A stretch of 64,000 bases of DNA from SAR86 cluster bacterium SAR86B (GTDB lineage Bacteria; Pseudomonadota; Gammaproteobacteria; Magnimaribacterales; Magnimaribacteraceae): assembly GCA_905182235.1 (NCBI GenBank), contig CAJJAM010000003.1, forward strand, positions 1 to 64,000. Reading direction: 5' to 3'. The notes below the pieces were generated by a model. The model had not been told where the DNA came from. It ran no database searches and worked only from the letters and a program-made list of their open reading frames with translations. The stretch's first letter is position 1, and the number at the start of each line of letters is the position of its first letter. The position numbers were made by a program, and so were the translations under genes. Below, one piece after another: positions 1 through 64,000 of this stretch.

Positions 1-62
1 AATATGGCATCTTGAAAAGCAAGAAGCAAATTCTTTATCTTTCTTGTCAATATTGAGGAAAA
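1..62. other. Left-edge non-coding stretch
   Basis: No coding frame is supportable here. CAAGAA and TTCTTG form a weak inverted repeat downstream of the minus-strand tRNA-Val, but no T-run follows on either side, so I do not call a terminator. Confidence 0.4.
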
Positions 63-138
63 TGGTGGGCGATACAAGACTCGAACTTGTAACTTCCACC
101 GTGTAAAGGTGGCACTCTACCAATTGAGTTAATCGCCC
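63..138 (-). tRNA. tRNA-Val (anticodon UAC)
   Basis: Read on the minus strand this folds as a 76-nt cloverleaf. The acceptor arm GGGCGAT pairs with ATCGCCC, the anticodon stem is CCACC/GGTGG with loop TTTACAC, and the T arm carries TTCGAGT. The anticodon is UAC, which reads GUA and probably other GUN valine codons. The discriminator is A and the CCA tail is encoded in the DNA. Confidence 0.95.
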
Positions 139-181
139 TGAAGAGCCGCGATTATAGTTATTAAGTATATTGAAGTCACGG

Positions 182-1129
182 TTAAGTTAGGGTTTGGTCG
201 TTTGATACTCGCAATACAAATTCTTTTATTAGAGAGTCAATCTCTTCTGCGTGGGTGAACATCATCATGTGATCTCCTTCGTCTATAATTCTTAACTCTG
301 AGCCTTGTACCTTTTGAATCAATTCTCTAGCATGAGCCAAATCAACGTTTATGTCTTCGTTGCCATGAATTGCCAAAGTCGGAGCATTAATTTTCTCAAA
401 CGGTATTGAAAGGTTTGCAAACTGTTGATAATCGTTAACCACGCCCTCTCTTCTTAAACTCATCGGCCAAATCGACCACTCCATGGATTTTAGTTTTGCT
501 ACGTTCTTGGGGTTAGAGGTCAGGCGAATTCTGTTTTTAGGGTTGGGAAGCATCATGGCAGCCTTTTTTTTGGTGCCCAAAAAAGACATGGAATAAAGTC
601 CAGCCCACATACTAAAGTCAGAACCGTTCATCATTGACTCATCGTCTGGAAATTTATTTGCATAATCCTCTGAATAACTCACTGCTTCAAAGGCAATAAG
701 ACCCAAGGTTTTTTCAGGAAATTTAGCAGCAAATTCCATAGAAGAAGGCCCTCCTCCTGAAATACCCATAACCACAACTTTTTGTATGCCCAATACGTCC
801 AGCAGTTCGCTGTAAGCGGTTGCTTGTTCGGCAGGTGTTTTTCCAACGCCAAGAGGTGTTCTTAAATACCCAGGTCTTGATAGTATTAGTATCCTGAAAG
901 CGTCTGAAGAAATTATGTTTTGATCATGGCCTCCTGGAGATCCATGAATGCTCATCAATATTGGACCTTTGTCGCCAATTATTTTGTATTCGATTGGGCC
1001 GAGTTTGGTTTCTGCTATTTTTGAATGACCATTTAGATCATTCACTAAAGAAAATTTAAAGAACCGGTAATAAGAAACGAATAATGCGATAAGAGAAACA
1101 ACGATAATTAAAAAAATATCCATGGCCAT
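182..1129 (-). CDS. Membrane-anchored alpha/beta hydrolase
   Basis: This alpha/beta-fold hydrolase has an N-terminal hydrophobic segment (about residues 4-23) that probably anchors it in the inner membrane. The oxyanion-loop motif SIHGSPGG lies near residue 60, the nucleophile elbow GISGG near 122-126 supplies the serine, and an Asp in GNED (about 259) and a His in EGDH (about 287) complete the triad. A TTG lies one codon upstream, but I prefer the ATG at 1129. It sits 11 bases after the Baeyer-Villiger monooxygenase on the same strand. That fits an ester-hydrolysing step after ketone-to-ester oxidation, which is an inference from context. The substrate is unknown. Confidence 0.85.
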   Translation of the reverse strand: MAMDIFLIIVVSLIALFVSYYRFFKFSLVNDLNGHSKIAETKLGPIEYKIIGDKGPILMSIHGSPGGHDQNIISSDAFRILILSRPGYLRTPLGVGKTPAEQATAYSELLDVLGIQKVVVMGISGGGPSSMEFAAKFPEKTLGLIAFEAVSYSEDYANKFPDDESMMNGSDFSMWAGLYSMSFLGTKKKAAMMLPNPKNRIRLTSNPKNVAKLKSMEWSIWPMSLRREGVVNDYQQFANLSIPFEKINAPTLAIHGNEDINVDLAHARELIQKVQGSELRIIDEGDHMMMFTHAEEIDSLIKEFVLRVSNDQTLT

Positions 1130-1140
1130 CAAAGAATTCT

Positions 1141-2739
1141 TTAATTGCTTTTATCAAAGATGAATCCTTGGTAGTCATCAGCTGTAATTTCTTCTAATTT
1201 TTCGGTGTAAACAGGAACTCCTATGAAAGGAAGAAAAGCCTTTGCCTTATCTTCTATGTTTGATCCGTTGTACCAAGACTTCGTGGAAGTAAAAATTGTC
1301 ATGTCCGCAATCTCATTAACTAGCTTCATCCACTCATCTTCAGCAATTTTAGTAGATTCAATAACAGACTTATCATTTTCTAACATCCAACCAATGCAAT
1401 CTGCTATCCAGTTCACGTGTTGCTCAATTGAAGGCATCATATTGGAAAGAACTGACGGGCTGCCAGGTCCTGTTATGGTAAAAAGATTGGGAAAGTTTCT
1501 TACTCCAAGACCTAAGTAAGATTTAGCACCCTCTTTCCACTGATCCCTTAAATTAATCTCATTTCTACCTAAAATATCCAGACTGGTTAATGCGCCTGTC
1601 ATGGCATCAAATCCAGTGGCTAAAATCAGAGTGTCTATCTCATAGGTTTCATCCGCTTCTATCGCATTGGAGTGTACTTTTTCTATTGGTGTGGCGTGCA
1701 AGTCAATCAGGTGGACATTGTCTCTGTTGAAGGTCTCAAAATAACCAGTGTCTACACAAAGCCTTTTTCCTCCAATATGGTATTCAGGGCAGAGTTTTTT
1801 AGCCGTTTCGGGGTCATTTACTGTTTCTTTTATTTTGTTTCTTACAAAATTTGCTGCCACTTCATTGGCATCTACGTCTACCGGGATATCCCCGTAACCT
1901 CCAAAAAATCCTAATCCTGATTTTTTCCAATTTTCTTCGAGCTGGCTATTCACTTCTTCAAGGTCGGATTCACTTATTAATGCTTCTCCTGAATCACTTG
2001 CAATACCAAAACCATTTAAATAATTTTCTTTTCTAAACTCTGCATACCTTTCCTTAACTTTTGCCTCGGTTTCTGTGTCCATGGGTCCGTTATTAGAAGG
2101 TATGGAATAATTAGGAGTTCTTTGAAAGACATAGAGATTATTAACATCCTTAGCTATCTCTGGGATGGTCTGAATTGATGAGGAACCAGTGCCTATTATT
2201 GCAACATTTTTTCCTGTGAAGTCCACCTCATCTCTTGGCCAAGTTGCTGTGTGAAGCAATTCTCCTTCAAACGATTCAAGTCCTTCTATTTCTGGTTTAT
2301 TAGGAACGGACAGACATCCTGTGGCAAAAATACAAAATTTAGTTTGATATTCCTGTTTGCTGGTCTTGATGCTCCATTGTGAATTCGCTTCATTAAATTT
2401 AGCCTCCACAACTTCTTCTTCAAAATTTATGTCTTTTTTTAGATCAAATCTATCTGCTACATGATTAAGATATTCTAATATCTCAGGCCCTGCTGAGTAT
2501 TTTTCACTCCAGTTCCATTCTTGTTGAAGATCTTCATCAAATTGATAAGAATACTCCAGAGAAGGGATGTCGCATCTGGCTCCAGGATACCTGTTCCAAT
2601 TCCAAGTTCCTCCTAGTTCATCCGATTTTTCAATTACCAGGACAGATAGGCCCATGTTTCTGAGCTTATGAAACATAAATAAGCCAGAAACTCCTGCTCC
2701 AACAATTACCACATCATACTTGCTGTCTTTGCCAATCAT
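1141..2739 (-). CDS. Flavin Baeyer-Villiger monooxygenase
   Basis: This type I Baeyer-Villiger monooxygenase (532 aa, normal length) would use FAD, NADPH and oxygen to convert a ketone into an ester or lactone. An FAD Rossmann motif GAGVSG is at 14-19, a second dinucleotide motif GTGSSS at 183-188, and the family fingerprint FxGxxxHxxxWP is present as FEGELLHTATWP at 157-168. A late ATGF motif is also present. The ATG is preceded by GGAGAG at good spacing. The gene leads a two-gene operon with the alpha/beta hydrolase. The pairing resembles alkanone or terpenone/steroid ketone breakdown, but the sequence alone does not give the substrate. Confidence 0.93.
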   Translation of the reverse strand: MIGKDSKYDVVIVGAGVSGLFMFHKLRNMGLSVLVIEKSDELGGTWNWNRYPGARCDIPSLEYSYQFDEDLQQEWNWSEKYSAGPEILEYLNHVADRFDLKKDINFEEEVVEAKFNEANSQWSIKTSKQEYQTKFCIFATGCLSVPNKPEIEGLESFEGELLHTATWPRDEVDFTGKNVAIIGTGSSSIQTIPEIAKDVNNLYVFQRTPNYSIPSNNGPMDTETEAKVKERYAEFRKENYLNGFGIASDSGEALISESDLEEVNSQLEENWKKSGLGFFGGYGDIPVDVDANEVAANFVRNKIKETVNDPETAKKLCPEYHIGGKRLCVDTGYFETFNRDNVHLIDLHATPIEKVHSNAIEADETYEIDTLILATGFDAMTGALTSLDILGRNEINLRDQWKEGAKSYLGLGVRNFPNLFTITGPGSPSVLSNMMPSIEQHVNWIADCIGWMLENDKSVIESTKIAEDEWMKLVNEIADMTIFTSTKSWYNGSNIEDKAKAFLPFIGVPVYTEKLEEITADDYQGFIFDKSN

Positions 2740-2808
2740 TAAAAACTCTCCAATTTTTCTTGTTCCAATTATGTATTGCTTTTAGTAACTATGCAATTGG
2801 TCCAAATC

Positions 2809-2831
2809 TTAATTAATACTCAATTAATTAA
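2809..2831. repeat. AT-rich perfect inverted repeat between divergent genes
   Basis: TTAATTAAT and ATTAATTAA form 9-bp perfect arms around a 5-nt spacer in the 130-bp divergent region between the monooxygenase and the exported esterase. It could be an operator, but the low-complexity AT composition makes chance occurrence fairly likely. Confidence 0.35.
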
Positions 2832-2869
2832 TACAAATAAATCAAAAATAGGTAATGTAGAGGTCTGAT

Positions 2870-3832
2870 ATGAAACTTTTTTACCTCTCTTTGACAATTG
2901 CTATTTCTGCTTCAAGCTTTTTAAATATTTCTGCTTCTGAAAGCCAATACGATGGCTTTCAAAAAAAAATAGAAGTTCCTTTGGCGGCTTCTTTGCCGAT
3001 TAAAGGTATTAAAGCTGACTATTGCATAAAAAAACCTAAAGCTGGGAGATCTTCTTTCAATTGTGAAGGGCTAAGCTTCGTATTGAATGTCCCAGTAATA
3101 TGCCTTACTAAATCATGCGGACTAATTATAGATGTGCATGGCTGGAATATGGATGCCAGAATACAAGACCGCAATACTAAGCTTATAAAACTGGGTGGTG
3201 AAAAAGGATATATCGTCTTGAATCCACAAGCGAAGAAATCAACAACAGGAAGATCATGGACTCCTAAAGATGACAAGAAAGTTCTTGCTGTCATCAACAG
3301 TGTAGAAAAAGCTTTCCAAGTGATGGAGGAAAGGGTGCATTTCACAGGTTTCTCTCAAGGAGCCCTCATGACTTGGAGGTTTGTTTGTAAGTACTCTGAA
3401 AAGTTTGGATCTGTTGCACCCATTGCTCACGGTGCAGGAACTTATATTAGCTCTGCAAGGCCTCTTAGGATTAAAGTCATGGATAATTGTTTTGGAACAA
3501 ATGAATTAGATATTTTGTATGCTCATGGAAGTAAAGATAAGTTGGTACACTTTAGTGGAGCAATAAATACCGTCAAAAAAATTGGCAGTGAGTGGCAATT
3601 AGGCAATGCAAAGATAATCTCTGAAGATGAAAACCATAAACGCATACGGTTTAGTAACTCAAAAGGTACTAAATTAGAATTTCTCAGCTATGATTGGATT
3701 TCTCAATATGGATCCGGCCATTGCTTTCCTGGAGTAAAGAGTTACCTCGGATGCGGAGAAAACAACCCGTTGCGTTGGGGCGAAGAAGTTCTTAAATTTT
3801 TTATAGACAACCCCAAGGTAGCACCAAGCTAA
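2870..3832 (+). CDS. Secreted PHB-depolymerase/feruloyl-esterase-like hydrolase
   Basis: This is a 320-aa serine esterase of the LpqC/PHB-depolymerase group (COG3509-like). It starts with a signal peptide (about residues 1-23), so it probably acts in the periplasm or outside the cell. The strand and oxyanion motif DVHGW is near 89, the nucleophile elbow GFSQG around Ser162, a candidate Asp223 in GSKD, and a candidate catalytic His284 in SGHCFPG. Several cysteines could form disulfides, as usual for secreted members. Likely substrates are polyester, feruloyl or other acyl esters; the sequence does not decide between them. Its stop codon is nested with that of the convergent small gene at 3829. 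Confidence 0.85.
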   Translation: MKLFYLSLTIAISASSFLNISASESQYDGFQKKIEVPLAASLPIKGIKADYCIKKPKAGRSSFNCEGLSFVLNVPVICLTKSCGLIIDVHGWNMDARIQDRNTKLIKLGGEKGYIVLNPQAKKSTTGRSWTPKDDKKVLAVINSVEKAFQVMEERVHFTGFSQGALMTWRFVCKYSEKFGSVAPIAHGAGTYISSARPLRIKVMDNCFGTNELDILYAHGSKDKLVHFSGAINTVKKIGSEWQLGNAKIISEDENHKRIRFSNSKGTKLEFLSYDWISQYGSGHCFPGVKSYLGCGENNPLRWGEEVLKFFIDNPKVAPS

Positions 3833-4017
3833 GTTTTCCTTAAAAACCCCTCTTCTTCGGCAATCATCTCTGCTCTCAATTTTAAATACTTAGCGAGAAC
3901 TAAATTATCAATTCCACGAGACTCGTCTCTGGCTTTGGTCCATAAATCAGTAAGAACCTTATCTTCCTGTAGTTCAGCAACAACTTTTCCAATGTGAAAT
4001 CTATTAGCTTTAATCAA
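3829..4017 (-). CDS. Small hypothetical protein, doubtful
   Basis: A 62-aa frame rich in charged, helix-forming residues; I do not recognise it. It would have to start with TTG at 4017 (a stop lies two codons upstream) and has no clear ribosome binding site. In its favour, the composition looks protein-like, it does not shadow another gene, and it fills the gap before the atu-like operon. It ends in CTAA, sharing bases with the stop codon of the convergent esterase, a pattern repeated at other convergent pairs in this window. Confidence 0.35.
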   Translation of the reverse strand: MIKANRFHIGKVVAELQEDKVLTDLWTKARDESRGIDNLVLAKYLKLRAEMIAEEEGFLRKT

Positions 4018-4063
4018 AATTTAAATAAGTATAATTTTAGGTCTATGCAAAAGTTTCCTAAGT

Positions 4064-4089
4064 GGTAATATCGGTACCTAAATATTACC
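4064..4089. promoter_or_regulatory. Candidate TetR operator upstream of the atu-like operon
   Basis: GGTAATAT and ATATTACC form perfect 8-bp arms separated by 10 bases, with an additional GGTACC palindrome in the spacer. The element sits 58 bases before the carboxyltransferase start codon. The operon encodes a TetR-type regulator at 7731, and TetR proteins bind palindromes of this size. The known AtuR repressor of Pseudomonas also binds inverted repeats before the atu genes. Assignment to this regulator is an inference. Confidence 0.55.
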
Positions 4090-4146
4090 GTTAAAAGAAA
4101 ACAAGGTGTCCAACTAACCATTAAAAAGTTAATTATAAATCAAGTC

Positions 4147-5802
4147 ATGAAAAACTCCCTACTATCTTCGCCCTTAAAATCAGATATCGATAATAAATCT
4201 GAAGAATTTGCTAACTACAAGGCAGCCATGTTAGAAAAGTTGGATGGAATTGAAGATCTTTTGGATTATGTTGAACTTGGCGGTGGCATGCATCATCACG
4301 AAAGACTTGCTGCCAGAGGGAAAATGCCCGTAAGAGAAAGAATTGCTAATTTCCTTGATCCTGACACACCCTTCCTAGAAATTAGCTCCTTAGCAGCCTA
4401 TGCATCTGATTATCCGGTTGGTGGTGGTTGTGTTGCAGGAATAGGCATTGTTGCAGGAACGGAAGTGGTTATATTTGCTAACGATCCAACGGTTTTAGCA
4501 GGAGCCATGCACGCTTATTCTGGAAAGAAATGGACTAGAGCAATGGAGATATCCAGAGTTAATAAAATACCTTACGTGCAATTTGTTGAATCTTCTGGAG
4601 GAGACCTCAGGATGGGTGGAGGAAAGGGCAAAAGTAAAACAAGAGGAACTATACTCGGAGCAGGGCATTTTGCAGAATCAGGTAGAACATTTTACGACGT
4701 CACTGAACTTTCTAAATTAAGAATACCTACCATATCAATAGTATTTGGTTCCTCTACAGCCGGAGGTGCTTACCAACCAGGAATGTCAGATTACAATATA
4801 TTTATTAAAAAGCAGTCCAAAGTTTTTCTAGGAGGTCCCCCTCTTGTAAAAATGGCAACGGGAGAAGAATCCGATGATGAAACTCTGGGCGGCGGTCAGA
4901 TGCATGCTGAAAAATCTGGATTAGCCGACTATTTAGCAGAAGATGAAATGGATGCTCTAAGAATAGGAAGAGAAGTTGTTTCTCATTTAAATTGGAGAAA
5001 AGGAGGCTCTGGGCCCACGCATACATCAGATGAACCTGTAAACGAAATAGAAGACCTTCTTGGTCTTGTGGATCCTGACCTAAAGCGACCTTTTGATGTG
5101 AAAGAGGTAATTAGCAGAGTGGTTGATGGATCTAGATTTGAAGAATTTAAGCCTTTATTTGGCCAAACCATGGTTTGTGGTTTTGCATCCATACATGGCT
5201 ATACCGTTGGGATACTAGGAAATAATGGACCCATTTTTCCAGACACGGCCTCCAAAGGTGCTCATTTTGTTCAGCTGTGTAATCAAATCGATGTGCCTAT
5301 TATCTTTTTACAAAACATAACTGGTTTTGTAGTTGGTAAAGACTATGAACGGGATGGTCAAATTAAAAAAGGTGCTCAATTCTTAAATTCAGTTTCTAAT
5401 TCTACCGTTCCTCACCTAACGGTTATTCTGGGCAATTCGTACGGTGCTGGAACATACGCTATGTCAGGAAGAGCTTTTGATAACCGATTTACGTTCCTTT
5501 GGCCTTCAGCAAAAATTGCCGTAATGGGACCTCAACAAATTGCTGGTGTCATGTCCATCGTTAGGCGTGCAAGAGCAGCTAGAACTGGTGAGAAATTCGA
5601 CGAGAAAGAAGATGCTCAAATGGTAGCATTTGCAGAACGAGTTCAAGAAGAAGGGTCACTTGCCTTAAGAGCGACAGGTGCAATTAGTGATGATGGCATT
5701 ATTGACCCAAGAGACACGAGAACAGTGCTTGGCTTATGCCTTTCAGTGGTGAATGGAAAAGCCGTTGAAGGTGCGCCAGGATATGGAGTATACAGACTAT
5801 GA
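4147..5802 (+). CDS. atuC: Acyl-CoA carboxylase carboxyltransferase (beta) subunit, geranyl/methylcrotonyl-CoA type
   Basis: This 551-aa carboxyltransferase transfers CO2 from biotin to a branched unsaturated acyl-CoA. It has the double crotonase-like fold of the MccB/AtuC/LiuB family. Glycine-rich oxyanion segments are visible in the N half (SSTAGGAYQPGMSDYN near residue 202) and in the C half (GNSYGAGTYAMSGRAFDNRF near 432). The stop overlaps the start of the alpha subunit in ATGA, so the two are translationally coupled. Methylcrotonyl-CoA carboxylase (liuB) is the main alternative. I favour geranyl-CoA carboxylase because an AtuA homologue and an enoyl-CoA hydratase follow, while no isovaleryl-CoA dehydrogenase or HMG-CoA lyase is present. 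Confidence 0.8.
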   Translation: MKNSLLSSPLKSDIDNKSEEFANYKAAMLEKLDGIEDLLDYVELGGGMHHHERLAARGKMPVRERIANFLDPDTPFLEISSLAAYASDYPVGGGCVAGIGIVAGTEVVIFANDPTVLAGAMHAYSGKKWTRAMEISRVNKIPYVQFVESSGGDLRMGGGKGKSKTRGTILGAGHFAESGRTFYDVTELSKLRIPTISIVFGSSTAGGAYQPGMSDYNIFIKKQSKVFLGGPPLVKMATGEESDDETLGGGQMHAEKSGLADYLAEDEMDALRIGREVVSHLNWRKGGSGPTHTSDEPVNEIEDLLGLVDPDLKRPFDVKEVISRVVDGSRFEEFKPLFGQTMVCGFASIHGYTVGILGNNGPIFPDTASKGAHFVQLCNQIDVPIIFLQNITGFVVGKDYERDGQIKKGAQFLNSVSNSTVPHLTVILGNSYGAGTYAMSGRAFDNRFTFLWPSAKIAVMGPQQIAGVMSIVRRARAARTGEKFDEKEDAQMVAFAERVQEEGSLALRATGAISDDGIIDPRDTRTVLGLCLSVVNGKAVEGAPGYGVYRL

Positions 5803-7724
5803 CTTTTCATAAATTACTTATTGCCAACAGAGGTGAAATTGCTTGCCGGATAATAAAAAGCGCCCACGATATGGGTATAAGCTGTGTTGCAGTCTATGTT
5901 GATGCGGATGCGGATTCTCTTTTTGTAAAACAAGCTGACGAAGCAATAAGACTCTCAGATTCTTATTTAAATTCTAAAGAAATTATTGCTGCTGCTAAGA
6001 CTACCGGAGCACAGGCCATTCATCCTGGTTACGGTTTTTTATCTGAAAATGCTAAATTTTCAAGAGATGTATTAAAGGAAGGTTTAATTTGGGTTGGTCC
6101 AAATTCAAGAGTTATCACATCCATGGGCGATAAACTTAAAGCCAAAGTGTTGGCAGAAAAAGCTGGCGTCCCTACCCTTCCTATGACTACTGACCCAAAA
6201 AAAGCGGGGTCAATAGGTTTTCCAGTTCTGATCAAAGCTGCTGCAGGTGGTGGAGGCAAAGGAATGAGAATTGTTGAGACTAAAAAAGACTTAAAAGAGT
6301 CAATACTTAGCGCTCAAAGAGAAGCTTTATCTGGGTTTGGAGATGACAGAGTATTCATAGAACGTTACGTCGGCTCTTCAAGGCATATTGAAATTCAAAT
6401 ACTTGGAGATTCTCATGGAAACGTTGTTCATTTAGGTGAAAGAGAGTGCTCTATTCAAAGAAGGCATCAAAAAATAATAGAAGAATCACCTTCGCCGAGA
6501 GTTGACCCTGAAATGAGACAAGCAATGGGAGAAGCTGCTGTTAATCTAGCCAAAAAACTTAAATATGAATCAGCAGGAACCGTTGAATTCTTGGTTGACG
6601 ATAAAACAGGAGAATTTTGGTTCTTAGAAGTTAACACCAGATTACAAGTAGAACACCCTGTCACGGAAGGCGTAACTGGAAAAGATTTAGTTTATGAACA
6701 ACTGAGAATTGCTCGAGGAGAAGAGTTAGGCTATGAACAAGGCGATGTTGAATGGCAAGGCTCTTCAATAGAGGCAAGACTCTATGCAGAAGACCCTTCT
6801 AACGACTTTCTTCCTGCTACTGGTCAGCTGATAGCCTATCAACCAGATGCAAATATTGAAGCAAGATGGGATACCGGGGTAGAACAAGGTTCAGTAATCG
6901 GAACTGATTTTGATCCAATGATCGCAAAAGTAATTAGCACTGGAAAAACGAGAACAGATGCAGCCAACAAACTAGCTCTTGCTTTGGAATCGCTCCACAT
7001 CGGCGGAGTAATTACAAATAGAGATTTTTTAGTTTCATCATTAAGGTCTGAAGAATTTCATCAAGGGCTTACTACTTCTGATTTTATTGAGAAGGTTAAT
7101 CCGCAAAGAAAAATTCCCATGGTGGGAGAAACTTTAGAGCTCGCATCTTCGGTGGCTGCTCTTTGGATTCAAGGCTTAAATAGAAATAATTCTAGAACGC
7201 TAAGTCAGATTCCATCGGGATGGAGAAACTCGAGACTTCCTAAGCAAAAATTATCATTTAAGTGCCTAGAAGAAGAAGCAACAATCACTTATCAAATACG
7301 CAGAGACGGGTCTTTTGATTTAAATGAAGGGTCTATTGCAAAAATATTTAACTGGAAAGAATCTGGAATAGATATTGAAATAGATGGACAGCGCTTCTTT
7401 TCAAAGGTTACTAAGAATAAAGAAACTGTTGTTGTTCATATGCCTTGGGGAGATGCTGTTTTAGAGATATTACCAAGGTTTGTCTTGCCAGGAAGTGAAG
7501 TCCAAGCAGGAGGCTTAATTGCCCCCATGCCAGGAAAAGTAATTGATCTAAAAGTGAAAGTTGGATCTAAAGTCAAAAAAGGAGATACTTTGGTTATTTT
7601 AGAGGCCATGAAAATGGAACACCAAGTCAAAGCTTTTGAAGATGGGAAAGTTAGTAAACTCTTAATTCGAAAAGATGATCAACTTGAAAATGGTACTCTT
7701 CTAATGGTTGTAGACCCTAAGTAA
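5799..7724 (+). CDS. atuF: Biotin carboxylase/biotin carrier (alpha) subunit of acyl-CoA carboxylase
   Basis: This 641-aa subunit carboxylates its own biotin with ATP and bicarbonate and passes the CO2 to the beta subunit. The biotin carboxylase domain occupies about residues 1-450, with the ATP-grasp loop GGGGKGMR at 150-157 and an EHPVTE motif. A middle linking domain follows, then a C-terminal biotinyl domain with the attachment motif EAMKMEH at 602-608 (Lys605). Length and order match AtuF, LiuD and MccA. It is coupled to the beta subunit by a 4-bp overlap and followed by a TetR gene after 6 bp. Geranyl-CoA specificity is inferred from context only. Confidence 0.85.
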   Translation: MTFHKLLIANRGEIACRIIKSAHDMGISCVAVYVDADADSLFVKQADEAIRLSDSYLNSKEIIAAAKTTGAQAIHPGYGFLSENAKFSRDVLKEGLIWVGPNSRVITSMGDKLKAKVLAEKAGVPTLPMTTDPKKAGSIGFPVLIKAAAGGGGKGMRIVETKKDLKESILSAQREALSGFGDDRVFIERYVGSSRHIEIQILGDSHGNVVHLGERECSIQRRHQKIIEESPSPRVDPEMRQAMGEAAVNLAKKLKYESAGTVEFLVDDKTGEFWFLEVNTRLQVEHPVTEGVTGKDLVYEQLRIARGEELGYEQGDVEWQGSSIEARLYAEDPSNDFLPATGQLIAYQPDANIEARWDTGVEQGSVIGTDFDPMIAKVISTGKTRTDAANKLALALESLHIGGVITNRDFLVSSLRSEEFHQGLTTSDFIEKVNPQRKIPMVGETLELASSVAALWIQGLNRNNSRTLSQIPSGWRNSRLPKQKLSFKCLEEEATITYQIRRDGSFDLNEGSIAKIFNWKESGIDIEIDGQRFFSKVTKNKETVVVHMPWGDAVLEILPRFVLPGSEVQAGGLIAPMPGKVIDLKVKVGSKVKKGDTLVILEAMKMEHQVKAFEDGKVSKLLIRKDDQLENGTLLMVVDPK

Positions 7725-7730
7725 ATTTTT

Positions 7731-8387
7731 GTGGCTCTTTCTCTAAGTAATTCAGATCAACTTAATGTGATTGAGAGATCAGTGAAGACACCCAAACCTT
7801 TATTGTCAAAATCTAAAGAGAAGCTCTTGTCAAATAGACAAAAGGAAGCTCTTGAAGATTTAGAAGAGCTGATCAAAGGTGGCTACCCTCAACTAACAAT
7901 GTCTGAAATAGCAGCTAATCTTAAAGTTTCTTTAAGAACTTTATATGAAATAGCCCCCAAGAAAGAAGAATTGATTTTGATAGCAGTAGACAGATTGCTG
8001 TTTAAAATTGGAGCAGCTGCACAAAAGGCAATTAATTTAAGCGATTCACCCATGGCTAAATTAAATGCATTTCTTAATGAAACAAATAAAGCAACAGAAA
8101 GAAATACTCTTGCTTTTACAGAAGACTTTGGGAGGATTCAAGGTGCAAAAGATCTGGTGGACTCGCATGAAAATTATGTGATGAATGTGACAGAACAACT
8201 CCTGGAAGAAGCAATAATTGCCAATGAAATAATTTCTATTGATACATCGGCAATGGCTTTAATCTTGTCAGGTCTCAGCAGAGAATTGGATAAGAAATAC
8301 TTAAAGAAAGAACTTAAAATTACCCCTTCTGATGCTTTAAAAGAAATAATAGAAGTTATTTTTAAAGGCCTCAAAAGAAACGAATAG
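7731..8387 (+). CDS. TetR-family transcriptional regulator
   Basis: This 218-aa protein has an N-terminal extension of about 35 residues. A TetR helix-turn-helix follows at roughly residues 40-85, with the recognition-helix region LKVSLRTLYEIAPKKEELI. The C-terminal ligand domain is all-helical and divergent. It starts with GTG six bases after the carboxylase alpha gene and lies inside the operon, so it is co-transcribed with its likely targets. The perfect palindrome at 4064-4089 is the best candidate operator. A repressor relieved by an acyl-CoA such as geranyl-CoA would parallel AtuR, but the ligand is not known. Confidence 0.8.
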   Translation: MALSLSNSDQLNVIERSVKTPKPLLSKSKEKLLSNRQKEALEDLEELIKGGYPQLTMSEIAANLKVSLRTLYEIAPKKEELILIAVDRLLFKIGAAAQKAINLSDSPMAKLNAFLNETNKATERNTLAFTEDFGRIQGAKDLVDSHENYVMNVTEQLLEEAIIANEIISIDTSAMALILSGLSRELDKKYLKKELKITPSDALKEIIEVIFKGLKRNE

Positions 8388-8403
8388 AATTATTGGAGAA
8401 ATT

Positions 8404-10173
8404 ATGACTAGTGAAAAAGAAAAGATAATTATTGGAAATTGTAGTGGGTTTTATGGCGATAGACTCTCAGCAGCAAAAGATATGGTTGAGGGAGGCCCTA
8501 TTGATGTTTTGACGGGTGACTATTTAGCGGAACTAACCATGACAATTCTCTACAACCAGAGAATGAAACGAGGTGAAGACCAGGGATACGTAGGAACTTT
8601 TTTAAAACAATTCGCTGAAATAGCTCAAGCCTGTGAAGAAAAGAAAATAAAAGTTGTGACTAATGCTGGAGGGCTTAACCCTTCATCAATGGCATCAAAG
8701 ATCGAAGAAATAGTTGATGAATTGGGCTTGAGTCTAAAAGTTGCTTACATTGATGGTGATGATTTAGCTCCCAGAATAGAGGAACTTAATGACGCTGGGG
8801 AAAAGCTGAATAATATGGAGAAAGGCATAGCCCTAGAAGAACGTGGTAAAAAAACCTTAACAGCAAATGCCTACTTAGGCGCATGGGGCATTAAGGAAGC
8901 TTTAGATGCGGGCGCAGACGTTGTTGTTTGCCCAAGAGTGACGGATGCTGCTGTAGTGATAGGTCCAGCGGCGTGGAAATTTAACTGGTCGAGGAATGAT
9001 TTTGATGCTTTGGCTGGGTCTTTAGCTGCCGGCCACATAATAGAATGTGGAGCGCAAGCCACCGGCGGTAATTATTCCTTTTTTCAAGAAGTGCCAAGTT
9101 TTAAAAGTATTGGATATCCAATTGCAGAAATATTTGAGGACGGAAGTTTTACAATTACAAAACACCCAGGAACTGGCGGACTTGTTTCGGTTGGAACGGT
9201 CACCGCACAACTCTTATATGAAATCGGCTCTCCGGCTTACATGAATCCTGACGTTATAGGACATTTTGATACCTTAAAGATTGAACAAGAGAGTGATGAC
9301 AGAGTTCACGTCTCTGGATGCAGAGGCAGCAGTGCTCCAAAAACACACAAAGTCTGTATTAATCTTTCTGGAGGCTTTAGGAATGGAAGCGAAATACTGC
9401 TAACAGGTTTGGACATTGAGGAAAAAGCTAAACTGGTTACGGATCTAATTTTTGATAACGTAGGTGGAAAAGAGCAATTTGATAAAGTAGACATACAGCT
9501 GATTAGGACGGACAAAGAAGATCCAAACTCCAATGAAGAAGCCCAAGCTTCATTAAGAATTTCCGTCATGTCTTCTAACCCAGACCTTGTAGGGAGACTG
9601 TTTAGTGCCAAAACCACTGAGCTAGCTCTTGCTTCCATTCCGGGATACACAGGAAGAGCTGGTATTGCTTCCGGTCACTTCATAGAATATTGGCCGGCTT
9701 TGGTAGACAGTAAATTCATAAAAGAAAACGTACACATTGATGGAAAGACCATAGAAGTCATACCAACGAGTCAAATGGATTATGAAGAAATTTACTACCA
9801 AAAAGAACCTTATGAGAATGTTGTTCCAGAAATAAATGACTATAAAGAAGTCCCTTTTGGTAAGTTATACGGAACCAGGTCTGGGGATAAAGGTGGCTGT
9901 GCAAATTTAGGTGTTTGGGCTAAACAAGAAGATGCTTACTCTTACTTATTTGAATTCTTAACGGTTAAAAAAATTAAGGAACTCCTGCCGGACCTGGCGG
10001 AATTTGAAATAGATCGTTATGAGTTACCAAACATTCTGTCTCTTAACTTTTATGTGCATGGAATACTTCAAGACGGAGTGTCTTCATCCACAAGGCTAGA
10101 TGGTCAGGCTAAATCCCTAGGAGAGTATCTAAGAGCTAAGAATATTGAAGTACCAGAATTCCTAATTAACTAA
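8404..10173 (+). CDS. atuA: AtuA-like acyclic terpene utilisation protein (DUF1446)
   Basis: This 589-aa protein belongs to the DUF1446/AtuA family. The large N-terminal domain (about 1-450) begins with the typical GNCSGFYGDR motif and carries the family's glycine-rich GGYPIDVLTGDY-like and TDAAVVIGPAAW segments. A second, smaller domain (about 485-585), containing YGTRSGDKGGCANLGVW, matches the ferredoxin-fold extension seen in some AtuA proteins. AtuA is required for citronellol/geraniol growth in Pseudomonas, but its reaction is not established. Here it follows the carboxylase genes and precedes an enoyl-CoA hydratase, which supports terpene-type branched acyl-CoA catabolism. Start ATG with GGAGAA upstream. 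Confidence 0.85.
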   Translation: MTSEKEKIIIGNCSGFYGDRLSAAKDMVEGGPIDVLTGDYLAELTMTILYNQRMKRGEDQGYVGTFLKQFAEIAQACEEKKIKVVTNAGGLNPSSMASKIEEIVDELGLSLKVAYIDGDDLAPRIEELNDAGEKLNNMEKGIALEERGKKTLTANAYLGAWGIKEALDAGADVVVCPRVTDAAVVIGPAAWKFNWSRNDFDALAGSLAAGHIIECGAQATGGNYSFFQEVPSFKSIGYPIAEIFEDGSFTITKHPGTGGLVSVGTVTAQLLYEIGSPAYMNPDVIGHFDTLKIEQESDDRVHVSGCRGSSAPKTHKVCINLSGGFRNGSEILLTGLDIEEKAKLVTDLIFDNVGGKEQFDKVDIQLIRTDKEDPNSNEEAQASLRISVMSSNPDLVGRLFSAKTTELALASIPGYTGRAGIASGHFIEYWPALVDSKFIKENVHIDGKTIEVIPTSQMDYEEIYYQKEPYENVVPEINDYKEVPFGKLYGTRSGDKGGCANLGVWAKQEDAYSYLFEFLTVKKIKELLPDLAEFEIDRYELPNILSLNFYVHGILQDGVSSSTRLDGQAKSLGEYLRAKNIEVPEFLIN

Positions 10174-10189
10174 ATAAACAGAGACCAAT

Positions 10190-10984
10190 ATGAACAATCA
10201 AACAAAATTATCACTTGAAGGGTTGAACTTTGAAGCAACTAAGATAGACGTATCAGAAAATATCTTAACCATTACCTTGAACCGTCCTGAAAGAAAAAAT
10301 GCCCTTAATAACGTCATGATGAATGAGCTTAATTATGCTTTCGCTTACGCAAAACAAGAAAGAGAAATAAGAGTTGTTGTAATAGCAGCTGAAGGAGATG
10401 TTTTTTGCGCGGGGGCAGATCTCACCAGGCAACAATCAGAATCTAATATTCCCAGAATAAAAGGATCAGATGATATTAGCTTAGCCATAAGGCATTTATA
10501 CAAACCGGTTATTTGTAAGATTCAAGGTAAGGTTCTTGCTGGTGCGTTGTTGATGGTTTCTAATTCAACTCACGCCATTGCCGTTGAAGAAGCAGAGTTT
10601 TCTGCGCCAGAGATACTAAGAGGTCTTTGGCCGTTTATGGTAATGGCAGGACTTTTCAGAGTTATGCCAAGAAGAGCAGGTCTGGATTTTGCAATGCGCG
10701 GTCAACCCATTAATGCAAGGAAAGCTGAAGAATGGGGACTGATAAATGAATCAGTGCCAGCAGAAAAGTTGGATGAAACAGTTTCAAACCTGGCTGAAGA
10801 GTTAGCCAGCCTGGCACCGGGTACAATGCAATTTGGTCTGGAAGCTTATGAAAAACAAGATGCAATGAGTTTTGATGATGCCCTTCCCTATTTACAAGAA
10901 CAAATTGCTAAATGTTTTGAAGGAGATGATGCAAAAGAAGGCATTGCAGCTTTTTTAGAAAAAAGAAAGCCTAACTGGGACTAA
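10190..10984 (+). CDS. Enoyl-CoA hydratase (isohexenylglutaconyl-CoA hydratase candidate)
   Basis: This 264-aa crotonase-family protein contains the N-terminal NRPERKNALN signature and the CoA-binding/oxyanion motif CAGADL near residue 77. The second oxyanion segment is AGALL and the catalytic-helix region follows PEILRGLWP. By position at the end of the atu-like operon it would hydrate the carboxylated enoyl-CoA, the AtuE step. A general enoyl-CoA hydratase cannot be excluded. The downstream steps (an AtuB/AtuG dehydrogenase, AtuD acyl-CoA dehydrogenase, HMG-CoA lyase) are not in this cluster and would have to be supplied elsewhere. It ends one base before the convergent transporter gene. 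Confidence 0.8.
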   Translation: MNNQTKLSLEGLNFEATKIDVSENILTITLNRPERKNALNNVMMNELNYAFAYAKQEREIRVVVIAAEGDVFCAGADLTRQQSESNIPRIKGSDDISLAIRHLYKPVICKIQGKVLAGALLMVSNSTHAIAVEEAEFSAPEILRGLWPFMVMAGLFRVMPRRAGLDFAMRGQPINARKAEEWGLINESVPAEKLDETVSNLAEELASLAPGTMQFGLEAYEKQDAMSFDDALPYLQEQIAKCFEGDDAKEGIAAFLEKRKPNWD

Positions 10985-10985
10985 G

Positions 10986-11867
10986 TTAGTTATCTTTAGT
11001 GGCAGCTAAGTAAATAGCTACAAGGACTATAGCACCGCCAAATCCCTGCAAAAGGGAAATAGCTTCACTTAGGATTAACCATCCAAATACTGCAGCTGCT
11101 ATCGGTTGTATTAGAAGCACCAACGAAGAAAGATGGGCTGAAACTTTTGAAATACCGTAGGTTATTAATCCCGATGCTAAAGTCTGACTTATGACAGCAT
11201 ATGCAATCAAAACCATCCAGCCCTTATAGCTTGAAGGAAAAAATGTATCTGCTTCTATAAGGCTTATTGGTAATAGAAAAATAGCCGTGAATACGGTGGA
11301 GTAAAAAAGAGCCTTAGCCGGTGATAAAAAATTAGTTACACTTTTAATACTAAGTATGTAACCAGCATAGAAGACGGCTGCTATGATTCCCAAAGAATCG
11401 CCAAACAATCTGGATTCATCCGAACCACTTCCTGCCAACACGACTAAAAAGACACCAACCATCGCCATTGACAAAACAATAAAAAAAGAAGACTTAATTT
11501 TATGTCCTAGGAAAAGAAAACCAATAACTACAACAAAAATAGGAGCGGTATTTGCCATTAACGTAGCATGAGCAACAGATGTAAAACTAATGGACCAGTT
11601 CCAAATTGCCATATCTATAGCAAAAAAAGCTCCTGAAATTGATAGCAAAGGAAGAAGCTTCTTGTCCTTAAGTACCTCAAAAGAAAATTCTTCTTTTTCT
11701 ATTTTCAACCACACATATAAGAAGGGAATGGCCAAGAAAGCTCTATAGAATGCAGTTAAAGACGGAGAGGTTTCACTGTACCTGACAAATATAGCTGAAA
11801 GGCCCAATAAAACAGCACCGCAAGATAAAGCCAGCAGGCCTTTTACAAATGTTTTTGAATTTTCCAT
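10986..11867 (-). CDS. EamA/DMT-family transporter
   Basis: This 293-aa protein has about ten hydrophobic transmembrane helices arranged as two five-helix EamA repeats, as in drug/metabolite exporters of the inner membrane. The N-terminal repeat includes VRYSETSPSLTAFYRA. The second repeat has PAKALFYSTVF and a C-terminal QPIAAAVFGWLILSE segment typical of the family. The substrate cannot be predicted. It is transcribed divergently from xseA with only 35 bases between the start codons. Confidence 0.85.
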   Translation of the reverse strand: MENSKTFVKGLLALSCGAVLLGLSAIFVRYSETSPSLTAFYRAFLAIPFLYVWLKIEKEEFSFEVLKDKKLLPLLSISGAFFAIDMAIWNWSISFTSVAHATLMANTAPIFVVVIGFLFLGHKIKSSFFIVLSMAMVGVFLVVLAGSGSDESRLFGDSLGIIAAVFYAGYILSIKSVTNFLSPAKALFYSTVFTAIFLLPISLIEADTFFPSSYKGWMVLIAYAVISQTLASGLITYGISKVSAHLSSLVLLIQPIAAAVFGWLILSEAISLLQGFGGAIVLVAIYLAATKDN

Positions 11868-11902
11868 TTAACAGAATAAAACCTAAGTTATACTTCATTA
11901 TC

Positions 11903-13234
11903 ATGGAAAACTTGAGAGAAAACAGCCAAGAAGTGATTTCTGTTTCAGAAGTTAATAAAAGGGCTAAGAATTTATTAGAAAAAGAATTCTCAAGCACCTG
12001 GATTGAAGGAGAAATATCTAGCTTTACCGCGCACAGTTCTGGACACTGGTATTTCACCATAAAAGACGAGAAGTCATCACTGAGCTGCGTTATGTTCAGT
12101 TATGACAATAATAAAATTCTCTTTGAACCCCAAGTTGGAGATAACCTTATAATTAATGGAAAGATCAGTCTTTACAGTCCAACGGGCAGGTTCCAACTCA
12201 ACGTAAAACACATAGAATTAGCAGGCGAAGGAGCCTTATTGAGAGCATTTGAGCAATTAAAGTTCAAGTTAGAAAAAGAAGGTCTATTTGACCCAGCCAA
12301 TAAAAGGCAACTACCTCAAATGCCAAAGAAAATAGGAATCGTAACGTCCTCTGACGGAGCAGTTTTCCAAGATGTGATTAACGTATTAGGAAGAAGATCT
12401 CCCAACATAGAATTAATTCTTATACAAACTGCCGTGCAAGGAGAAAAAGCTCCACCTGAAATTTGTTCAGCAATCTCAAAAGCTACCTCCATAAAAGATA
12501 TAGATGCAATTATTCTTGCAAGAGGCGGCGGCTCTATAGAAGATCTTTGGGCTTTTAACAACGAATCTGTGGCACGGGCCATTCATAACTCTGATATCCC
12601 AATTATTAGTGCCGTAGGGCATGAAACAGATTTTACGATTGCTGATTTTGTAGCAGACTTGAGAGCGCCGACGCCCTCAGCGGCAGCAGAGATACTTAGT
12701 CAGTCTTACAGCCAACTCAATGAATCATTGGAAGGCTATAAACAGTTGATTGCAAATGCCATTACCAGTCTGATTAAAAGAGAATTTCAGGAACTGCAAA
12801 ATCTCAGTAAAAGACTTAGGCATCCAGGGGATAAGCTGAGGGAGTTGTCTCAGAAATTAGACAATATTGAAACGTACATCAAGAAATCCATGCAAAATCA
12901 TTTGCTGTCACAACGCAATAACTTAAATCTTCAATCAAGTAAATTATTGCAACAATCTCCAGTTCAGAACCTTCAAGAATCAAAACATAAGTTATCTGAC
13001 CTAAGCAAGAGCTTAACTTTTTTGATCTCTCAAATCAGTAAAGAAAAGCGATCATCCCTATTGGCACTCTCTTCTACTTTAGAAGCTGTAAGCCCACTGG
13101 CTGTGCTTAATCGAGGATACTCAATCCTGACAACCAAAAGAGGAAAAGTTGTGACGAGCGAAAAAGAAGTAGAAGCGGGTGAAGAACTGACTGCTAAATT
13201 AAAAGAAGGTGAAATCAGAACTAAGGTTTTATAA
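11903..13234 (+). CDS. xseA: Exodeoxyribonuclease VII large subunit
   Basis: This is the large subunit of exonuclease VII (443 aa), which degrades single-stranded DNA into oligonucleotides with XseB. The N-terminal OB-fold contains WIEGEISSFTAHSSGHWYF. A catalytic domain follows with GIVTSSDGAVFQDV, the ARGGGSIEDLWAFN motif and SAVGHETDFTIADFVADLRAPTPSAAAE-type residues, then a long coiled-coil region and the C-terminal LNRGYSIL motif. I chose the ATG at 11903. The frame stays open 18 codons further upstream, but that extension would overlap the divergent transporter start and is not part of the family. xseB is not adjacent. Confidence 0.95.
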   Translation: MENLRENSQEVISVSEVNKRAKNLLEKEFSSTWIEGEISSFTAHSSGHWYFTIKDEKSSLSCVMFSYDNNKILFEPQVGDNLIINGKISLYSPTGRFQLNVKHIELAGEGALLRAFEQLKFKLEKEGLFDPANKRQLPQMPKKIGIVTSSDGAVFQDVINVLGRRSPNIELILIQTAVQGEKAPPEICSAISKATSIKDIDAIILARGGGSIEDLWAFNNESVARAIHNSDIPIISAVGHETDFTIADFVADLRAPTPSAAAEILSQSYSQLNESLEGYKQLIANAITSLIKREFQELQNLSKRLRHPGDKLRELSQKLDNIETYIKKSMQNHLLSQRNNLNLQSSKLLQQSPVQNLQESKHKLSDLSKSLTFLISQISKEKRSSLLALSSTLEAVSPLAVLNRGYSILTTKRGKVVTSEKEVEAGEELTAKLKEGEIRTKVL

Positions 13235-13238
13235 GAAA

Positions 13239-14084
13239 ATGGTTAGAAGTAATTTTCTAATAGCTTTTTTCTTCTTATGTTCTTGCTCCAGCATGAACAT
13301 AACCAACAGTTCTAATTGTTCCTATCCAGTACATTCTCCTTACCCTGGGGGCGTTTTAAACGTTCAGATTAACAGCGCTTTATTCGATGAAAATAAGGAA
13401 GGCATCAAAGTTGGTCAGGGCCTTCACCTGGTATGTCGATCTGGGTTTAAAAATGTGAATCTCATTTCTCCTATTCCACTCTCCTCGAAAAAGATCCAAT
13501 TAGATATAGTATTAAATAACAAGATAATTGAAAGCATTCCTGTGATTAATAAAGAATACAGAGAGTCCAGGATTACCATCACCGATAATGACATGGTTAG
13601 CCCTCCCAAAGAAGTACTCCCCAGAATTAAACTAGAAGCTTCGATTATCAAGGCTGCTAAGAATATTAATAGTTTCTCTAACTATTTTGTATTGCCCATG
13701 AAAATGCCTACTAAAGGAATAGAAAGTAGTGAATTTGGTGTTAGAAGATTTATCAATGGAGCTCCAAGAAATCGACATACCGGTCTAGACATAGCAGCAC
13801 CTGAAGGCGCTGATGTTTATGCACCACTTGATGGGGTAGTTCTATTAAGTGAAGAATTCTTTTACAGAGGAAATATTATTTATATTGACCATGGAAATGG
13901 CCTGATAAGTAGCTTTTCTCATCTACAGAAAAGTCTTGTTAAGAAAAATAGAAAGGTAAAAGCAGGAGATTTAATAGGCAAAGTAGGAAAAACTGGAAGG
14001 GTTACCGGCCCTCATCTTCATTGGGAAGTTTCTATTCTTGGAACTACGGTTGATCCTAAATTATTCTTAAGAGCAATTAATTAA
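13239..14084 (+). CDS. M23-family peptidase lipoprotein
   Basis: This 281-aa envelope protein would cleave peptidoglycan cross-bridges or regulate an amidase. A short signal sequence ends in a lipobox-like LCSC near residue 17. The C-terminal M23 (LytM) domain has a complete Zn site: HTGLD (His180, Asp184) and HLH (His259, His261). An active endopeptidase is therefore more likely than a degenerate EnvC/NlpD activator. The ATG at 13239 follows the xseA stop by 4 bases. An in-frame ATG at 13209 would overlap xseA and spoil the signal peptide. The last four bases nest with the stop of the convergent TlpA-like gene. Confidence 0.88.
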   Translation: MVRSNFLIAFFFLCSCSSMNITNSSNCSYPVHSPYPGGVLNVQINSALFDENKEGIKVGQGLHLVCRSGFKNVNLISPIPLSSKKIQLDIVLNNKIIESIPVINKEYRESRITITDNDMVSPPKEVLPRIKLEASIIKAAKNINSFSNYFVLPMKMPTKGIESSEFGVRRFINGAPRNRHTGLDIAAPEGADVYAPLDGVVLLSEEFFYRGNIIYIDHGNGLISSFSHLQKSLVKKNRKVKAGDLIGKVGKTGRVTGPHLHWEVSILGTTVDPKLFLRAIN

Positions 14085-14557
14085 GATTCTTGATAACTTT
14101 TAATGAGTGCTTCTAAACCTTCTTGTGTCTGAGGACCAATCAAGGTGTCTCTCAGTTGCCCCTTTGTATCCAGGATATAAGTTGCTGGCAAGCTTGGCGG
14201 TGCCTCCCATCCAAAGAGCAGTCCAGGATTAGTCAAAATACTTGGAATATTGACTTTAAATCTCACAATCTGATCTTGGAGTTCTTCCCCTTCAAGTTCA
14301 TCAAAATTAAAGGCGAGAACTAAGACCTCTTCTTTATTGTCATTGTAAAAATTAGTTAATTCTGGCATCTCCTTTATGCAGGGTGGGCACCAATCAGCCC
14401 AATAATTCACCACCAACCACCTTCCTTCTAGATCAGAAAGTCTTCCATTTGAGCCATCAGCCAAATCGAAATCTGGCTTACTACATCCTGTAAAGAATGA
14501 AACTGCAATTAAAGCAAAAACGAATCTATATACATTGGGTAATAAAGAATTAAGCAT
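14081..14557 (-). CDS. TlpA-like thioredoxin lipoprotein
   Basis: This 158-aa periplasmic disulfide reductase-like protein has a signal peptide with lipobox FTGC (about residues 22-25), then a thioredoxin fold with the active-site WCPPC around residue 57 and the cis-Pro region PSLPATYIL. The family (TlpA/ResA) reduces disulfides or supports cytochrome c maturation. No cytochrome c assembly genes are nearby, so its partner is unclear. A DsbD-type electron donor is encoded at 32332, and a functional link is an inference. The stop codon shares TTAA with the convergent M23 gene. Confidence 0.88.
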   Translation of the reverse strand: MLNSLLPNVYRFVFALIAVSFFTGCSKPDFDLADGSNGRLSDLEGRWLVVNYWADWCPPCIKEMPELTNFYNDNKEEVLVLAFNFDELEGEELQDQIVRFKVNIPSILTNPGLLFGWEAPPSLPATYILDTKGQLRDTLIGPQTQEGLEALIKSYQES

Positions 14558-14589
14558 AGAAGTTAAACTGTGTTTAAAATATTAATAAT

Positions 14590-14943
14590 ATGAGTAATTT
14601 TATCATCTATCACAATCCTAGGTGTAGTAAATCAAGACAAACTTTAGATCTGCTGAATGAGAAAGGCTGTGAGCCTAAAATTTTTTTATATCTAGAAGAA
14701 GAATTAACCTCAGAGAATCTTAAGGGAGTTTTGCAAAAATTAAATATGGAGCCACGAGGTTTATTGCGCAAAGGAGAGGAAGAATACAAAAAGAACAACC
14801 TATCAAATGATAAATTAAATAATGAAGATCTAATTAACTTTATGATTAAATACCCTAAACTCATAGAACGACCCATAGTTATAAAAGAGAACAAAGCCGT
14901 CTTGGGTAGGCCACCGGAAAATGCACTTAAACTTATAAGTTGA
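14590..14943 (+). CDS. arsC: Arsenate reductase (ArsC, glutaredoxin type) family protein
   Basis: This 117-aa protein of the ArsC/Spx/YffB fold starts with YHNPRCSKSRQTLDLL, placing the catalytic Cys at about residue 12. It ends with the family's LIERPIV and LGRPPENALKLI motifs. ArsC reduces arsenate to arsenite using glutathione and glutaredoxin. No arsenite pump or ArsR regulator is adjacent, so it could instead be a housekeeping YffB-like member. The length fits ArsC (about 115-140 aa). Confidence 0.85.
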   Translation: MSNFIIYHNPRCSKSRQTLDLLNEKGCEPKIFLYLEEELTSENLKGVLQKLNMEPRGLLRKGEEEYKKNNLSNDKLNNEDLINFMIKYPKLIERPIVIKENKAVLGRPPENALKLIS

Positions 14944-14954
14944 TATATAAGTTT
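14929..14954 (+). other. AT-rich hairpin at the end of arsC
   Basis: AAACTTATA and TATAAGTTT form perfect 9-bp arms with an 8-base loop, spanning the arsC stop codon and lying 40 bases before sppA. It might reduce read-through into sppA, but the stem is nearly all A/T and no clean T-run follows. Confidence 0.3.
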
Positions 14955-14994
14955 AATAGTATGTTTATAACCCTAATTTTTAAGGAGAAATAAA

Positions 14995-16830
14995 ATGGAA
15001 GAGAACAAAACAAGATTTCAAAAGATTAAAGAAAACCCCTTCGGTTGGATGTTTACCGGAGATCTATTTTTTCTAACTCTAAATAGCATTTTTCTAATGA
15101 TGGTTGTCTTCATAATAATCTCCATCTTTTCATCAATATTCTCTAATAATCTTATAGATCCTGAAGGAAAAGCTCTTGTAATAAACCCTAGTGGCCCTAT
15201 TGTTGAACAGATTTCTGGTCCTTCTGATCCATTTCAAACTCTACTCACGGGGCAGCAATCATCAGAACTCTACGTTGGAGATTTACTAGAGGTTCTTGAA
15301 GCTGCTTCCAACGACGAAAGAATAAAAGACTTGGTGCTTCGTCTTGACAATATTTCAGGAACAGGTCAAGCCGTTTTATATGATGTTGGCTTGGCTTTGA
15401 AGAACATTAAAGAATCTGGGAAAAGAATTATCGCTATAGGCGATGATTATTCTGAGAGTGGATTCTATTTGGCTTCATTTGCTGATGAAATAATAATGAA
15501 TCCTGAAGGATGGATTCTGTTAGATGGATTTGACAGAAGTAAAATGTATTACAAATCTTTCCTGGATAAATTAAAAATATCCGCCAATGTTATCAGAGTG
15601 GGGACTTTTAAATCAGCGGTTGAACCTTACTTAAGAGATGATATGTCTGATGCAGCTAAAGAGGCAAACTTAGCTTACCTTGACGTCTTGTGGTCATCTT
15701 GGGTTAATGTTGTAAGCGTAAATAGATCCTTAACTCCTGAGAGTATTCAATACCTGGTGGACAACGCTGATGAATTAGTCAAAAAGTCTAAAAAAGGTAC
15801 TGCCGAAGCTTTCTTAAACTATGGAATGATAGATAAACTCTTAACCCGGACCGAGCAAAGAGAATATATGGTTCAGTTATTTGGAGAGTCAGAAACAGAA
15901 GAACCCTTTAATAAGATTTCTGGAGGAAGCTATTATAAAGTTTTGCAAGATGAGAAAAAGGCAAAGACCTCGGAGAATAAAATAGCCGTTGTTGTTGCAA
16001 GAGGAACAATTATGGATGGAGACCAGCCTCCCGGTACGATTGGCGGTGATTCAACTTCAAGATTAATTAAAAATGCTTATGAAGATGAAGCCGTAAAAGC
16101 AATTGTCTTGAGAGTGGATTCTGGAGGGGGCGGTGTTTTTGCTTCTGAGGTTATAAGGCAAGAATTATTAAAAGCTCAAGAAAAAGGAATAAAGGTTATT
16201 GCCTCTATGGGTAATGTTGCAGCCTCTGGTGGGTATTGGATTTCAACAAATGCGGATGAAATATGGGCTTCCCATAACACCATAACAGGCTCTATAGGAA
16301 TCTTCGGTTTATTGCCTACTGTAGACAAAAGCTTAGAAAATATAGGTATAAACACTGATGGCGTATCAACTGGTAAGTTGGATGCTAGTGGAGACCCAAC
16401 TAAAGGACTAAGCCCAATGTTTAAAAACATCATCCAAGCTGAGATTGAACACGGATACAATAAGTTCATCACCCTGGTCAGTGAATCTAGGGGTATTGAT
16501 AAAAAACAAGTTGATAACATTGCTCAAGGTCGTGTGTGGGCTGGAGAAACAGCTCTGGAATTAGGTTTAGTAGATCAACTTGGAAATATTAAAGATGCTA
16601 TAAATAGAGCTGCGGAACTGGCTGAAATTGACAGTTATGAAACTTACTACCCATCTGAAGCGCTTGACTGGAAACAGCGACTCTTAAGTTCAATTTTTTC
16701 TATTAGTGGAGGAATTATTCCTCAGAGCATTCTTGATAATTTCTTTGTAAAAAGTTCTTTAAAAACTCTAAGTGAAATAGAAAGTTTTAACGACCCAAAA
16801 GGTATTTATCTTAAGTGTGAAAACTGCTAG
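14995..16830 (+). CDS. sppA: Signal peptide peptidase SppA (long form)
   Basis: This 611-aa inner-membrane serine protease degrades signal peptides left after secretion. One N-terminal membrane segment is at about residues 24-50, followed by two tandem S49 domains. The Ser-Lys dyad is split as in E. coli SppA: Lys187 (MYYKSFLDKL) in the first domain and Ser411 (NVAASGGYW) in the second. Length equals the E. coli long form. A strong AAGGAG ribosome binding site precedes the ATG. The last 20 bases overlap the convergent hda gene. Confidence 0.93.
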   Translation: MEENKTRFQKIKENPFGWMFTGDLFFLTLNSIFLMMVVFIIISIFSSIFSNNLIDPEGKALVINPSGPIVEQISGPSDPFQTLLTGQQSSELYVGDLLEVLEAASNDERIKDLVLRLDNISGTGQAVLYDVGLALKNIKESGKRIIAIGDDYSESGFYLASFADEIIMNPEGWILLDGFDRSKMYYKSFLDKLKISANVIRVGTFKSAVEPYLRDDMSDAAKEANLAYLDVLWSSWVNVVSVNRSLTPESIQYLVDNADELVKKSKKGTAEAFLNYGMIDKLLTRTEQREYMVQLFGESETEEPFNKISGGSYYKVLQDEKKAKTSENKIAVVVARGTIMDGDQPPGTIGGDSTSRLIKNAYEDEAVKAIVLRVDSGGGGVFASEVIRQELLKAQEKGIKVIASMGNVAASGGYWISTNADEIWASHNTITGSIGIFGLLPTVDKSLENIGINTDGVSTGKLDASGDPTKGLSPMFKNIIQAEIEHGYNKFITLVSESRGIDKKQVDNIAQGRVWAGETALELGLVDQLGNIKDAINRAAELAEIDSYETYYPSEALDWKQRLLSSIFSISGGIIPQSILDNFFVKSSLKTLSEIESFNDPKGIYLKCENC

Positions 16831-17545
16831 ATCTCTGAGATAAGAGTTCGCGAACCAGAGAAGGAGATAATTTTTTCTTCTTTTCTAAAGAAAAATCATC
16901 TAGCTCTGAAAGTAGCCTTAGCAGGTCGGATAAATTACGAGAAGTGTAAGTTAGTATGTACTTGACTGTCTTCTCTTCAAGTTTGATACCCTTTCTTTCA
17001 GCGGATTGGTTTAGTGCTTCTATTTTCTCATTTTCGGTAATTTCTGGAATCTCTATCGCAGTAAAAGCTAACAACCTTGAACGAAGATCTCTCAGTCTCA
17101 CCGTAAGATCTTGGGCAACACAATGTGAAGAGAGAACCAACTTAGTTTCATTAATGAGACTTTGATTAATAAGATTAAAAAGTGCACCCTCCCAATCCTC
17201 TGAGTCTCCTAATTTATCAAGGTCTTCGATGAAAACTGCATCCATTTGATCAAGTCCATTAAGAATCTCAGGTTCATTTATTCTAGGATCGGAAAGAGCA
17301 ACAAAGGCCGTCTTCATGTTTTGGTTTAAAAAATCTCTATTCAATGCCTGCATTAAATAATTTTTTCCTACACCAGCCCTGCCCCAAAGAAGAAAAGAGT
17401 TTGAGATAGAAGAGGACTCAACTACATTGCCTAAAATACTTAAAGCCGTTTTTGTAGAATCACATTTAATAAAGTTTTCTAAACTAACCGACTCATCCAG
17501 CTTTATATCAAGAAGAAGTTGCCGAGGGTTTTTAGGAGATATCAT
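16811..17545 (-). CDS. hda: DnaA regulatory inactivator Hda
   Basis: This 244-aa AAA+ protein is homologous to the DnaA ATPase domain without a DNA-binding domain. Hda with the loaded sliding clamp stimulates ATP hydrolysis on DnaA and prevents re-initiation. Near the N-terminus, RQLLLDI (residues 8-14) resembles a clamp-binding peptide. The Walker A motif GRAGVGKN (about 54-61), Walker B FIEDLDKL and a sensor region LRDLRSRL follow. It is the last of three minus-strand genes and overlaps the upstream phosphatidyltransferase by 4 bp. The neighbourhood with DUF2066-purM-purN is the usual gammaproteobacterial one. Confidence 0.92.
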   Translation of the reverse strand: MISPKNPRQLLLDIKLDESVSLENFIKCDSTKTALSILGNVVESSSISNSFLLWGRAGVGKNYLMQALNRDFLNQNMKTAFVALSDPRINEPEILNGLDQMDAVFIEDLDKLGDSEDWEGALFNLINQSLINETKLVLSSHCVAQDLTVRLRDLRSRLLAFTAIEIPEITENEKIEALNQSAERKGIKLEEKTVKYILTYTSRNLSDLLRLLSELDDFSLEKKKKLSPSLVRELLSQRSSSFHT

Positions 17546-18087
17546 GAAATCTGCTTAAAGACTTCCTTGCCTTCTTTTCTTAAATAAGAGACCACACTTA
17601 GTATTATATAAAAAAGAACTCCGGCCATAGCGATGTACTCTAGATAAACAGGAAAGACTTCGAAGGAAGCTCTTAAAAGGACGATTATAAACAGCGCTAT
17701 AGTCCAACCCGTGTAATGCTTTCCCCATCTGTTAGGCAATGCTGCAGAAGATTCAAAAAGCAATAAATACAAAGTTGAGCCAACAAGAACTATTCCATCT
17801 CGGCTTATCATTGTATAAACAAACCACAAAGGAAGTTTGTTTGTGAAAGCCAAAGCAAGCAAAGTTCCTACAATCAAAAACTTATCAGCAAGAGGATCAA
17901 GAAATTGCCCAAATTTACTTATCCAATTGTATTTTCTAGCCAAGTAACCATCCAAACCGTCAGAAAGCCCTGCACCTATAAAGAGAGTCAGAGCCAAAAG
18001 GTCATTGCCTTGATAAATATAAACGCTTATAGGTATTACCAATAAAAATCTTATTGAAGTAATGATGTTAGGGATGGCTGATAACAT
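17542..18087 (-). CDS. CDP-alcohol phosphatidyltransferase (PgsA-like)
   Basis: This 181-aa inner-membrane enzyme has several transmembrane helices and the complete CDP-alcohol phosphotransferase signature DGxxARx8GxxxDxxxD. It appears as DGLDGYLAR followed by GQFLDPLADK (about residues 43-69). It would join CDP-diacylglycerol to an alcohol, most likely glycerol-3-phosphate for phosphatidylglycerol synthesis. Homologues next to DUF2066 and hda are common in gammaproteobacteria and are usually annotated as CDP-alcohol phosphatidyltransferase, so pgsA identity is not certain. It overlaps hda by 4 bp and touches DUF2066 by 1 bp. Confidence 0.88.
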   Translation of the reverse strand: MLSAIPNIITSIRFLLVIPISVYIYQGNDLLALTLFIGAGLSDGLDGYLARKYNWISKFGQFLDPLADKFLIVGTLLALAFTNKLPLWFVYTMISRDGIVLVGSTLYLLLFESSAALPNRWGKHYTGWTIALFIIVLLRASFEVFPVYLEYIAMAGVLFYIILSVVSYLRKEGKEVFKQIS

Positions 18088-19115
18088 TAAATTCTTTTTT
18101 TATAAATAAAACTAAGCGCTATTCTATCTTCATCATCCGGTAAAAAATCAAATTCTTCGTTAGCAACCATAATTTTTCTAAAATCAATTTTAGATCCCAA
18201 GACTTGGACTGACAATTGAATATCATTATTTTGTATGGTTTTTAAATTCAGGTTCTTGACTAGAATGTTATTACTGATATTTTCCAACACTTCTTTTAAG
18301 GCCTCTTGACCTCTAACATTTCTAACGACGACAGGGATGGTGACTTCAAGTTTGTTCTCCACCTGCACTTGAAACTCATTGTTAATAAAATTAATTAACT
18401 CATTTAATGTTTTCTCAAGAGAATTGGCATTCGTATTTATTGAACTAATACAATAAGGTTTTTCTATAACTATCCCAAAATCATCTTCATTAAAGCAGGC
18501 CAACCAGGCGCTTAAATCGTATCTTTTAGTAATTTTTGACATAAATACATTTGCAGGCAGAGGGCTCAGCACGTCTAATAAACTTAAATCAATCAAATCC
18601 ATTGAAGGAAATACTGGATAAGATAGTCGAGTCACCGATATATTTTGTATTTCCTGTTTAGAGTTCAAACACGAAATATTTAAGGAAATATTTTTATTTA
18701 AGGAATTCACTGTTTCAGTTAAGCACGGTAGATAGACCAATATTGTTGAGCTTTTTCCCGTCCACAATGGAAGAGTATTTTTAATTAAGGCCTGCCTTAT
18801 TAATCTGCCACTAAACGAGAAATTGCCCTGCAACCTTCCTTCTTCATTATTTTCCAATCGATACTCGCTCACGTATTTTTGAGGATTTTTGAGTAAGTTA
18901 CTATCATTAAGACCTTCTAAGGCTTTTGAAGAACCAGAAACCTTCACTATTAATGTCTTAAGCGCTTGTTCCATTCCTTGATTAATAGAGACCTTATCTG
19001 ATCCTTGTAGATTAACTCGGATATCATAAGAATCTTTTAATCCATAAGCTTGTTCAGTAAAAATCTGATTACTTAGGGTGCCTATAAATAGTAATATATA
19101 AAAAAATTTTTTCAT
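18087..19115 (-). CDS. DUF2066 exported protein
   Basis: This 342-aa protein has a signal peptide (about residues 1-20), so it should be periplasmic or membrane-associated. It belongs to DUF2066, whose members sit between purM and hda in many gammaproteobacteria. The recognisable core is the segment around QALKTLIVKVSGSSKAL with the YRLENNE region. Function is unknown. It leads the minus-strand DUF2066-pgsA-like-hda operon and diverges from purM across 67 bases, where a small CAGAA-CTC-TTCTG hairpin lies at 19131-19143. Confidence 0.82.
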   Translation of the reverse strand: MKKFFYILLFIGTLSNQIFTEQAYGLKDSYDIRVNLQGSDKVSINQGMEQALKTLIVKVSGSSKALEGLNDSNLLKNPQKYVSEYRLENNEEGRLQGNFSFSGRLIRQALIKNTLPLWTGKSSTILVYLPCLTETVNSLNKNISLNISCLNSKQEIQNISVTRLSYPVFPSMDLIDLSLLDVLSPLPANVFMSKITKRYDLSAWLACFNEDDFGIVIEKPYCISSINTNANSLEKTLNELINFINNEFQVQVENKLEVTIPVVVRNVRGQEALKEVLENISNNILVKNLNLKTIQNNDIQLSVQVLGSKIDFRKIMVANEEFDFLPDDEDRIALSFIYKKRI

Positions 19116-19182
19116 TTAATCAATAACTAGCAGAACTCTTCTGTGAAGGTTGATAAAATAATGCAAAATTACAACTAAGTCG

Positions 19183-20238
19183 ATGACTTCAAAATTAAAA
19201 CACAACAATCCTCCAATAAACTACAAAGACGCTGGTGTTGATGTTGAGGCAGGTTATGAACTTGTTGAAACAATTAAACCTTATGTAGAAAAAACAAAAC
19301 GGCCTGAAATCCTATCAGGTTTAGGTTCCTTTTCTGCGCTGAGTCGCATACCTAAGCATATTGAGAACCCATTGTTAGTAACTTGCACGGACGGAGTAGG
19401 AACAAAAATAGAGATAGCACGAAGCATGAACCAGTTCCAAACCATTGGGATTGATCTTGTTGCGATGTGCGTTAACGATCTTATTGCCTGTGGCGCTGAG
19501 CCTCTTTTATTTCTAGATTACTATGTCACGGACAAGTTAAAGGTTGAAACTGCAGGCGAAGTTATTAAAGGCATAGCCGAAGGTTGCATACTCTCAAATT
19601 GTTCATTGGTTGGAGGCGAAACTGCTGAACATCCGGACAGCTTCCCCAAAGACAGCTTTGATCTAGCCGGTTTTGCTGTTGGAGTCGTTGATGAAGAAAA
19701 AGTTATAGGATCGAGAGGAGCAAATGATGGGGATAAACTGATAGGCATTTCATCAAGCGGACTTCATTCAAATGGCTTTTCTTTAATCAGAAAGATTTTA
19801 AAAGAAAGAGACATTAACTTAAGTGAAAGACTTAAAGACCAAGAACTAGGAGATGCGTTACTCACACCAACTAAGATTTACGTTAAAGACATCCTTAACT
19901 TACAAACAAAAATAACCATATCCGCCGTGGCTCACATTACAGGTGGTGGATTTTATGAGAATATCCCAAGAATTCTTAAAAAATCTAGTAAAGCCGTTAT
20001 AGATTTCAATTTTGAAGACTGGCCCGCAAGAAATTTATACTCATGGATACAGTCAAACGGAGTGACTCAAGAAGACATGTTGCACACTTTTAATTGCGGA
20101 ATTGGAATGATCGTGGCAGTTGATCCTGATGAGATTAATATTGCTCTTAAAGCGCTTAATAGGGAAGACCAATTTGCAAAGGTCATAGGCAGCGTGCAAA
20201 AAAAGAAAGAAGAAGAATTACAAATTCAATTCACTTAA
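19183..20238 (+). CDS. purM: Phosphoribosylformylglycinamidine cyclo-ligase
   Basis: AIR synthetase, step 5 of de novo purine synthesis, closes the imidazole ring using ATP. The 351-aa length is normal. Family hallmarks include NYKDAGVDVEAG at the N-terminus, the CTDGVGTK motif (about residue 66), the LVGGETAEHPD segment and HITGGGFYENIPR in the C domain. It heads the operon purM-purN-DUF3108 and starts with ATG 13 bases or more after the nearest upstream stop in frame, which supports this start. Confidence 0.96.
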   Translation: MTSKLKHNNPPINYKDAGVDVEAGYELVETIKPYVEKTKRPEILSGLGSFSALSRIPKHIENPLLVTCTDGVGTKIEIARSMNQFQTIGIDLVAMCVNDLIACGAEPLLFLDYYVTDKLKVETAGEVIKGIAEGCILSNCSLVGGETAEHPDSFPKDSFDLAGFAVGVVDEEKVIGSRGANDGDKLIGISSSGLHSNGFSLIRKILKERDINLSERLKDQELGDALLTPTKIYVKDILNLQTKITISAVAHITGGGFYENIPRILKKSSKAVIDFNFEDWPARNLYSWIQSNGVTQEDMLHTFNCGIGMIVAVDPDEINIALKALNREDQFAKVIGSVQKKKEEELQIQFT

Positions 20239-20251
20239 TTATTAACTAATA

Positions 20252-20842
20252 ATGTTTTCTTTCGCTGTCTTTATTTCTGGTAATGGATCGAACCTACAAG
20301 CCATTATTGACGCCACATTAAATGGAGCAATTGAAGGTAAAATCTGCTGCGTTCTAAGTAACAAGAAAGAAGCCTATGGCCTGGTGAGAGCAAAGAAAGC
20401 CAAGATTCCTACTGTCATCATAGAACATGATAACTTTAAGAAACGAGAGGATTTTGATGATGCTTTGGTTGAATCACTTGAAAAATACAAGCCAGATCTA
20501 ATTGTTCTTGCTGGTTTCATGAGAATTCTCACTCCAAATTTTATTAAACCTTATCGAGGTAAATTGATAAACATTCACCCTTCTTTACTACCGAAATACC
20601 CGGGTCTTAACACTCATCAAAAAGTAATAGATAATAACGATCCTGAACACGGCGTTACGGTTCATTTTGTAGATGAAAATTTGGACAGTGGTCCAATATG
20701 TGCGCAGTCTTCGATGAAAGTTAAATCTAAGGACATAGAGGAACTTGAGAAATCAATTCATAAATTGGAGCATGAGCTCTACCCAAAAGTGATACAGGAT
20801 TTTGCGAAAGGAAACTTAAAACTAAGAAAGGAAAATAAATAA
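20252..20842 (+). CDS. purN: Phosphoribosylglycinamide formyltransferase
   Basis: GAR transformylase (196 aa) transfers a formyl group from 10-formyl-tetrahydrofolate, step 3 of purine synthesis. The N-terminal SGNGSNLQAIID binds the phosphate. The INIHPSLLPKYPG motif contains the catalytic Asn and His, and HGVTVHFVDENLDSGPI holds the catalytic Asp. It follows purM by 13 bases in the usual order. Confidence 0.96.
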   Translation: MFSFAVFISGNGSNLQAIIDATLNGAIEGKICCVLSNKKEAYGLVRAKKAKIPTVIIEHDNFKKREDFDDALVESLEKYKPDLIVLAGFMRILTPNFIKPYRGKLINIHPSLLPKYPGLNTHQKVIDNNDPEHGVTVHFVDENLDSGPICAQSSMKVKSKDIEELEKSIHKLEHELYPKVIQDFAKGNLKLRKENK

Positions 20843-20846
20843 AGGA

Positions 20847-21542
20847 ATGAAAAAATTAGTAACTACGGTATTCATGCTACTTATCTCGCTCAGTATTTTT
20901 TCTTTGGAATCAGATAGTCTAAAAGGGTCCATAGCGATCTTAACTTCAAACGTAGGAGACATGGAAGTTTCAATGACCAAAGACAAAAAAGGTGATTGGG
21001 TACTTAAGAGTCATCTGGATGGAGGGCGGATAGTCCAAAGAAAAGAAGAAGAAGTATTTCGTATGGAAGGAAATCAAATAAAACCCCTTTCGTATTCTTT
21101 CTATCAGAAGATCTTTTTTAAAAAAGTAAAATCTTCTGCTATTTTTGACTGGGAAAATAAAAATATTGCTTACCAAGAAGGGAAAAAAGAAAGTTCAGTG
21201 GCCCTTCTAGAACAGACTTTGGGTCCCAGCACGTCGCAACTTCAATTAAGATTTGATTTTAAAAAACTTGACCTTGAAAACCTTCCTGAAGAGATGGTTT
21301 ATGACGTTTTCTCGAGAGGTGAAGTCAAAACAAGAATCTATAGAATTGCAGGAATAGAAAATATAAAAACTCAGATGGGAGAGTTCTCATCCTACAAAGT
21401 TGAAAGGGTTTTTTCTAAGGAAAGTCAGAGAGTACAGGAATTTTGGTTAGCCCCTGAGTTGGATTTTGCAATAATTCGTATTCTTGATATTAACGGGAGA
21501 GAAACCAGTTTCGAAGTTAAATCTTTTAAAATTTTAGATTAA
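20847..21542 (+). CDS. DUF3108 exported protein
   Basis: This 231-aa protein has a signal peptide (about residues 1-20) and a beta-rich body. It fits DUF3108, which commonly follows purN in gammaproteobacteria. Members are thought to be periplasmic or outer-membrane associated lipocalin-like proteins; the function is not established. It begins 4 bases after the purN stop with AAGGA before the ATG. The stop codon is nested in TTAA with the stop of the convergent dcd gene. Confidence 0.8.
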
Positions 21543-22108
21543 GCTTTAGGTAGGGTTACACCCTTTTGGCCTTGATACTTACCGCCTCTATCCTTATAGC
21601 TGACTTCACAGACTTCATCAGATTCTAGAAATAGCATTTGGGCCACTCCCTCATTGGAATAGATCTTGGCAGGTAAACTGGTGGTGTTAGAAAATTCTAA
21701 AGTAACGTGGCCTTCCCATTCTGGCTCTAAAGGAGTGACGTTTACTATAATTCCACAACGAGCATAGGTTGATTTACCCAAGCAAATGGTCAGAACATTT
21801 CTAGGTATGCGGAAATACTCAACTGTCCTAGCTAAAGCAAAAGAGTTAGGAGGGATAATGCATTCATCTCCAGTTACATCCACAAAACTTTTTTCATCAA
21901 AATTTTTGGGGTCAACAGTTGCAGAATGAATATTGGTGAAAACTTTAAACTCGTTTGAACATCTAACGTCATAACCATATGAAGAAGTGCCATAAGATAT
22001 AAGCCGATCATTATTTTTTCCAGTGCGCACTTGGTCAGGTTCAAAAGGCTCTATCATGCCCGTCTCCGCTGCCATTCTTCTTATCCACTTGTCAGATTTT
22101 ATAGTCAT
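21539..22108 (-). CDS. dcd: dCTP deaminase
   Basis: This 189-aa enzyme deaminates dCTP to dUTP, feeding thymidylate synthesis. It has the dUTPase-like beta fold, the N-terminal DKWIRRMA segment, [13 protein letters not shown], the substrate loop [10 protein letters not shown], the catalytic-Glu motif HVTLEFSN and the C-terminal GVAQMLFLE strand. The C-terminus ends in [13 protein letters not shown] as in the E. coli-type monofunctional enzyme. Confidence 0.95.
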
Positions 22109-22189
22109 AAAAAAACCAAATATTTCATTTTTAAACTTAAGGTATGATACTAAGCTGTATCCGTTAAAAAAACCTAATTTTTATAAGTA

Positions 22190-23485
22190 ATGAAAATAAT
22201 TCAATATTTTGCACTTCTCCTTTCTGTGTTTTTAAGTTCAGCAACCTGGGGGCAGGAAAATTTTAATCTATTAGAACTTTACAAAGATCTTCATTCAAAT
22301 CCAGAACTATCCTATAAAGAAGAGAAAACATCAAAAAAACTTGCCTTACTTTTAAACGAACTTGGTTATGACGTAACTGAAGGAATTGGAGGCTACGGTG
22401 TAGTCGCACACTTAGAGAACGGAACAGGAAAAACAATACTCATTCGTGCAGATATGGACGGATTACCAGTACAAGAAAAAACAGGCGCTAGTTATGCCAG
22501 TACAAGAAAGAGCACTAACCAGGTTGGTCAAGAAGTCTTCACCATGCACGCATGTGGGCACGATATACACATGACTGTCCTTATGGGAACCGCTAGATAC
22601 ATGGTTGAAAATAAAGATAAATGGCAAGGGAATCTAGTTTTAGTTTTACAACCCGCTGAAGAAGTTAGTGGAGGTGCAAGGAATATGATAAAAGATGGCC
22701 TTTTTAAGAAATGGCCAAGACCCGACTACAATCTTGCTTTGCATGTCAGTGCTGATATACAAGCAGGAAAAATTGGTTACCTTCCTGGCTGGGCCATGGC
22801 TAACGTTGATTCTGTAGATATTGTAGTCAAGGGATTGGGAGGTCATGGAGCTTATCCTCATAAAACAAAAGACCCTATAGTTTTAGCAGCTCAAATTATC
22901 AATAGTCTCCAAACCATAATCAGCAGAGAAATAGGGCCCACCCAACCTGCTGTCTTAACCGTAGGTTCTATCCACGGGGGGACTAAGCACAACATAATAC
23001 CAAACGAAGTAAGGCTTCAATTAACACTTCGCTCTTATACAGATGAAGTGAGAAACAAAACTATCACTTCTATTAAAAGAATCACACGAGGTCTAGCTGT
23101 CTCAGCAGGAATGCCTGCGGAGCTTTATCCAGAAGTTATATTAAAAGATGAATACACACCTGCTGTGTTTAATAACCCTGACTTAGTCAAAAAACTGCAA
23201 TCTAGCTTTGAAAGGTCCCTCGGACCAGAAAATATATTTAAAACTTCACCTGTAATGGGAGGTGAGGACTTTGGGATGTTTGGAAGAGATGAACCAATTA
23301 TTCCTACTGCCCTATTCTGGCTTGGAGCAGTCAATAAAGGGGTCTACGATAGGTCAAAGAAAGATAATATTGCTCTGCCGTCATTGCACTCTGATCTGTT
23401 CTTACCCGATCCAGAACCGGCAATAGAGACAGGCATTACTGCGATGAGCCAGGCTGCTATAGATTTATTCGGGGAAGACTTATAA
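22190..23485 (+). CDS. Exported M20-family amidohydrolase
   Basis: This 431-aa metallohydrolase of the IAA-amino acid hydrolase/hippuricase group (M20D) has a signal peptide (about residues 1-21). Visible metal-site motifs are the Asp in RADMDGLPV, the HACGHDIHM segment with two His and a Cys, the EE in QPAEEVSGGA and the late GGEDFGMF. The dimerisation domain follows the GHGAYPH motif. The likely role is hydrolysis of N-acyl amino acids or related amides in the periplasm. The last 6 bases overlap the convergent small membrane protein gene. Confidence 0.9.
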   Translation: MKIIQYFALLLSVFLSSATWGQENFNLLELYKDLHSNPELSYKEEKTSKKLALLLNELGYDVTEGIGGYGVVAHLENGTGKTILIRADMDGLPVQEKTGASYASTRKSTNQVGQEVFTMHACGHDIHMTVLMGTARYMVENKDKWQGNLVLVLQPAEEVSGGARNMIKDGLFKKWPRPDYNLALHVSADIQAGKIGYLPGWAMANVDSVDIVVKGLGGHGAYPHKTKDPIVLAAQIINSLQTIISREIGPTQPAVLTVGSIHGGTKHNIIPNEVRLQLTLRSYTDEVRNKTITSIKRITRGLAVSAGMPAELYPEVILKDEYTPAVFNNPDLVKKLQSSFERSLGPENIFKTSPVMGGEDFGMFGRDEPIIPTALFWLGAVNKGVYDRSKKDNIALPSLHSDLFLPDPEPAIETGITAMSQAAIDLFGEDL

Positions 23486-23890
23486 GGCCCCTAAATGTTT
23501 AGGTTTTATAAACCTTGATAGAATAAAACCAGTTAAAAGCCAATTGAAGGATTCGGCCCCAACCAACAATATACTCCACGTAATATCTAATGAAGACCAA
23601 AATATATCAATTTGGTTATAGAAGGAGAAAATAGTACCCAGAAGGTAGATAAACAAGACTCTTTTTCTTGGTTTATCCAACAATGGCATGACCTTATTCA
23701 AAATCCAAGTCAGGGCTACTATAACTAGAAGCTTTAAAGAAAAACTAAAAAAGTAATCAGTAGTTGTTAGTTCAACATTAATTAACTGAAAAGTATCAAC
23801 TAAAAAAGTAGATTTAAAAGCAATGGTGTAGCCCAGAATTCCTAGAGCAAAGTTACAGAGGGCAGCCAATAAGACACCAATGAAAACCAT
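23480..23890 (-). CDS. Small integral membrane protein of unknown function
   Basis: This 136-aa protein is almost entirely hydrophobic, with about four transmembrane segments (near residues 5-25, 45-62, 75-92 and 105-128) and charged loops such as KPRKR. I do not recognise a family. It lies 2 bases after the recR stop on the same strand, so it is probably the last gene of the dnaX-recR operon. Confidence 0.6.
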   Translation of the reverse strand: MVFIGVLLAALCNFALGILGYTIAFKSTFLVDTFQLINVELTTTDYFFSFSLKLLVIVALTWILNKVMPLLDKPRKRVLFIYLLGTIFSFYNQIDIFWSSLDITWSILLVGAESFNWLLTGFILSRFIKPKHLGAL

Positions 23891-23892
23891 TT

Positions 23893-24507
23893 CTACATTG
23901 TCCCCTTCAAATTAACTCTGCCACTAAAAGCATGCATGATTGTTCCTCTGTCCACATACTCCAACTCTCCTCCTAGAGGCACGCCTTGGGCTAATTTAGT
24001 TAAACTTAAACTTTCAATGTCTTTAAGAGAATCATAAATAAAGTGTGCCGTTGCTTCTCCTTCAAGGGTTGAATTTGTAGCCAAGATCATCTCACTGATT
24101 TCTTCTGACCTAACCATTAAAAATAGCTGGTTTAATCCGAGTTGTTCAGGGCCGATGTCGTCAATGGGAGATAAATGTCCGTGCAGAATAAAATACTTTC
24201 CTCTAAATTGATTGCTTTGTTCGATTGCAAATACATCGGAGACCGACTCAACCACACAAATAACTTGCTTATCCCGTTTCTCATTCTTGCAGATTGAACA
24301 GAGTTCATCTTCAGAGAAGATTCTGCATTGTCGACACTGGCCAACCGACTCCAAAGCAAGACTAAGTGCTTCAGAAAGCAGTTTTCCACCCTCTCTTTCT
24401 CTTTCTAATAGATGAAGCACCATTCTCTGTGCAGATTTTGGACCTACCCCAGGCAGACACTGTATAGATTCTATTAAACTATCAACAAGAGGACTTACCT
24501 TGCTCAC
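23893..24507 (-). CDS. recR: Recombination protein RecR
   Basis: RecR (204 aa) acts with RecF/RecO to load RecA at gaps. The N-terminal helix-hairpin-helix includes LPGVGPKSAQRMVLHLL. A C4 zinc module is visible as CRQC followed by CSIC (about residues 57-72). A Toprim domain holds VVESVSDVFAIE, and the C-terminal GVPLGGELEYVDRGTIMHAF motif is complete. It starts with GTG, overlapping the dnaX stop in GTGA. The usual ybaB gene between dnaX and recR is missing. Confidence 0.95.
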   Translation of the reverse strand: MSKVSPLVDSLIESIQCLPGVGPKSAQRMVLHLLEREREGGKLLSEALSLALESVGQCRQCRIFSEDELCSICKNEKRDKQVICVVESVSDVFAIEQSNQFRGKYFILHGHLSPIDDIGPEQLGLNQLFLMVRSEEISEMILATNSTLEGEATAHFIYDSLKDIESLSLTKLAQGVPLGGELEYVDRGTIMHAFSGRVNLKGTM

Positions 24508-26207
24508 TTGGAATCCCTAGGTTCAATTGAAGAATCAATAATTTTTCCATCTAGAGAATCCAAGAGTATCTTTACATTTGGATCTTCTTTAATAGCATTC
24601 TCTGCCTCGATCTTTATTTTATCTTTTTCAGCAGCTTTAATTTTATTGGGAGATTGGTTGCTAATTTCTCCTGATTCAAAAAACACGTTGCAATCATGCC
24701 CTAGAAAAATTGAGATACTTTCCTGTAATCTCTGCCTATGTTTACCACTAAATAATTCTAGTTTTTCTTCTGGCATTGAAAGGTAGATTACTGAATCATC
24801 TGTTCTAACAAAAGAACAGTGAGAGGCCAGCTGCTTAGTGCCCAGATCAAGATCTAATAATTTGAAGGTATCGTTCCAGTTTGATAGATCAATTTGAATA
24901 TTTGTCTTCACGACATCACTTTCTTCAATACTGCCTTCTTCAGCTTCAATTGCATCTATTTTTTTAACAGAGGATTCTAAATCTTCTACCGACCCCTCCT
25001 CTTCTAAAGATATTTTAGATTCGGGACCTTGCATTAGATTGACCTTTAATGAGCCCTCTTCTCCTTGAATAGTTTCTACTTCTGAATTAATAGGTTTTTT
25101 TTTATAAACCTCTTTATTTTTTTCTTTAGGCACAAAAGCCAACATTCTTAACAATGCCATCTCAAAACCACTGGCTATGTCCGGAGCTAAATCCATATCC
25201 CTCTTAGCAAGCAATCCAATCTGGTAGAGAATTTGCACCTCATCCAAAGTTAACCCATCAGATAATGCAATTATCTCTTCTTTTTTAACGTCTACATCCA
25301 AGAGGCTTTCTGGAGAAATCTGTGCAACAGCTAAATGCTGAATAGTCTCTAATATAAGATCCATTAACCTCATGTAATCAATGCTTAACTGGCTAACTTC
25401 CTTCAATTGAAGAAGCAATGCCTTGGCATCATGTGAAACAATTGAAGCTAATAATTTATTTACATGATCAAAAGACAAGGTACCTAACATTTCCGATATG
25501 CCTTCATCGGTAAGTTCTCCGTTACAGTAGGCAATTGCCTGGTCTGTAATAGTCAAACAATCTCTTAAGCTTCCTCTTCCAGCTCTGGCTATCTGAGAGA
25601 TACTTCCTTGATCAAAAGAAATACCTTCATCTTTTAGAATAACTTCTAATCTTTCCTTAAGTTGCGTGGGAGTTAAGTTTTTTAAATTAAATTGCAAGCA
25701 TCTAGAGAGCACTGTGGCCGGTATCTTCTCAGGTAAGGTTGTAGCCAGAATAAAGATGACGTGTTCGGGTGGCTCTTCCAATGTCTTAAGCAACATATTA
25801 AAGCTTTGGGGAGAAAGCATATGAACTTCATCTAACAAATACACTTTGTAACGCGATGAACTGGGCATGTACATAACCGTTTCTAGTAGCTGCTTTGTGT
25901 CATCAACGCCTCTGCTTGAGGCAGCATCAATTTCTTGAAAATCCATGAAACTTCCTTCAGAAATAGATATGCAAGTTGGACATTCATGACAGGGTTTTGA
26001 ATCTAAGCCTTTTTCACAATTTAAACTTTTTGACAAGATACGGGCAATAGTCGTTTTCCCTACTCCACGAGTTCCACTTAGTACATAAGCTTGGTGAATT
26101 TTATTTTGATCTAAAGCATTGGATAAAGCTTTTACAACATGCTCTTGGCCGACAACTTCTGAAAAATCTGTTGGCCTCCATTTTCTTGCTAGTACTTGAT
26201 AACTCAT
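24504..26207 (-). CDS. dnaX: DNA polymerase III tau (gamma/tau) subunit
   Basis: This clamp-loader ATPase (567 aa, shorter than the 643-aa E. coli tau) has Walker A GTRGVGKT (45-52), a zinc module with Cys64, 73, 76 and 79, Walker B LLDEVHM (about 124-130), sensor SRC near 168-170 and the clamp-loader collar domain to about residue 365. The low-complexity acidic linker and tau-specific C-terminal region follow. At codons 369-371, exactly after the collar, nine consecutive A residues give KKK. Slippage by -1 or +1 there meets a stop within a few codons and would give a gamma-like product of 373 or 376 residues. Confidence 0.95.
   Translation of the reverse strand: MSYQVLARKWRPTDFSEVVGQEHVVKALSNALDQNKIHQAYVLSGTRGVGKTTIARILSKSLNCEKGLDSKPCHECPTCISISEGSFMDFQEIDAASSRGVDDTKQLLETVMYMPSSSRYKVYLLDEVHMLSPQSFNMLLKTLEEPPEHVIFILATTLPEKIPATVLSRCLQFNLKNLTPTQLKERLEVILKDEGISFDQGSISQIARAGRGSLRDCLTITDQAIAYCNGELTDEGISEMLGTLSFDHVNKLLASIVSHDAKALLLQLKEVSQLSIDYMRLMDLILETIQHLAVAQISPESLLDVDVKKEEIIALSDGLTLDEVQILYQIGLLAKRDMDLAPDIASGFEMALLRMLAFVPKEKNKEVYKKKPINSEVETIQGEEGSLKVNLMQGPESKISLEEEGSVEDLESSVKKIDAIEAEEGSIEESDVVKTNIQIDLSNWNDTFKLLDLDLGTKQLASHCSFVRTDDSVIYLSMPEEKLELFSGKHRQRLQESISIFLGHDCNVFFESGEISNQSPNKIKAAEKDKIKIEAENAIKEDPNVKILLDSLDGKIIDSSIEPRDSK
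25091..25116 (-). promoter_or_regulatory. Candidate programmed frameshift/slippage site in dnaX
   Basis: On the coding strand an A9 run (25103-25095) is preceded 4 bases earlier by GAGGT, a good anti-Shine-Dalgarno match. The -1 frame continues ACC TAT TAA and the +1 frame AAC CTA TTA ATT CAG AAG TAG. E. coli uses an A-rich slippery site with an upstream SD-like element in dnaX, and Thermus uses a run of A in the same gene. Function here is inferred. Confidence 0.55.
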
Positions 26208-26252
26208 ATCTTATAAAATAGATTATAGGTGCTATTTGTTGTTCTCATATAA

Positions 26253-26702
26253 TCATTTTTTAATTAAAGAGAAAGCTTTATCAATATCTGAGAAATCGAA
26301 ACCTCTATAGTTCAAGAAACGCTTCAATTTAAGTATTTTATCTCTATCATCCGGCAAGGAACCCCCTGTTTTTTTTTGTAAACTTGCATAAGCAAGAAGT
26401 GACCAGTCTTCAGAATTAATTAAACTCTGTGATATTGAGTCGCTAACACCTCTTTCTCTAAGTTCATTTTTTATGCGCAAAGGACCAAAGCCTTTTCTTT
26501 TTCTGCTGTGCATATAACTCTCAGCAAATCTTTCATCACTGAGGAGTCCTTCATCTTCTAATTTCTGAATTTCAACTTCCAAGTCATCTGACGATTCTAT
26601 TCGTGAATGTAATTTTCTACGGATTTCTTTTGCAGAATGTTCTCTTCTGGCTAAATAATCCATGATTTTTAGTCTAATTGCCTTTGGATTATCTAAGATC
26701 AT
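26253..26702 (-). CDS. recX: Regulatory protein RecX
   Basis: RecX (149 aa) is a three-helix-repeat protein that modulates RecA filaments. Family motifs are LARREHSAKEIRRKL in the first repeat, DEGLLSDERFAESY in the second and KRKGFGPLRIKNELRERGV after it. recA is not adjacent in this window. The gene lies upstream of dnaX on the same strand with 45 bases between, and diverges from the Fe-alcohol dehydrogenase. Confidence 0.9.
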   Translation of the reverse strand: MILDNPKAIRLKIMDYLARREHSAKEIRRKLHSRIESSDDLEVEIQKLEDEGLLSDERFAESYMHSRKRKGFGPLRIKNELRERGVSDSISQSLINSEDWSLLAYASLQKKTGGSLPDDRDKILKLKRFLNYRGFDFSDIDKAFSLIKK

Positions 26703-26821
26703 TCGCTTTACTATTGAATAAATTATGTGACATTATGAAACAAACAACATTCTAATAGATAATAATACATTGATAACTTTTGTTTTAAAAAATCTTAGTT
26801 TTTATTAGGGAGAATTATAAA

Positions 26822-27958
26822 ATGCCTCAACTTAATTATTCGAACAGACCTTACTTTGATCACGGAGCGTTGGAACATATTTCTGAAGTGTTGGGTAATT
26901 TAAATATTTCTAAACCATTGATATGCACTGATCCAGGTCTATTGGACATTGGGATGGTAGATCTAATTAGAAACAATATTTCTAACCAATACACACCCAT
27001 TATCTTTGATCAAACTCCTGCCAATCCAACTGAAGAAGCAGTTGAAATTGCGCTAGCAAAATATAACTCTGAAGGCTGTGATGGCGTCGTTGGCTTTGGT
27101 GGGGGATCTAGCATAGACCTTGGTAAAGCAGTGGCTTTAATGGCCAATCACGAAGGTTCTGTAGTTGATTACTCAGTAAACGAAGGCGGTCTAATGAAAA
27201 TCACAGAAACCGTACCAATGATAGCCATACCAACCACTTCAGGAACTGGTAGTGAAGTCTCTGCAGGCTCTGTTATTGTCATGCGGGACGGTAGAAAACT
27301 GATATTAGCCAGTTCTCATTTGGTGCCTAATGCGGCTATTTGCGATCCTGATCTAACCGTGGGCTTGCCTCCTGTTTTAACGGCAGGTGCCGGAATGGAC
27401 GCATTAACACACTGTGTAGAAGCAGTATTGTCACCGGCCATAGACCCTCCAGCAGAAGCAGTTGGCCTAGATGGAATAGAAAGAGTCATTCGAGGAAATA
27501 ATCTTATAAAAGCCGTTGAGGATGGTTCAAATAAAGAAGCAAGGTGGAACATGATGATGGCCTCAACCGAAGGTGCCTTGGCCTTTTCTAAAGGACTTGG
27601 AGCCGTCCACTCAATGAGTCATGCCCTCGGGGCTGACAAGAATCTTAAATTGCATCATGGCACACTTAACGGTGTCATTCTGCCAACCATATTGAGGTTT
27701 AATCACGGTCACGTTGGAGATAAGTATTCCCGTATTGCAAGAGCCATGGGCATTGCAGAGTCAACTGATTTACCTGATTTTATAGAGGGACTTAATCAAG
27801 AAATTGGTCTTCCGAAGAATTTAACTGAGATGGGTGTCACTGAAGATATGATTCCGGGGCTGGCAGAACATTCAATGACGGATCCAAGTAACGCCACTAC
27901 GCCAAGACTGCCTTCTCAAGATCAATGGGAAAAACTCTTTGTAGAAGCCATGAAGTAA
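26822..27958 (+). CDS. Iron-containing alcohol dehydrogenase
   Basis: This 378-aa group III dehydrogenase has the NAD(P)-binding motif GFGGGSSIDLGKA near residue 94, TTSGTGSEVS near 141 and metal-ligand histidines in LTHCVEAV and in HSMSHALGA / LHHGTLNG. The family includes 1,3-propanediol, 4-hydroxybutyrate and maleylacetate reductases. I cannot pick the substrate. A clear GGGAGA ribosome binding site precedes the ATG. It stands alone between divergent recX and a convergent membrane-protein operon, so it is probably its own transcription unit. Confidence 0.9.
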   Translation: MPQLNYSNRPYFDHGALEHISEVLGNLNISKPLICTDPGLLDIGMVDLIRNNISNQYTPIIFDQTPANPTEEAVEIALAKYNSEGCDGVVGFGGGSSIDLGKAVALMANHEGSVVDYSVNEGGLMKITETVPMIAIPTTSGTGSEVSAGSVIVMRDGRKLILASSHLVPNAAICDPDLTVGLPPVLTAGAGMDALTHCVEAVLSPAIDPPAEAVGLDGIERVIRGNNLIKAVEDGSNKEARWNMMMASTEGALAFSKGLGAVHSMSHALGADKNLKLHHGTLNGVILPTILRFNHGHVGDKYSRIARAMGIAESTDLPDFIEGLNQEIGLPKNLTEMGVTEDMIPGLAEHSMTDPSNATTPRLPSQDQWEKLFVEAMK

Positions 27959-27969
27959 TTTGTAAGAAA

Positions 27970-28173
27970 TTAATTATCCTTGAATTTTGCATCATCAGAT
28001 TCTTTTTCCGAATCTCCAACTGGAGTCTCATTTTTATAAGGAATATATTTACTCCACCTTATTCTATCCTTTCTTTGAGTTTGCTTAGTTGATGCTTTAA
28101 ATTTAAGAAAATAAAAGAATACAAAGGCTGAGATTAGTCCTAATAACCCTGTGACTATTGTTAAATAAGACAT
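27970..28173 (-). CDS. Small single-span membrane protein
   Basis: A 67-aa protein with one hydrophobic helix at about residues 4-23, then a basic stretch (KASTKQTQRKDRIR) and an acidic tail. No family recognised. It begins 2 bases after the stop of the Bax-inhibitor-like gene, with a GAGGTAGG ribosome binding site inside that gene's end, so it is likely translated as the last gene of that operon. Confidence 0.6.
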   Translation of the reverse strand: MSYLTIVTGLLGLISAFVFFYFLKFKASTKQTQRKDRIRWSKYIPYKNETPVGDSEKESDDAKFKDN

Positions 28174-28175
28174 GA

Positions 28176-28967
28176 CTACCTACCTCTCAATTTCATCAAT
28201 AATCTAAGAATCTCTATGTAAAGCCATATAAGAGTAGCCACCAGTGCCATAGCACCGAACCATTCCATATATTTTGGAGCACCCTGTTCGTCTGCCTGCT
28301 CTATGATGTCAAAATCCAATACAAGATTTAAGGCTGCAATGCCAATAATAAATAAACTGATCACTATGCCCACAATTCCATTGTCCGTAAGAACAAAAAA
28401 GTTATTTCCTGTAACTGCAAAATAAATCAAGTTAGCTAGATAAGTTAGGAATATGCCCATAGTAGCTGCAAAAACCATCAGTAAAAAATTCTGATTCGGT
28501 TTAATAACACCTGTTTTATACGCCAGTAAAAGAGAAGCTGCTACAAAGAAAGTCAATGACACTGCTTGAATAACTATTCCTGGATACAAGCTTTCTGCTT
28601 GTTGGGAAATCAACCCAATAAAGAACCCCATACCAATAGCGTATACAGGAGCTGCTCTTGGAGCATTATGAGGGCGAGGCTCGACCAACCAACCTACAAA
28701 AAAGAAATAAAACCCAAAAGTCATTATTCCTGAAACAAAGGCCACGAACATCCCGAGGCTAGAAACAAGAGTCATTAATGGCCCTTGATAATTCCAGCTT
28801 ACAGCTGCAGCCATAACTGTTAGAAACAGAAGAATACCAGTTTTATTTACTGCTCCTTCTAAAGACATCTTCTCTTCGTTTCCTGAAACCCGCTCTTGGA
28901 AAGCGGCAGATCTGATTACAGGATTTCCAGACCTTCCAAATCTATCTAATGCGTGATGTTTAGACAT
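28176..28967 (-). CDS. Bax inhibitor-1/YccA-like membrane protein
   Basis: This 263-aa protein has a hydrophilic N-terminus (NPVIRSAAFQERV, typical of the COG4760 branch) followed by about seven transmembrane helices. The C-terminal half has DFDIIEQADEQGAPKYMEW, a conserved acidic segment of this group near the last helices. Some Bax inhibitor-1 relatives conduct Ca2+, but the bacterial role is not settled. An AAGGAGA ribosome binding site precedes the ATG. It lies 10 bases after the DedA gene. Confidence 0.85.
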   Translation of the reverse strand: MSKHHALDRFGRSGNPVIRSAAFQERVSGNEEKMSLEGAVNKTGILLFLTVMAAAVSWNYQGPLMTLVSSLGMFVAFVSGIMTFGFYFFFVGWLVEPRPHNAPRAAPVYAIGMGFFIGLISQQAESLYPGIVIQAVSLTFFVAASLLLAYKTGVIKPNQNFLLMVFAATMGIFLTYLANLIYFAVTGNNFFVLTDNGIVGIVISLFIIGIAALNLVLDFDIIEQADEQGAPKYMEWFGAMALVATLIWLYIEILRLLMKLRGR

Positions 28968-28977
28968 TTTTTCTCCT

Positions 28978-29490
28978 TTACTTAAAAAATATTAAAATAT
29001 TATCTATTCCTATGATTAAAATTGCTAGTGCCAAGCTCCAAATTAAACAAGCACCTATAGAACTGATGATAAAAGTTTTTGAGGGCATCTTTGCTAACCC
29101 AGCTATAAAAGGCACGAAAGGTCTAATGGCAGGTGTTAACCTTCCAATTACTATTCCTCCCCACCCATAACGATCAAAAAATTCTTCTCCTTTTTGTATT
29201 TGATGCTGTCTTTTTTGTAAGAATTTCTTTTGTTTTAATTTAGGACCAAAGAATGACCCTAGATAAAAACTTAAGAAATCTCCCAGAAAAGAGCCCATGC
29301 CTGCTGCTAAGCAGATAGTTAGCAATCTTATATCAGCCTCACTAAGTGCAACTGCCAAAAGTAACAATATTATGCTTGGCCAGAAGGTTCCTAGAATTAT
29401 AAAAGACTCAAAAAAAGCCGCTATAAACATTACAAAAGCAGAAAATTCTGGATTGGCCAGCAGCAAAAACTCTAATTGTTCATAGGACAT
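28978..29490 (-). CDS. DedA-family membrane protein
   Basis: This 170-aa SNARE-associated/DedA protein, a family that includes undecaprenyl-phosphate and polyprenyl-phosphate flippases, has the membrane-embedded acidic motif AFFESFIILG near the start. The G-rich GSFLGDFLSFYLG segment and the signature FFDRYGWGGIVIGRLTPAIRPFVPFIAG are also present, the last with the essential arginines. It is slightly short for the family (about 200 aa). I chose ATG at 29490; a GTG lies two codons upstream. It leads the operon with the Bax-inhibitor-like gene. Confidence 0.88.
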   Translation of the reverse strand: MSYEQLEFLLLANPEFSAFVMFIAAFFESFIILGTFWPSIILLLLAVALSEADIRLLTICLAAGMGSFLGDFLSFYLGSFFGPKLKQKKFLQKRQHQIQKGEEFFDRYGWGGIVIGRLTPAIRPFVPFIAGLAKMPSKTFIISSIGACLIWSLALAILIIGIDNILIFFK

Positions 29491-29572
29491 TCGCACAGAA
29501 TAATAGAAACTCTTTCTTTTAAAAGTTATTTCTAAAATACAATGGTAAAAAAATTAAAAAAGGAAAAAAGAT

Positions 29573-30121
29573 ATGTTAAAAAAATGGAAGACTCTATCAA
29601 CCAGAGAAATATTTAAATCCAAGATTTTTTCTTTAAAAGAGGATGTTGTTGAGTCTCCTAGGGCAGGCAGCACCCACCCCGTATGGTATCTTGACGTTCC
29701 TCACTGGGTTAACATTATTCCAGTAACTGCTGATAACAATGTTGTACTTGTTAATCAGTATCGGTTTGGTAATAAGGACATGAGCTTAGAAATACCTGGT
29801 GGAATGGTAGACCCAGGAGAAGACCCTAAAGAGGCAGCCATTAGAGAGCTTTACGAAGAAACAGGATACGAATCTTCTCAAGTAATCGAAATAGGAAAAG
29901 TCTTACCTAACCCGGCCTTGATGGCAAATTACACTTTTACTTACTTGGCTTTAGAATCGAAGAAAACTGGAATGCAACAACTAGATGGAATGGAAGATAT
30001 TGAGATAACTGAAGTCCCCTTAGAAAAAATACCTTCTTATATAGATGAAGCCAAAATCGAACATTCTCTCGTCATATCAGCTTTCTATTTTCTTGATAGA
30101 TATAATGCCAATAATGTGTAG
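29573..30121 (+). CDS. Nudix hydrolase (ADP-ribose pyrophosphatase type)
   Basis: This 182-aa enzyme hydrolyses a nucleoside diphosphate derivative. The complete Nudix box GX5EX7REUXEEXGU is present from GGMVDPGEDPKEAAIRELYE onward (about residues 81-103). The N-terminal strand region HPVWYLDVPHWVNIIPVT and NQYRFGNKDMSLEIPGG are typical of ADP-sugar pyrophosphatases (NudF-like). A downstream algH gene starts 9 bases later, suggesting an operon. Confidence 0.88.
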   Translation: MLKKWKTLSTREIFKSKIFSLKEDVVESPRAGSTHPVWYLDVPHWVNIIPVTADNNVVLVNQYRFGNKDMSLEIPGGMVDPGEDPKEAAIRELYEETGYESSQVIEIGKVLPNPALMANYTFTYLALESKKTGMQQLDGMEDIEITEVPLEKIPSYIDEAKIEHSLVISAFYFLDRYNANNV

Positions 30122-30130
30122 AGTGAAAGA

Positions 30131-30697
30131 GTGGAAGAAAAAAATTTATCGTTGATTGGAAAGCTCCTTTTCTTTTCTCCCAGTGAGAGAGAACCGTCTT
30201 ATTTTACCAATAGCTTAGTTTACATCTGTGATCATAACCCTGATGGGGCAATAGGACTTATAATCAACAGGCAGATAGATTTAATGACAGATAATCTTTT
30301 AAAAGGAGTGGGATTAGAAACAGAAGATCTTTCAACACCAAAAAACCTTCTCATTGGCGGTCCCGTTAATCCCGGATCAGTCTTCGTCCTCCATTCAAGT
30401 GAAAAAAAATGGGAATCTACTTTGAAGATCACAAGTGAGGTTAGCTTGTCGACTTCGAAAGACACTTTGCAAGATATTGCCATTAACCAAACACCTGATG
30501 AATACTTAATAACTTTAGGGTATTCGGGATGGACTGGCGGTCAGCTTGATCAAGAACTTGCCGAAAATGCTTGGATTACGGCACCTGGAGATTTTAACGT
30601 TATTTTTAGAACTAAGCCTAAAGATCAAATTGTTGCAGTTTCTGAAATTTTAGGCTTTGATATAAGCATGGTTAGTCCGGAATTTGGAAATGCGTAA
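30131..30697 (+). CDS. YqgE/AlgH family protein
   Basis: This 188-aa DUF179 protein is recognised by SLVYICDHNPDGAIGLIINR near the N-terminus, the GGPVNPGSVFVLH loop and the GYSGWTGGQLDQELAENAW segment. AlgH was named from alginate regulation in Pseudomonas, but the molecular function is unresolved. It starts with GTG, lies 9 bases after the Nudix gene and overlaps the next lipoprotein gene by 8 bp. Confidence 0.9.
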   Translation: MEEKNLSLIGKLLFFSPSEREPSYFTNSLVYICDHNPDGAIGLIINRQIDLMTDNLLKGVGLETEDLSTPKNLLIGGPVNPGSVFVLHSSEKKWESTLKITSEVSLSTSKDTLQDIAINQTPDEYLITLGYSGWTGGQLDQELAENAWITAPGDFNVIFRTKPKDQIVAVSEILGFDISMVSPEFGNA

Positions 30698-31481
30698 ACT
30701 AAAATCTCTTCAATGTTCTTTGCTAACTTTTCTGGTATTGATATTCATTGCTTCTTGTTCAAAAGAGTCCACTGAAATAGAAGACCGCATAAGAGTACAG
30801 GCAGAAAAAAATAATGCAGAACTTTCTTATGCCGAAATAAAAAAAACGGCAGCTTACTTAATTGAATGGGGTCGCCCTGACTTTTATGAAGAACAAATAA
30901 ACGTTTTTTTAGAGGCCGATAAATCGATTGAATATAGCAAAGATCTGATCTTATTTACTGGAAGTTCCAGTATTAGATTTTGGGAAACCTTAACTCAAGA
31001 CATGCAATCTCTTCCTGTTCTAAATAGAGGTTTTGGTGGAGCCCACTTAGCTCACGTTAATCATCACTTTGATCAAATTGTTTATCCCTACAATCCTAAA
31101 GGCATAGTAATTTTTTGTGGAACTAATGATATAACGGCCTTAAAAACGCCTGAAGAAGTTTTTGAAGATTTCTTAATATTCTTTAAAAAAGTTGAACAGC
31201 AGCTTCCTCAGACAAAGATATTTTTTATAGGTATTAAGCCTACGGTAGCTAGAGCTTATCTTAAAGAAGAAGAACAAGAGTTTAATCAAAAAATAGCTCA
31301 GCTATCAAAAGAAAATAAAAATTTAATATTCATAGATGTTTGGGATTCTATGCTTATTGATGACAAGCCAGTTGCAGCTTTGTTTGTAGAAGACGGATTG
31401 CATATGAATGCTGAGGGTTACAAGATTTGGACTGCATTGGTCAAACCGATCCTGGATAATACCTTCTCGGACGACAGTTAA
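30690..31481 (+). CDS. SGNH/GDSL-hydrolase lipoprotein
   Basis: This 263-aa lipoprotein has a signal peptide ending at the lipobox IASC (about residue 23). An SGNH hydrolase domain follows: block I FTGSSSIRFW with the nucleophile Ser, the Gly block GGAHLAHV, the Asn block FCGTNDITAL and the Asp-His block DGLHMNAEGY. These enzymes are lipases or deacetylases, and this one should face the periplasm. I chose ATG at 30690; a TTG lies two codons upstream. The stop is nested in TTAA with the convergent dioxygenase stop. Confidence 0.87.
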   Translation: MRKLKSLQCSLLTFLVLIFIASCSKESTEIEDRIRVQAEKNNAELSYAEIKKTAAYLIEWGRPDFYEEQINVFLEADKSIEYSKDLILFTGSSSIRFWETLTQDMQSLPVLNRGFGGAHLAHVNHHFDQIVYPYNPKGIVIFCGTNDITALKTPEEVFEDFLIFFKKVEQQLPQTKIFFIGIKPTVARAYLKEEEQEFNQKIAQLSKENKNLIFIDVWDSMLIDDKPVAALFVEDGLHMNAEGYKIWTALVKPILDNTFSDDS

Positions 31482-32329
31482 GTCTTTGGTAATAGTCCTG
31501 ACTTTTGCAGAAAATTAAATGACTCTTGTATTGGAGTCTTTGGTGCAGGAGGTATTTCTTTTAGTGGGTATGCCAACGGAGTAACATCACTTGCTATTGC
31601 CTGTCCAGGTTCTATGCCCGGTCTGTCAACGCTAAAATGAAATCGGTCAGAGTCTCTGGTAGATCCATCAGCAAAAAATATTACCGTGTAAACCAGTCTG
31701 TCTTCATTTGATAGGTTGGGTTTTGCTTCATGAAAAGTTAGACCATGATGAAAAGAAATGTCTCCTGCATTTAACAATTGATATTCAGGCTCAATGTCCT
31801 TGATAGCTGAGATTTTATTAATGTCTTCTTTAGAAACTTCTCCTGAAAAAATATCAATGAAATTTCTTTTAGGAGTCTTATGGGAACCGGGATAAAAACC
31901 TAATTGGCCATTTTTAGGAGTTATCTTATCAAATGGAATCCATGCCGTTATTGTTGCATGTTCTTTGATGGGCCAATAGGGCTGATCATGATGAATATCT
32001 GTCTTCCTTCCGCCTTTTTCTTTAACCAGCGCTTGGTCATGCCATATCCTTAATGCATCTACGCCCAGTAAATCAGCGGCTAATTTTGTTATTTTCTGAT
32101 TGAATGCTAGTCCTCTAATTTCCGGGTAGTCTTCCCATAAATTTTGACATTGAATGAATGATTGTTCGTAAAGAGATTTTTCAGATAACTGCCTATTATC
32201 CGATTGTTTTCTCTCTTTTATAGCATCTTTTAAGAGTTCTCTGTAAAATTCAACCTCTAAATCTACAAGGACTTTGGGAATAGTTACGAAACCCTTCTCT
32301 CTAAAATGTTGTATTGCGTCCTGAGGCAT
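31478..32329 (-). CDS. Phytanoyl-CoA dioxygenase-family protein (1 of 3)
   Basis: This 283-aa Fe(II)/2-oxoglutarate-dependent oxygenase has the facial triad HxD at His113-Asp115 (HHDQPYWP) and the distal His200 in FHHGLTFHEAKPN. The 2-oxoglutarate-binding Arg211 lies in NEDRLVYTV. The family hydroxylates lipids and small molecules; the substrate is unknown. It begins MPQDAIQHFREKGFVTIP, the normal family start. Its ATG lies only 2 bases from the divergent DsbD-type start codon, so its promoter must be inside that gene. Confidence 0.9.
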   Translation of the reverse strand: MPQDAIQHFREKGFVTIPKVLVDLEVEFYRELLKDAIKERKQSDNRQLSEKSLYEQSFIQCQNLWEDYPEIRGLAFNQKITKLAADLLGVDALRIWHDQALVKEKGGRKTDIHHDQPYWPIKEHATITAWIPFDKITPKNGQLGFYPGSHKTPKRNFIDIFSGEVSKEDINKISAIKDIEPEYQLLNAGDISFHHGLTFHEAKPNLSNEDRLVYTVIFFADGSTRDSDRFHFSVDRPGIEPGQAIASDVTPLAYPLKEIPPAPKTPIQESFNFLQKSGLLPKT

Positions 32330-32331
32330 AA

Positions 32332-34404
32332 ATGATAAATATAATTTTTAAAAAACCTTATAAGAGTTTATCTGTAAAGTTAAGTCTTTTCTTAATTTTA
32401 CTCTTTACGGCAAGCTCTTCTTTGTGGTCTGATTCTTTTTTTCAGGCTAGTGACTCTACAATAGAAATAACATCAGAGTCTAAGACCATGGAGAAAGGAG
32501 ATGAACTCCTTTTAGGCATAAACTTTAAATTAAGCCCTGGTTGGCATACTTATTGGAAAAATCCAGGGGATGCCGGAGAAGGAGCTTCGATAACATGGCA
32601 ACTACCAAAAGGGTTCAAAGCATCTGCAATCTTATGGCCCGGGCCTGAAGCCATACCCGTAGAACCTTTAATGACTTTTGGATATGAAGATGAAATAACG
32701 CTACTAACCAAAATTCGTGCTCTAGATGCTGCTGTTTTTCCAGCAACCTTAAAAGCAAAAGTATCTTGGTATACCTGCAAAGATATCTGCGTACCCCAAG
32801 AAGCCAATCTAGAATTAACTATTCAAAATGGGAAAAAATTAAATACTTTTTTTGCAAATGAGTTGTCTGCTGTCTTTCTTGACTTGCCAAAAAAATTGCC
32901 TAATAAGCATCGCGTAGAAATCCTAGATAGTAATTATTTCCTGCAAATGGAGCTTGAAGGTAATACCCCCGTTAGCTCAGCTTACTTCTTTCCAGAAGAA
33001 TACGGTTTAAGCAGCTACAGCAAGGAACAGGTACTTGAAATCAATAAAAACAGCTTAAGTCTTCAAATACCTCAATCTGAGGTTGATTTAAAACTCCAAA
33101 ACTTTGCCGGAGTGCTGTTGCTGGATAATCAAGAATCAAGAACATTTTTTAATGTAAATTTAGACTTAAATAATAATCAAAAACAGGAATCGCTATCCAT
33201 TAGTGACTTGGTTCTTACAGTTATTTTTGCTTTTATAGGTGGTTTAATCTTAAACGCCATGCCTTGTGTTTTTCCTATCCTTTCAATAAAAATATTAAAT
33301 TTTGTTGAACAAAGCGAGGGGTCAAAAGAAAAAATGATCCAACATGGATTGTCATTTTCTGCTGGTGTCTTGGTAACTTTCCTGTCCATTGCTGGCTTGC
33401 TGCTGTTATTAAAATCAGGTGGAGAATCCATAGGCTGGGGCTACCAACTGCAATCGCCACTGATGGTAACGCTTTTAATTTACCTTTTTGTTGGAATAGG
33501 TATCACTTTCATGAGCAATCTAGTCTTGGGAGGTCAACTTGCGCAATTAGGAAATATTAATCAAGGCTATGGCGATATTACGAGTTCTTTTTTGACTGGG
33601 GTTCTAGCTGTCATTGTAGCCTCTCCGTGCACAGCACCTTTCATGGGTTCGGCCGTAGGAATAGCTCTCTTGCAACCAGGGCTTATAACAATAGCAATTT
33701 TTGTAAGCTTGGGCATGGGATTTGCAGCTCCTTATCTTATTCTTAGTTTTTACCCTTCTTTACTTAGAGTGCTGCCTAAGCCTGGAGCTTGGATGGAAAC
33801 CTTAAAACAATTTATGGCTTTCCCTATGTGGGGCTCAGCTTTGTGGCTAACTTGGGTATTGAGTGGACAGGTACAAACAGATTCTGTTTTGATGGTCCTG
33901 CTTGGAGCTCTATTTATTGCGCTTGCTTTATGGCTATTAGAAAAAAATCAATCTTCTGATGGTTTCGTAAAATGGCTATCTCTTTCTGCAGTAACTTTAC
34001 TTCTAGGCGCTGCTTTATGGCTCGCCCCGACCGATTATGAAAATGCAGAGCAAAATAAAGCATCAGATTTAAATAGTTATTCTCCAGAACTTTTAGAGAG
34101 TCTACTTGCTGAAAATAAGCCTGTTTTTTTAAATTTTACTGCAGATTGGTGCATAACTTGTAAGGTAAACGAAGCCATTGTTCTAAATCAAGTGTCGATA
34201 AAAAATGCCTTAAGATCCAAGAACATTGTTTACTTAAAAGCTGATTGGACAAGAAAAGATGAAACCATAGCCAATAAGCTTGCAGAATATGGAAGAACGG
34301 GGGTTCCCTTGTATCTGTTGTATTCTTCAGAAGGAACTCCTCTAATCCTTCCGGAATTACTGACAGAAGATATGCTTCTAAGTTATATTGAGAGCATCGA
34401 ATAG
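32332..34404 (+). CDS. DsbD/ScsB-type thiol:disulfide interchange protein
   Basis: This 690-aa protein moves electrons from cytoplasmic thioredoxin across the inner membrane. It has an N-terminal signal sequence (about residues 12-37). A periplasmic DsbD-alpha-like domain follows, with GWHTYWKNPGDAGEG and CKDICVPQ. About eight transmembrane helices carry the paired cysteines NAMPCVFPI and ASPCTAPFMG. The C-terminal thioredoxin domain has FTADWCITCK. The large N-terminal domain is closer to ScsB/COG4233 than to E. coli DsbD. A redoxin gene follows after 9 bases and is a likely electron acceptor. It has no 5-prime spacer from the divergent dioxygenase. Confidence 0.9.
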   Translation: MINIIFKKPYKSLSVKLSLFLILLFTASSSLWSDSFFQASDSTIEITSESKTMEKGDELLLGINFKLSPGWHTYWKNPGDAGEGASITWQLPKGFKASAILWPGPEAIPVEPLMTFGYEDEITLLTKIRALDAAVFPATLKAKVSWYTCKDICVPQEANLELTIQNGKKLNTFFANELSAVFLDLPKKLPNKHRVEILDSNYFLQMELEGNTPVSSAYFFPEEYGLSSYSKEQVLEINKNSLSLQIPQSEVDLKLQNFAGVLLLDNQESRTFFNVNLDLNNNQKQESLSISDLVLTVIFAFIGGLILNAMPCVFPILSIKILNFVEQSEGSKEKMIQHGLSFSAGVLVTFLSIAGLLLLLKSGGESIGWGYQLQSPLMVTLLIYLFVGIGITFMSNLVLGGQLAQLGNINQGYGDITSSFLTGVLAVIVASPCTAPFMGSAVGIALLQPGLITIAIFVSLGMGFAAPYLILSFYPSLLRVLPKPGAWMETLKQFMAFPMWGSALWLTWVLSGQVQTDSVLMVLLGALFIALALWLLEKNQSSDGFVKWLSLSAVTLLLGAALWLAPTDYENAEQNKASDLNSYSPELLESLLAENKPVFLNFTADWCITCKVNEAIVLNQVSIKNALRSKNIVYLKADWTRKDETIANKLAEYGRTGVPLYLLYSSEGTPLILPELLTEDMLLSYIESIE

Positions 34405-34413
34405 GATTTTTAA

Positions 34414-35019
34414 ATGCAATATGTCATTTCAATATTATTAATAATTTTTTTAGAGATTTCTCATGCAAATGTCCAAACAGAAAAACCTGTTCCTGATTTC
34501 AATCTACTAAACTCCTTTGGAGAAGAAGTAAAATTATCTGAATTTAGAGGGCAAACTGTTATCTTAGAATGGACAAATCATGGATGTCCTTTTGTAGCAA
34601 AGCACTACAAAACTAATAATATGCAAAACACTCAGACCGCCGCCAAAGAGGCGAACGTTGTCTGGTTAAGCATCATTTCTTCAGCCCCGGGCACTCAAGG
34701 TTTCGTGACCAATGAAGAAGCAAATGAACTTACTAAATCAAGAAACGCTTTCCCTAGTCATGTTTTGCAAGATACTGAGGGTTCGGTGGGTAAGGCTTAT
34801 GGTGCAAAAACAACACCGCACATGTATCTAATTGATAAAGCCGGGATATTAAAATACCAAGGAGCGATAGATGATGCTGGTGGCAGAGGTTTTATGTTTA
34901 AAGACCTGTCTGAGGCAAAAAATTATATTATTTCTGCCTTAATTGAACTTAACAAAGGAACAGAGATAACAGATCCGATAACTAAGCCCTATGGTTGTTC
35001 TGTAAAGTATAAAAGCTAA
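34414..35019 (+). CDS. Exported redoxin/thioredoxin-like protein
   Basis: This 201-aa protein has a signal peptide (about residues 1-18) and a thioredoxin/peroxiredoxin fold. The active-site segment is WTNHGCPFVAKHY, with a single Cys in place of CxxC. A second Cys occurs in the C-terminal KPYGCSVKY motif, which could act as resolving cysteine. The region TTPHMYLIDKAG holds the cis-Pro. It directly follows the DsbD/ScsB-type gene, so it is probably reduced by it in the periplasm and may serve as a thiol peroxidase. That activity is an inference. Confidence 0.85.
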   Translation: MQYVISILLIIFLEISHANVQTEKPVPDFNLLNSFGEEVKLSEFRGQTVILEWTNHGCPFVAKHYKTNNMQNTQTAAKEANVVWLSIISSAPGTQGFVTNEEANELTKSRNAFPSHVLQDTEGSVGKAYGAKTTPHMYLIDKAGILKYQGAIDDAGGRGFMFKDLSEAKNYIISALIELNKGTEITDPITKPYGCSVKYKS

Positions 35020-35026
35020 AAAATTT

Positions 35027-35353
35027 CTATTCAGGTGGCTTAAAAACAGATCCAAGCTTCTGGCCAATAGACATGTCTCCAGAAAACTTAACCTTTCCTT
35101 GCATAAAGGCCCCCATGGCAGCTGTCTGATCTCCTGAGAAGACTTTTTCCATAGTCTCTTGACTATCAAAGGTCAAAGTAAGGCTCGGATCGGCATGCTC
35201 TCCCTCCTCTATGTTTAAGGCACCGTCTTTTATATCTACATGAAAATTAGTTAAACCTTCTATGTTAATTTGTATGCTCGCTTCTATGCCGTCCGCTCCA
35301 CTAGCATCAAATGATGATTCCAATTGATTTTTTAAATCTATAAAATTTGCCAT
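35027..35353 (-). CDS. SCP2 sterol/lipid-binding domain protein
   Basis: This 108-aa protein is a stand-alone SCP2 domain, a soluble hydrophobic pocket that binds sterols, fatty acyl-CoA or other lipids. The family pattern is clear in FHVDIKDGALNIEEGEHADP, LTLTFDSQETMEKVFSGDQ and AFMQGKVKFSGDMSIGQKL. GGGAGA precedes the ATG. It is divergent from the second PhyH dioxygenase, which supports a lipid-related role for the region. Confidence 0.9.
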   Translation of the reverse strand: MANFIDLKNQLESSFDASGADGIEASIQINIEGLTNFHVDIKDGALNIEEGEHADPSLTLTFDSQETMEKVFSGDQTAAMGAFMQGKVKFSGDMSIGQKLGSVFKPPE

Positions 35354-35419
35354 ATTTTCTCCCTTCTTATTTACGGTGATATTTTCTTAAATAATATGTC
35401 TTTGCACCAATAAATGAAA

Positions 35420-35463
35420 TCTTTTAATCAATTATTTCTTTAAATAAAAAAGCGATTAAAAGA
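35420..35463. promoter_or_regulatory. Long-spacer perfect inverted repeat between SCP2 and PhyH genes
   Basis: TCTTTTAATC (35420-35429) and GATTAAAAGA (35454-35463) are perfect 10-bp arms with a 24-base AT-rich spacer, in the 173-bp divergent region. Arm centres are about three helical turns apart, compatible with a looping or two-site operator for both genes. No regulator gene is adjacent. Confidence 0.4.
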
Positions 35464-35526
35464 CTTAAGGAACATTAATAATTTTTTATATATGATTAAT
35501 TCTCATAACAAGATAAAAGTATCGCC

Positions 35527-36408
35527 ATGGACAGAGAAGATATTACAGGGTCAGCAAAAAAAGAATTCTCAACTGAAGTTAATAAACAAGAGGGAGAAAT
35601 TTCTTCAAGGGTTATTGAAAACCCTGGATTCTTAACTGAAGACCAAACAAATTCATGGAACAGGAATGGATTTATTTTGTTAAAGAATTTTTGCTCAGAA
35701 GATATCTGTTCTGAGATGAATTCATCTGTTTTAAGCATCATTGATAATATGGTTGGTTCTGAAGATGCTTTTAGTCACGCCTATGCAAATGATGGCTATA
35801 TAGGCATCAGAGAAATGAAACCAAACCCTGAAGCTAAGACCATCCATGACGAGATGTCTAAAATTTTTAGACTGCACGGAAAAGGGGTCTTTAACGATTT
35901 TATAAAAAACAAAAGATTATTGGATCTTTTAGAAGATATCCTTGGAGAAAACATAGACTGCTTCTTGAGCCAATACATTTTTAAGAACCCTGGAGCATGG
36001 GGACAGCCTTGGCATCAAGATTCTTCCTACTTCCCTTTCGATAGATACCCCCAAGTTGGGGCTTGGATTGCAACCAGTCCTGCCACTATTGAAAATGGCT
36101 GCCTCGTAATATTACCCGGTTCTCACAAAGAACATCTTCATGAACACGTTCCGGATGACAGAGAGGGCTCGAACTATGGTTACACGGAAATAAAAGATCA
36201 AGATTTTACAAACAAAACCCCTGTCACATTAGAAACAGGAGATCTTTTACTCTTTCACAGCTTCCTTATGCATAAGTCTTACGACAATAAATCAAAATCA
36301 AAAAGAACCGCTGTTGTTTTCCATTTTGCAGAAACCGGCACTGAATTTGGTGAATTAGACAGTCCTACCAATGAATGGATCAGTGTCAGAGGAAGAGGTC
36401 TAAATTAA
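35527..36408 (+). CDS. Phytanoyl-CoA dioxygenase-family protein (2 of 3)
   Basis: This 293-aa Fe(II)/2-oxoglutarate oxygenase has iron ligands His163 and Asp165 (WHQDSSYF) with distal His249 (LFHSFLMHKSY). The 2-oxoglutarate-binding Arg260 is in SKRTAVVF. The N-terminal 35 residues are polar and extra to the core. The segment GCLVILPGSHKEHLHEH is typical of the family. It is followed after 4 bases by the DUF3604 gene, so the two are probably co-transcribed. The substrate is unknown. Confidence 0.9.
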   Translation: MDREDITGSAKKEFSTEVNKQEGEISSRVIENPGFLTEDQTNSWNRNGFILLKNFCSEDICSEMNSSVLSIIDNMVGSEDAFSHAYANDGYIGIREMKPNPEAKTIHDEMSKIFRLHGKGVFNDFIKNKRLLDLLEDILGENIDCFLSQYIFKNPGAWGQPWHQDSSYFPFDRYPQVGAWIATSPATIENGCLVILPGSHKEHLHEHVPDDREGSNYGYTEIKDQDFTNKTPVTLETGDLLLFHSFLMHKSYDNKSKSKRTAVVFHFAETGTEFGELDSPTNEWISVRGRGLN

Positions 36409-36412
36409 TACG

Positions 36413-38515
36413 ATGAGAATATTTAAATATTTATTGGTTTTTTTGGCTTTAATAGTAATTTTATACGCTATCTCTGCAAAAGGTCTTTTTGGAAATTTGC
36501 CTTCTGATGGAGAAATAGCTTCTGATCCCAGACCTCTAAGCAGCCACAATTCAACGGATAAACAAATATTCTTTGGGGACTTACATGTTCATACAACCTT
36601 TTCTCAAGATGCATTCTTCTTCAGCCTGCCACTTCTGCAAGGAGAAGGAGCACACCCGCCAGCAGATGCGTGTAACTTCGCAAGATTTTGTTCTGCTTTA
36701 GATTTCTTTTCAATAACGGATCATGCGGAAGGAATAACACAGAACATGTGGGATCAAACTATTGAGGCAACAAAGAATTGCAATGCGGTTTCGTCAAATA
36801 CCGACACAGACCTAATTGCTTTTGCAGGATGGGAATGGACTCAAATGGTAGGGGAAGCTGGAGACCCTGATAAACATTACGGTCACAAGAATATAATTCT
36901 GAGGAATCTAGATAATTTGCCGAAGGCTCCAATCGGAGCGGGTCTAGGTGGAATGGATATGATTCTTCAGAGCCCTTTGGTCCCTTCATTATTGCTGTTG
37001 GCTGACTTTCCACCCGAGAAAATAGACTTTGATTTCTTAAAATACAGAGATGAAACGTACTCTATTCCTTTTTGTTCAAGTGTGAATAGTGATAAATTTG
37101 AAGGGTTAGAATGCAAAGAAGAAGCATCCACTCCTAGAGAATTATTTAATAGGCTTGATGAACTGAGCTTAGATGCATTAGTCATACCTCACGGAACAAC
37201 TTGGGGAATCCATGCTCCCACAAACTCTACAATGAGTTCACAACTTTTAGAACAACATGACCCTGAGAAACAAAGACTTTTTGAAGTTTATTCAGGTCAT
37301 GGCAATTCAGAGGTTTACAAAAACATAAAGCATGTGATTCAAAACGAAGATGGTCAAAATTTATGCCCTAAACCCACGGATGGATTTGAACCTTGTTGCT
37401 GGAGAGCAGGAGAAATAGCAAAAAAACAATGTTTCAGTAACGAAGGTCTGGATTGTGAAAAAATTGGTCAAGAAACAAGGCAAGAGTTTGCTGATCGAAT
37501 AAAAGATGTCGGAAGATTTGGAATAATAGAAGGGTCTAAACCTGAAGACTGGTTGCAATGCGGCCAACTACAAAATGAATTCTTACCCGCATATAACTAC
37601 AGGCCTGGAATGAGCGCCCAAGTAGCTTTGGCTTCTGAAATAATTTCTGAAGGAAAATCAAACCGCTTTAAAATGGGTCTTATTGGTTCAACTGACAATC
37701 ATAAAGCAAGGGCTGGTTCCGGTTATAAAGAGTTTGCAAAAAAAGCCATGGGAGACTCGTGGGGGGCTAAAGATAACTTAACCTGGTTACTACCACCGGA
37801 ACGTGGTGCCTCTTTCTACTCTACAGGCGGGTTGGTCGCCGTTCATGCCGACTCTTTAAACAGAGATAAAATCTTTGATTCTCTCTATGAAAGAGAAGTT
37901 TATGCCACCTCAGGTGAAAGAATTCTCCTTTGGTTTAATCTCAAACATCCCGAACTGGGCAATGTGCCCATGGGTCAAGAAGTAGAAATTAACACCAACC
38001 CAGTATTCCAAGTAAAAGCCGTAGGTTCCTTTAAACAAAAACCAGGCTGCCCTGATTATGTGCATACTTCACTCGATCAAAATGAAATAGCAAGGCTATG
38101 TCTTAATGAGTGCTATAACCCTTCAAGCGATAGAAACTTAATTGATAGAATAGAAATTATAAAAATTATTCCCACACCTAACCCAGATAGATTTCCTGAC
38201 CAAATACAAGATCCTTGGAAAATTTTTAATTGCATGGACTCAATAGAAGGCTGTGAAATTGAGTTTACTGATGATACTTATAACGCCAGTCAAGGAGATG
38301 TCGTTTATTACGCAAGAGCAATACAAAAGCCTACCTTAGCTGTTGGTGGCGACCCTTTGAGATGCACACTCGATGAGGAAGGAAATTGCATTAAAATAAA
38401 ACCTTGTTATGCAAGCGGTGAGGACTTTGACCCTGAGGACGATTGTCTTGCGCCCATAGGAGAGAGGGCATGGTCATCTCCCTTGTTCTTATCAAAACCA
38501 AAAAACCTTCAATGA
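36413..38515 (+). CDS. DUF3604 family protein
   Basis: This 700-aa protein has an N-terminal hydrophobic segment (about residues 5-21), so it is either membrane-anchored or secreted. It matches DUF3604, a PHP-like metal-hydrolase family. GDLHVHTTFSQDAF starts the core (His58 and His60), ITDHAEG follows, then GWEWTQM, VIPHGTTWG and IGSTDNHKARAG, all histidine/aspartate motifs expected of a metal site. Many cysteines in the C-terminal half suggest disulfides in an exported protein. The function of the family is not established. DUF3604 genes are frequent in marine bacteria that degrade organic matter. Confidence 0.88.
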   Translation: MRIFKYLLVFLALIVILYAISAKGLFGNLPSDGEIASDPRPLSSHNSTDKQIFFGDLHVHTTFSQDAFFFSLPLLQGEGAHPPADACNFARFCSALDFFSITDHAEGITQNMWDQTIEATKNCNAVSSNTDTDLIAFAGWEWTQMVGEAGDPDKHYGHKNIILRNLDNLPKAPIGAGLGGMDMILQSPLVPSLLLLADFPPEKIDFDFLKYRDETYSIPFCSSVNSDKFEGLECKEEASTPRELFNRLDELSLDALVIPHGTTWGIHAPTNSTMSSQLLEQHDPEKQRLFEVYSGHGNSEVYKNIKHVIQNEDGQNLCPKPTDGFEPCCWRAGEIAKKQCFSNEGLDCEKIGQETRQEFADRIKDVGRFGIIEGSKPEDWLQCGQLQNEFLPAYNYRPGMSAQVALASEIISEGKSNRFKMGLIGSTDNHKARAGSGYKEFAKKAMGDSWGAKDNLTWLLPPERGASFYSTGGLVAVHADSLNRDKIFDSLYEREVYATSGERILLWFNLKHPELGNVPMGQEVEINTNPVFQVKAVGSFKQKPGCPDYVHTSLDQNEIARLCLNECYNPSSDRNLIDRIEIIKIIPTPNPDRFPDQIQDPWKIFNCMDSIEGCEIEFTDDTYNASQGDVVYYARAIQKPTLAVGGDPLRCTLDEEGNCIKIKPCYASGEDFDPEDDCLAPIGERAWSSPLFLSKPKNLQ

Positions 38516-38550
38516 TGTTAAGATGGCGTCCGTGAAGCTTAGTTACTGTT

Positions 38551-39564
38551 ATGGATTTTAGCGGAAGCCATATACTCTCAATAGATCAATTCGAACGTTC
38601 GGATGTTGAAAAGCTATTCTCACTTGCAGAAAGCCTGGAACCCTATTCAAATAAAGAAAAGATCACCAAAGTTCTTGATGGTGCCATTCTTGGCAATATG
38701 TTTTTTGAACCCAGCACAAGAACTCGCATTAGTTTTGGTGCTTCATTCAATCTACTTGGAGGCTCTGTAAGGGAAATAACAGAAGCAGGGTCCTCTTCTT
38801 TAGCCAAAGGAGAATCCTTAGCTGATACGGCTCAGGTTTTAAGCGGGTACAGCGATATTATTGTTTTAAGACACCCCGATGAAGGATCGGTGAAAAAATT
38901 TGCAGAATCAAGTCGAGTCCCTGTAATAAATGGCGGTGACGGATCCAATGAACACCCATCTCAGGCACTTCTTGATCTTTACACTATAAAAAAAGAGTTG
39001 AGCCAGAACGGTAAAACAGTGGATGGTTTAAAAATAGCTCTAGTAGGAGATCTAAAATTTGGAAGAGCTGTTCATTCCTTATGCAAGATATTGTCCTTAT
39101 ATGACAACGTAAAAATAAAACTTATCTCTCCAGAAGAGTTGAGATTACCTGAAAGAACCACCCACCTTCTAAAATCTAAAAAGGTTACCCTAGAAGAAAC
39201 TGAAAATCTGGAAGAAGGAATAAAAGATGTTGATATTATCTACGTAACACGAGTTCAAGAAGAACGATTTAAGAATAAAGATGATGCAAAGAAATACAAA
39301 GGCCTTTTAAGCCTGAACAAAGAAATATATACCGCCAATTGTGAACCCAATACTGTGATCATGCATCCATTACCAAGAGATTCTAGAAAAGATGCCAATG
39401 AGCTGGACTCTGATCTTTATGAAAACCCTAATCTAGCAATATTTAGACAAGCTGATAACGGTATCAGTATAAGGATGGCTCTTTTTGCACTTGTGCTGGG
39501 AGTTGACGATCAGGTTGAGAAAACGTCAAGAGCAGTTAACTGGCATGTAACTAGAGATCACTAA
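38551..39564 (+). CDS. pyrB: Aspartate carbamoyltransferase catalytic subunit
   Basis: This 337-aa enzyme joins carbamoyl phosphate and aspartate in pyrimidine synthesis. The carbamoyl-phosphate motif FEPSTRTR is at 52-59. The NGGDGSNEHPSQALLDLYT motif and HPLPRDSRKDANELD confirm PyrB rather than ornithine carbamoyltransferase. It is about 25 residues longer than E. coli PyrB, mostly in the C-terminal half. No pyrI or pyrC is adjacent. The last 14 bases overlap the convergent transsulfuration gene. Confidence 0.95.
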   Translation: MDFSGSHILSIDQFERSDVEKLFSLAESLEPYSNKEKITKVLDGAILGNMFFEPSTRTRISFGASFNLLGGSVREITEAGSSSLAKGESLADTAQVLSGYSDIIVLRHPDEGSVKKFAESSRVPVINGGDGSNEHPSQALLDLYTIKKELSQNGKTVDGLKIALVGDLKFGRAVHSLCKILSLYDNVKIKLISPEELRLPERTTHLLKSKKVTLEETENLEEGIKDVDIIYVTRVQEERFKNKDDAKKYKGLLSLNKEIYTANCEPNTVIMHPLPRDSRKDANELDSDLYENPNLAIFRQADNGISIRMALFALVLGVDDQVEKTSRAVNWHVTRDH

Positions 39565-40717
39565 GAGCAGCATCTAAATCTGCTAGTAAATCTTCCAATG
39601 TTTCTATACCAACGGAAAGGCGAACCAATCCATCAACAACACCTATTTCGTTTCTAATTTCCTCAGGAACAGAAGCGTGAGTCATGATAGCGGGATGTTC
39701 AATTAAGCTCTCAACACCTCCCAAACTCTCAGCTAAAGAAAATAATTTTGTTCTCTCTAAAAAAGAAGTGGCATTTTTAAGTCCACCCTTCACGACGACG
39801 CTAATCATTCCACCAAATCCAGACATTTGCTTAAGTGCAATTTGGTGCTGAGGATGGCTTGGCAAGCCCGGGTAATAAACCTTTTCTATGGCAGGGTGTT
39901 CTTCGAGGAAAAAAGCAATTTTCATGGCATTTTTGCAATGCCTCTCCATTCTTACTGCTAAAGTTTTTAAACTCCTAAGAACCAGAAAGCTATCAAAGGG
40001 ACTCATGATGGAACCTATAGCATTCGCTAAATAAGCTAATTGTTCGGCTAAACTTTCATCTGAAGAAACGGCCACACCGCCAACTACATCTGAATGGCCA
40101 TTTAAATATTTGGTTGCCGAGTGGACCACAATATCAAAACCAATATCCAGAGGCTTCTGTAAGTAAGGAGAGCAAAAAGTATTGTCACAAACTGCAATGA
40201 TATTGTGCTTTTTTGCAAACTCGGATACTGCTTTTAGATCAACTATTTTAAGTAAAGGGTTGGTTGGAGATTCAACCCAAATCATTTTGGTGTTAGGACG
40301 AAGTGCAGTCTCTAGATTAGAAAAATTACTAAGATCAGTAAAAGTAAACTCAAGGCCGGCTGAACGCTTCCTTACGTTTTCAAATAAACGGTAAGTTCCG
40401 CCGTAAAGATCGTCCATCGCTATGACATGATCTCCTGTGTTTAAAATCTCTAAAACAGTCGAAGTAGCAGCCATTCCAGATGAGAAAGCAAATCCTGCTA
40501 AACCACCTTCTAATTCTGCAATACAAGACTCTAAAGCTTTTCTTGTTGGATTAATGCTTCTTGAATAATCATAGCCTTTATGAACACCCGGACTTTCTTG
40601 CACATAAGTTGAACTAACTGATATTGGGGTCATGATAGCCCCTGTCGTAGGGTCTGGCTCTTGACCGGCATGTATGGCCTTTGTTTCAAAGCCTTGCGTG
40701 TTCTTATTTCCTTTCAT
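39551..40717 (-). CDS. Cystathionine gamma-lyase/gamma-synthase type PLP enzyme
   Basis: This 388-aa Cys/Met-metabolism PLP enzyme carries the lysine that binds PLP at Lys203 (HSATKYLNGHSD). The SSTYVQESPG and YSRSINPTRKALE segments and VCDNTFCSPYLQKPLD are also present. Sequence alone does not separate gamma-lyase from gamma-synthase. It lies 6 bases after a cystathionine beta-synthase gene on the same strand, which argues for gamma-lyase in reverse transsulfuration (homocysteine to cysteine). Confidence 0.9.
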   Translation of the reverse strand: MKGNKNTQGFETKAIHAGQEPDPTTGAIMTPISVSSTYVQESPGVHKGYDYSRSINPTRKALESCIAELEGGLAGFAFSSGMAATSTVLEILNTGDHVIAMDDLYGGTYRLFENVRKRSAGLEFTFTDLSNFSNLETALRPNTKMIWVESPTNPLLKIVDLKAVSEFAKKHNIIAVCDNTFCSPYLQKPLDIGFDIVVHSATKYLNGHSDVVGGVAVSSDESLAEQLAYLANAIGSIMSPFDSFLVLRSLKTLAVRMERHCKNAMKIAFFLEEHPAIEKVYYPGLPSHPQHQIALKQMSGFGGMISVVVKGGLKNATSFLERTKLFSLAESLGGVESLIEHPAIMTHASVPEEIRNEIGVVDGLVRLSVGIETLEDLLADLDAALSDL

Positions 40718-40723
40718 ATTAGT

Positions 40724-42100
40724 CTATTTTTTATTTAATCTATTCCTGTAATGATTGATAAGATCGACTTTGGTTATGAATCCTATAAAAATTTCTTTAT
40801 CAAAAATTATAGCCACCTTGCCTTGAGAAAGAATATCTAAAAGAGAAGATTCCGGGGCATCAATAGGTAATATATCCAGATCTTTTACCATGTACTCACT
40901 CACCGGTCTCGAAAAAGTAGATTCATTATTGCTAACCGTAAAAAGCAGATCTTCCTCATCCAAAACACCCACGAGTTCTTCTGCATCTAAAACAGGTATT
41001 TGAGATATATCGGAAGCCCGCATGCGATTATATGCAACCAACAAGGAGTCACTAGGACTAACGCTAATCATGTCACCTCTATCAGCCCTTCTGTTAATTA
41101 AGTCCGTTAAGTCACCATTTTCTTGATCTTCTAAAAGGTGGTTATCATGCAGCCAAGATTTGTTGAAAGCTTTAGAAAGGTATTTATTACCAGTATCACA
41201 TATAAACGTAACAACCCTTTTGGGAGTGTCTTGTTTTTTGCACCATTTTATTGCTCCTGCCACCAGAGTTCCTGTTGAGGAACCTCCTAAAATACCTTCT
41301 TCTTGTAACAAAACTTGCAGCGTTTGAAATGCTTCTTTGTCACTTACAACTTCGGCATCGTCCAGCAGCTCTAGATTTAGGTTTTCGGGTATAAAATCTT
41401 CCCCCACTCCTTCAACCAGCCACGTGCCTCCTTCATAAGAAAAGGATCCTTTTCTAACGGCATCTGCAACCACCGATCCTTCCGGATCAGCAACAACCAT
41501 TTGAATGTTGGGGTCTTTTTCTTTAAAAAACTCAGCTAAACCAGTTATGGTGCCTCCAGAGCCCACCCCAGCAACCATTGCATCTATCTTTCCATCCATT
41601 TGTTCCCATATTTCAGGAGCCGTTGTGGTCCGATGCGCCAAGGGATTAGCAGGATTTGAGAATTGATTTGCTAAAAAAGCTCCTGGAGTTTCAGAAACAA
41701 TTTTTCTTGCAAGGTCTTGATAGTACTCTGGATGCCCTTCTGGAACATCTGATCTTGTCAAAATAATTTCGGCACCCAGACCTTCTAAATGAAGAATTTT
41801 TTCTCTACTCATTTTATCCGGAATGACAAGAATTATTTTATACCCCTTGATGGCTGCAACTAATGCAAGACCTATGCCCGTATTGCCAGCCGTTGCTTCA
41901 ATAATGGTGCCGCCTGGTTTTAACTCTCCTGATTTTTCTGCCTCTTCAATTATAAAAAGTCCAATCCTATCTTTGATAGATCCACCAGGATTATGTGATT
42001 CTAGCTTCACAAATAACTCACATTTCCCTGTATCGAAAGCGTTTAGCTTAAGCATTGGTGTATTGCCTATAAGACTCAGTAAAGAAGAATTGATGCCCAT
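40724..42100 (-). CDS. Cystathionine beta-synthase with C-terminal CBS domains
   Basis: This 458-aa PLP enzyme condenses serine and homocysteine to cystathionine. The catalytic Lys43 is in NPGGSIKDRIG. EATAGNTGIGLA binds substrate carboxylate, GSGGTITGL binds PLP phosphate, and GILGGSSTG completes the fold type II core. Two CBS domains fill about residues 330-455, as in eukaryotic CBS and some bacterial homologues, and may bind an adenosyl regulator. There is no N-terminal haem domain. It heads a two-gene operon with the gamma-lyase type enzyme. Confidence 0.93.
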   Translation of the reverse strand: MGINSSLLSLIGNTPMLKLNAFDTGKCELFVKLESHNPGGSIKDRIGLFIIEEAEKSGELKPGGTIIEATAGNTGIGLALVAAIKGYKIILVIPDKMSREKILHLEGLGAEIILTRSDVPEGHPEYYQDLARKIVSETPGAFLANQFSNPANPLAHRTTTAPEIWEQMDGKIDAMVAGVGSGGTITGLAEFFKEKDPNIQMVVADPEGSVVADAVRKGSFSYEGGTWLVEGVGEDFIPENLNLELLDDAEVVSDKEAFQTLQVLLQEEGILGGSSTGTLVAGAIKWCKKQDTPKRVVTFICDTGNKYLSKAFNKSWLHDNHLLEDQENGDLTDLINRRADRGDMISVSPSDSLLVAYNRMRASDISQIPVLDAEELVGVLDEEDLLFTVSNNESTFSRPVSEYMVKDLDILPIDAPESSLLDILSQGKVAIIFDKEIFIGFITKVDLINHYRNRLNKK

Positions 42101-42172
42101 AATTATTAATTAAAGAATTACTTTATTTTATATAGTTAATTTGTTTAATTATTCTAATGGAAGGAATGATAA

Positions 42173-42190
42173 AGCTCTATTAATATAGCT
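42173..42190. repeat. Imperfect 18-bp palindrome upstream of the methyltransferase
   Basis: AGCT-c-TATTAATA-t-AGCT is symmetric apart from one position and lies 23-40 bases before the methyltransferase start. It may be an operator or the sequence around a promoter. The region is very AT-rich, so chance cannot be excluded. Confidence 0.3.
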
Positions 42191-42212
42191 CTAATTAATT
42201 AAAAAAATAAAC

Positions 42213-43061
42213 ATGGAAGAAACAAATAAAAAACAAAGAGATTTTTGGTCCGGCAAAGGCGGAGATGTCTGGGTAGAAAAACAAAATGCAATGGATGTAA
42301 TGCTTGAGCCACTCGGAGTTGCTGCATTATCTAAGCTGCCAGATGATCTGGGAAAACATATTTTGGATATCGGCTGTGGATGCGGATCTACAACCTTAAG
42401 TATTGCTGGGCGGCTATCTAAAAATTCTAAAATTACTGGCGTTGATATTTCTGAGCCTATGTTAGATCAAGCAAGGAAACTGGCAACAGAAAGAAATTTA
42501 TTAAACGTAGACTTTCAAGTAATGGATATTCAGACTGAACTTAAAAAAGAAAATATTTATTCTGCTGCATATTCAAGATTTGGAGTGATGTTTTTTGAAG
42601 CTCCTGTGCCAGCGTTTGAGAATATTTATAGAAGTCTTCAGCAGGAGGCAAAGTTTTCTTTTGTGTGCTGGCAATCCCCTCAACTCAATCCTTGGCAATC
42701 TTTATCCATCCAAGTAATCAAAGAATTTGTCGATCTCCCTTCCCCTCCTAAAAGAAGCCCAGGGCCCTTTGCGTTTGCAGAGGTGGATTATCTTGAATCA
42801 ATAATGTCTGATTCGGGTTTTACAGATATCAACATAGAAAGTCATGAACAAGAAGTAACCATGTTCACAGGCAAATCCTTAGAAGATGCGTCAAACGACT
42901 ATTTATCTATAAATCCGGTGGTGACCGAGATGCTTAAAGAAGCTCCGGAGTCAACCAAGAAAGATATTTCCTCTGCTTTGCAAGAACTGTTTAAAACATA
43001 TTCAGATGGAGACGGGCTACACTTCCCCAGCGCTACATGGCTTGTAACAGCAAAAAAATAA
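42213..43061 (+). CDS. SAM-dependent methyltransferase (class I)
   Basis: This 282-aa methyltransferase has motif I HILDIGCGCGSTT near residue 49. The acidic end of strand 2 is TGVDISEPMLDQA near 75, and a motif II-like DIQTELKKENIYSAAYSRFG segment follows. The MFFEAPVPAFENIYRSL region resembles methyltransferases acting on small molecules or quinone-like lipids. The acceptor is unknown. It diverges from the transsulfuration operon, which makes methyl-donor metabolism a tempting but unproven link. Confidence 0.87.
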   Translation: MEETNKKQRDFWSGKGGDVWVEKQNAMDVMLEPLGVAALSKLPDDLGKHILDIGCGCGSTTLSIAGRLSKNSKITGVDISEPMLDQARKLATERNLLNVDFQVMDIQTELKKENIYSAAYSRFGVMFFEAPVPAFENIYRSLQQEAKFSFVCWQSPQLNPWQSLSIQVIKEFVDLPSPPKRSPGPFAFAEVDYLESIMSDSGFTDINIESHEQEVTMFTGKSLEDASNDYLSINPVVTEMLKEAPESTKKDISSALQELFKTYSDGDGLHFPSATWLVTAKK

Positions 43062-43102
43062 CACCTGCTAAACTTATATTGAGGAAGAAGAGCTACTTAA
43101 AG

Positions 43103-43483
43103 CTAGCCCATTTTATAAAAAGTTAGTTTATTTCCGTCCGGATCTCTAACGTAAGCACCGTAAAACGTAGGCACTCTTTGTCCAGGCTCCCCTTCATCGG
43201 TAGCTCCGAGCTCCATGGCCTTGGCGTACATCGCGTCGACATCTTCTGTCGATTCTAAAGATATCCCTGTCATATTTCCATTGCCAACGGTTGCTGACTC
43301 TCCATCATAAGGAACAAACACGGCAAAAATTGTGTCATCTCCTTTTATTCGCCAAAAAAAACTTCTGTCGTTAGGGGGAAAACTTGTCGCCCCAAGTTCT
43401 TCAAATAAAGCATCATAAAAAGCTTTGGCTTTTTGAAGGTCATTGGTTCCTACTGTTACGTATTTTGCTATCTTTCCGTTCAT
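43103..43483 (-). CDS. VOC/glyoxalase-family protein
   Basis: This 126-aa protein has two betaalphabetabetabeta modules of the vicinal-oxygen-chelate fold. The N-terminal VTVGTNDLQKAKAFYDALF and the C-terminal PTFYGAYVRDPDGNKLTFY are family-typical, the latter ending with the Asp-Pro-Asp-Gly-Asn turn. Few obvious metal ligands remain apart from candidates near the start and end, so it could be a binding protein rather than an enzyme. AAAGGAGAG precedes the ATG. Confidence 0.85.
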   Translation of the reverse strand: MNGKIAKYVTVGTNDLQKAKAFYDALFEELGATSFPPNDRSFFWRIKGDDTIFAVFVPYDGESATVGNGNMTGISLESTEDVDAMYAKAMELGATDEGEPGQRVPTFYGAYVRDPDGNKLTFYKMG

Positions 43484-43502
43484 ATTCTCTCCTTTTATTA
43501 AA

Positions 43503-44768
43503 TTAACTTTTATTTAGATCTGACCTATTCTTAAACTCTAGAACCGTTGCATTAATACAATATCTAGGCTGTCCATTTGGTCCATCTGGAAAAACATGAC
43601 CTAAATGTATATCAGAAGTGATAGATCGTATTTCTATTCTTCTCATCCCATAACTGTTATCAGCCTTTTTGTAGGTTGACCCTTCAACTGGTCTTGTAAA
43701 TGATAGCCATCCGGTTTTAGAGTTAAATCTATCTTTAGTGTCAAACAGATGAGCTCCACTTAATTTATCAATAAATATTCCATCAGGCGTGTTTTTAAAG
43801 ATCTCATACTCTTGACAGAAACGAGCGTCAGTACCTTCATCAAAAGCTACCTTATAAGCCTCAGAATCCCCTAATTTAAAGCCTCCCAGAGCTCTATAAA
43901 ACAATTCTGGATCCATATAACCTTTGTGGCCAAAAACTTCTTTTCCTTCTTCCAGAAAAAGTATTGTTGGGGTTGCCCATGTGGGCGAATTAATCATCAA
44001 TCCTTCTAATTGAGTAGCAGTTCTATAACTAAGAGGTATGGAGCCTTGGTAATTTGCAGAAACTTTTTCTCTAAATTTTTCACAATAAGGACAGTACCCC
44101 TCAGGCTCAATCACCACAATTTGCTTACCTTTCAACAGATCTTCATTGTCTATTTTTAGCATTGACTCTGAAGCAAAAAATTTAACTCCAGTGGAATGAT
44201 CGGGGCAATACCCGTTAGGGTTTTTTACAAGGTAGTCTTGATGGTATTCTTCCGCAGGATAAAAAGTATCCAGAGGCTTTACAACGGTGACTATATTGCC
44301 GTAACCAGCACTTGTAAGTAGTTCTTGATAAGAGTCTATTACTTTTCTACCTGATTCAGCTTGATTGGCAGTTGTGGTTAAAATAATGGACCTGTATTGA
44401 GTTCCCACATCATTACCTTGACGATTAATTTGCGTAGGGTCATGACCTTCAAAGTAATGTCGCAAAAGTTCTTCTGATGAAAGGACGCTCTTATTGAAAG
44501 TCACTTCCACTACTTCAGCATGATTATTAGGATTAAATCTATTCCTAAATTGTGTTATTTCTCTGTAAGTTGGAGACACCCCTTTACCATCTGCATATCC
44601 AGAAACAGCATTTATAACTCCCGGAATAGCTGCATATTCTTTTTCAGCGCCCCAAAAACAACCCGCCCCTAGCACTATAGTTTCAAGGTGAGAAGTAGAC
44701 TGATCATCATTGGTCAAAACGACCTGCGACAACAAAGATATTAGGATAGTTGTAATAAAGACTTTCAC
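43503..44768 (-). CDS. Exported MsrA-thioredoxin-MsrB fusion (methionine sulfoxide reductase)
   Basis: This 421-aa protein has a signal peptide (about residues 1-19) if started at the GTG at 44768. The open frame reaches a TTG at 44876, but those 36 residues are hydrophilic and would bury the signal peptide. MsrA (about 28-190) has GAGCFWGAEKEY with catalytic Cys37 and a later Cys187. A thioredoxin/glutaredoxin-like domain (about 205-297) has CPYC (226-229) and a SPTWATPTILF cis-Pro segment. MsrB (about 302-414) has HLGHVFPDGP and catalytic Cys404. The MsrB zinc CxxC pairs are absent and Cys318 may resolve. The domain order differs from PilB, where thioredoxin is first. Confidence 0.9.
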   Translation of the reverse strand: MKVFITTILISLLSQVVLTNDDQSTSHLETIVLGAGCFWGAEKEYAAIPGVINAVSGYADGKGVSPTYREITQFRNRFNPNNHAEVVEVTFNKSVLSSEELLRHYFEGHDPTQINRQGNDVGTQYRSIILTTTANQAESGRKVIDSYQELLTSAGYGNIVTVVKPLDTFYPAEEYHQDYLVKNPNGYCPDHSTGVKFFASESMLKIDNEDLLKGKQIVVIEPEGYCPYCEKFREKVSANYQGSIPLSYRTATQLEGLMINSPTWATPTILFLEEGKEVFGHKGYMDPELFYRALGGFKLGDSEAYKVAFDEGTDARFCQEYEIFKNTPDGIFIDKLSGAHLFDTKDRFNSKTGWLSFTRPVEGSTYKKADNSYGMRRIEIRSITSDIHLGHVFPDGPNGQPRYCINATVLEFKNRSDLNKS

Positions 44769-44914
44769 AGGAGCGAATCCTATATCAAATTCCTTAATTT
44801 GTAGAGTATTAAGAATTTCTTTATAAGTTTTCGTATTTGTAAATACTTGGGAAAAATTCTTGAAACCATAGACCAAGTTGATATAGTAAATAATGATAAT
44901 AAAAGAGTAATTCT

Positions 44915-45052
44915 ATGAGCAATTCTAAAGCTGAAAGGATGCAATCAGATCAAAAGGCGAGAAATCATCGTCATGCGATTAAAACTCTTCAAAAGGAAAG
45001 GAAGGAAAGGCTTTACGCCAGGCTAAAGAGACTGAAACAAAAAAAGTATTAG
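44915..45052 (+). CDS. 45-residue basic protein of unknown function
   Basis: A complete small frame, ATG to TAG, between two minus-strand genes. The 45 residues are very basic and helix-prone (about 17 Lys/Arg/His against 4 acidic), with a predicted amphipathic run such as TLQKERKERLYARLKRLKQ. An AAAGAG element lies about 10 bases upstream. It does not overlap another gene. The composition resembles small ribosome-associated or nucleic-acid-binding proteins, but I recognise no family. Confidence 0.5.
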   Translation: MSNSKAERMQSDQKARNHRHAIKTLQKERKERLYARLKRLKQKKY

Positions 45053-45134
45053 TTAAGGTAAAAGTTCCTGATAACAGACACCAAAGGTGGGCTGCAAGGT
45101 TTCTTATATTAATTGATACCCCAAAAAAGTTTTT
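45053..45134. other. 82-base intergenic gap
   Basis: Convergent gap between the 45-residue protein gene and the CobW gene. Only a CACC-AAA-GGTG mini-hairpin and an A6-G-T7 stretch are visible; I would not call a terminator. Confidence 0.4.
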
Positions 45135-45959
45135 TTAGAACTCTGGTGGAGACAATTTACCTGTATAAATAAATACAACCCTAGTTTGGCTCTTAAAATC
45201 AGATGGAGAAAAATTACACTCACTGGGAGTCATTTGTAATAGAGAGCACACACCATTTTCCTCGCAAACCCACCCTTTTGCTCTTTGTATATTTGGATTT
45301 AAAAGAATGTATTTCTTAATGTCTTCTCTTTTAATGGGTTTATTCGAAGTAAAAATAGAAGACTGAAAAGTTGCATGCTCCTTTAGGTTCTCCTCTATAA
45401 AATGTTTTGCAAAGTATTTAGCAGATAGCAAATCACCATAATTTGAAACTTCTTCTTCCAAGAAAATATTTTTGTTTAGTTCATTCAGGGCCTCTAATGA
45501 CAGGCCATAACTTCTGTTTAATAATACTGCATCGGCCTGTTCAATTTGCCCCTTTACCGTATAACCAACAAACTTATCTTCCAGCAGAGTGCCAATGCTT
45601 TGTCCATCTGCTACAGCTAAAATCCCTTTTAAAGAAAACCCAGGCCAACTCAAACCATAATTTGCAATCTTTATAGGTAGAGAAATGCCACTTGCTTCAA
45701 TAATAACAGCATTAATATCTTTACCTTTAAGGGATTCTAAAGAAACACCAATATCGTCTGATAACTTACAGCAGACACACCCATTAGTGAGAGACAAAGT
45801 AAGAGAGTCTTGATTGTCTATCAATTCAGCGTCTATATTTAATTCACCAAAATCGTTTACAAGAACAGCAATTGGCGACTCAGTTTCTTTTAAGAATTGA
45901 TTAATTAAAGTTGTTTTACCCGACCCCAAATAACCGGCTACAACAGTTACAGGGATCAT
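45135..45959 (-). CDS. CobW/COG0523-family GTPase
   Basis: This 274-aa G3E-family GTPase has Walker A GYLGSGKTT (9-17), the metal-binding motif GCVCC (about 60-64) and the switch-like IIEASGIS segment. The family inserts or delivers metals (Zn, Co, Ni) to target enzymes. It is shorter than typical CobW proteins (about 320-400 aa), with a reduced C-terminal domain. Its start overlaps the stop of a metal-dependent amidohydrolase gene by 4 bp, so the hydrolase is a plausible client. No Zur-type site was recognised nearby. Confidence 0.9.
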   Translation of the reverse strand: MIPVTVVAGYLGSGKTTLINQFLKETESPIAVLVNDFGELNIDAELIDNQDSLTLSLTNGCVCCKLSDDIGVSLESLKGKDINAVIIEASGISLPIKIANYGLSWPGFSLKGILAVADGQSIGTLLEDKFVGYTVKGQIEQADAVLLNRSYGLSLEALNELNKNIFLEEEVSNYGDLLSAKYFAKHFIEENLKEHATFQSSIFTSNKPIKREDIKKYILLNPNIQRAKGWVCEENGVCSLLQMTPSECNFSPSDFKSQTRVVFIYTGKLSPPEF

Positions 45960-47596
45960 TGTGATTTTAAATTAAACACTTTTCCTTCAAAAACGGTTGC
46001 TTTGATGTCTATATCTTTAATCTTTATAGGGTCAATTTCTAGAGGATTTTCTTGTAGAACCGTAAAATCAGCTTTTTTTCCTGCTCTGATGCTTCCTATT
46101 TCATGATCAAGGCCTAACACCCTGGCTGCATTTATAGTAATTGCTTCTAATCCTTGCTGAGGTGTAATTCTTTCTTCTTCACACATCACATTTCCCTTCT
46201 CATTGATTCTGTTTACAGCTACCCACATGCTCATCAAAGGCTGAGCAGGTGCCATTGTAAAATCTGAGTGTAATGTCGTTGTGATACCTTCTCTGAAACT
46301 GGTACCTATTCTTGCCATTGACGATGCTCTTTCATAGCCCACTGAGTCGTTAGAATAAATATCAGAAAGTTCATGCACGTAGTACGCATTAGCTGAAATA
46401 TTAGCACCCAATCTTGATAATCTAAATACCTGCTCAGGGGTAGATAGACCAAAATGCTCTATGGTAAATCCGTGGTTAAAGCGAGGCTTTTCATCCTGCA
46501 TTTTTTCTAAAGTATCCACCGCCAACTCCAAGCCTAAGTCTCCGGTGCAGTGAACGTGTATTGCGTAACCCTTATTCCAGAAGACTCTTACATTTTCTTC
46601 AAACTGCTCAGGGGTGCTCAGCCATTCTCCGTGATGGCCGTCTATATATCCTGGTTCCATTAATTGCGCTACTTGCGAAAAAAAAGCACCATCGGTAAAA
46701 AGTTTTACCCTTTTTCTAAAATTTAATCTGTGTGAATTCCTTTCGGGAAGCTTGGCAATTAATTCTTCAGCTTGCTCTATGGAGTTGCCTTTTTGCATAA
46801 CAGTCGAGTGAGCAATTAATTCAACCCTAAAAGGATTGTCTTCGTTTTCATAAAGAGCAGCTTGGGTGTTCAATTCTGTTTCAAAATCAAACAAACCCAC
46901 AGCCATATCAGCGATGGTTGTTTGTCCGCCAAAATGAACAACTTCCTTTAGCTTCAGCAAACCTTCTTTGAAAACCTCAGGTGCCAATATATAAGGATTG
47001 AGCTTTTGGATGGCATAGCCAAGACCTATTTCATAAAAGCGTCCTTTTTCAAAATCTATTTGAGTTGCATTCTCTACGTCTGCTTCTTTTATTTCCAATA
47101 ATTCCAATGCAGCATCATTCATGCATACTTCGTGAAACGATCGATTCCATACAACTATGGGTGTTTTGGAGTCAATGGAATTTAAACGAGAACGGGAAAT
47201 AGGTCCATGCCACAAATTATGATGACCCCAGGTTATAAACAATTCCCCGTGAGTAGGTTTACTGAGAGCCTCTTTCAAACGTTCATCGTATTCAACCGCT
47301 GACCTAGTGGCTGGCGTTGTTCCCCATGGCATTTTCCATTCCATCGCTGTTATAAAGTAAGTTGGCAGAAGTACCGCAGCCATTGAAGGATGAAGGTGAG
47401 GATCAATTAAACCCGGAACTATGAAGGAGTCCTTAAATTGCTCATCTATCTTATGATCATGCCTACTAAGCCAAGGCTGAAGGGATTCAAGCGTTCCTGT
47501 TTCTAGGATTTTTCCATCTCTCACTGCAACTGCTTCAGCCCTCGGCATGGAAGCATTCATGGTAATAATTGATTTGGCTATATAAACGGTGATCAT
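45956..47596 (-). CDS. Amidohydrolase family 3 (YtcJ-like) protein
   Basis: This 546-aa metal-dependent amidohydrolase has the N-terminal composite-domain strand VYIAKSIITMN. The HxH metal motif lies in GLIDPHLHPSMAA (about residues 70-75), later histidines in FEIGLGYAIQ/IHVHCTGD and TIEHFGL, and the C-terminal LHSDFTMAPAQPL and GSIRAGKKADFTVL motifs. The natural substrate of YtcJ proteins is not generally known. I chose the ATG at 47596, which forms ATGA with the upstream stop; six more codons are open upstream. It is coupled to the CobW gene downstream, suggesting that the GTPase supplies its metal. Confidence 0.88.
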   Translation of the reverse strand: MITVYIAKSIITMNASMPRAEAVAVRDGKILETGTLESLQPWLSRHDHKIDEQFKDSFIVPGLIDPHLHPSMAAVLLPTYFITAMEWKMPWGTTPATRSAVEYDERLKEALSKPTHGELFITWGHHNLWHGPISRSRLNSIDSKTPIVVWNRSFHEVCMNDAALELLEIKEADVENATQIDFEKGRFYEIGLGYAIQKLNPYILAPEVFKEGLLKLKEVVHFGGQTTIADMAVGLFDFETELNTQAALYENEDNPFRVELIAHSTVMQKGNSIEQAEELIAKLPERNSHRLNFRKRVKLFTDGAFFSQVAQLMEPGYIDGHHGEWLSTPEQFEENVRVFWNKGYAIHVHCTGDLGLELAVDTLEKMQDEKPRFNHGFTIEHFGLSTPEQVFRLSRLGANISANAYYVHELSDIYSNDSVGYERASSMARIGTSFREGITTTLHSDFTMAPAQPLMSMWVAVNRINEKGNVMCEEERITPQQGLEAITINAARVLGLDHEIGSIRAGKKADFTVLQENPLEIDPIKIKDIDIKATVFEGKVFNLKSQ

Positions 47597-48105
47597 CTTT
47601 GGTAAATGTTCCATGAAGTTATTCCGCTTAATCCATTCAAAGCATAAATTTTATCGTCAATAATCAACGGCTCATATCTCAAAGTTTTTAAATTATCTTT
47701 TAAATATTTGTAGGCCATTTTTCTTTCCATTTCCCCTTCAAGATTAATCAATTTTACATTGTCTATTCTTCCTTTTGTATTTACGCCATAAGTAAAACTA
47801 ACGCTGGTTATGCCCATGCTTAAATTTTCACTAGAGGCGTATACATTTCTGTTTGTCTTTATAGGTTTACAAAATAACCTTTTGCAAATTTTTTCATTGG
47901 ATTTATTATCTGAATCCCAAATTTTTAACTTGCAAGATAGAGTGCCACAAACTAGGCAATGTTTAGTGGCTTTAGGACGCATCTCAAGAACTTTTTTTAA
48001 AGAGTTATCCGATAATTTTTCTTGAAAATCAACCATACAAAGAGTGTTTTCGCTTGCAACGTGAGTCGAAACAAAGAATATCAAGGCTAGAAATAATTTC
48101 TTCAT
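47593..48105 (-). CDS. Secreted Cys-rich protein with TonB-C-like domain
   Basis: This 170-aa protein has a signal peptide (about residues 1-18). The middle region contains several cysteines (HCLVCGTLSC, KICKRLFC) that could form disulfides or bind metal. The C-terminal part (about 98-165), with VSFTYGVNTKGRIDNVKLIN and LKTLRYEPL, resembles the TonB C-terminal alpha/beta domain. There is no TonB membrane anchor or proline-rich linker, so it is not a TonB protein as such. It is the first of three translationally coupled genes with the amidohydrolase and the CobW GTPase. Confidence 0.65.
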   Translation of the reverse strand: MKKLFLALIFFVSTHVASENTLCMVDFQEKLSDNSLKKVLEMRPKATKHCLVCGTLSCKLKIWDSDNKSNEKICKRLFCKPIKTNRNVYASSENLSMGITSVSFTYGVNTKGRIDNVKLINLEGEMERKMAYKYLKDNLKTLRYEPLIIDDKIYALNGLSGITSWNIYQR

Positions 48106-48164
48106 AGAATTATTTAATAGTATAGGTCAGGAATAATTAAACCAATCAATTAGAGAAGATTGGC

Positions 48165-49031
48165 TTAGACTCCCGCAAAAAAACTTAACATATCAGACAG
48201 GACAGTAGGTACCACTTCATCCGGTAGGTTGTGACCCATACCGTCATAAATTATTATTTCAGAACCTGGGATTAATTCAGCAGTGTGTTTTCCATGCTCA
48301 ACCGGCAGCAAAGTGTCGTCTATTCCGTGTTGAATTAGAGTGGGAACTGCTATTGTCTTAATCTGATCCGACCGGTCTCCTGCTTGTAAAATAGCCGTCA
48401 TTTGCCTGCCCATAGCCTCGGGATAAAATCCATAAGCATGTACTTGATCTAAATCTAGGTCCCTTACACCACTAAAATTACTTTGATTCTGCTGAGACAT
48501 TTCAGGTAAATGCTTTGCTCCAGAAGTTGACATGATTGAAACCAGACTTTTAGTTCGTTCCGGATAAGATGATGCCATTGTTTGTGCAATCATTCCGCCC
48601 ATCGAGGCTCCAACAATGTGAGCGTTATCTATGTTGAGCTCATCCAAAACTCTTATTCCGTCATCGGCCATATCCTCCAGAGTATAAGGAGCGCTGAAGC
48701 CAATGCCCATGTAACTTAAAGCAAATTTCCAATAAATATTTGGCTTACCGAGTCTATCTAAGTTTTCTGAGTCTCCAGTATCTCTGTTATCAAAAAGTAT
48801 AACTTTATAACCAGCATCGACCAATCCATTAACCAAATACTCCCCCCAAAGCCTATGTGACGCCATAAGACCCATGACCATTAAGACGGGAGTTGCGTTT
48901 TCTTCTCCTGCTACGGTATAAGCAATAGAAACTCCATTAGAATCAAAGTTAATGGTTTCTTGATCAACCGCATACTCAGAGTAAGTACTTAAAGAGAATA
49001 GAGTTATAAAGAATAGTATTATTTTTTTCAT
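48165..49031 (-). CDS. Exported alpha/beta hydrolase
   Basis: This 288-aa alpha/beta hydrolase has a signal peptide (about residues 1-17). The oxyanion-strand motif is VLMVMGLMASHRLWGE, the nucleophile elbow GASMGG, the acid HGIDDTLLPVEHG and the catalytic His GMGHNLP. It resembles TesA/EstA-like periplasmic esterases. I chose the ATG at 49031; a second in-frame ATG seven codons upstream would add polar residues before the signal peptide. Substrate unknown. Confidence 0.87.
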   Translation of the reverse strand: MKKIILFFITLFSLSTYSEYAVDQETINFDSNGVSIAYTVAGEENATPVLMVMGLMASHRLWGEYLVNGLVDAGYKVILFDNRDTGDSENLDRLGKPNIYWKFALSYMGIGFSAPYTLEDMADDGIRVLDELNIDNAHIVGASMGGMIAQTMASSYPERTKSLVSIMSTSGAKHLPEMSQQNQSNFSGVRDLDLDQVHAYGFYPEAMGRQMTAILQAGDRSDQIKTIAVPTLIQHGIDDTLLPVEHGKHTAELIPGSEIIIYDGMGHNLPDEVVPTVLSDMLSFFAGV

Positions 49032-49061
49032 AGAATTAAAAATAAGGCTCATTTAGTTAAT

Positions 49062-49427
49062 TTAACTTTCTTCAGAGTTGTGAAGAGTAACGGAAGGACA
49101 TTCACTTAAACCTTCAAATAGATCTGATAGTTCAGAAAGCGCTCCAGATCTAATCTCTCTGTTTACAGTCGCCCAAGCTACTTCGTCTGTGTAAGTATCT
49201 ATAAAGGTAAAACCCTCCATATCCGAAGACACAATAGGTTCCAAAACATAACTAGAAACTTCTAATTCAGAAAGATTGTTAACAGCCTTAACCCATTTTG
49301 AGTTCGCTGCTTTAACTTCATCGATAGTTTTTCCTTCCTCTAGGTCACAAGTATAAATTGCAACTGCAGATGCATTTATACCGAAAGATAGAATTGACAG
49401 TGTTAAAAGAGTAATTATTTTATTCAT
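49062..49427 (-). CDS. Small secreted protein of unknown function
   Basis: This 121-aa protein has a signal peptide (about residues 1-20), then an acidic mature domain with two cysteines (YTCDLEEG and SECPSV) that may form a disulfide. The mature part looks like a small alpha/beta domain. I recognise no family. I chose ATG at 49427; another ATG four codons upstream is possible. It precedes the exported alpha/beta hydrolase on the same strand with 30 bases between. Confidence 0.65.
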   Translation of the reverse strand: MNKIITLLTLSILSFGINASAVAIYTCDLEEGKTIDEVKAANSKWVKAVNNLSELEVSSYVLEPIVSSDMEGFTFIDTYTDEVAWATVNREIRSGALSELSDLFEGLSECPSVTLHNSEES

Positions 49428-49507
49428 TGTTGTCTCCATTTTTTAATGAGCTAAAAGAATAACATAAGCCTTATAATTTATTAAAAATTTAAGTGTATGT
49501 TAAGGAG

Positions 49508-49584
49508 TGGTAGACACGAGTGGATTCGAACCACCGACCCTCTCGATGTCACCGAGATACTCTAACCAACTGAGCTACGTGTCT
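49508..49584 (-). tRNA. tRNA-Val (anticodon GAC)
   Basis: Minus-strand 77-nt cloverleaf: acceptor AGACACG/CGTGTCT, D arm GCTC/GAGT, anticodon stem TCTCG/CGAGA, T arm GGTGG TTCGAAT CCACT, discriminator A and encoded CCA. The loop GTGACAT places GAC at 34-36, reading GUC/GUU valine codons. Position 32 is G where a pyrimidine is usual, and the first pair is A-U. Confidence 0.92.
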
Positions 49585-49664
49585 TCTGAACTTGGCATTT
49601 TATCTAAGTACATAATTTTTTACGAGCTAATTTACTTTCAAAAATTTAAACAAGAAAACTCTTA

Positions 49665-49679
49665 AGTTAGTGATTAACT
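49665..49679. repeat. Short inverted repeat in the P450 upstream region
   Basis: AGTTA-GTGAT-TAACT has 5-bp perfect arms 62 bases before the P450 start codon. It might be a regulator half-site pair or chance. Confidence 0.25.
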
Positions 49680-49710
49680 GATAAATTAAGATAAGATAAA
49701 TTTGTATTTA

Positions 49711-49725
49711 TTGGCATCAGGCCAA
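49711..49725 (+). promoter_or_regulatory. Small hairpin just before the P450 ribosome binding site
   Basis: TTGGC-ATCAG-GCCAA forms a 5-bp stem that ends 3 bases before GGGGAG, the ribosome binding site of the P450 gene. It could modulate translation start or bind a regulator; evidence is only the geometry. Confidence 0.3.
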
Positions 49726-49740
49726 ACTGGGGAGAACCAC

Positions 49741-50997
49741 ATGAAAGAAGAATCATTTTTTGAAAAAGAAAACTCAATTCCTGACCCTTGGGATTTGCCT
49801 TTAGAAACCTTTGATGTATCTAAAGCAGAGATTTTTGAAAGTAATTTACACGGAGAATACTTCCGTCGTTTAAGAAAAGAATCACCAGTTCACTATTGTC
49901 CTGATAGTCAATTTGGACCATTCTGGTCAATAACAAAATTTCACGATATCGTTGCTATCGACAGTGACCATAAACGATTTTCTTCAGACACCAATATTGT
50001 TATAGGTGATGCTGAGCCAGAATTAGTTACCCCTATGTTCATAGCAATGGACCAACCAAAGCATGATGTTCAACGTAAAGCCGTTCAACCTGTGGTTGCC
50101 CCTACTCAATTATCAGAACTTGAGGTAATCATAAGGCAAAGAGTTGGAAATATTCTTGATGATTTACCTGAGAATGAGGAATTTAATTGGGTCGAGTTGG
50201 TATCTAAAGAGCTAACGACGCAAATGTTGGCTACTTTATTTGACTTCCCTTTTGAAGACAGACACCTCCTTCCTTACTGGTCAGATGTTGCAACAACTTC
50301 AGAAACTGTTGGAATTGAAGTAGATATGAATAAAAGACAAGAAGTCCTCCAGGAATGTCTGGCCTATTTCAGTAAGCTTTGGCATCAACGAGCAGCTGAA
50401 CCAAGAAAATTCGACTTCATATCTATGTTTGCTCATGGAGAAGACACTAAAGACATGATCAATGACCCCATGGAATTCTTAGGTAATCTTATTCTTCTTA
50501 TTGTCGGGGGCAATGATACAACTAGAAATTCAATTTCTGCTGGCGTAGTGGAATTAAATCGTAACCCAAAAGAGTATGAAAAGTTGATGAGTGATAGCTC
50601 TCTAATACCCAACATGGTCTCTGAAATTATTCGATACCAAACTCCTTTGGGGCACATGAGACGAACAGCACTTGAGGATGTTGAATTTAAAGGCCATACA
50701 ATTCGTAAAGGAGATAAAGTGGTTATGTGGTACGTTTCCGGAAATCGAGACGAGGAAGTCATTGAAAACCCAGATGCGTTTATTATCGATCGGAATAAAG
50801 CGAGACATCATCTCTCTTTCGGTTTTGGCATCCATAGGTGCATGGGAAACCGTGTTGGAGAAATGCAACTTCGTATCCTTTGGGAAGAAATTCTTAAACG
50901 TTTTGATCGCATAGAAATGATGGGAGAACCTCAGCGAGTGTTATCTAATTTTGTTATGGGATACAGCAATGTTCCTGTAAGAGTCCATAAGAAATAA
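49741..50997 (+). CDS. Cytochrome P450, CYP153-like
   Basis: This 418-aa soluble bacterial P450 has the I-helix oxygen motif GGNDTTRNS, the K-helix ExxR in SEIIRYQTP and the haem loop FGFGIHRCMG with ligand Cys367. The N-terminal FSSDTNIVIG and AMDQPKHDVQRKAVQPVVAP segments match the CYP153 alkane/fatty acid terminal hydroxylase family. GGGGAG precedes the chosen ATG at 49741; the frame is open 13 codons upstream. Its ferredoxin follows 14 bases later. No ferredoxin reductase gene is in the window, so reducing power must come through an unlinked reductase. Confidence 0.92.
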   Translation: MKEESFFEKENSIPDPWDLPLETFDVSKAEIFESNLHGEYFRRLRKESPVHYCPDSQFGPFWSITKFHDIVAIDSDHKRFSSDTNIVIGDAEPELVTPMFIAMDQPKHDVQRKAVQPVVAPTQLSELEVIIRQRVGNILDDLPENEEFNWVELVSKELTTQMLATLFDFPFEDRHLLPYWSDVATTSETVGIEVDMNKRQEVLQECLAYFSKLWHQRAAEPRKFDFISMFAHGEDTKDMINDPMEFLGNLILLIVGGNDTTRNSISAGVVELNRNPKEYEKLMSDSSLIPNMVSEIIRYQTPLGHMRRTALEDVEFKGHTIRKGDKVVMWYVSGNRDEEVIENPDAFIIDRNKARHHLSFGFGIHRCMGNRVGEMQLRILWEEILKRFDRIEMMGEPQRVLSNFVMGYSNVPVRVHKK

Positions 50998-51011
50998 CTA
51001 ACCAAGAAAAT

Positions 51012-51332
51012 ATGACCAAAGTAATATTTATTGATCACGATGGAAATAATCATCAAATAAATGCCACTCAGGGTGATAGCCTTATGGAAGTAGCAATATC
51101 TAATAATATCCCAGGCATAGATGCTGATTGTGGTGGTCTTTGTGCATGCGGCACTTGCCATGTATTTGTGGAGCCTAATTGGTTGTCTAAAGTTGGGGAG
51201 AGAAGTGAAATGGAAGACTCAATGTTAGAATACACTGAAAGCGTTAAATCTAACTCTCGTCTATCTTGCCAAATTAAAATATCAGAGGAACTTGAAGGTC
51301 TAACAGTCCAACTTCCAGAAGAACAATATTAG
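51012..51332 (+). CDS. 2Fe-2S ferredoxin (adrenodoxin type)
   Basis: This 106-aa electron carrier has the cluster-binding pattern DCGGLCACGTCHVF plus a distant fourth Cys in LSCQI, as in putidaredoxin/adrenodoxin-type ferredoxins. It lies 14 bases after the P450 gene and is almost certainly its direct electron donor. The C-terminal LTVQLPEEQY is typical of the family. Confidence 0.93.
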   Translation: MTKVIFIDHDGNNHQINATQGDSLMEVAISNNIPGIDADCGGLCACGTCHVFVEPNWLSKVGERSEMEDSMLEYTESVKSNSRLSCQIKISEELEGLTVQLPEEQY

Positions 51333-51356
51333 TTTTAAAAAATAAAAGTTTAAGCC

Positions 51357-52232
51357 ATGCCTGAAATCCAATATTTCAATGCAGTCGATTCAAGAGATGA
51401 GATGCTTGCTTCTTTAAAAAAAGATGGGGCAATTATCGTTGAAGGTGTTGTAGATAAATCATTTATTAATTCACTAAGAGAAGAGACGGACCCTTACATG
51501 GAGTTATCAAGACCTGGGCAAGATGAATTCTCGGGTAAATACACAACGAGGACAGGTGGTCTGGTATCAAGATCCTCTAAATGCAGAGACCTTATTCAAA
51601 ATCAGCTTATCCTAGATATGTGTGACGGTCTTCTTCTAGAGCATTGCGGAAGGTACCAACTTCATTTAACTCAAATTATTAGAGTTAAACCTAAAGAAAC
51701 AAAACAATTAATACACAAAGACAAATGGGCATGGGGAAATGACTTAAACCATCTTGAACCTCAACTGAACACCATTTGGGCTTTAAGTGAATTTACCAAT
51801 GAGAACGGTGCTACCAGGGTGGCTCCCGGAAGCTCTACTTGGGAAGACAAACGTGAAATTAATGAGGAAGAAATAGTACAAGCGACAATGAAACTTGGCT
51901 CTGTACTAATTTATACAGGATCGGTGTTTCACGGAGCTGGTTCAAATGAAAGCGATGCGGATAGGATAGGCTTGAACATAACCTATACTTTAGGGTGGCT
52001 AAGGCAAGAAGAAAATCAATATTTATCAACCCCTCCGGAAGTTGCAAAAGACTTAGACCCTAAGCTTCTTAAGCTTATTGGCTACTCCATGGGGAACTAT
52101 TCTCTAGGCTATTTTACTCCTCCAGGAGACCCGGGTGAATTACCTGAAGTTGTGCCACCACAATACGCCGTGGGATTAAAAGAGAGCCCTAGCTTTGGCT
52201 ATGTAAACTATGAAGAAAAAGAAAGTGAGTAA
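51357..52232 (+). CDS. Phytanoyl-CoA dioxygenase-family protein (3 of 3)
   Basis: This 291-aa Fe(II)/2-oxoglutarate oxygenase has His120 and Asp122 (LIHKDKWAW), distal His192 (GSVFHGAGSN) and Arg203 (DADRIGLN). It follows the ferredoxin by 24 bases and precedes an esterase, so it probably belongs to the same catabolic operon as the P450. It resembles the PhyH proteins at 31478 and 35527 only in the active-site motifs, which suggests different substrates. Confidence 0.88.
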   Translation: MPEIQYFNAVDSRDEMLASLKKDGAIIVEGVVDKSFINSLREETDPYMELSRPGQDEFSGKYTTRTGGLVSRSSKCRDLIQNQLILDMCDGLLLEHCGRYQLHLTQIIRVKPKETKQLIHKDKWAWGNDLNHLEPQLNTIWALSEFTNENGATRVAPGSSTWEDKREINEEEIVQATMKLGSVLIYTGSVFHGAGSNESDADRIGLNITYTLGWLRQEENQYLSTPPEVAKDLDPKLLKLIGYSMGNYSLGYFTPPGDPGELPEVVPPQYAVGLKESPSFGYVNYEEKESE

Positions 52233-52259
52233 TCTCTAATAAAGAAACTCAAGATTGAT

Positions 52260-53267
52260 ATGATAAATTTCCTATTAAAACTTCCAAACTGGATACTTAT
52301 TTTGCTTTCAAGAAAAAAACAAATAACTCTAGAACACAGAAAACTTCATCCGCCGTTTCAGCTTATGTTATCGCAAGATACCTTAGGAGATGTTGATTTC
52401 TCAACCCTAACTGCCGAACAATTTAGAGAATCTTATTTAGAACAAAGTAAATTAATCCCCCAGCAACCCAACCATAAAGTTGTTACTGAGGATCATCAGA
52501 TATCAGTAGGTTCAGAAAATATCCTAGTGAGACAATACACTCCTTTAGACAGCGCCGAAACACAAAATGCTTTGGTTTACTTTCATGGCGGAGGGTGGGT
52601 TATAGGCAGCGTAGAAACCCACAATGAGTTGTGCGAGAGTCTTTGTCTTAAGTTAGGATTTAAGATATTTTCTGTGGATTATAGATTATCACCAGAATAC
52701 AAATACCCCACTCCGTTTAATGATTGTCTTGCTGGTTATAATTGGGTTGTAGATAACTCTGTAGATCTAAAGATTAAAGAAAACAATATATCTGTTGGAG
52801 GAGACAGTGCCGGAGGAAACCTTGCTGCTGCTATTTGTTTAAAACAGCAAGAAGCAGGACAGCCCCTACCCAAGGCACAGCTCTTAATCTACCCGGTAAC
52901 AGATTTACAGTTTCAAACTAAATCCATCCAAGAAGATTGTGCTGAAGGTTTTATGCTGACTAAGGTTGCCATGGAATGGTTTGCAGAACAATACTTGGAA
53001 TCAAAAGACAGCGTTATGGACCCCCTAGTATCACCTTTACTGGCTAATTCCTTACAAGGTTTACCTCCGGCGGTCGTTGTGACGGCTGGGTTTGACCCAT
53101 TACGGGATGAAGGAAATGCTTATGCTGAGGAACTAAAAAATTCGGATGTTAAAGTTTTTCACAAAGAATATCTTGGCTACATTCACGGCTTTGCCACAAT
53201 GCCTATTATTCCCGGCGTTGATAATGCGCTGGAAGAAATTAGTAAAGAATTTTTGGAATTAACATAA
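52260..53267 (+). CDS. Esterase/lipase of the hormone-sensitive lipase family
   Basis: This 335-aa alpha/beta hydrolase has HGGGW (109-113) and the nucleophile elbow GDSAG with Ser183. The Asp is in GFDPLRDEG and the His in GYIHGF, the full HSL (family IV) set. An N-terminal hydrophobic stretch is short and may be a membrane-associating helix. Position after the P450 and dioxygenase suggests hydrolysis of an ester or acetylated intermediate. It ends at a bidirectional terminator. Confidence 0.92.
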   Translation: MINFLLKLPNWILILLSRKKQITLEHRKLHPPFQLMLSQDTLGDVDFSTLTAEQFRESYLEQSKLIPQQPNHKVVTEDHQISVGSENILVRQYTPLDSAETQNALVYFHGGGWVIGSVETHNELCESLCLKLGFKIFSVDYRLSPEYKYPTPFNDCLAGYNWVVDNSVDLKIKENNISVGGDSAGGNLAAAICLKQQEAGQPLPKAQLLIYPVTDLQFQTKSIQEDCAEGFMLTKVAMEWFAEQYLESKDSVMDPLVSPLLANSLQGLPPAVVVTAGFDPLRDEGNAYAEELKNSDVKVFHKEYLGYIHGFATMPIIPGVDNALEEISKEFLELT

Positions 53268-53294
53268 AAAAGGCCCCGTTAGGAGCCCTTTTTA
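53266..53294. terminator. Bidirectional Rho-independent terminator
   Basis: Between convergent genes, AAAAAGGCCCC pairs imperfectly with GGAGCCCTTTTT around a GTTA loop, flanked by A-run and T-run. It fits termination of the esterase operon on the plus strand and of the acyl-CoA dehydrogenase on the minus strand. Confidence 0.75.
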
Positions 53295-53308
53295 TATAGA
53301 AAAATAAT

Positions 53309-54529
53309 TTAAGTATTAGTATATTTTCCTAACTCCTCTCTAGCCACGGTTCTTCTGTGCACTTCATCTGGTCCATCTGCGAGCCTTAATGTCCTCATGT
53401 GGGCATACATGCTAGCAAGAGGGAAATCTTGACTCACTCCGCCACCGCCATGAATTTGGATAGCTCGATCAATAAGTCTACAAGCCACTATGGGAACGTG
53501 CACTTTTATTTGAGCAATTTCACTTCTCGCAACTTTATTTCCTACCGTATCCATCATATGCGCGGCATTTAAAGTTAGTAATCTAGAAGTTTCTATATCA
53601 ATTCTACTTTCAGCTATGTAGTCAAAGTTAGCTCCCAGAACAGATAGTTTCTTACCAAAGGCGACTCTCTCTTCAGCACGCTTACACATAAGTTCTAAAG
53701 CTCTCTCCATGACACCTATGGTTCTCATGCAATGATGGATTCTTCCAGGCCCTAGGCGTCCTTGAGATATTTCAAAACCTCTTCCTTCTCCGAGTAGTAG
53801 ATTTTCTTTTGGAACTCTTACGTCTTTAAAGCTTACTCGGCCATGACCGTGAGGAGCGTCATCATAACCAAAGACATGCATCATCTTTTCAATCTTTATT
53901 CCAGGAGTGTCCATAGGAACAATAATTTGTGATTGGCGTTGGTGCTTAGGATTGTCAGGGTTAGTCATACACATAAAAATAAGAACTTTACACCTTGGAT
54001 CTCCAGCTCCTGAAGTCCACCATTTTTCTCCATTGATTACATACTCATCGCCGTCTAAAACAGCTGAGGAGCATATATTCGTAGCGTCTGAAGATGCTAC
54101 AGCTGGTTCAGTCATTGCAAAAGCAGAACGTATTTCTCCATTAAGCAAAGGCTTTAGCCATCTATCTTGCTGTTCTTCATTTGCATATTTTGCAAACACT
54201 TCCATATTCCCTGTGTCAGGAGCAGAGCAATTAAATATCTCTCCTGCTATACCGGACCTTCCCATTAGCTCACACAAAGGAGCATAATCAAGATTGGTCA
54301 TGTCATCACCTAAAGGGTTCTCTGGTAGAAACAAATTCCATAGCCCTTCGCTCTTAGCTATCTCTTTTTTATCTTCAATAATTTGAGGTATTTGCCAACG
54401 ATTTCCTTGCTCTGTGAACTCGGCCATTTGCTCAGCATAAATTGCTTCTGCAGGATAAATATGGTCATCAAGGAATTTGGCTATTCTAATTTGTAGATCT
54501 TTTGACCTGTCTGAGAATTCTAGTTGCAT
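53309..54529 (-). CDS. Acyl-CoA dehydrogenase (ACAD10/11-like)
   Basis: This 406-aa flavoenzyme oxidises acyl-CoA to enoyl-Co[17 protein letters not shown] binds FAD and acyl chain, [10 protein letters not shown] follows, and the C-terminal [16 protein letters not shown] segment is clear. The catalytic base position reads ADGPDEVH, giving an Asp in place of the usual Glu, as in the ACAD10/11 group. GGGAG precedes the ATG. It diverges from a LysR regulator gene across a palindrome, so it is the likely target. Confidence 0.9.
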
Positions 54530-54568
54530 TTGTTTCTCCCTATAATTGAAATATATATTAAAAGTATT

Positions 54569-54593
54569 GTATTATAAGTTTTGTTTATAATAC
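54569..54593. promoter_or_regulatory. Candidate LysR operator between divergent ACAD and LysR genes
   Basis: GTATTATAA (54569-54577) and TTATAATAC (54585-54593) form perfect 9-bp arms around 7 bases, containing a T-N11-A type core. It lies in the 151-bp region between the acyl-CoA dehydrogenase and its divergent LysR-family gene, the classic position for a LysR binding site. Confidence 0.6.
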
Positions 54594-54680
54594 TCAAGGC
54601 AATTTAATGTTAATCACAAGGATAATAGTTCTATCTTAGGCCTTAGTCCATAAAGAAATGTAACACCACTTGGAATATCT

Positions 54681-55589
54681 ATGAATCTTAATAATACTGA
54701 TTTAAACCTTTTCATTGCGTTCGATGTAATCTACACAGAAAGAAATCTTACTAAAGCCGGAGAAGTCTTAGGAATAACTCAACCGGCAGTAAGTAATGCA
54801 CTTTCCAGATTAAGAGAAACGTTTGACGATGATCTTTTTACCAGAACTTCTAAAGGAATGGTTCCAACTGCTGTTGCACAGAATATAATTGAGGACGTTA
54901 GAAGTGCCCTAAGTCTTTTTAGAAATACAATATCAGATGCGGAAACGTTTAATCCAGAATCGGCAGGTACAACTTTTAGGATATCAGCTGGTGATTTATC
55001 AGAATTCAGACTTCTTCCACCTCTAATAAAATCCTTATCTGAAACAGCACCGGATATTGGAATTGAGAGTTACTTAACACCAAGAAAAAATACACCTCGA
55101 GAGCTGGCCGCAGGAAATATAGATTTTAGTATTGACCCACCTATTCACAGTGATGAATCTCTAAGACATCAAAAAATCTTTGAAGATAATTTTGTTCTTA
55201 TAGTAAGAAAAGGACATCCCATTACGAAGAAGAAAAAGATAACTATGGAGGACTACTTAAGTCTATCTCACGTTAATATTTCAAATAGACGAACCGGTCT
55301 TGGACATGTTGATATGGCACTTTACAGATTAGGAGAAAGTCGTCGCATTGCCTTAAGAGCACAGAATTTTCTGGTTGCCCCTTTTATAATAGCTAACTCA
55401 GACCTGGCCTTAACATCAACAAAAAGTTTTTTAATTTCTAAAGATCTGACTGCTGTAAAGTTACCTTTCGCATTGGATCCTGCGGTCCTTCATCTGTATT
55501 GGCATGAAGCAAAAGACTCTGATCCTGGAAACATATGGATGAGAGAGTTAATCACTAAAGAATACGCAAAGCTACTTTCAAGAAAGTAA
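54681..55589 (+). CDS. LysR-family transcriptional regulator
   Basis: This 302-aa protein has an N-terminal winged helix-turn-helix (about residues 4-64; AGEVLGITQPAVSNALSRLR is the recognition region), a linker helix and a two-lobed effector domain. The N-terminal DLNLFIAFDVIYTERNLT matches the NodD/LinR-like branch. It is divergent from the acyl-CoA dehydrogenase gene, so autoregulation and control of that gene through the palindrome at 54569 are likely. The inducer is unknown. Confidence 0.92.
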   Translation: MNLNNTDLNLFIAFDVIYTERNLTKAGEVLGITQPAVSNALSRLRETFDDDLFTRTSKGMVPTAVAQNIIEDVRSALSLFRNTISDAETFNPESAGTTFRISAGDLSEFRLLPPLIKSLSETAPDIGIESYLTPRKNTPRELAAGNIDFSIDPPIHSDESLRHQKIFEDNFVLIVRKGHPITKKKKITMEDYLSLSHVNISNRRTGLGHVDMALYRLGESRRIALRAQNFLVAPFIIANSDLALTSTKSFLISKDLTAVKLPFALDPAVLHLYWHEAKDSDPGNIWMRELITKEYAKLLSRK

Positions 55590-55641
55590 ATTTAAGTTCT
55601 TCATAAATAACTTAGCAAAAACTATCTAAAATTAAGAAAAT

Positions 55642-55726
<85 letters not shown>

Positions 55727-55748
55727 AAAGACTCGGCATTATAAGCAT

Positions 55749-56456
55749 CTACTCAGAAGATGTCGCCTGTTCTGATTGATAAAGTTCAAGATTTAAAAGT
55801 AACTTATCTATTTGTCTCTGAAGACCCATTAAAGTTTTATTTACTTGTTTACGATAAGTATCCATGGACTTAATAGCTTCATCTTGAGTGGCAAGCCTTT
55901 CTTCTAAAACAGAATCATCAGCAGAAGGGGCAATATCCGCGATCTTAATTCTTAAGTTTTGTTGCGATTTCTCTAACTTAGCAAACTCTAGATCTCTAGC
56001 ACGTTGCTTGGCCCCCAGAGAGTTAATCTTTTTTGTTAATTTTTCTATCTGTTCTTCTAATTCTTTTAAGACCTTAATATTACTAGCTATCTCTTTCCTA
56101 TTTTTTTTATTAGTTAGATCCCAAAGCTTTCTTATTTCTTTATTTATGAACTTTACGTCTTGCTCTGTAGATTCAATTATTTCTTGATTTTTTTGCTTCT
56201 GTTCGTCCAAAGATTCCTCAAGAATACTAATTCTTTCAATAAAATTTTGTCCGGCTTGCTGTTGATTACCTGAAGTACTAAAGAACCAGAAGAATAATAA
56301 TATTAATCCCCCTAAATTAATGAATCCAAGAGCTGCAGTAAAGAGCATGCTCGCTCCCCCTACTGGCTTATTGTTCCTGCCGGACATAGTTTCAGACCTA
56401 ATAGGCTTTATATCAGGAGTCTGATTCTTAGAATCTGTAGAATTATTTTCAGTCAT
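55749..56456 (-). CDS. Single-span membrane protein with long coiled coil
   Basis: A 235-aa protein: a polar N-terminus (about 1-36), one transmembrane helix (about 38-61), then a long charged coiled coil to about residue 225 with heptad-like KELEEQIEKLTKKINSL and LERLATQDEAIKSM segments. I do not recognise a family. The topology suggests an inner-membrane protein with a periplasmic coiled coil, in the style of division or envelope spacers. It is divergent from the acyl-CoA dehydrogenase pair. Confidence 0.75.
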   Translation of the reverse strand: MTENNSTDSKNQTPDIKPIRSETMSGRNNKPVGGASMLFTAALGFINLGGLILLFFWFFSTSGNQQQAGQNFIERISILEESLDEQKQKNQEIIESTEQDVKFINKEIRKLWDLTNKKNRKEIASNIKVLKELEEQIEKLTKKINSLGAKQRARDLEFAKLEKSQQNLRIKIADIAPSADDSVLEERLATQDEAIKSMDTYRKQVNKTLMGLQRQIDKLLLNLELYQSEQATSSE

Positions 56457-56534
56457 AATTTTTACATTTTAGTCTTTCTTTCTGTTTCTTCGTAGATACA
56501 ATGTGATTCATATAAAAAATTTTAACATTTAATC

Positions 56535-56554
56535 TTAGATATATAGATATCTAA
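56535..56554. promoter_or_regulatory. Perfect 20-bp palindrome upstream of the acyl-CoA dehydrogenase pair
   Basis: TTAGATAT-ATAG-ATATCTAA has perfect 8-bp arms and ends 17 bases before the start codon, just before the CGAGGA ribosome binding site. The position suits repressor binding at the transcription start or a 5-prime hairpin. No regulator gene is adjacent. Confidence 0.5.
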
Positions 56555-56571
56555 AAAAAACGAGGACAAAA

Positions 56572-57684
56572 ATGAATTTTGAATTTTCGGCGGAACAAAT
56601 ACAACTTAAGGATATAGCTCGTAAATTTCTAGAAAAAGAAGACTCTGTAAAAAGAGCAAGAGCGGTTCTTGAAGGTGAAACTTCATACGATGAAGAGCTA
56701 TGGAAACTCATTGGAGAAATGGGTTTTACAGCCACTGCAATACCAGAGAAATATGATGGACTGGGGTTGGGCTATCTAGAGCTGTGTGTAATAGCTGAAG
56801 AATTAGGAAGAAGTTTAGCTCCCACTCCTTTTTCATCTAGCGTTTATCTTGCTACTGAATTCCTATTAAAACTTGGCTCGGAAGAAATGAAACAAAACTA
56901 TTTACCAAAACTTGCTAGTGGAAGTTTAATTGGAACCTTTGCCCATACTGAAGGAAATACGTCTCCAACAGAGGAAAATATTTCTTGTGAAGTTAAGGAC
57001 AATTTAATAAATGGGATAAAAATAGTAGTCCCAGATGGAGATGTAGCAGATTTCACCATTGTTACAGCAAAAGAAGGTAATGACGTGGGATTGTATCTTG
57101 TTGATCTCAATTCTGATGGAGTGGAAATTGTTAATCAACAAACCTTAGATCCTTCAAGATCTCACGCATCTTTAATATTCAAAGGAGCTAAAACTATAAC
57201 ATTGGGTTCGGCAAATGAAGGCTGGGATAACCTTCAAAATATTCTTGATAGAGCAGCAGTATTGTTTGCTTTTGAACAACTAGGTGGGGCAGAAGCTTCT
57301 ATGGATATGGCAAAGGAATATGCCATGGGCCGTTTTGCTTTTGGTCGATCAATTGCTTCTTTTCAAGCAATAAAACACAAACTGGCAGATATGTATATTG
57401 CCGTAGAGCTTGCTCGATCAAATTGCTATTACGGAGCATGGGCTCTTAGTACTGATGCTCCAGAATTAGCTACAGCTGCTGCCACTTCAAGAGTAAGTGC
57501 TAGTCAGGCATTCAATGAATGTTCTAAAGAAAACATTCAAACTCATGGGGGCATGGGATTCACTTGGGAATTTGATTGTCACCTTTACTACAGAAGGTGT
57601 CGTCAATTAGCTGCAAATATTGGCAGTCAAAGTATTTGGAAAGATAAATTAATCAGCTCTCTTGAGAGAGCCAATCAACTATAG
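56572..57684 (+). CDS. Acyl-CoA dehydrogenase, probable non-catalytic or partner subunit
   Basis: This 370-aa acyl-CoA dehydrogenase has the N-terminal helical domain with GFTATAIPEKYDGLGLGYLE. A shortened beta domain follows (TFAHTEGNTSPT, where most members read TEP), then the C domain with KEYAMGRFAFGRSIASFQA and QTHGGMGFTWEFD. At the helix where the partner has a Glu (NERLAVG), this protein reads DRAAVLF. That suggests it depends on the partner, as in the alpha2beta2 enzymes of steroid side-chain degradation. The next gene starts 9 bases later. Confidence 0.88.
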   Translation: MNFEFSAEQIQLKDIARKFLEKEDSVKRARAVLEGETSYDEELWKLIGEMGFTATAIPEKYDGLGLGYLELCVIAEELGRSLAPTPFSSSVYLATEFLLKLGSEEMKQNYLPKLASGSLIGTFAHTEGNTSPTEENISCEVKDNLINGIKIVVPDGDVADFTIVTAKEGNDVGLYLVDLNSDGVEIVNQQTLDPSRSHASLIFKGAKTITLGSANEGWDNLQNILDRAAVLFAFEQLGGAEASMDMAKEYAMGRFAFGRSIASFQAIKHKLADMYIAVELARSNCYYGAWALSTDAPELATAAATSRVSASQAFNECSKENIQTHGGMGFTWEFDCHLYYRRCRQLAANIGSQSIWKDKLISSLERANQL

Positions 57685-57693
57685 GAGATAACT

Positions 57694-58923
57694 ATGGATT
57701 TTAATGATACAACTGAAGAAGCAAAATTTAGAAAAGAAGCCTACGAATGGCTTAAAGCTAATGCAGACTTAAAAGAAGGACCAAAAGATGGCTGGAGATC
57801 AGCTTCAGAAGAAGAAGGTCTGGAACAAGTTAAAGTTTGGCAAAATAAACTTTATGAATCTGGATGGGCATGTATGCATTGGCCTAAAGAATTTGGCGGA
57901 AGAGAATCAACTCCAATTGAAAGAGTGATCTGGGGACAAGAAATTTCTAAATTTAAAGTCCCAGGAGGCTACCTCGAAATTGGTCAAGGCATGGCAGGAC
58001 CTGTGATGATGATGTACGCAACAGAAGAACAGAAAGCAAGGCACCTTCCTCCTATGGCTAGAGGAGAAGAAATTTGGTGTCAGCTATTTAGTGAACCTGG
58101 TGCTGGATCAGATCTTGCAGGACTTAAAACTAAATCAGTTTTAGAAGGCGATACTTGGACAATAAATGGGCAAAAAATATGGACATCAGGAGCGCATTTT
58201 AGTGATTGGGGAATACTGGTTACAAGAAGCGATCCAACTGCTCATAAACACAAAGGGTTAACATATTTCTTTCTGGACATGAAATCTCCAGGTGTTGAAG
58301 TGAGACCCATCAAACAGATTTCTGGGGGTGCAAATTTTAACGAAGTGTATTTCACGGATGTAAAAATTCCTGATAGCCAGAGACTTGGTGCAGTTGGTGA
58401 TGGTTGGAAAGTATCTTTAACCACCCTTATGAATGAAAGATTGGCTGTAGGTGATGCTTCAGGACCTGATTTTCAAGAAGCTTTTACTCTTGCAAGAGGC
58501 CAGGATTTAAATGGAAGTTTAGCTATAGAAAATGGAGCTGTCAGAGAAAAACTAGCCGACTGGTACTGCCAGCAAAGTGGCCTGAAATTTGCAAAATATA
58601 GAAATATATCAGCATTATCTAGAGGAGAAACTCCCGGACCTCAGTCCTCTATCACGAAGATAGTTAGCGGAAATAAACTTCAAGAAATTGCTAATTTTGG
58701 CATGGACTTGATGGATTCTGCGGGAATACTTAGATCAGATGAGCCTGATGCCGACCAATCCATGTATCAATATGGATTCTACGGGGCTGCAGGCATAAGA
58801 ATAGCCGGTGGAACCGATGAAATTCTAAAGAATATTATTTCAGAACAGGTACTAGGAATGCCTCAAGACATGAGAGCCGATAAAGGAATACCGTTTAACG
58901 AAATTCCTTCTAGCAATAAGTAA
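57694..58923 (+). CDS. Acyl-CoA dehydrogenase, probable catalytic subunit
   Basis: This 409-aa flavoenzyme has CQLFSEPGAGSDLAGL (FAD/acyl contact) near residue 129 and GQKIWTSGAHFSDWG. A candidate catalytic Glu248 lies in TTLMNERLAVG, and the C-terminal RIAGGTDEILKNIISEQVLG is typical of the long-chain/FadE group. AGGAGA precedes the ATG. Adjacent to the preceding acyl-CoA dehydrogenase gene, it most likely forms a heteromeric enzyme for a bulky acyl-CoA. mnmC begins within a few bases of its stop. Confidence 0.9.
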   Translation: MDFNDTTEEAKFRKEAYEWLKANADLKEGPKDGWRSASEEEGLEQVKVWQNKLYESGWACMHWPKEFGGRESTPIERVIWGQEISKFKVPGGYLEIGQGMAGPVMMMYATEEQKARHLPPMARGEEIWCQLFSEPGAGSDLAGLKTKSVLEGDTWTINGQKIWTSGAHFSDWGILVTRSDPTAHKHKGLTYFFLDMKSPGVEVRPIKQISGGANFNEVYFTDVKIPDSQRLGAVGDGWKVSLTTLMNERLAVGDASGPDFQEAFTLARGQDLNGSLAIENGAVREKLADWYCQQSGLKFAKYRNISALSRGETPGPQSSITKIVSGNKLQEIANFGMDLMDSAGILRSDEPDADQSMYQYGFYGAAGIRIAGGTDEILKNIISEQVLGMPQDMRADKGIPFNEIPSSNK

Positions 58924-58927
58924 TTTT

Positions 58928-60751
58928 CTGGATTCAAATAGAACTGCGGACTCTTTCTTAAACCTTAAGTCCGCAGACTTATCTTGGACAAAAGATTCCC
59001 CCTTCTCTATAGAGCACGACGACCTTTATTGGTCAAAACAAGGTGCAATAGAGGAATCTGAACACGTTTTTCTTAGAGGAAATAACTTAGAAGAGAGATG
59101 GGGACAGCTTTCCAATAAAGAAACGTTTTTAATAGGTGAGCTTGGTTTTGGAGCTGGTATTAATTTCTTAAACACTTGGAAAAAATTTATTGAGGTTAGT
59201 CCTGCCCAATCAAAACTGCATTACTTGTCTTTTGATAATAGACCTTTTATAAAAAAAGACTTATTGAGAATGCACTCCCAATATCCAACCCTTGCAAATG
59301 AATCAAAGGAGTTGATATCTAAATTACCTCTTAATGCCAAGGGTTTACATAGAATAAATTTCGCTAAAGGAAAAATAACATTAAGTCTGCTTTATGGGGA
59401 TTTGGATCAAACTTTAAATGAATTAAAGAACCCTCAGATTAAATATGATGCTTGGTATCTAGACGGATTCTCGCCAGCCAAAAACCCTGAGATGTGGTCT
59501 GCAGAAATTGCGTCCTGCCTTGCAGAAGCTTCACATTCAGAAACAACGTTTTCAACTTATACCGTAGCTGGCTTTGTTAAAAAGAACTTTGAAAGAGCAA
59601 ACTTCTCGCTCTTTAAGTTAAAGGGCTTTGGCAAAAAACGAAGCATGCTATCTGGGAAAAGCAATAGCGAAGAAAAAAAGATAATTATAAAGAAGAAAAC
59701 CATAGGAATAGTAGGAGCTGGCATTGCTGGCTGCTCTTTGGCCAAGATATTAGCTGAGAGAGGTCATAATGTGATTATCTTTGATAAAGAAGATGGTCCT
59801 TCTAAAGCTGCAACAGGAAACCCCTTTCTAGTCGCGTACCCAAGATTGTCAGCTCATGACAGTCCATATGCGAGGTTTTCCCTCCATTCATATCTTTTTT
59901 CATCTAGATTCTATGATGATATGGATACTAAATTTTGGAAAAAATCAGGAGTTTTGATGCTGGGATTTGATGAAAACTCTTTAAAAAGAGAAAAGGCATT
60001 ATGTAACTCCAGAAAAGACACAGTTCTATTTGAGAAGCTCGACAAAGAATTGGCTAGTAAAAAGGCAGGATTTAAAATAAACCATGGGGGTTTATTCTTT
60101 AAAGACGCAGGATATATTGATCCAGAAGGACTCTGTGAAGAGATGATTGATAATGAGTTAATAGAAAAAAAATTTAAAGAAGAGGTGAAATCTCTTAAAA
60201 AAGAATCAGATCATTTCCACCTTAAAACAGAAAATAGTGAATACGTATTAGATCACGTGTGTTTGTGTAATGCTTTTATGGTAAATCAATTTACTGATTT
60301 TCAAGGTGTATCAAAGAAAAGAGGCCAAATCTCATACATATCTACTGATAAAACTCTAAAAAACTTAGAATTCCCTATCTGTGCAGGAGGTTATTTATCT
60401 CCTAAAAGTGAGGACAAACATCTCATAGGATCCTCCTACAGTAAATCTGATTCAACGGAACTAATTGAAGAAGAGCACAATGAGAATCTTAAAAAAATTA
60501 AAATAATTTATGATGAGAAAATAAAATTACAGGGTGGAAGGGTTGGTTTTAGAACGGTGACAAGAGACAGGTTGCCTTTAGCTGGAGTTGTTAATGGCAT
60601 CCATGTAAATATTGGTCATGGATCAAAAGGATCGACCTCTGCTCCTTTGTGCTCAGAGTATATTGCAGATCTTATAGATAGCACCACACTTCCTGTTGAT
60701 TCATTCGTTGCTGAAGCCCTGAAGCCTGATCGCTTTAAGGTCAAAAATTAA
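58928..60751 (+). CDS. mnmC: Bifunctional tRNA 5-methylaminomethyl-2-thiouridine enzyme MnmC
   Basis: MnmC completes mnm5s2U34 in tRNA. The N domain (methyltransferase) shows DDLYWSKQGAIEESEHVFL, GELGFGAGINFLNTW and the catalytic-site DAWYLDGFSPAKNPEMW. The C domain (FAD demethylase) begins at GIVGAGIAGCSLAKILAERG and has GRVGFRTVTRDRLPLAG. Coordinates use CTG at 58928 (607 aa). No ATG, GTG or TTG exists in frame between the upstream stop at 58871 and the TTG at 59225, which lies inside the methyltransferase domain. ATA at 58880 or 58916 is possible too. E. coli MnmC aligns to about residue 8-12 of this model. Confidence 0.85.
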   Translation: MDSNRTADSFLNLKSADLSWTKDSPFSIEHDDLYWSKQGAIEESEHVFLRGNNLEERWGQLSNKETFLIGELGFGAGINFLNTWKKFIEVSPAQSKLHYLSFDNRPFIKKDLLRMHSQYPTLANESKELISKLPLNAKGLHRINFAKGKITLSLLYGDLDQTLNELKNPQIKYDAWYLDGFSPAKNPEMWSAEIASCLAEASHSETTFSTYTVAGFVKKNFERANFSLFKLKGFGKKRSMLSGKSNSEEKKIIIKKKTIGIVGAGIAGCSLAKILAERGHNVIIFDKEDGPSKAATGNPFLVAYPRLSAHDSPYARFSLHSYLFSSRFYDDMDTKFWKKSGVLMLGFDENSLKREKALCNSRKDTVLFEKLDKELASKKAGFKINHGGLFFKDAGYIDPEGLCEEMIDNELIEKKFKEEVKSLKKESDHFHLKTENSEYVLDHVCLCNAFMVNQFTDFQGVSKKRGQISYISTDKTLKNLEFPICAGGYLSPKSEDKHLIGSSYSKSDSTELIEEEHNENLKKIKIIYDEKIKLQGGRVGFRTVTRDRLPLAGVVNGIHVNIGHGSKGSTSAPLCSEYIADLIDSTTLPVDSFVAEALKPDRFKVKN

Positions 60752-61256
60752 GAACAGCTTTTTCTATTAAACTGTTAATCGCTGCTTGATCCCTCATCTT
60801 TAATGATCTATTGAAGCGAGAAAAGGCATACCAAATTACGTCATCAGTTTTTTTATCATGAAATCTTATAGCTATTTCATCTTTATCAACCTTTAAAATC
60901 CTCTGATTTCTTGAATCCCAGTACCTATCATTGTAAAAACCTCTACTTCCAATGTCGGTAGAGCGGTCCACTTCTCTGTTAGTGCCAATAAAAAATCTTA
61001 CAATCATATCTGCCTCTTGAGATTCTTTTAAGCCCTTAGCTTCAAGACTAGATTTTATTGCTCTCTCCACTCGCTGCATCAAGATTGGATTAAGGCCAAT
61101 CTGAGATGGAGAGGTAGTTAGCTCAGGCTTATTTATTTTAAAAGACTTGTAAGCAGACAGATCGTATTCACTGTCTCTATCAGACTCAATTCTTGGCTGA
61201 GAAGCACAAGCAACAAAAATAAGAATGATGGATATAGAAAAAAATTGTTTAATCAT
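60741..61256 (-). CDS. DUF4136 lipoprotein
   Basis: This 171-aa lipoprotein has a signal peptide with lipobox FVACAS (about residues 14-19). The DUF4136 fold follows, with YDLSAYKSFKI, VERAIKSSLEAKGLKES and a DMIVRFFIG strand. Its function is unknown; members are outer-membrane-associated. It overlaps the end of mnmC by 11 bp (convergent) and precedes no obvious partner. Confidence 0.85.
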   Translation of the reverse strand: MIKQFFSISIILIFVACASQPRIESDRDSEYDLSAYKSFKINKPELTTSPSQIGLNPILMQRVERAIKSSLEAKGLKESQEADMIVRFFIGTNREVDRSTDIGSRGFYNDRYWDSRNQRILKVDKDEIAIRFHDKKTDDVIWYAFSRFNRSLKMRDQAAINSLIEKAVLNF

Positions 61257-61276
61257 AAATATAGATTATATAAGAA

Positions 61277-61879
61277 TTAGAAGAATTTAAACCACTTACC
61301 TAGTTTCTTTTTACATCCTTGATATTGGGTGTTGTATCTATCTGATTGCCTCTGGACCTTATCAGCAACGGAGAGAAGCCATGGTTTTGTTCTATAGCTA
61401 CCCTTTTTGTAACCGCCCCGCCCTTCATGATAAGCAAGATACAGTGCCCTAGCATTGCTCATTGGGATTCCTAACTGTTTGTGTGTTTTATAGTTATACC
61501 AACCGATAAAATCTACGGCATCTTCAAAATCATTTCTTTGGACAAACCAACCGCCCCTATCTTTAAGATACATTTCCCAAGTTCCATCCACTGCCTGGGC
61601 ATACCCTCTTGCGCTTGTAACCCTCTTCCAAGGAATAAAACCTAATAACTTTGTTCTTTGGGGTCTGGCATCAGCTATAAAGCTAGATTCTTGTTTAATA
61701 ATAGCCATAGAGACTGAAATCGGTATCTTCCAGCGCTCCTCAGTTTTCTTTGCGGCTTTATACCAAGAGTATCTTTCTTTAAAAATTTTACACACATCTG
61801 TTGTTGTTGACGGCGGAGCATTAGAGGCACAGCTGACTAAAACACAAAAACAAATCAATAAAGGGAATCTAATTATCAT
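61277..61879 (-). CDS. Lytic transglycosylase (SLT domain) lipoprotein
   Basis: This 200-aa lipoprotein has lipobox LVSC (about 14-17). The SLT-type lysozyme-like domain carries candidate catalytic Glu64 in IIKQESSF, followed by ARGYAQAVDGTWEMY and LYLAYHEGRGGYKKGSY. It would cleave peptidoglycan glycan strands from the outer membrane side. It is 7 bases after ligA on the same strand, so it is probably co-transcribed. Confidence 0.88.
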   Translation of the reverse strand: MIIRFPLLICFCVLVSCASNAPPSTTTDVCKIFKERYSWYKAAKKTEERWKIPISVSMAIIKQESSFIADARPQRTKLLGFIPWKRVTSARGYAQAVDGTWEMYLKDRGGWFVQRNDFEDAVDFIGWYNYKTHKQLGIPMSNARALYLAYHEGRGGYKKGSYRTKPWLLSVADKVQRQSDRYNTQYQGCKKKLGKWFKFF

Positions 61880-61885
61880 GTTTAT

Positions 61886-63916
<2,031 letters not shown>

Positions 63917-63921
63917 CTATT

Positions 63922-64000
63922 TTAACTGACAATAGCCAGTTTTTGTCGTTGGAATTCTTGCGCCTCTTGACGCATGTGCACAAGCATTTGCTTGGTCAGC
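63922..64000 (-). CDS. zipA: Cell division protein ZipA, C-terminal end (partial)
   Basis: The window ends inside this gene. The last 25 residues, LTKQMLVHMRQEAQEFQRQK plus five more, end at a TAA 11 bases before the ligA start. They match the amphipathic C-terminal helix of ZipA, and zipA directly before ligA is the usual gammaproteobacterial order. Only the tail is visible, so identity rests on context plus this segment. Confidence 0.7.
   Translation of the reverse strand, partial: LTKQMLVHMRQEAQEFQRQKLAIVS

Follow-up and report, generated by a model that had tools for sequence, protein, structure and literature searches.

Does the dnaX gene of this SAR86 genome give rise, besides the full-length clamp-loader subunit tau, to a shorter gamma-like DnaX, and, if so, is it the ribosome or the RNA polymerase that shifts? 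The question is raised by a run of nine A residues that lies in frame, just past the region encoding the collar and about two-thirds of the way through the gene. The genome assembly comprises 1.06 Mb in 44 contigs and is about 83% complete; the window, by which we mean the whole stretch of DNA analysed, covers 64,000 nucleotides of it. The features on which the argument turns are listed here in the order in which the gene is read.

24504..26207, minus strand: dnaX, full-length product tau, 567 residues (open reading frame and Pfam matches PF13177, PF22608, PF12169 and PF12170)
Residues 20-178 of the dnaX product: AAA+ ATPase (Pfam)
Residues 182-230 of the dnaX product: lid (Pfam)
25119..25511, minus strand: collar (domain III; PF12169, residues 233-363), which would end the gamma-like product
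Residues 364-441 of the dnaX product: linker between collar and domain V
25108..25112, minus strand: GAGGT, a pentamer resembling a Shine-Dalgarno (SD) sequence, ending 4 bases before the A9
25095..25103, minus strand: A9 run, AAA AAA AAA, codons 369-371 of dnaX, a conserved element and putative slippery run (sequence and orthologues)
25087..25089, minus strand: TAA, first stop of the -1 frame, for a 373-residue product after one extra A in the mRNA or a -1 ribosomal shift
25076..25078, minus strand: TAG, first stop of the +1 frame, for a 376-residue product when one A is missing from, or two are added to, the mRNA
24525..24884, minus strand: tau domain V (PF12170, residues 442-561), which binds Pol III alpha and would be missing from the gamma-like product

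These positions bear out the sequence-only reading of the locus, which had placed the run at codons 369-371 right after the collar, had noted early stops in both alternative frames (products of 373 and 376 residues) and had GAGGT ending 4 bases upstream. With one extra A the protein would end ...KKK-T-Y-stop, and with one A fewer ...KK-N-L-L-I-Q-K-stop. The run reads A_AAA_AAA and is then followed by C, so the gene lacks the A_AAA_AAG heptamer.

We consider it probable, judging from the comparison of sequences set out below, that the A9 is a programmed transcriptional-slippage site of the type found in Thermus thermophilus dnaX. RNA polymerase copying the run would produce a mixture of mRNAs with 8, 9, 10 or more A residues. 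Messages with 9 (or 9+3n) A would be translated into tau; with any other count the ribosome would meet a stop a few codons into the -1 or +1 frame, which would yield a gamma-like DnaX of about 373-376 residues. This protein would consist of the ATPase and the collar and would be able to join the clamp loader; the domain map, taken together with what is established for DnaX in E. coli and Thermus, would make it a gamma-like subunit that lacks the alpha-binding domain. We infer that slippage occurs and that it does so mainly at transcription, and the same holds for the ratio of the products and their roles. Slippage of 15-55% on homopolymer runs has been documented in genes of Citrobacter, Yersinia and Shigella (PMC4256274).

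How readily would such a run arise by chance? Genome-wide counts, obtained by pattern search and from 18 retrieved stretches, gave 27 A9 windows on both strands, and because only about 14 of these are sense-strand runs inside open reading frames, the probability of one sense A9 in a linker of about 100 nt is about 0.001. Within the window, coding sequence avoids A9 only mildly, with 3 runs against the 7.6 +/- 3.3 expected under synonymous shuffling. The third of these runs, besides those in dnaX and recX, lies on the sense strand of a 323-codon open frame (run at 2961-2969, frame at 2861-3829, plus strand). Beyond the chance figure, it is conservation that we regard as the decisive point for the dnaX A9.

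We therefore turn to 105 SAR86 dnaX genes that represent 21 genera and four families (f1-f4) and were gathered by order-wide sampling and from retrieved regions. The run was scored as present when 9-11 A occurred no more than about 100 nt from the collar motif. Relatives that write these lysines with AAG or lack the run, the outcome that the sequence-only reading had set against its own proposal, are not what this comparison returned: a run of 9-11 A is present in 103 of the 105 genes, in 20 of the 21 genera and in all four families, counts that are not independent events since the genes share descent. The exceptions are L018, which has no run, and L069, with A8; all others have at least nine A, and a bare 7-mer was never seen. 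L018 (genome G015) is also the one exception in family f1, where, of 23 genes that include the region, 22 read AAA AAA AAA while the surrounding residues vary freely. Its lack of a run implies either that members of the order can do without gamma or that this genome makes it by other means. G015 is the largest genome of the family, and its linker holds no other clear shift signal.

The run persists while nearly everything about its coding context changes. It is read in phase 0 in f1 (AAA AAA AAA), mostly in phase 1 in f2 and f3 (GAA AAA AAA AAT or CAA AAA AAA AAT, also CAA AAA AAA AAN, with A10), and in phase 2 both in genus g13 (TCA AAA AAA AAA) and in f4 (TCA, GTA or TTA followed by AAA AAA AAG or AAA), so that the peptide at the run varies between KKK, EKKN, QKKN and SKKK. 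Family f3, whose linker between collar and domain V has shrunk to about 20 residues, still carries A10 or A11. In two f4 species (L164 and L169) the run has moved, with AAA AAA AAA at +18 nt from the collar motif instead of the usual position near +40, where only shorter A runs are left. These changes of register, together with the relocation, indicate that it is the run itself that is selected, and neither the peptide nor a fixed codon phase. A further regularity concerns the base before the f1 run (25104 in this gene), which is T in 22 of 22 genes, compared with 36% T at third positions overall, although the codon differs and the residue that it encodes varies among Y, H, P, T, A, N, V, L and S; with the first two A of the run, this T forms a TAA in the -1 frame.

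Could the run nonetheless be a mere by-product of a conserved lysine-rich patch of the linker, written in an AT-rich genome and involving no recoding? The linkers are indeed rich in lysine, AAA makes up 77% of the Lys codons in SAR86 dnaX genes, and A9 occurs in other genes of the genome as well. Under such a view, however, one would not expect the A run to stay while its register and the flanking codons (GAA, CAA, TCA, TTA, AAT) change, nor AAG to appear, as it does, only as the last codon of runs that are already at least nine A long. Control runs behave differently. The A9 of recX, the gene directly upstream of dnaX (26369-26377, minus strand, QKKT), is broken outside the closest relative, with the lysines mostly kept and AAG codons mixed in, and none of the relatives examined, congeners included, retains any of four more sense A9 runs, which lie in two gene pairs; across these five control sites lysine codons do become AAG, AGA or GAA in relatives. 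Elsewhere in the 100 intact SAR86 dnaX genes, A9 occurs 11 times in 159 kb. We thus regard the by-product explanation as very unlikely, a judgement to which GC-rich genomes contribute below.

If the run is there to shift the frame, the stops beyond it should be informative. In the same 100 intact genes, both alternative frames are closed within 30 nt of the run in 98%, compared with 59% when downstream codons are redrawn synonymously and 51% at other linker positions; these contrasts are descriptive, as the sequences are related by descent and are not independent trials. A -1-frame stop lies within 24 nt of the run in every one of the 100 genes (median 4 nt), and a +1-frame stop within 30 nt in 98, the +1 frame alone rising from 67% to 98%. 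Taken with the conservation of the run, the stops in both frames support the core of the sequence-only reading, an A run set to make a gamma-like DnaX, and it appears very likely that the run is selected as a slippery sequence giving a short product, mainly through transcription in the probable case and mainly through the ribosome in an unlikely one.

In that second, unlikely case, gamma would be made on the A_AAA_AAA of the run by programmed -1 ribosomal frameshifting, as in E. coli but without stimulators. Every run of at least nine A contains this heptamer in frame, so that the ribosome may contribute to the shift; the -1 stops are very near, and the run closes with AAG in genus g15 and in many f4 genes, which supplies A_AAA_AAG. 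The enrichment of +1-frame stops nevertheless favours polymerase slippage, since such stops would be useless to a -1 ribosomal shift but useful to a polymerase that adds or omits bases. The run is, moreover, always longer than a heptamer requires, A_AAA_AAG needing only six A, and A_AAA_AAA is much less prone to shifting than A_AAA_AAG in E. coli (PMC5009743).

Stimulators of the E. coli kind should also leave a trace, and here comparison of related dnaX genes separates two elements that the sequence-only reading had joined: the A9 is conserved, and the SD-like GAGGT is absent from both of the other species of the genus, where the energy of the anti-SD duplex is -2.9 and -0.9 kcal/mol compared with -6.5 kcal/mol here. 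Across the order, anti-SD pairing in the 20 nt upstream of the run is not enriched (mean percentile 0.44 against random windows of the same genes). We therefore rejected GAGGT as a stimulator, and being unconserved even within the genus it is probably incidental to the sequence. The earlier failure to see a clear downstream hairpin holds up: the 65 nt after the run fold with z = +0.97 in this gene and with a mean z of -0.18 over 101 SAR86 genes. An A7 in GAA AAA AAT (codons 362-364) was considered as an alternative slip site and discarded, as it reads GAG AAA AAT in the nearest relative (L003) and is not conserved.

The genome has two tRNA-Lys genes, with anticodons CUU and UUU, where the E. 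coli type goes with a single tRNA-Lys (UUU), and this likewise speaks against the ribosomal explanation; the review PMC5009743 states that T. thermophilus also has two and that this may be relevant to RNA polymerase slippage instead of a ribosomal shift. The lack of SD or hairpin enrichment and the two tRNA-Lys fit slippage of the Thermus type better than -1 frameshifting of the E. coli type. Whereas the sequence-only reading had left the choice between ribosome and polymerase open, the evidence thus favours the polymerase.

A few genes depart from the rule in a way that bears on a different explanation, namely that the run is a phase-variable switch working by replication slippage in the DNA and not by transcription. 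In three SAR86 genomes the run is off by one base (A8 in L069/G175, A11 in L084/G154, A10 in L165/G088): a stop closes the zero frame within 4-7 codons, and beyond the run the tau part lies open in a different frame. In almost every other genome, however, tau is in frame; a run kept in frame throughout the order, and in a replication gene that is essential, is unlike phase variation; and homopolymer assembly errors suffice to explain the off-by-one cases. We consider a DNA switch highly improbable. These three genes may represent a real two-ORF form, in which tau itself would need a one-base slip and which would speak for transcriptional slippage, or an error of homopolymer sequencing or assembly. 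A further SAR86 gene (L091/G104) keeps its A10 intact but meets a stop in the zero frame some ten codons later; its tau part lies in a different frame, and the frame break is not in the run itself.

Is the arrangement confined to SAR86? We scanned 450 nt in each of 112 dnaX tails from other members of the class and phylum, drawn evenly; the sampling is modest, and loci were retrieved partly as best matches to the ATPase-collar part, never picked by their linker. A run of A9-A11 occurs in 12 of the 112, always within 130 nt of the collar, where about 1.5 would be expected from a first-order Markov model. Among genomes of at least 50% GC, exactly A9 was found in 4 of 64 and A8 in none, with about 0.07 expected. 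The GC-rich genomes that bear the run span 52-69% GC, which is hard to reconcile with a by-product of AT-rich lysine codons; the dnaX of L204 (69% GC) reads GCG GAA AAA AAA ACT CTG, a motif shared by Variovorax dokdonensis (L057) and a Limnohabitans genome (L052), both found by similarity and outside the 112-tail count. AT-richness alone was rejected as an explanation, the AT-rich gammaproteobacteria L177, L190, L192, L201 and L210 (25-36% GC) having no run of at least nine A after the collar. In L202/G241, a gammaproteobacterium outside SAR86 whose genome is rated 100% complete, A11 is followed immediately by a zero-frame TAA, and the tau part has 211 open codons in the -1 frame. Such a two-ORF dnaX would depend on the slip for its tau; a homopolymer assembly error may also account for the arrangement.

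From these sequences, modest as their sampling is, the poly-A device in dnaX seems to recur in the phylum, which extends the published T. thermophilus and two-ORF examples. With some reserve, we favour the broader proposal that the SAR86 order makes gamma by polymerase slippage on A9-A11 as standard, that the device was gained repeatedly across Pseudomonadota, even in GC-rich genomes, and that some lineages are inverted, with tau depending on the slip. Among the papers searched, none covers both SAR86 and dnaX.

How does the proposed site compare with known ones? T. thermophilus dnaX (Larsen et al. 2000, as cited in PMC1088944 and PMC5009743) also has nine sense-strand A residues, encodes tau in one ORF and has, as here, nearby stops in both other frames and two Lys tRNAs. 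The Thermus run lies about seven-eighths through the gene (PMC1088944), whereas that of SAR86 lies about two-thirds through, straight after the collar, and slippage is proven in Thermus, a phylogenetically remote organism, and predicted for SAR86. The two-ORF dnaX genes with A10, in which a poly-A run separates the gamma and tau parts, were likewise proposed to use transcriptional slippage (Antonov et al. 2013, PMC3711429); in those genes it is tau that needs the slip, whereas in SAR86 gamma would, except in L069, L084 and L165, and L202 also belongs to the two-ORF kind. Caulobacter crescentus too derives a short DnaX from its tau gene, but by proteolysis and not slippage (PMC5009743). E. coli dnaX is the same gene and has the outcome proposed here, namely tau and a short product that ends not far beyond the shift site. 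Its signal, however, is A_AAA_AAG flanked by an SD upstream and a stem-loop downstream, in place of which SAR86 has nine A and neither stimulator enriched. E. coli gamma extends somewhat past domain III, where the SAR86 short product would end right after it.

What is the relevance of a short DnaX to these bacteria? The cellular importance of gamma has long been disputed in E. coli. More than 100 sampled genomes of a streamlined marine order have retained the run while the surrounding linker was rewritten or shortened to about 20 residues, an argument for selection of the short form. An earlier genome survey of slippage sites noted that slippage which truncates the product, as in dnaX, is difficult to assess comparatively, since no new coding sequence comes after it (PMC1088944); changes of register, relocation of the run, enrichment of stops and control runs that are not conserved together provide a comparative test for sites of this class. 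On comparative grounds, the SAR86 genes make a solid case for recoding of a known kind in a group that is both new and ecologically large, and SAR86 metatranscriptomes allow a direct check of the slippage reading.

At its other end, the dnaX stop overlaps the start of recR (GTGA, 24504-24507, minus strand), with no ybaB in between. Ribosomes that terminate at the gamma stop would miss this coupling point, and slippage might therefore also reduce the translation of recR.
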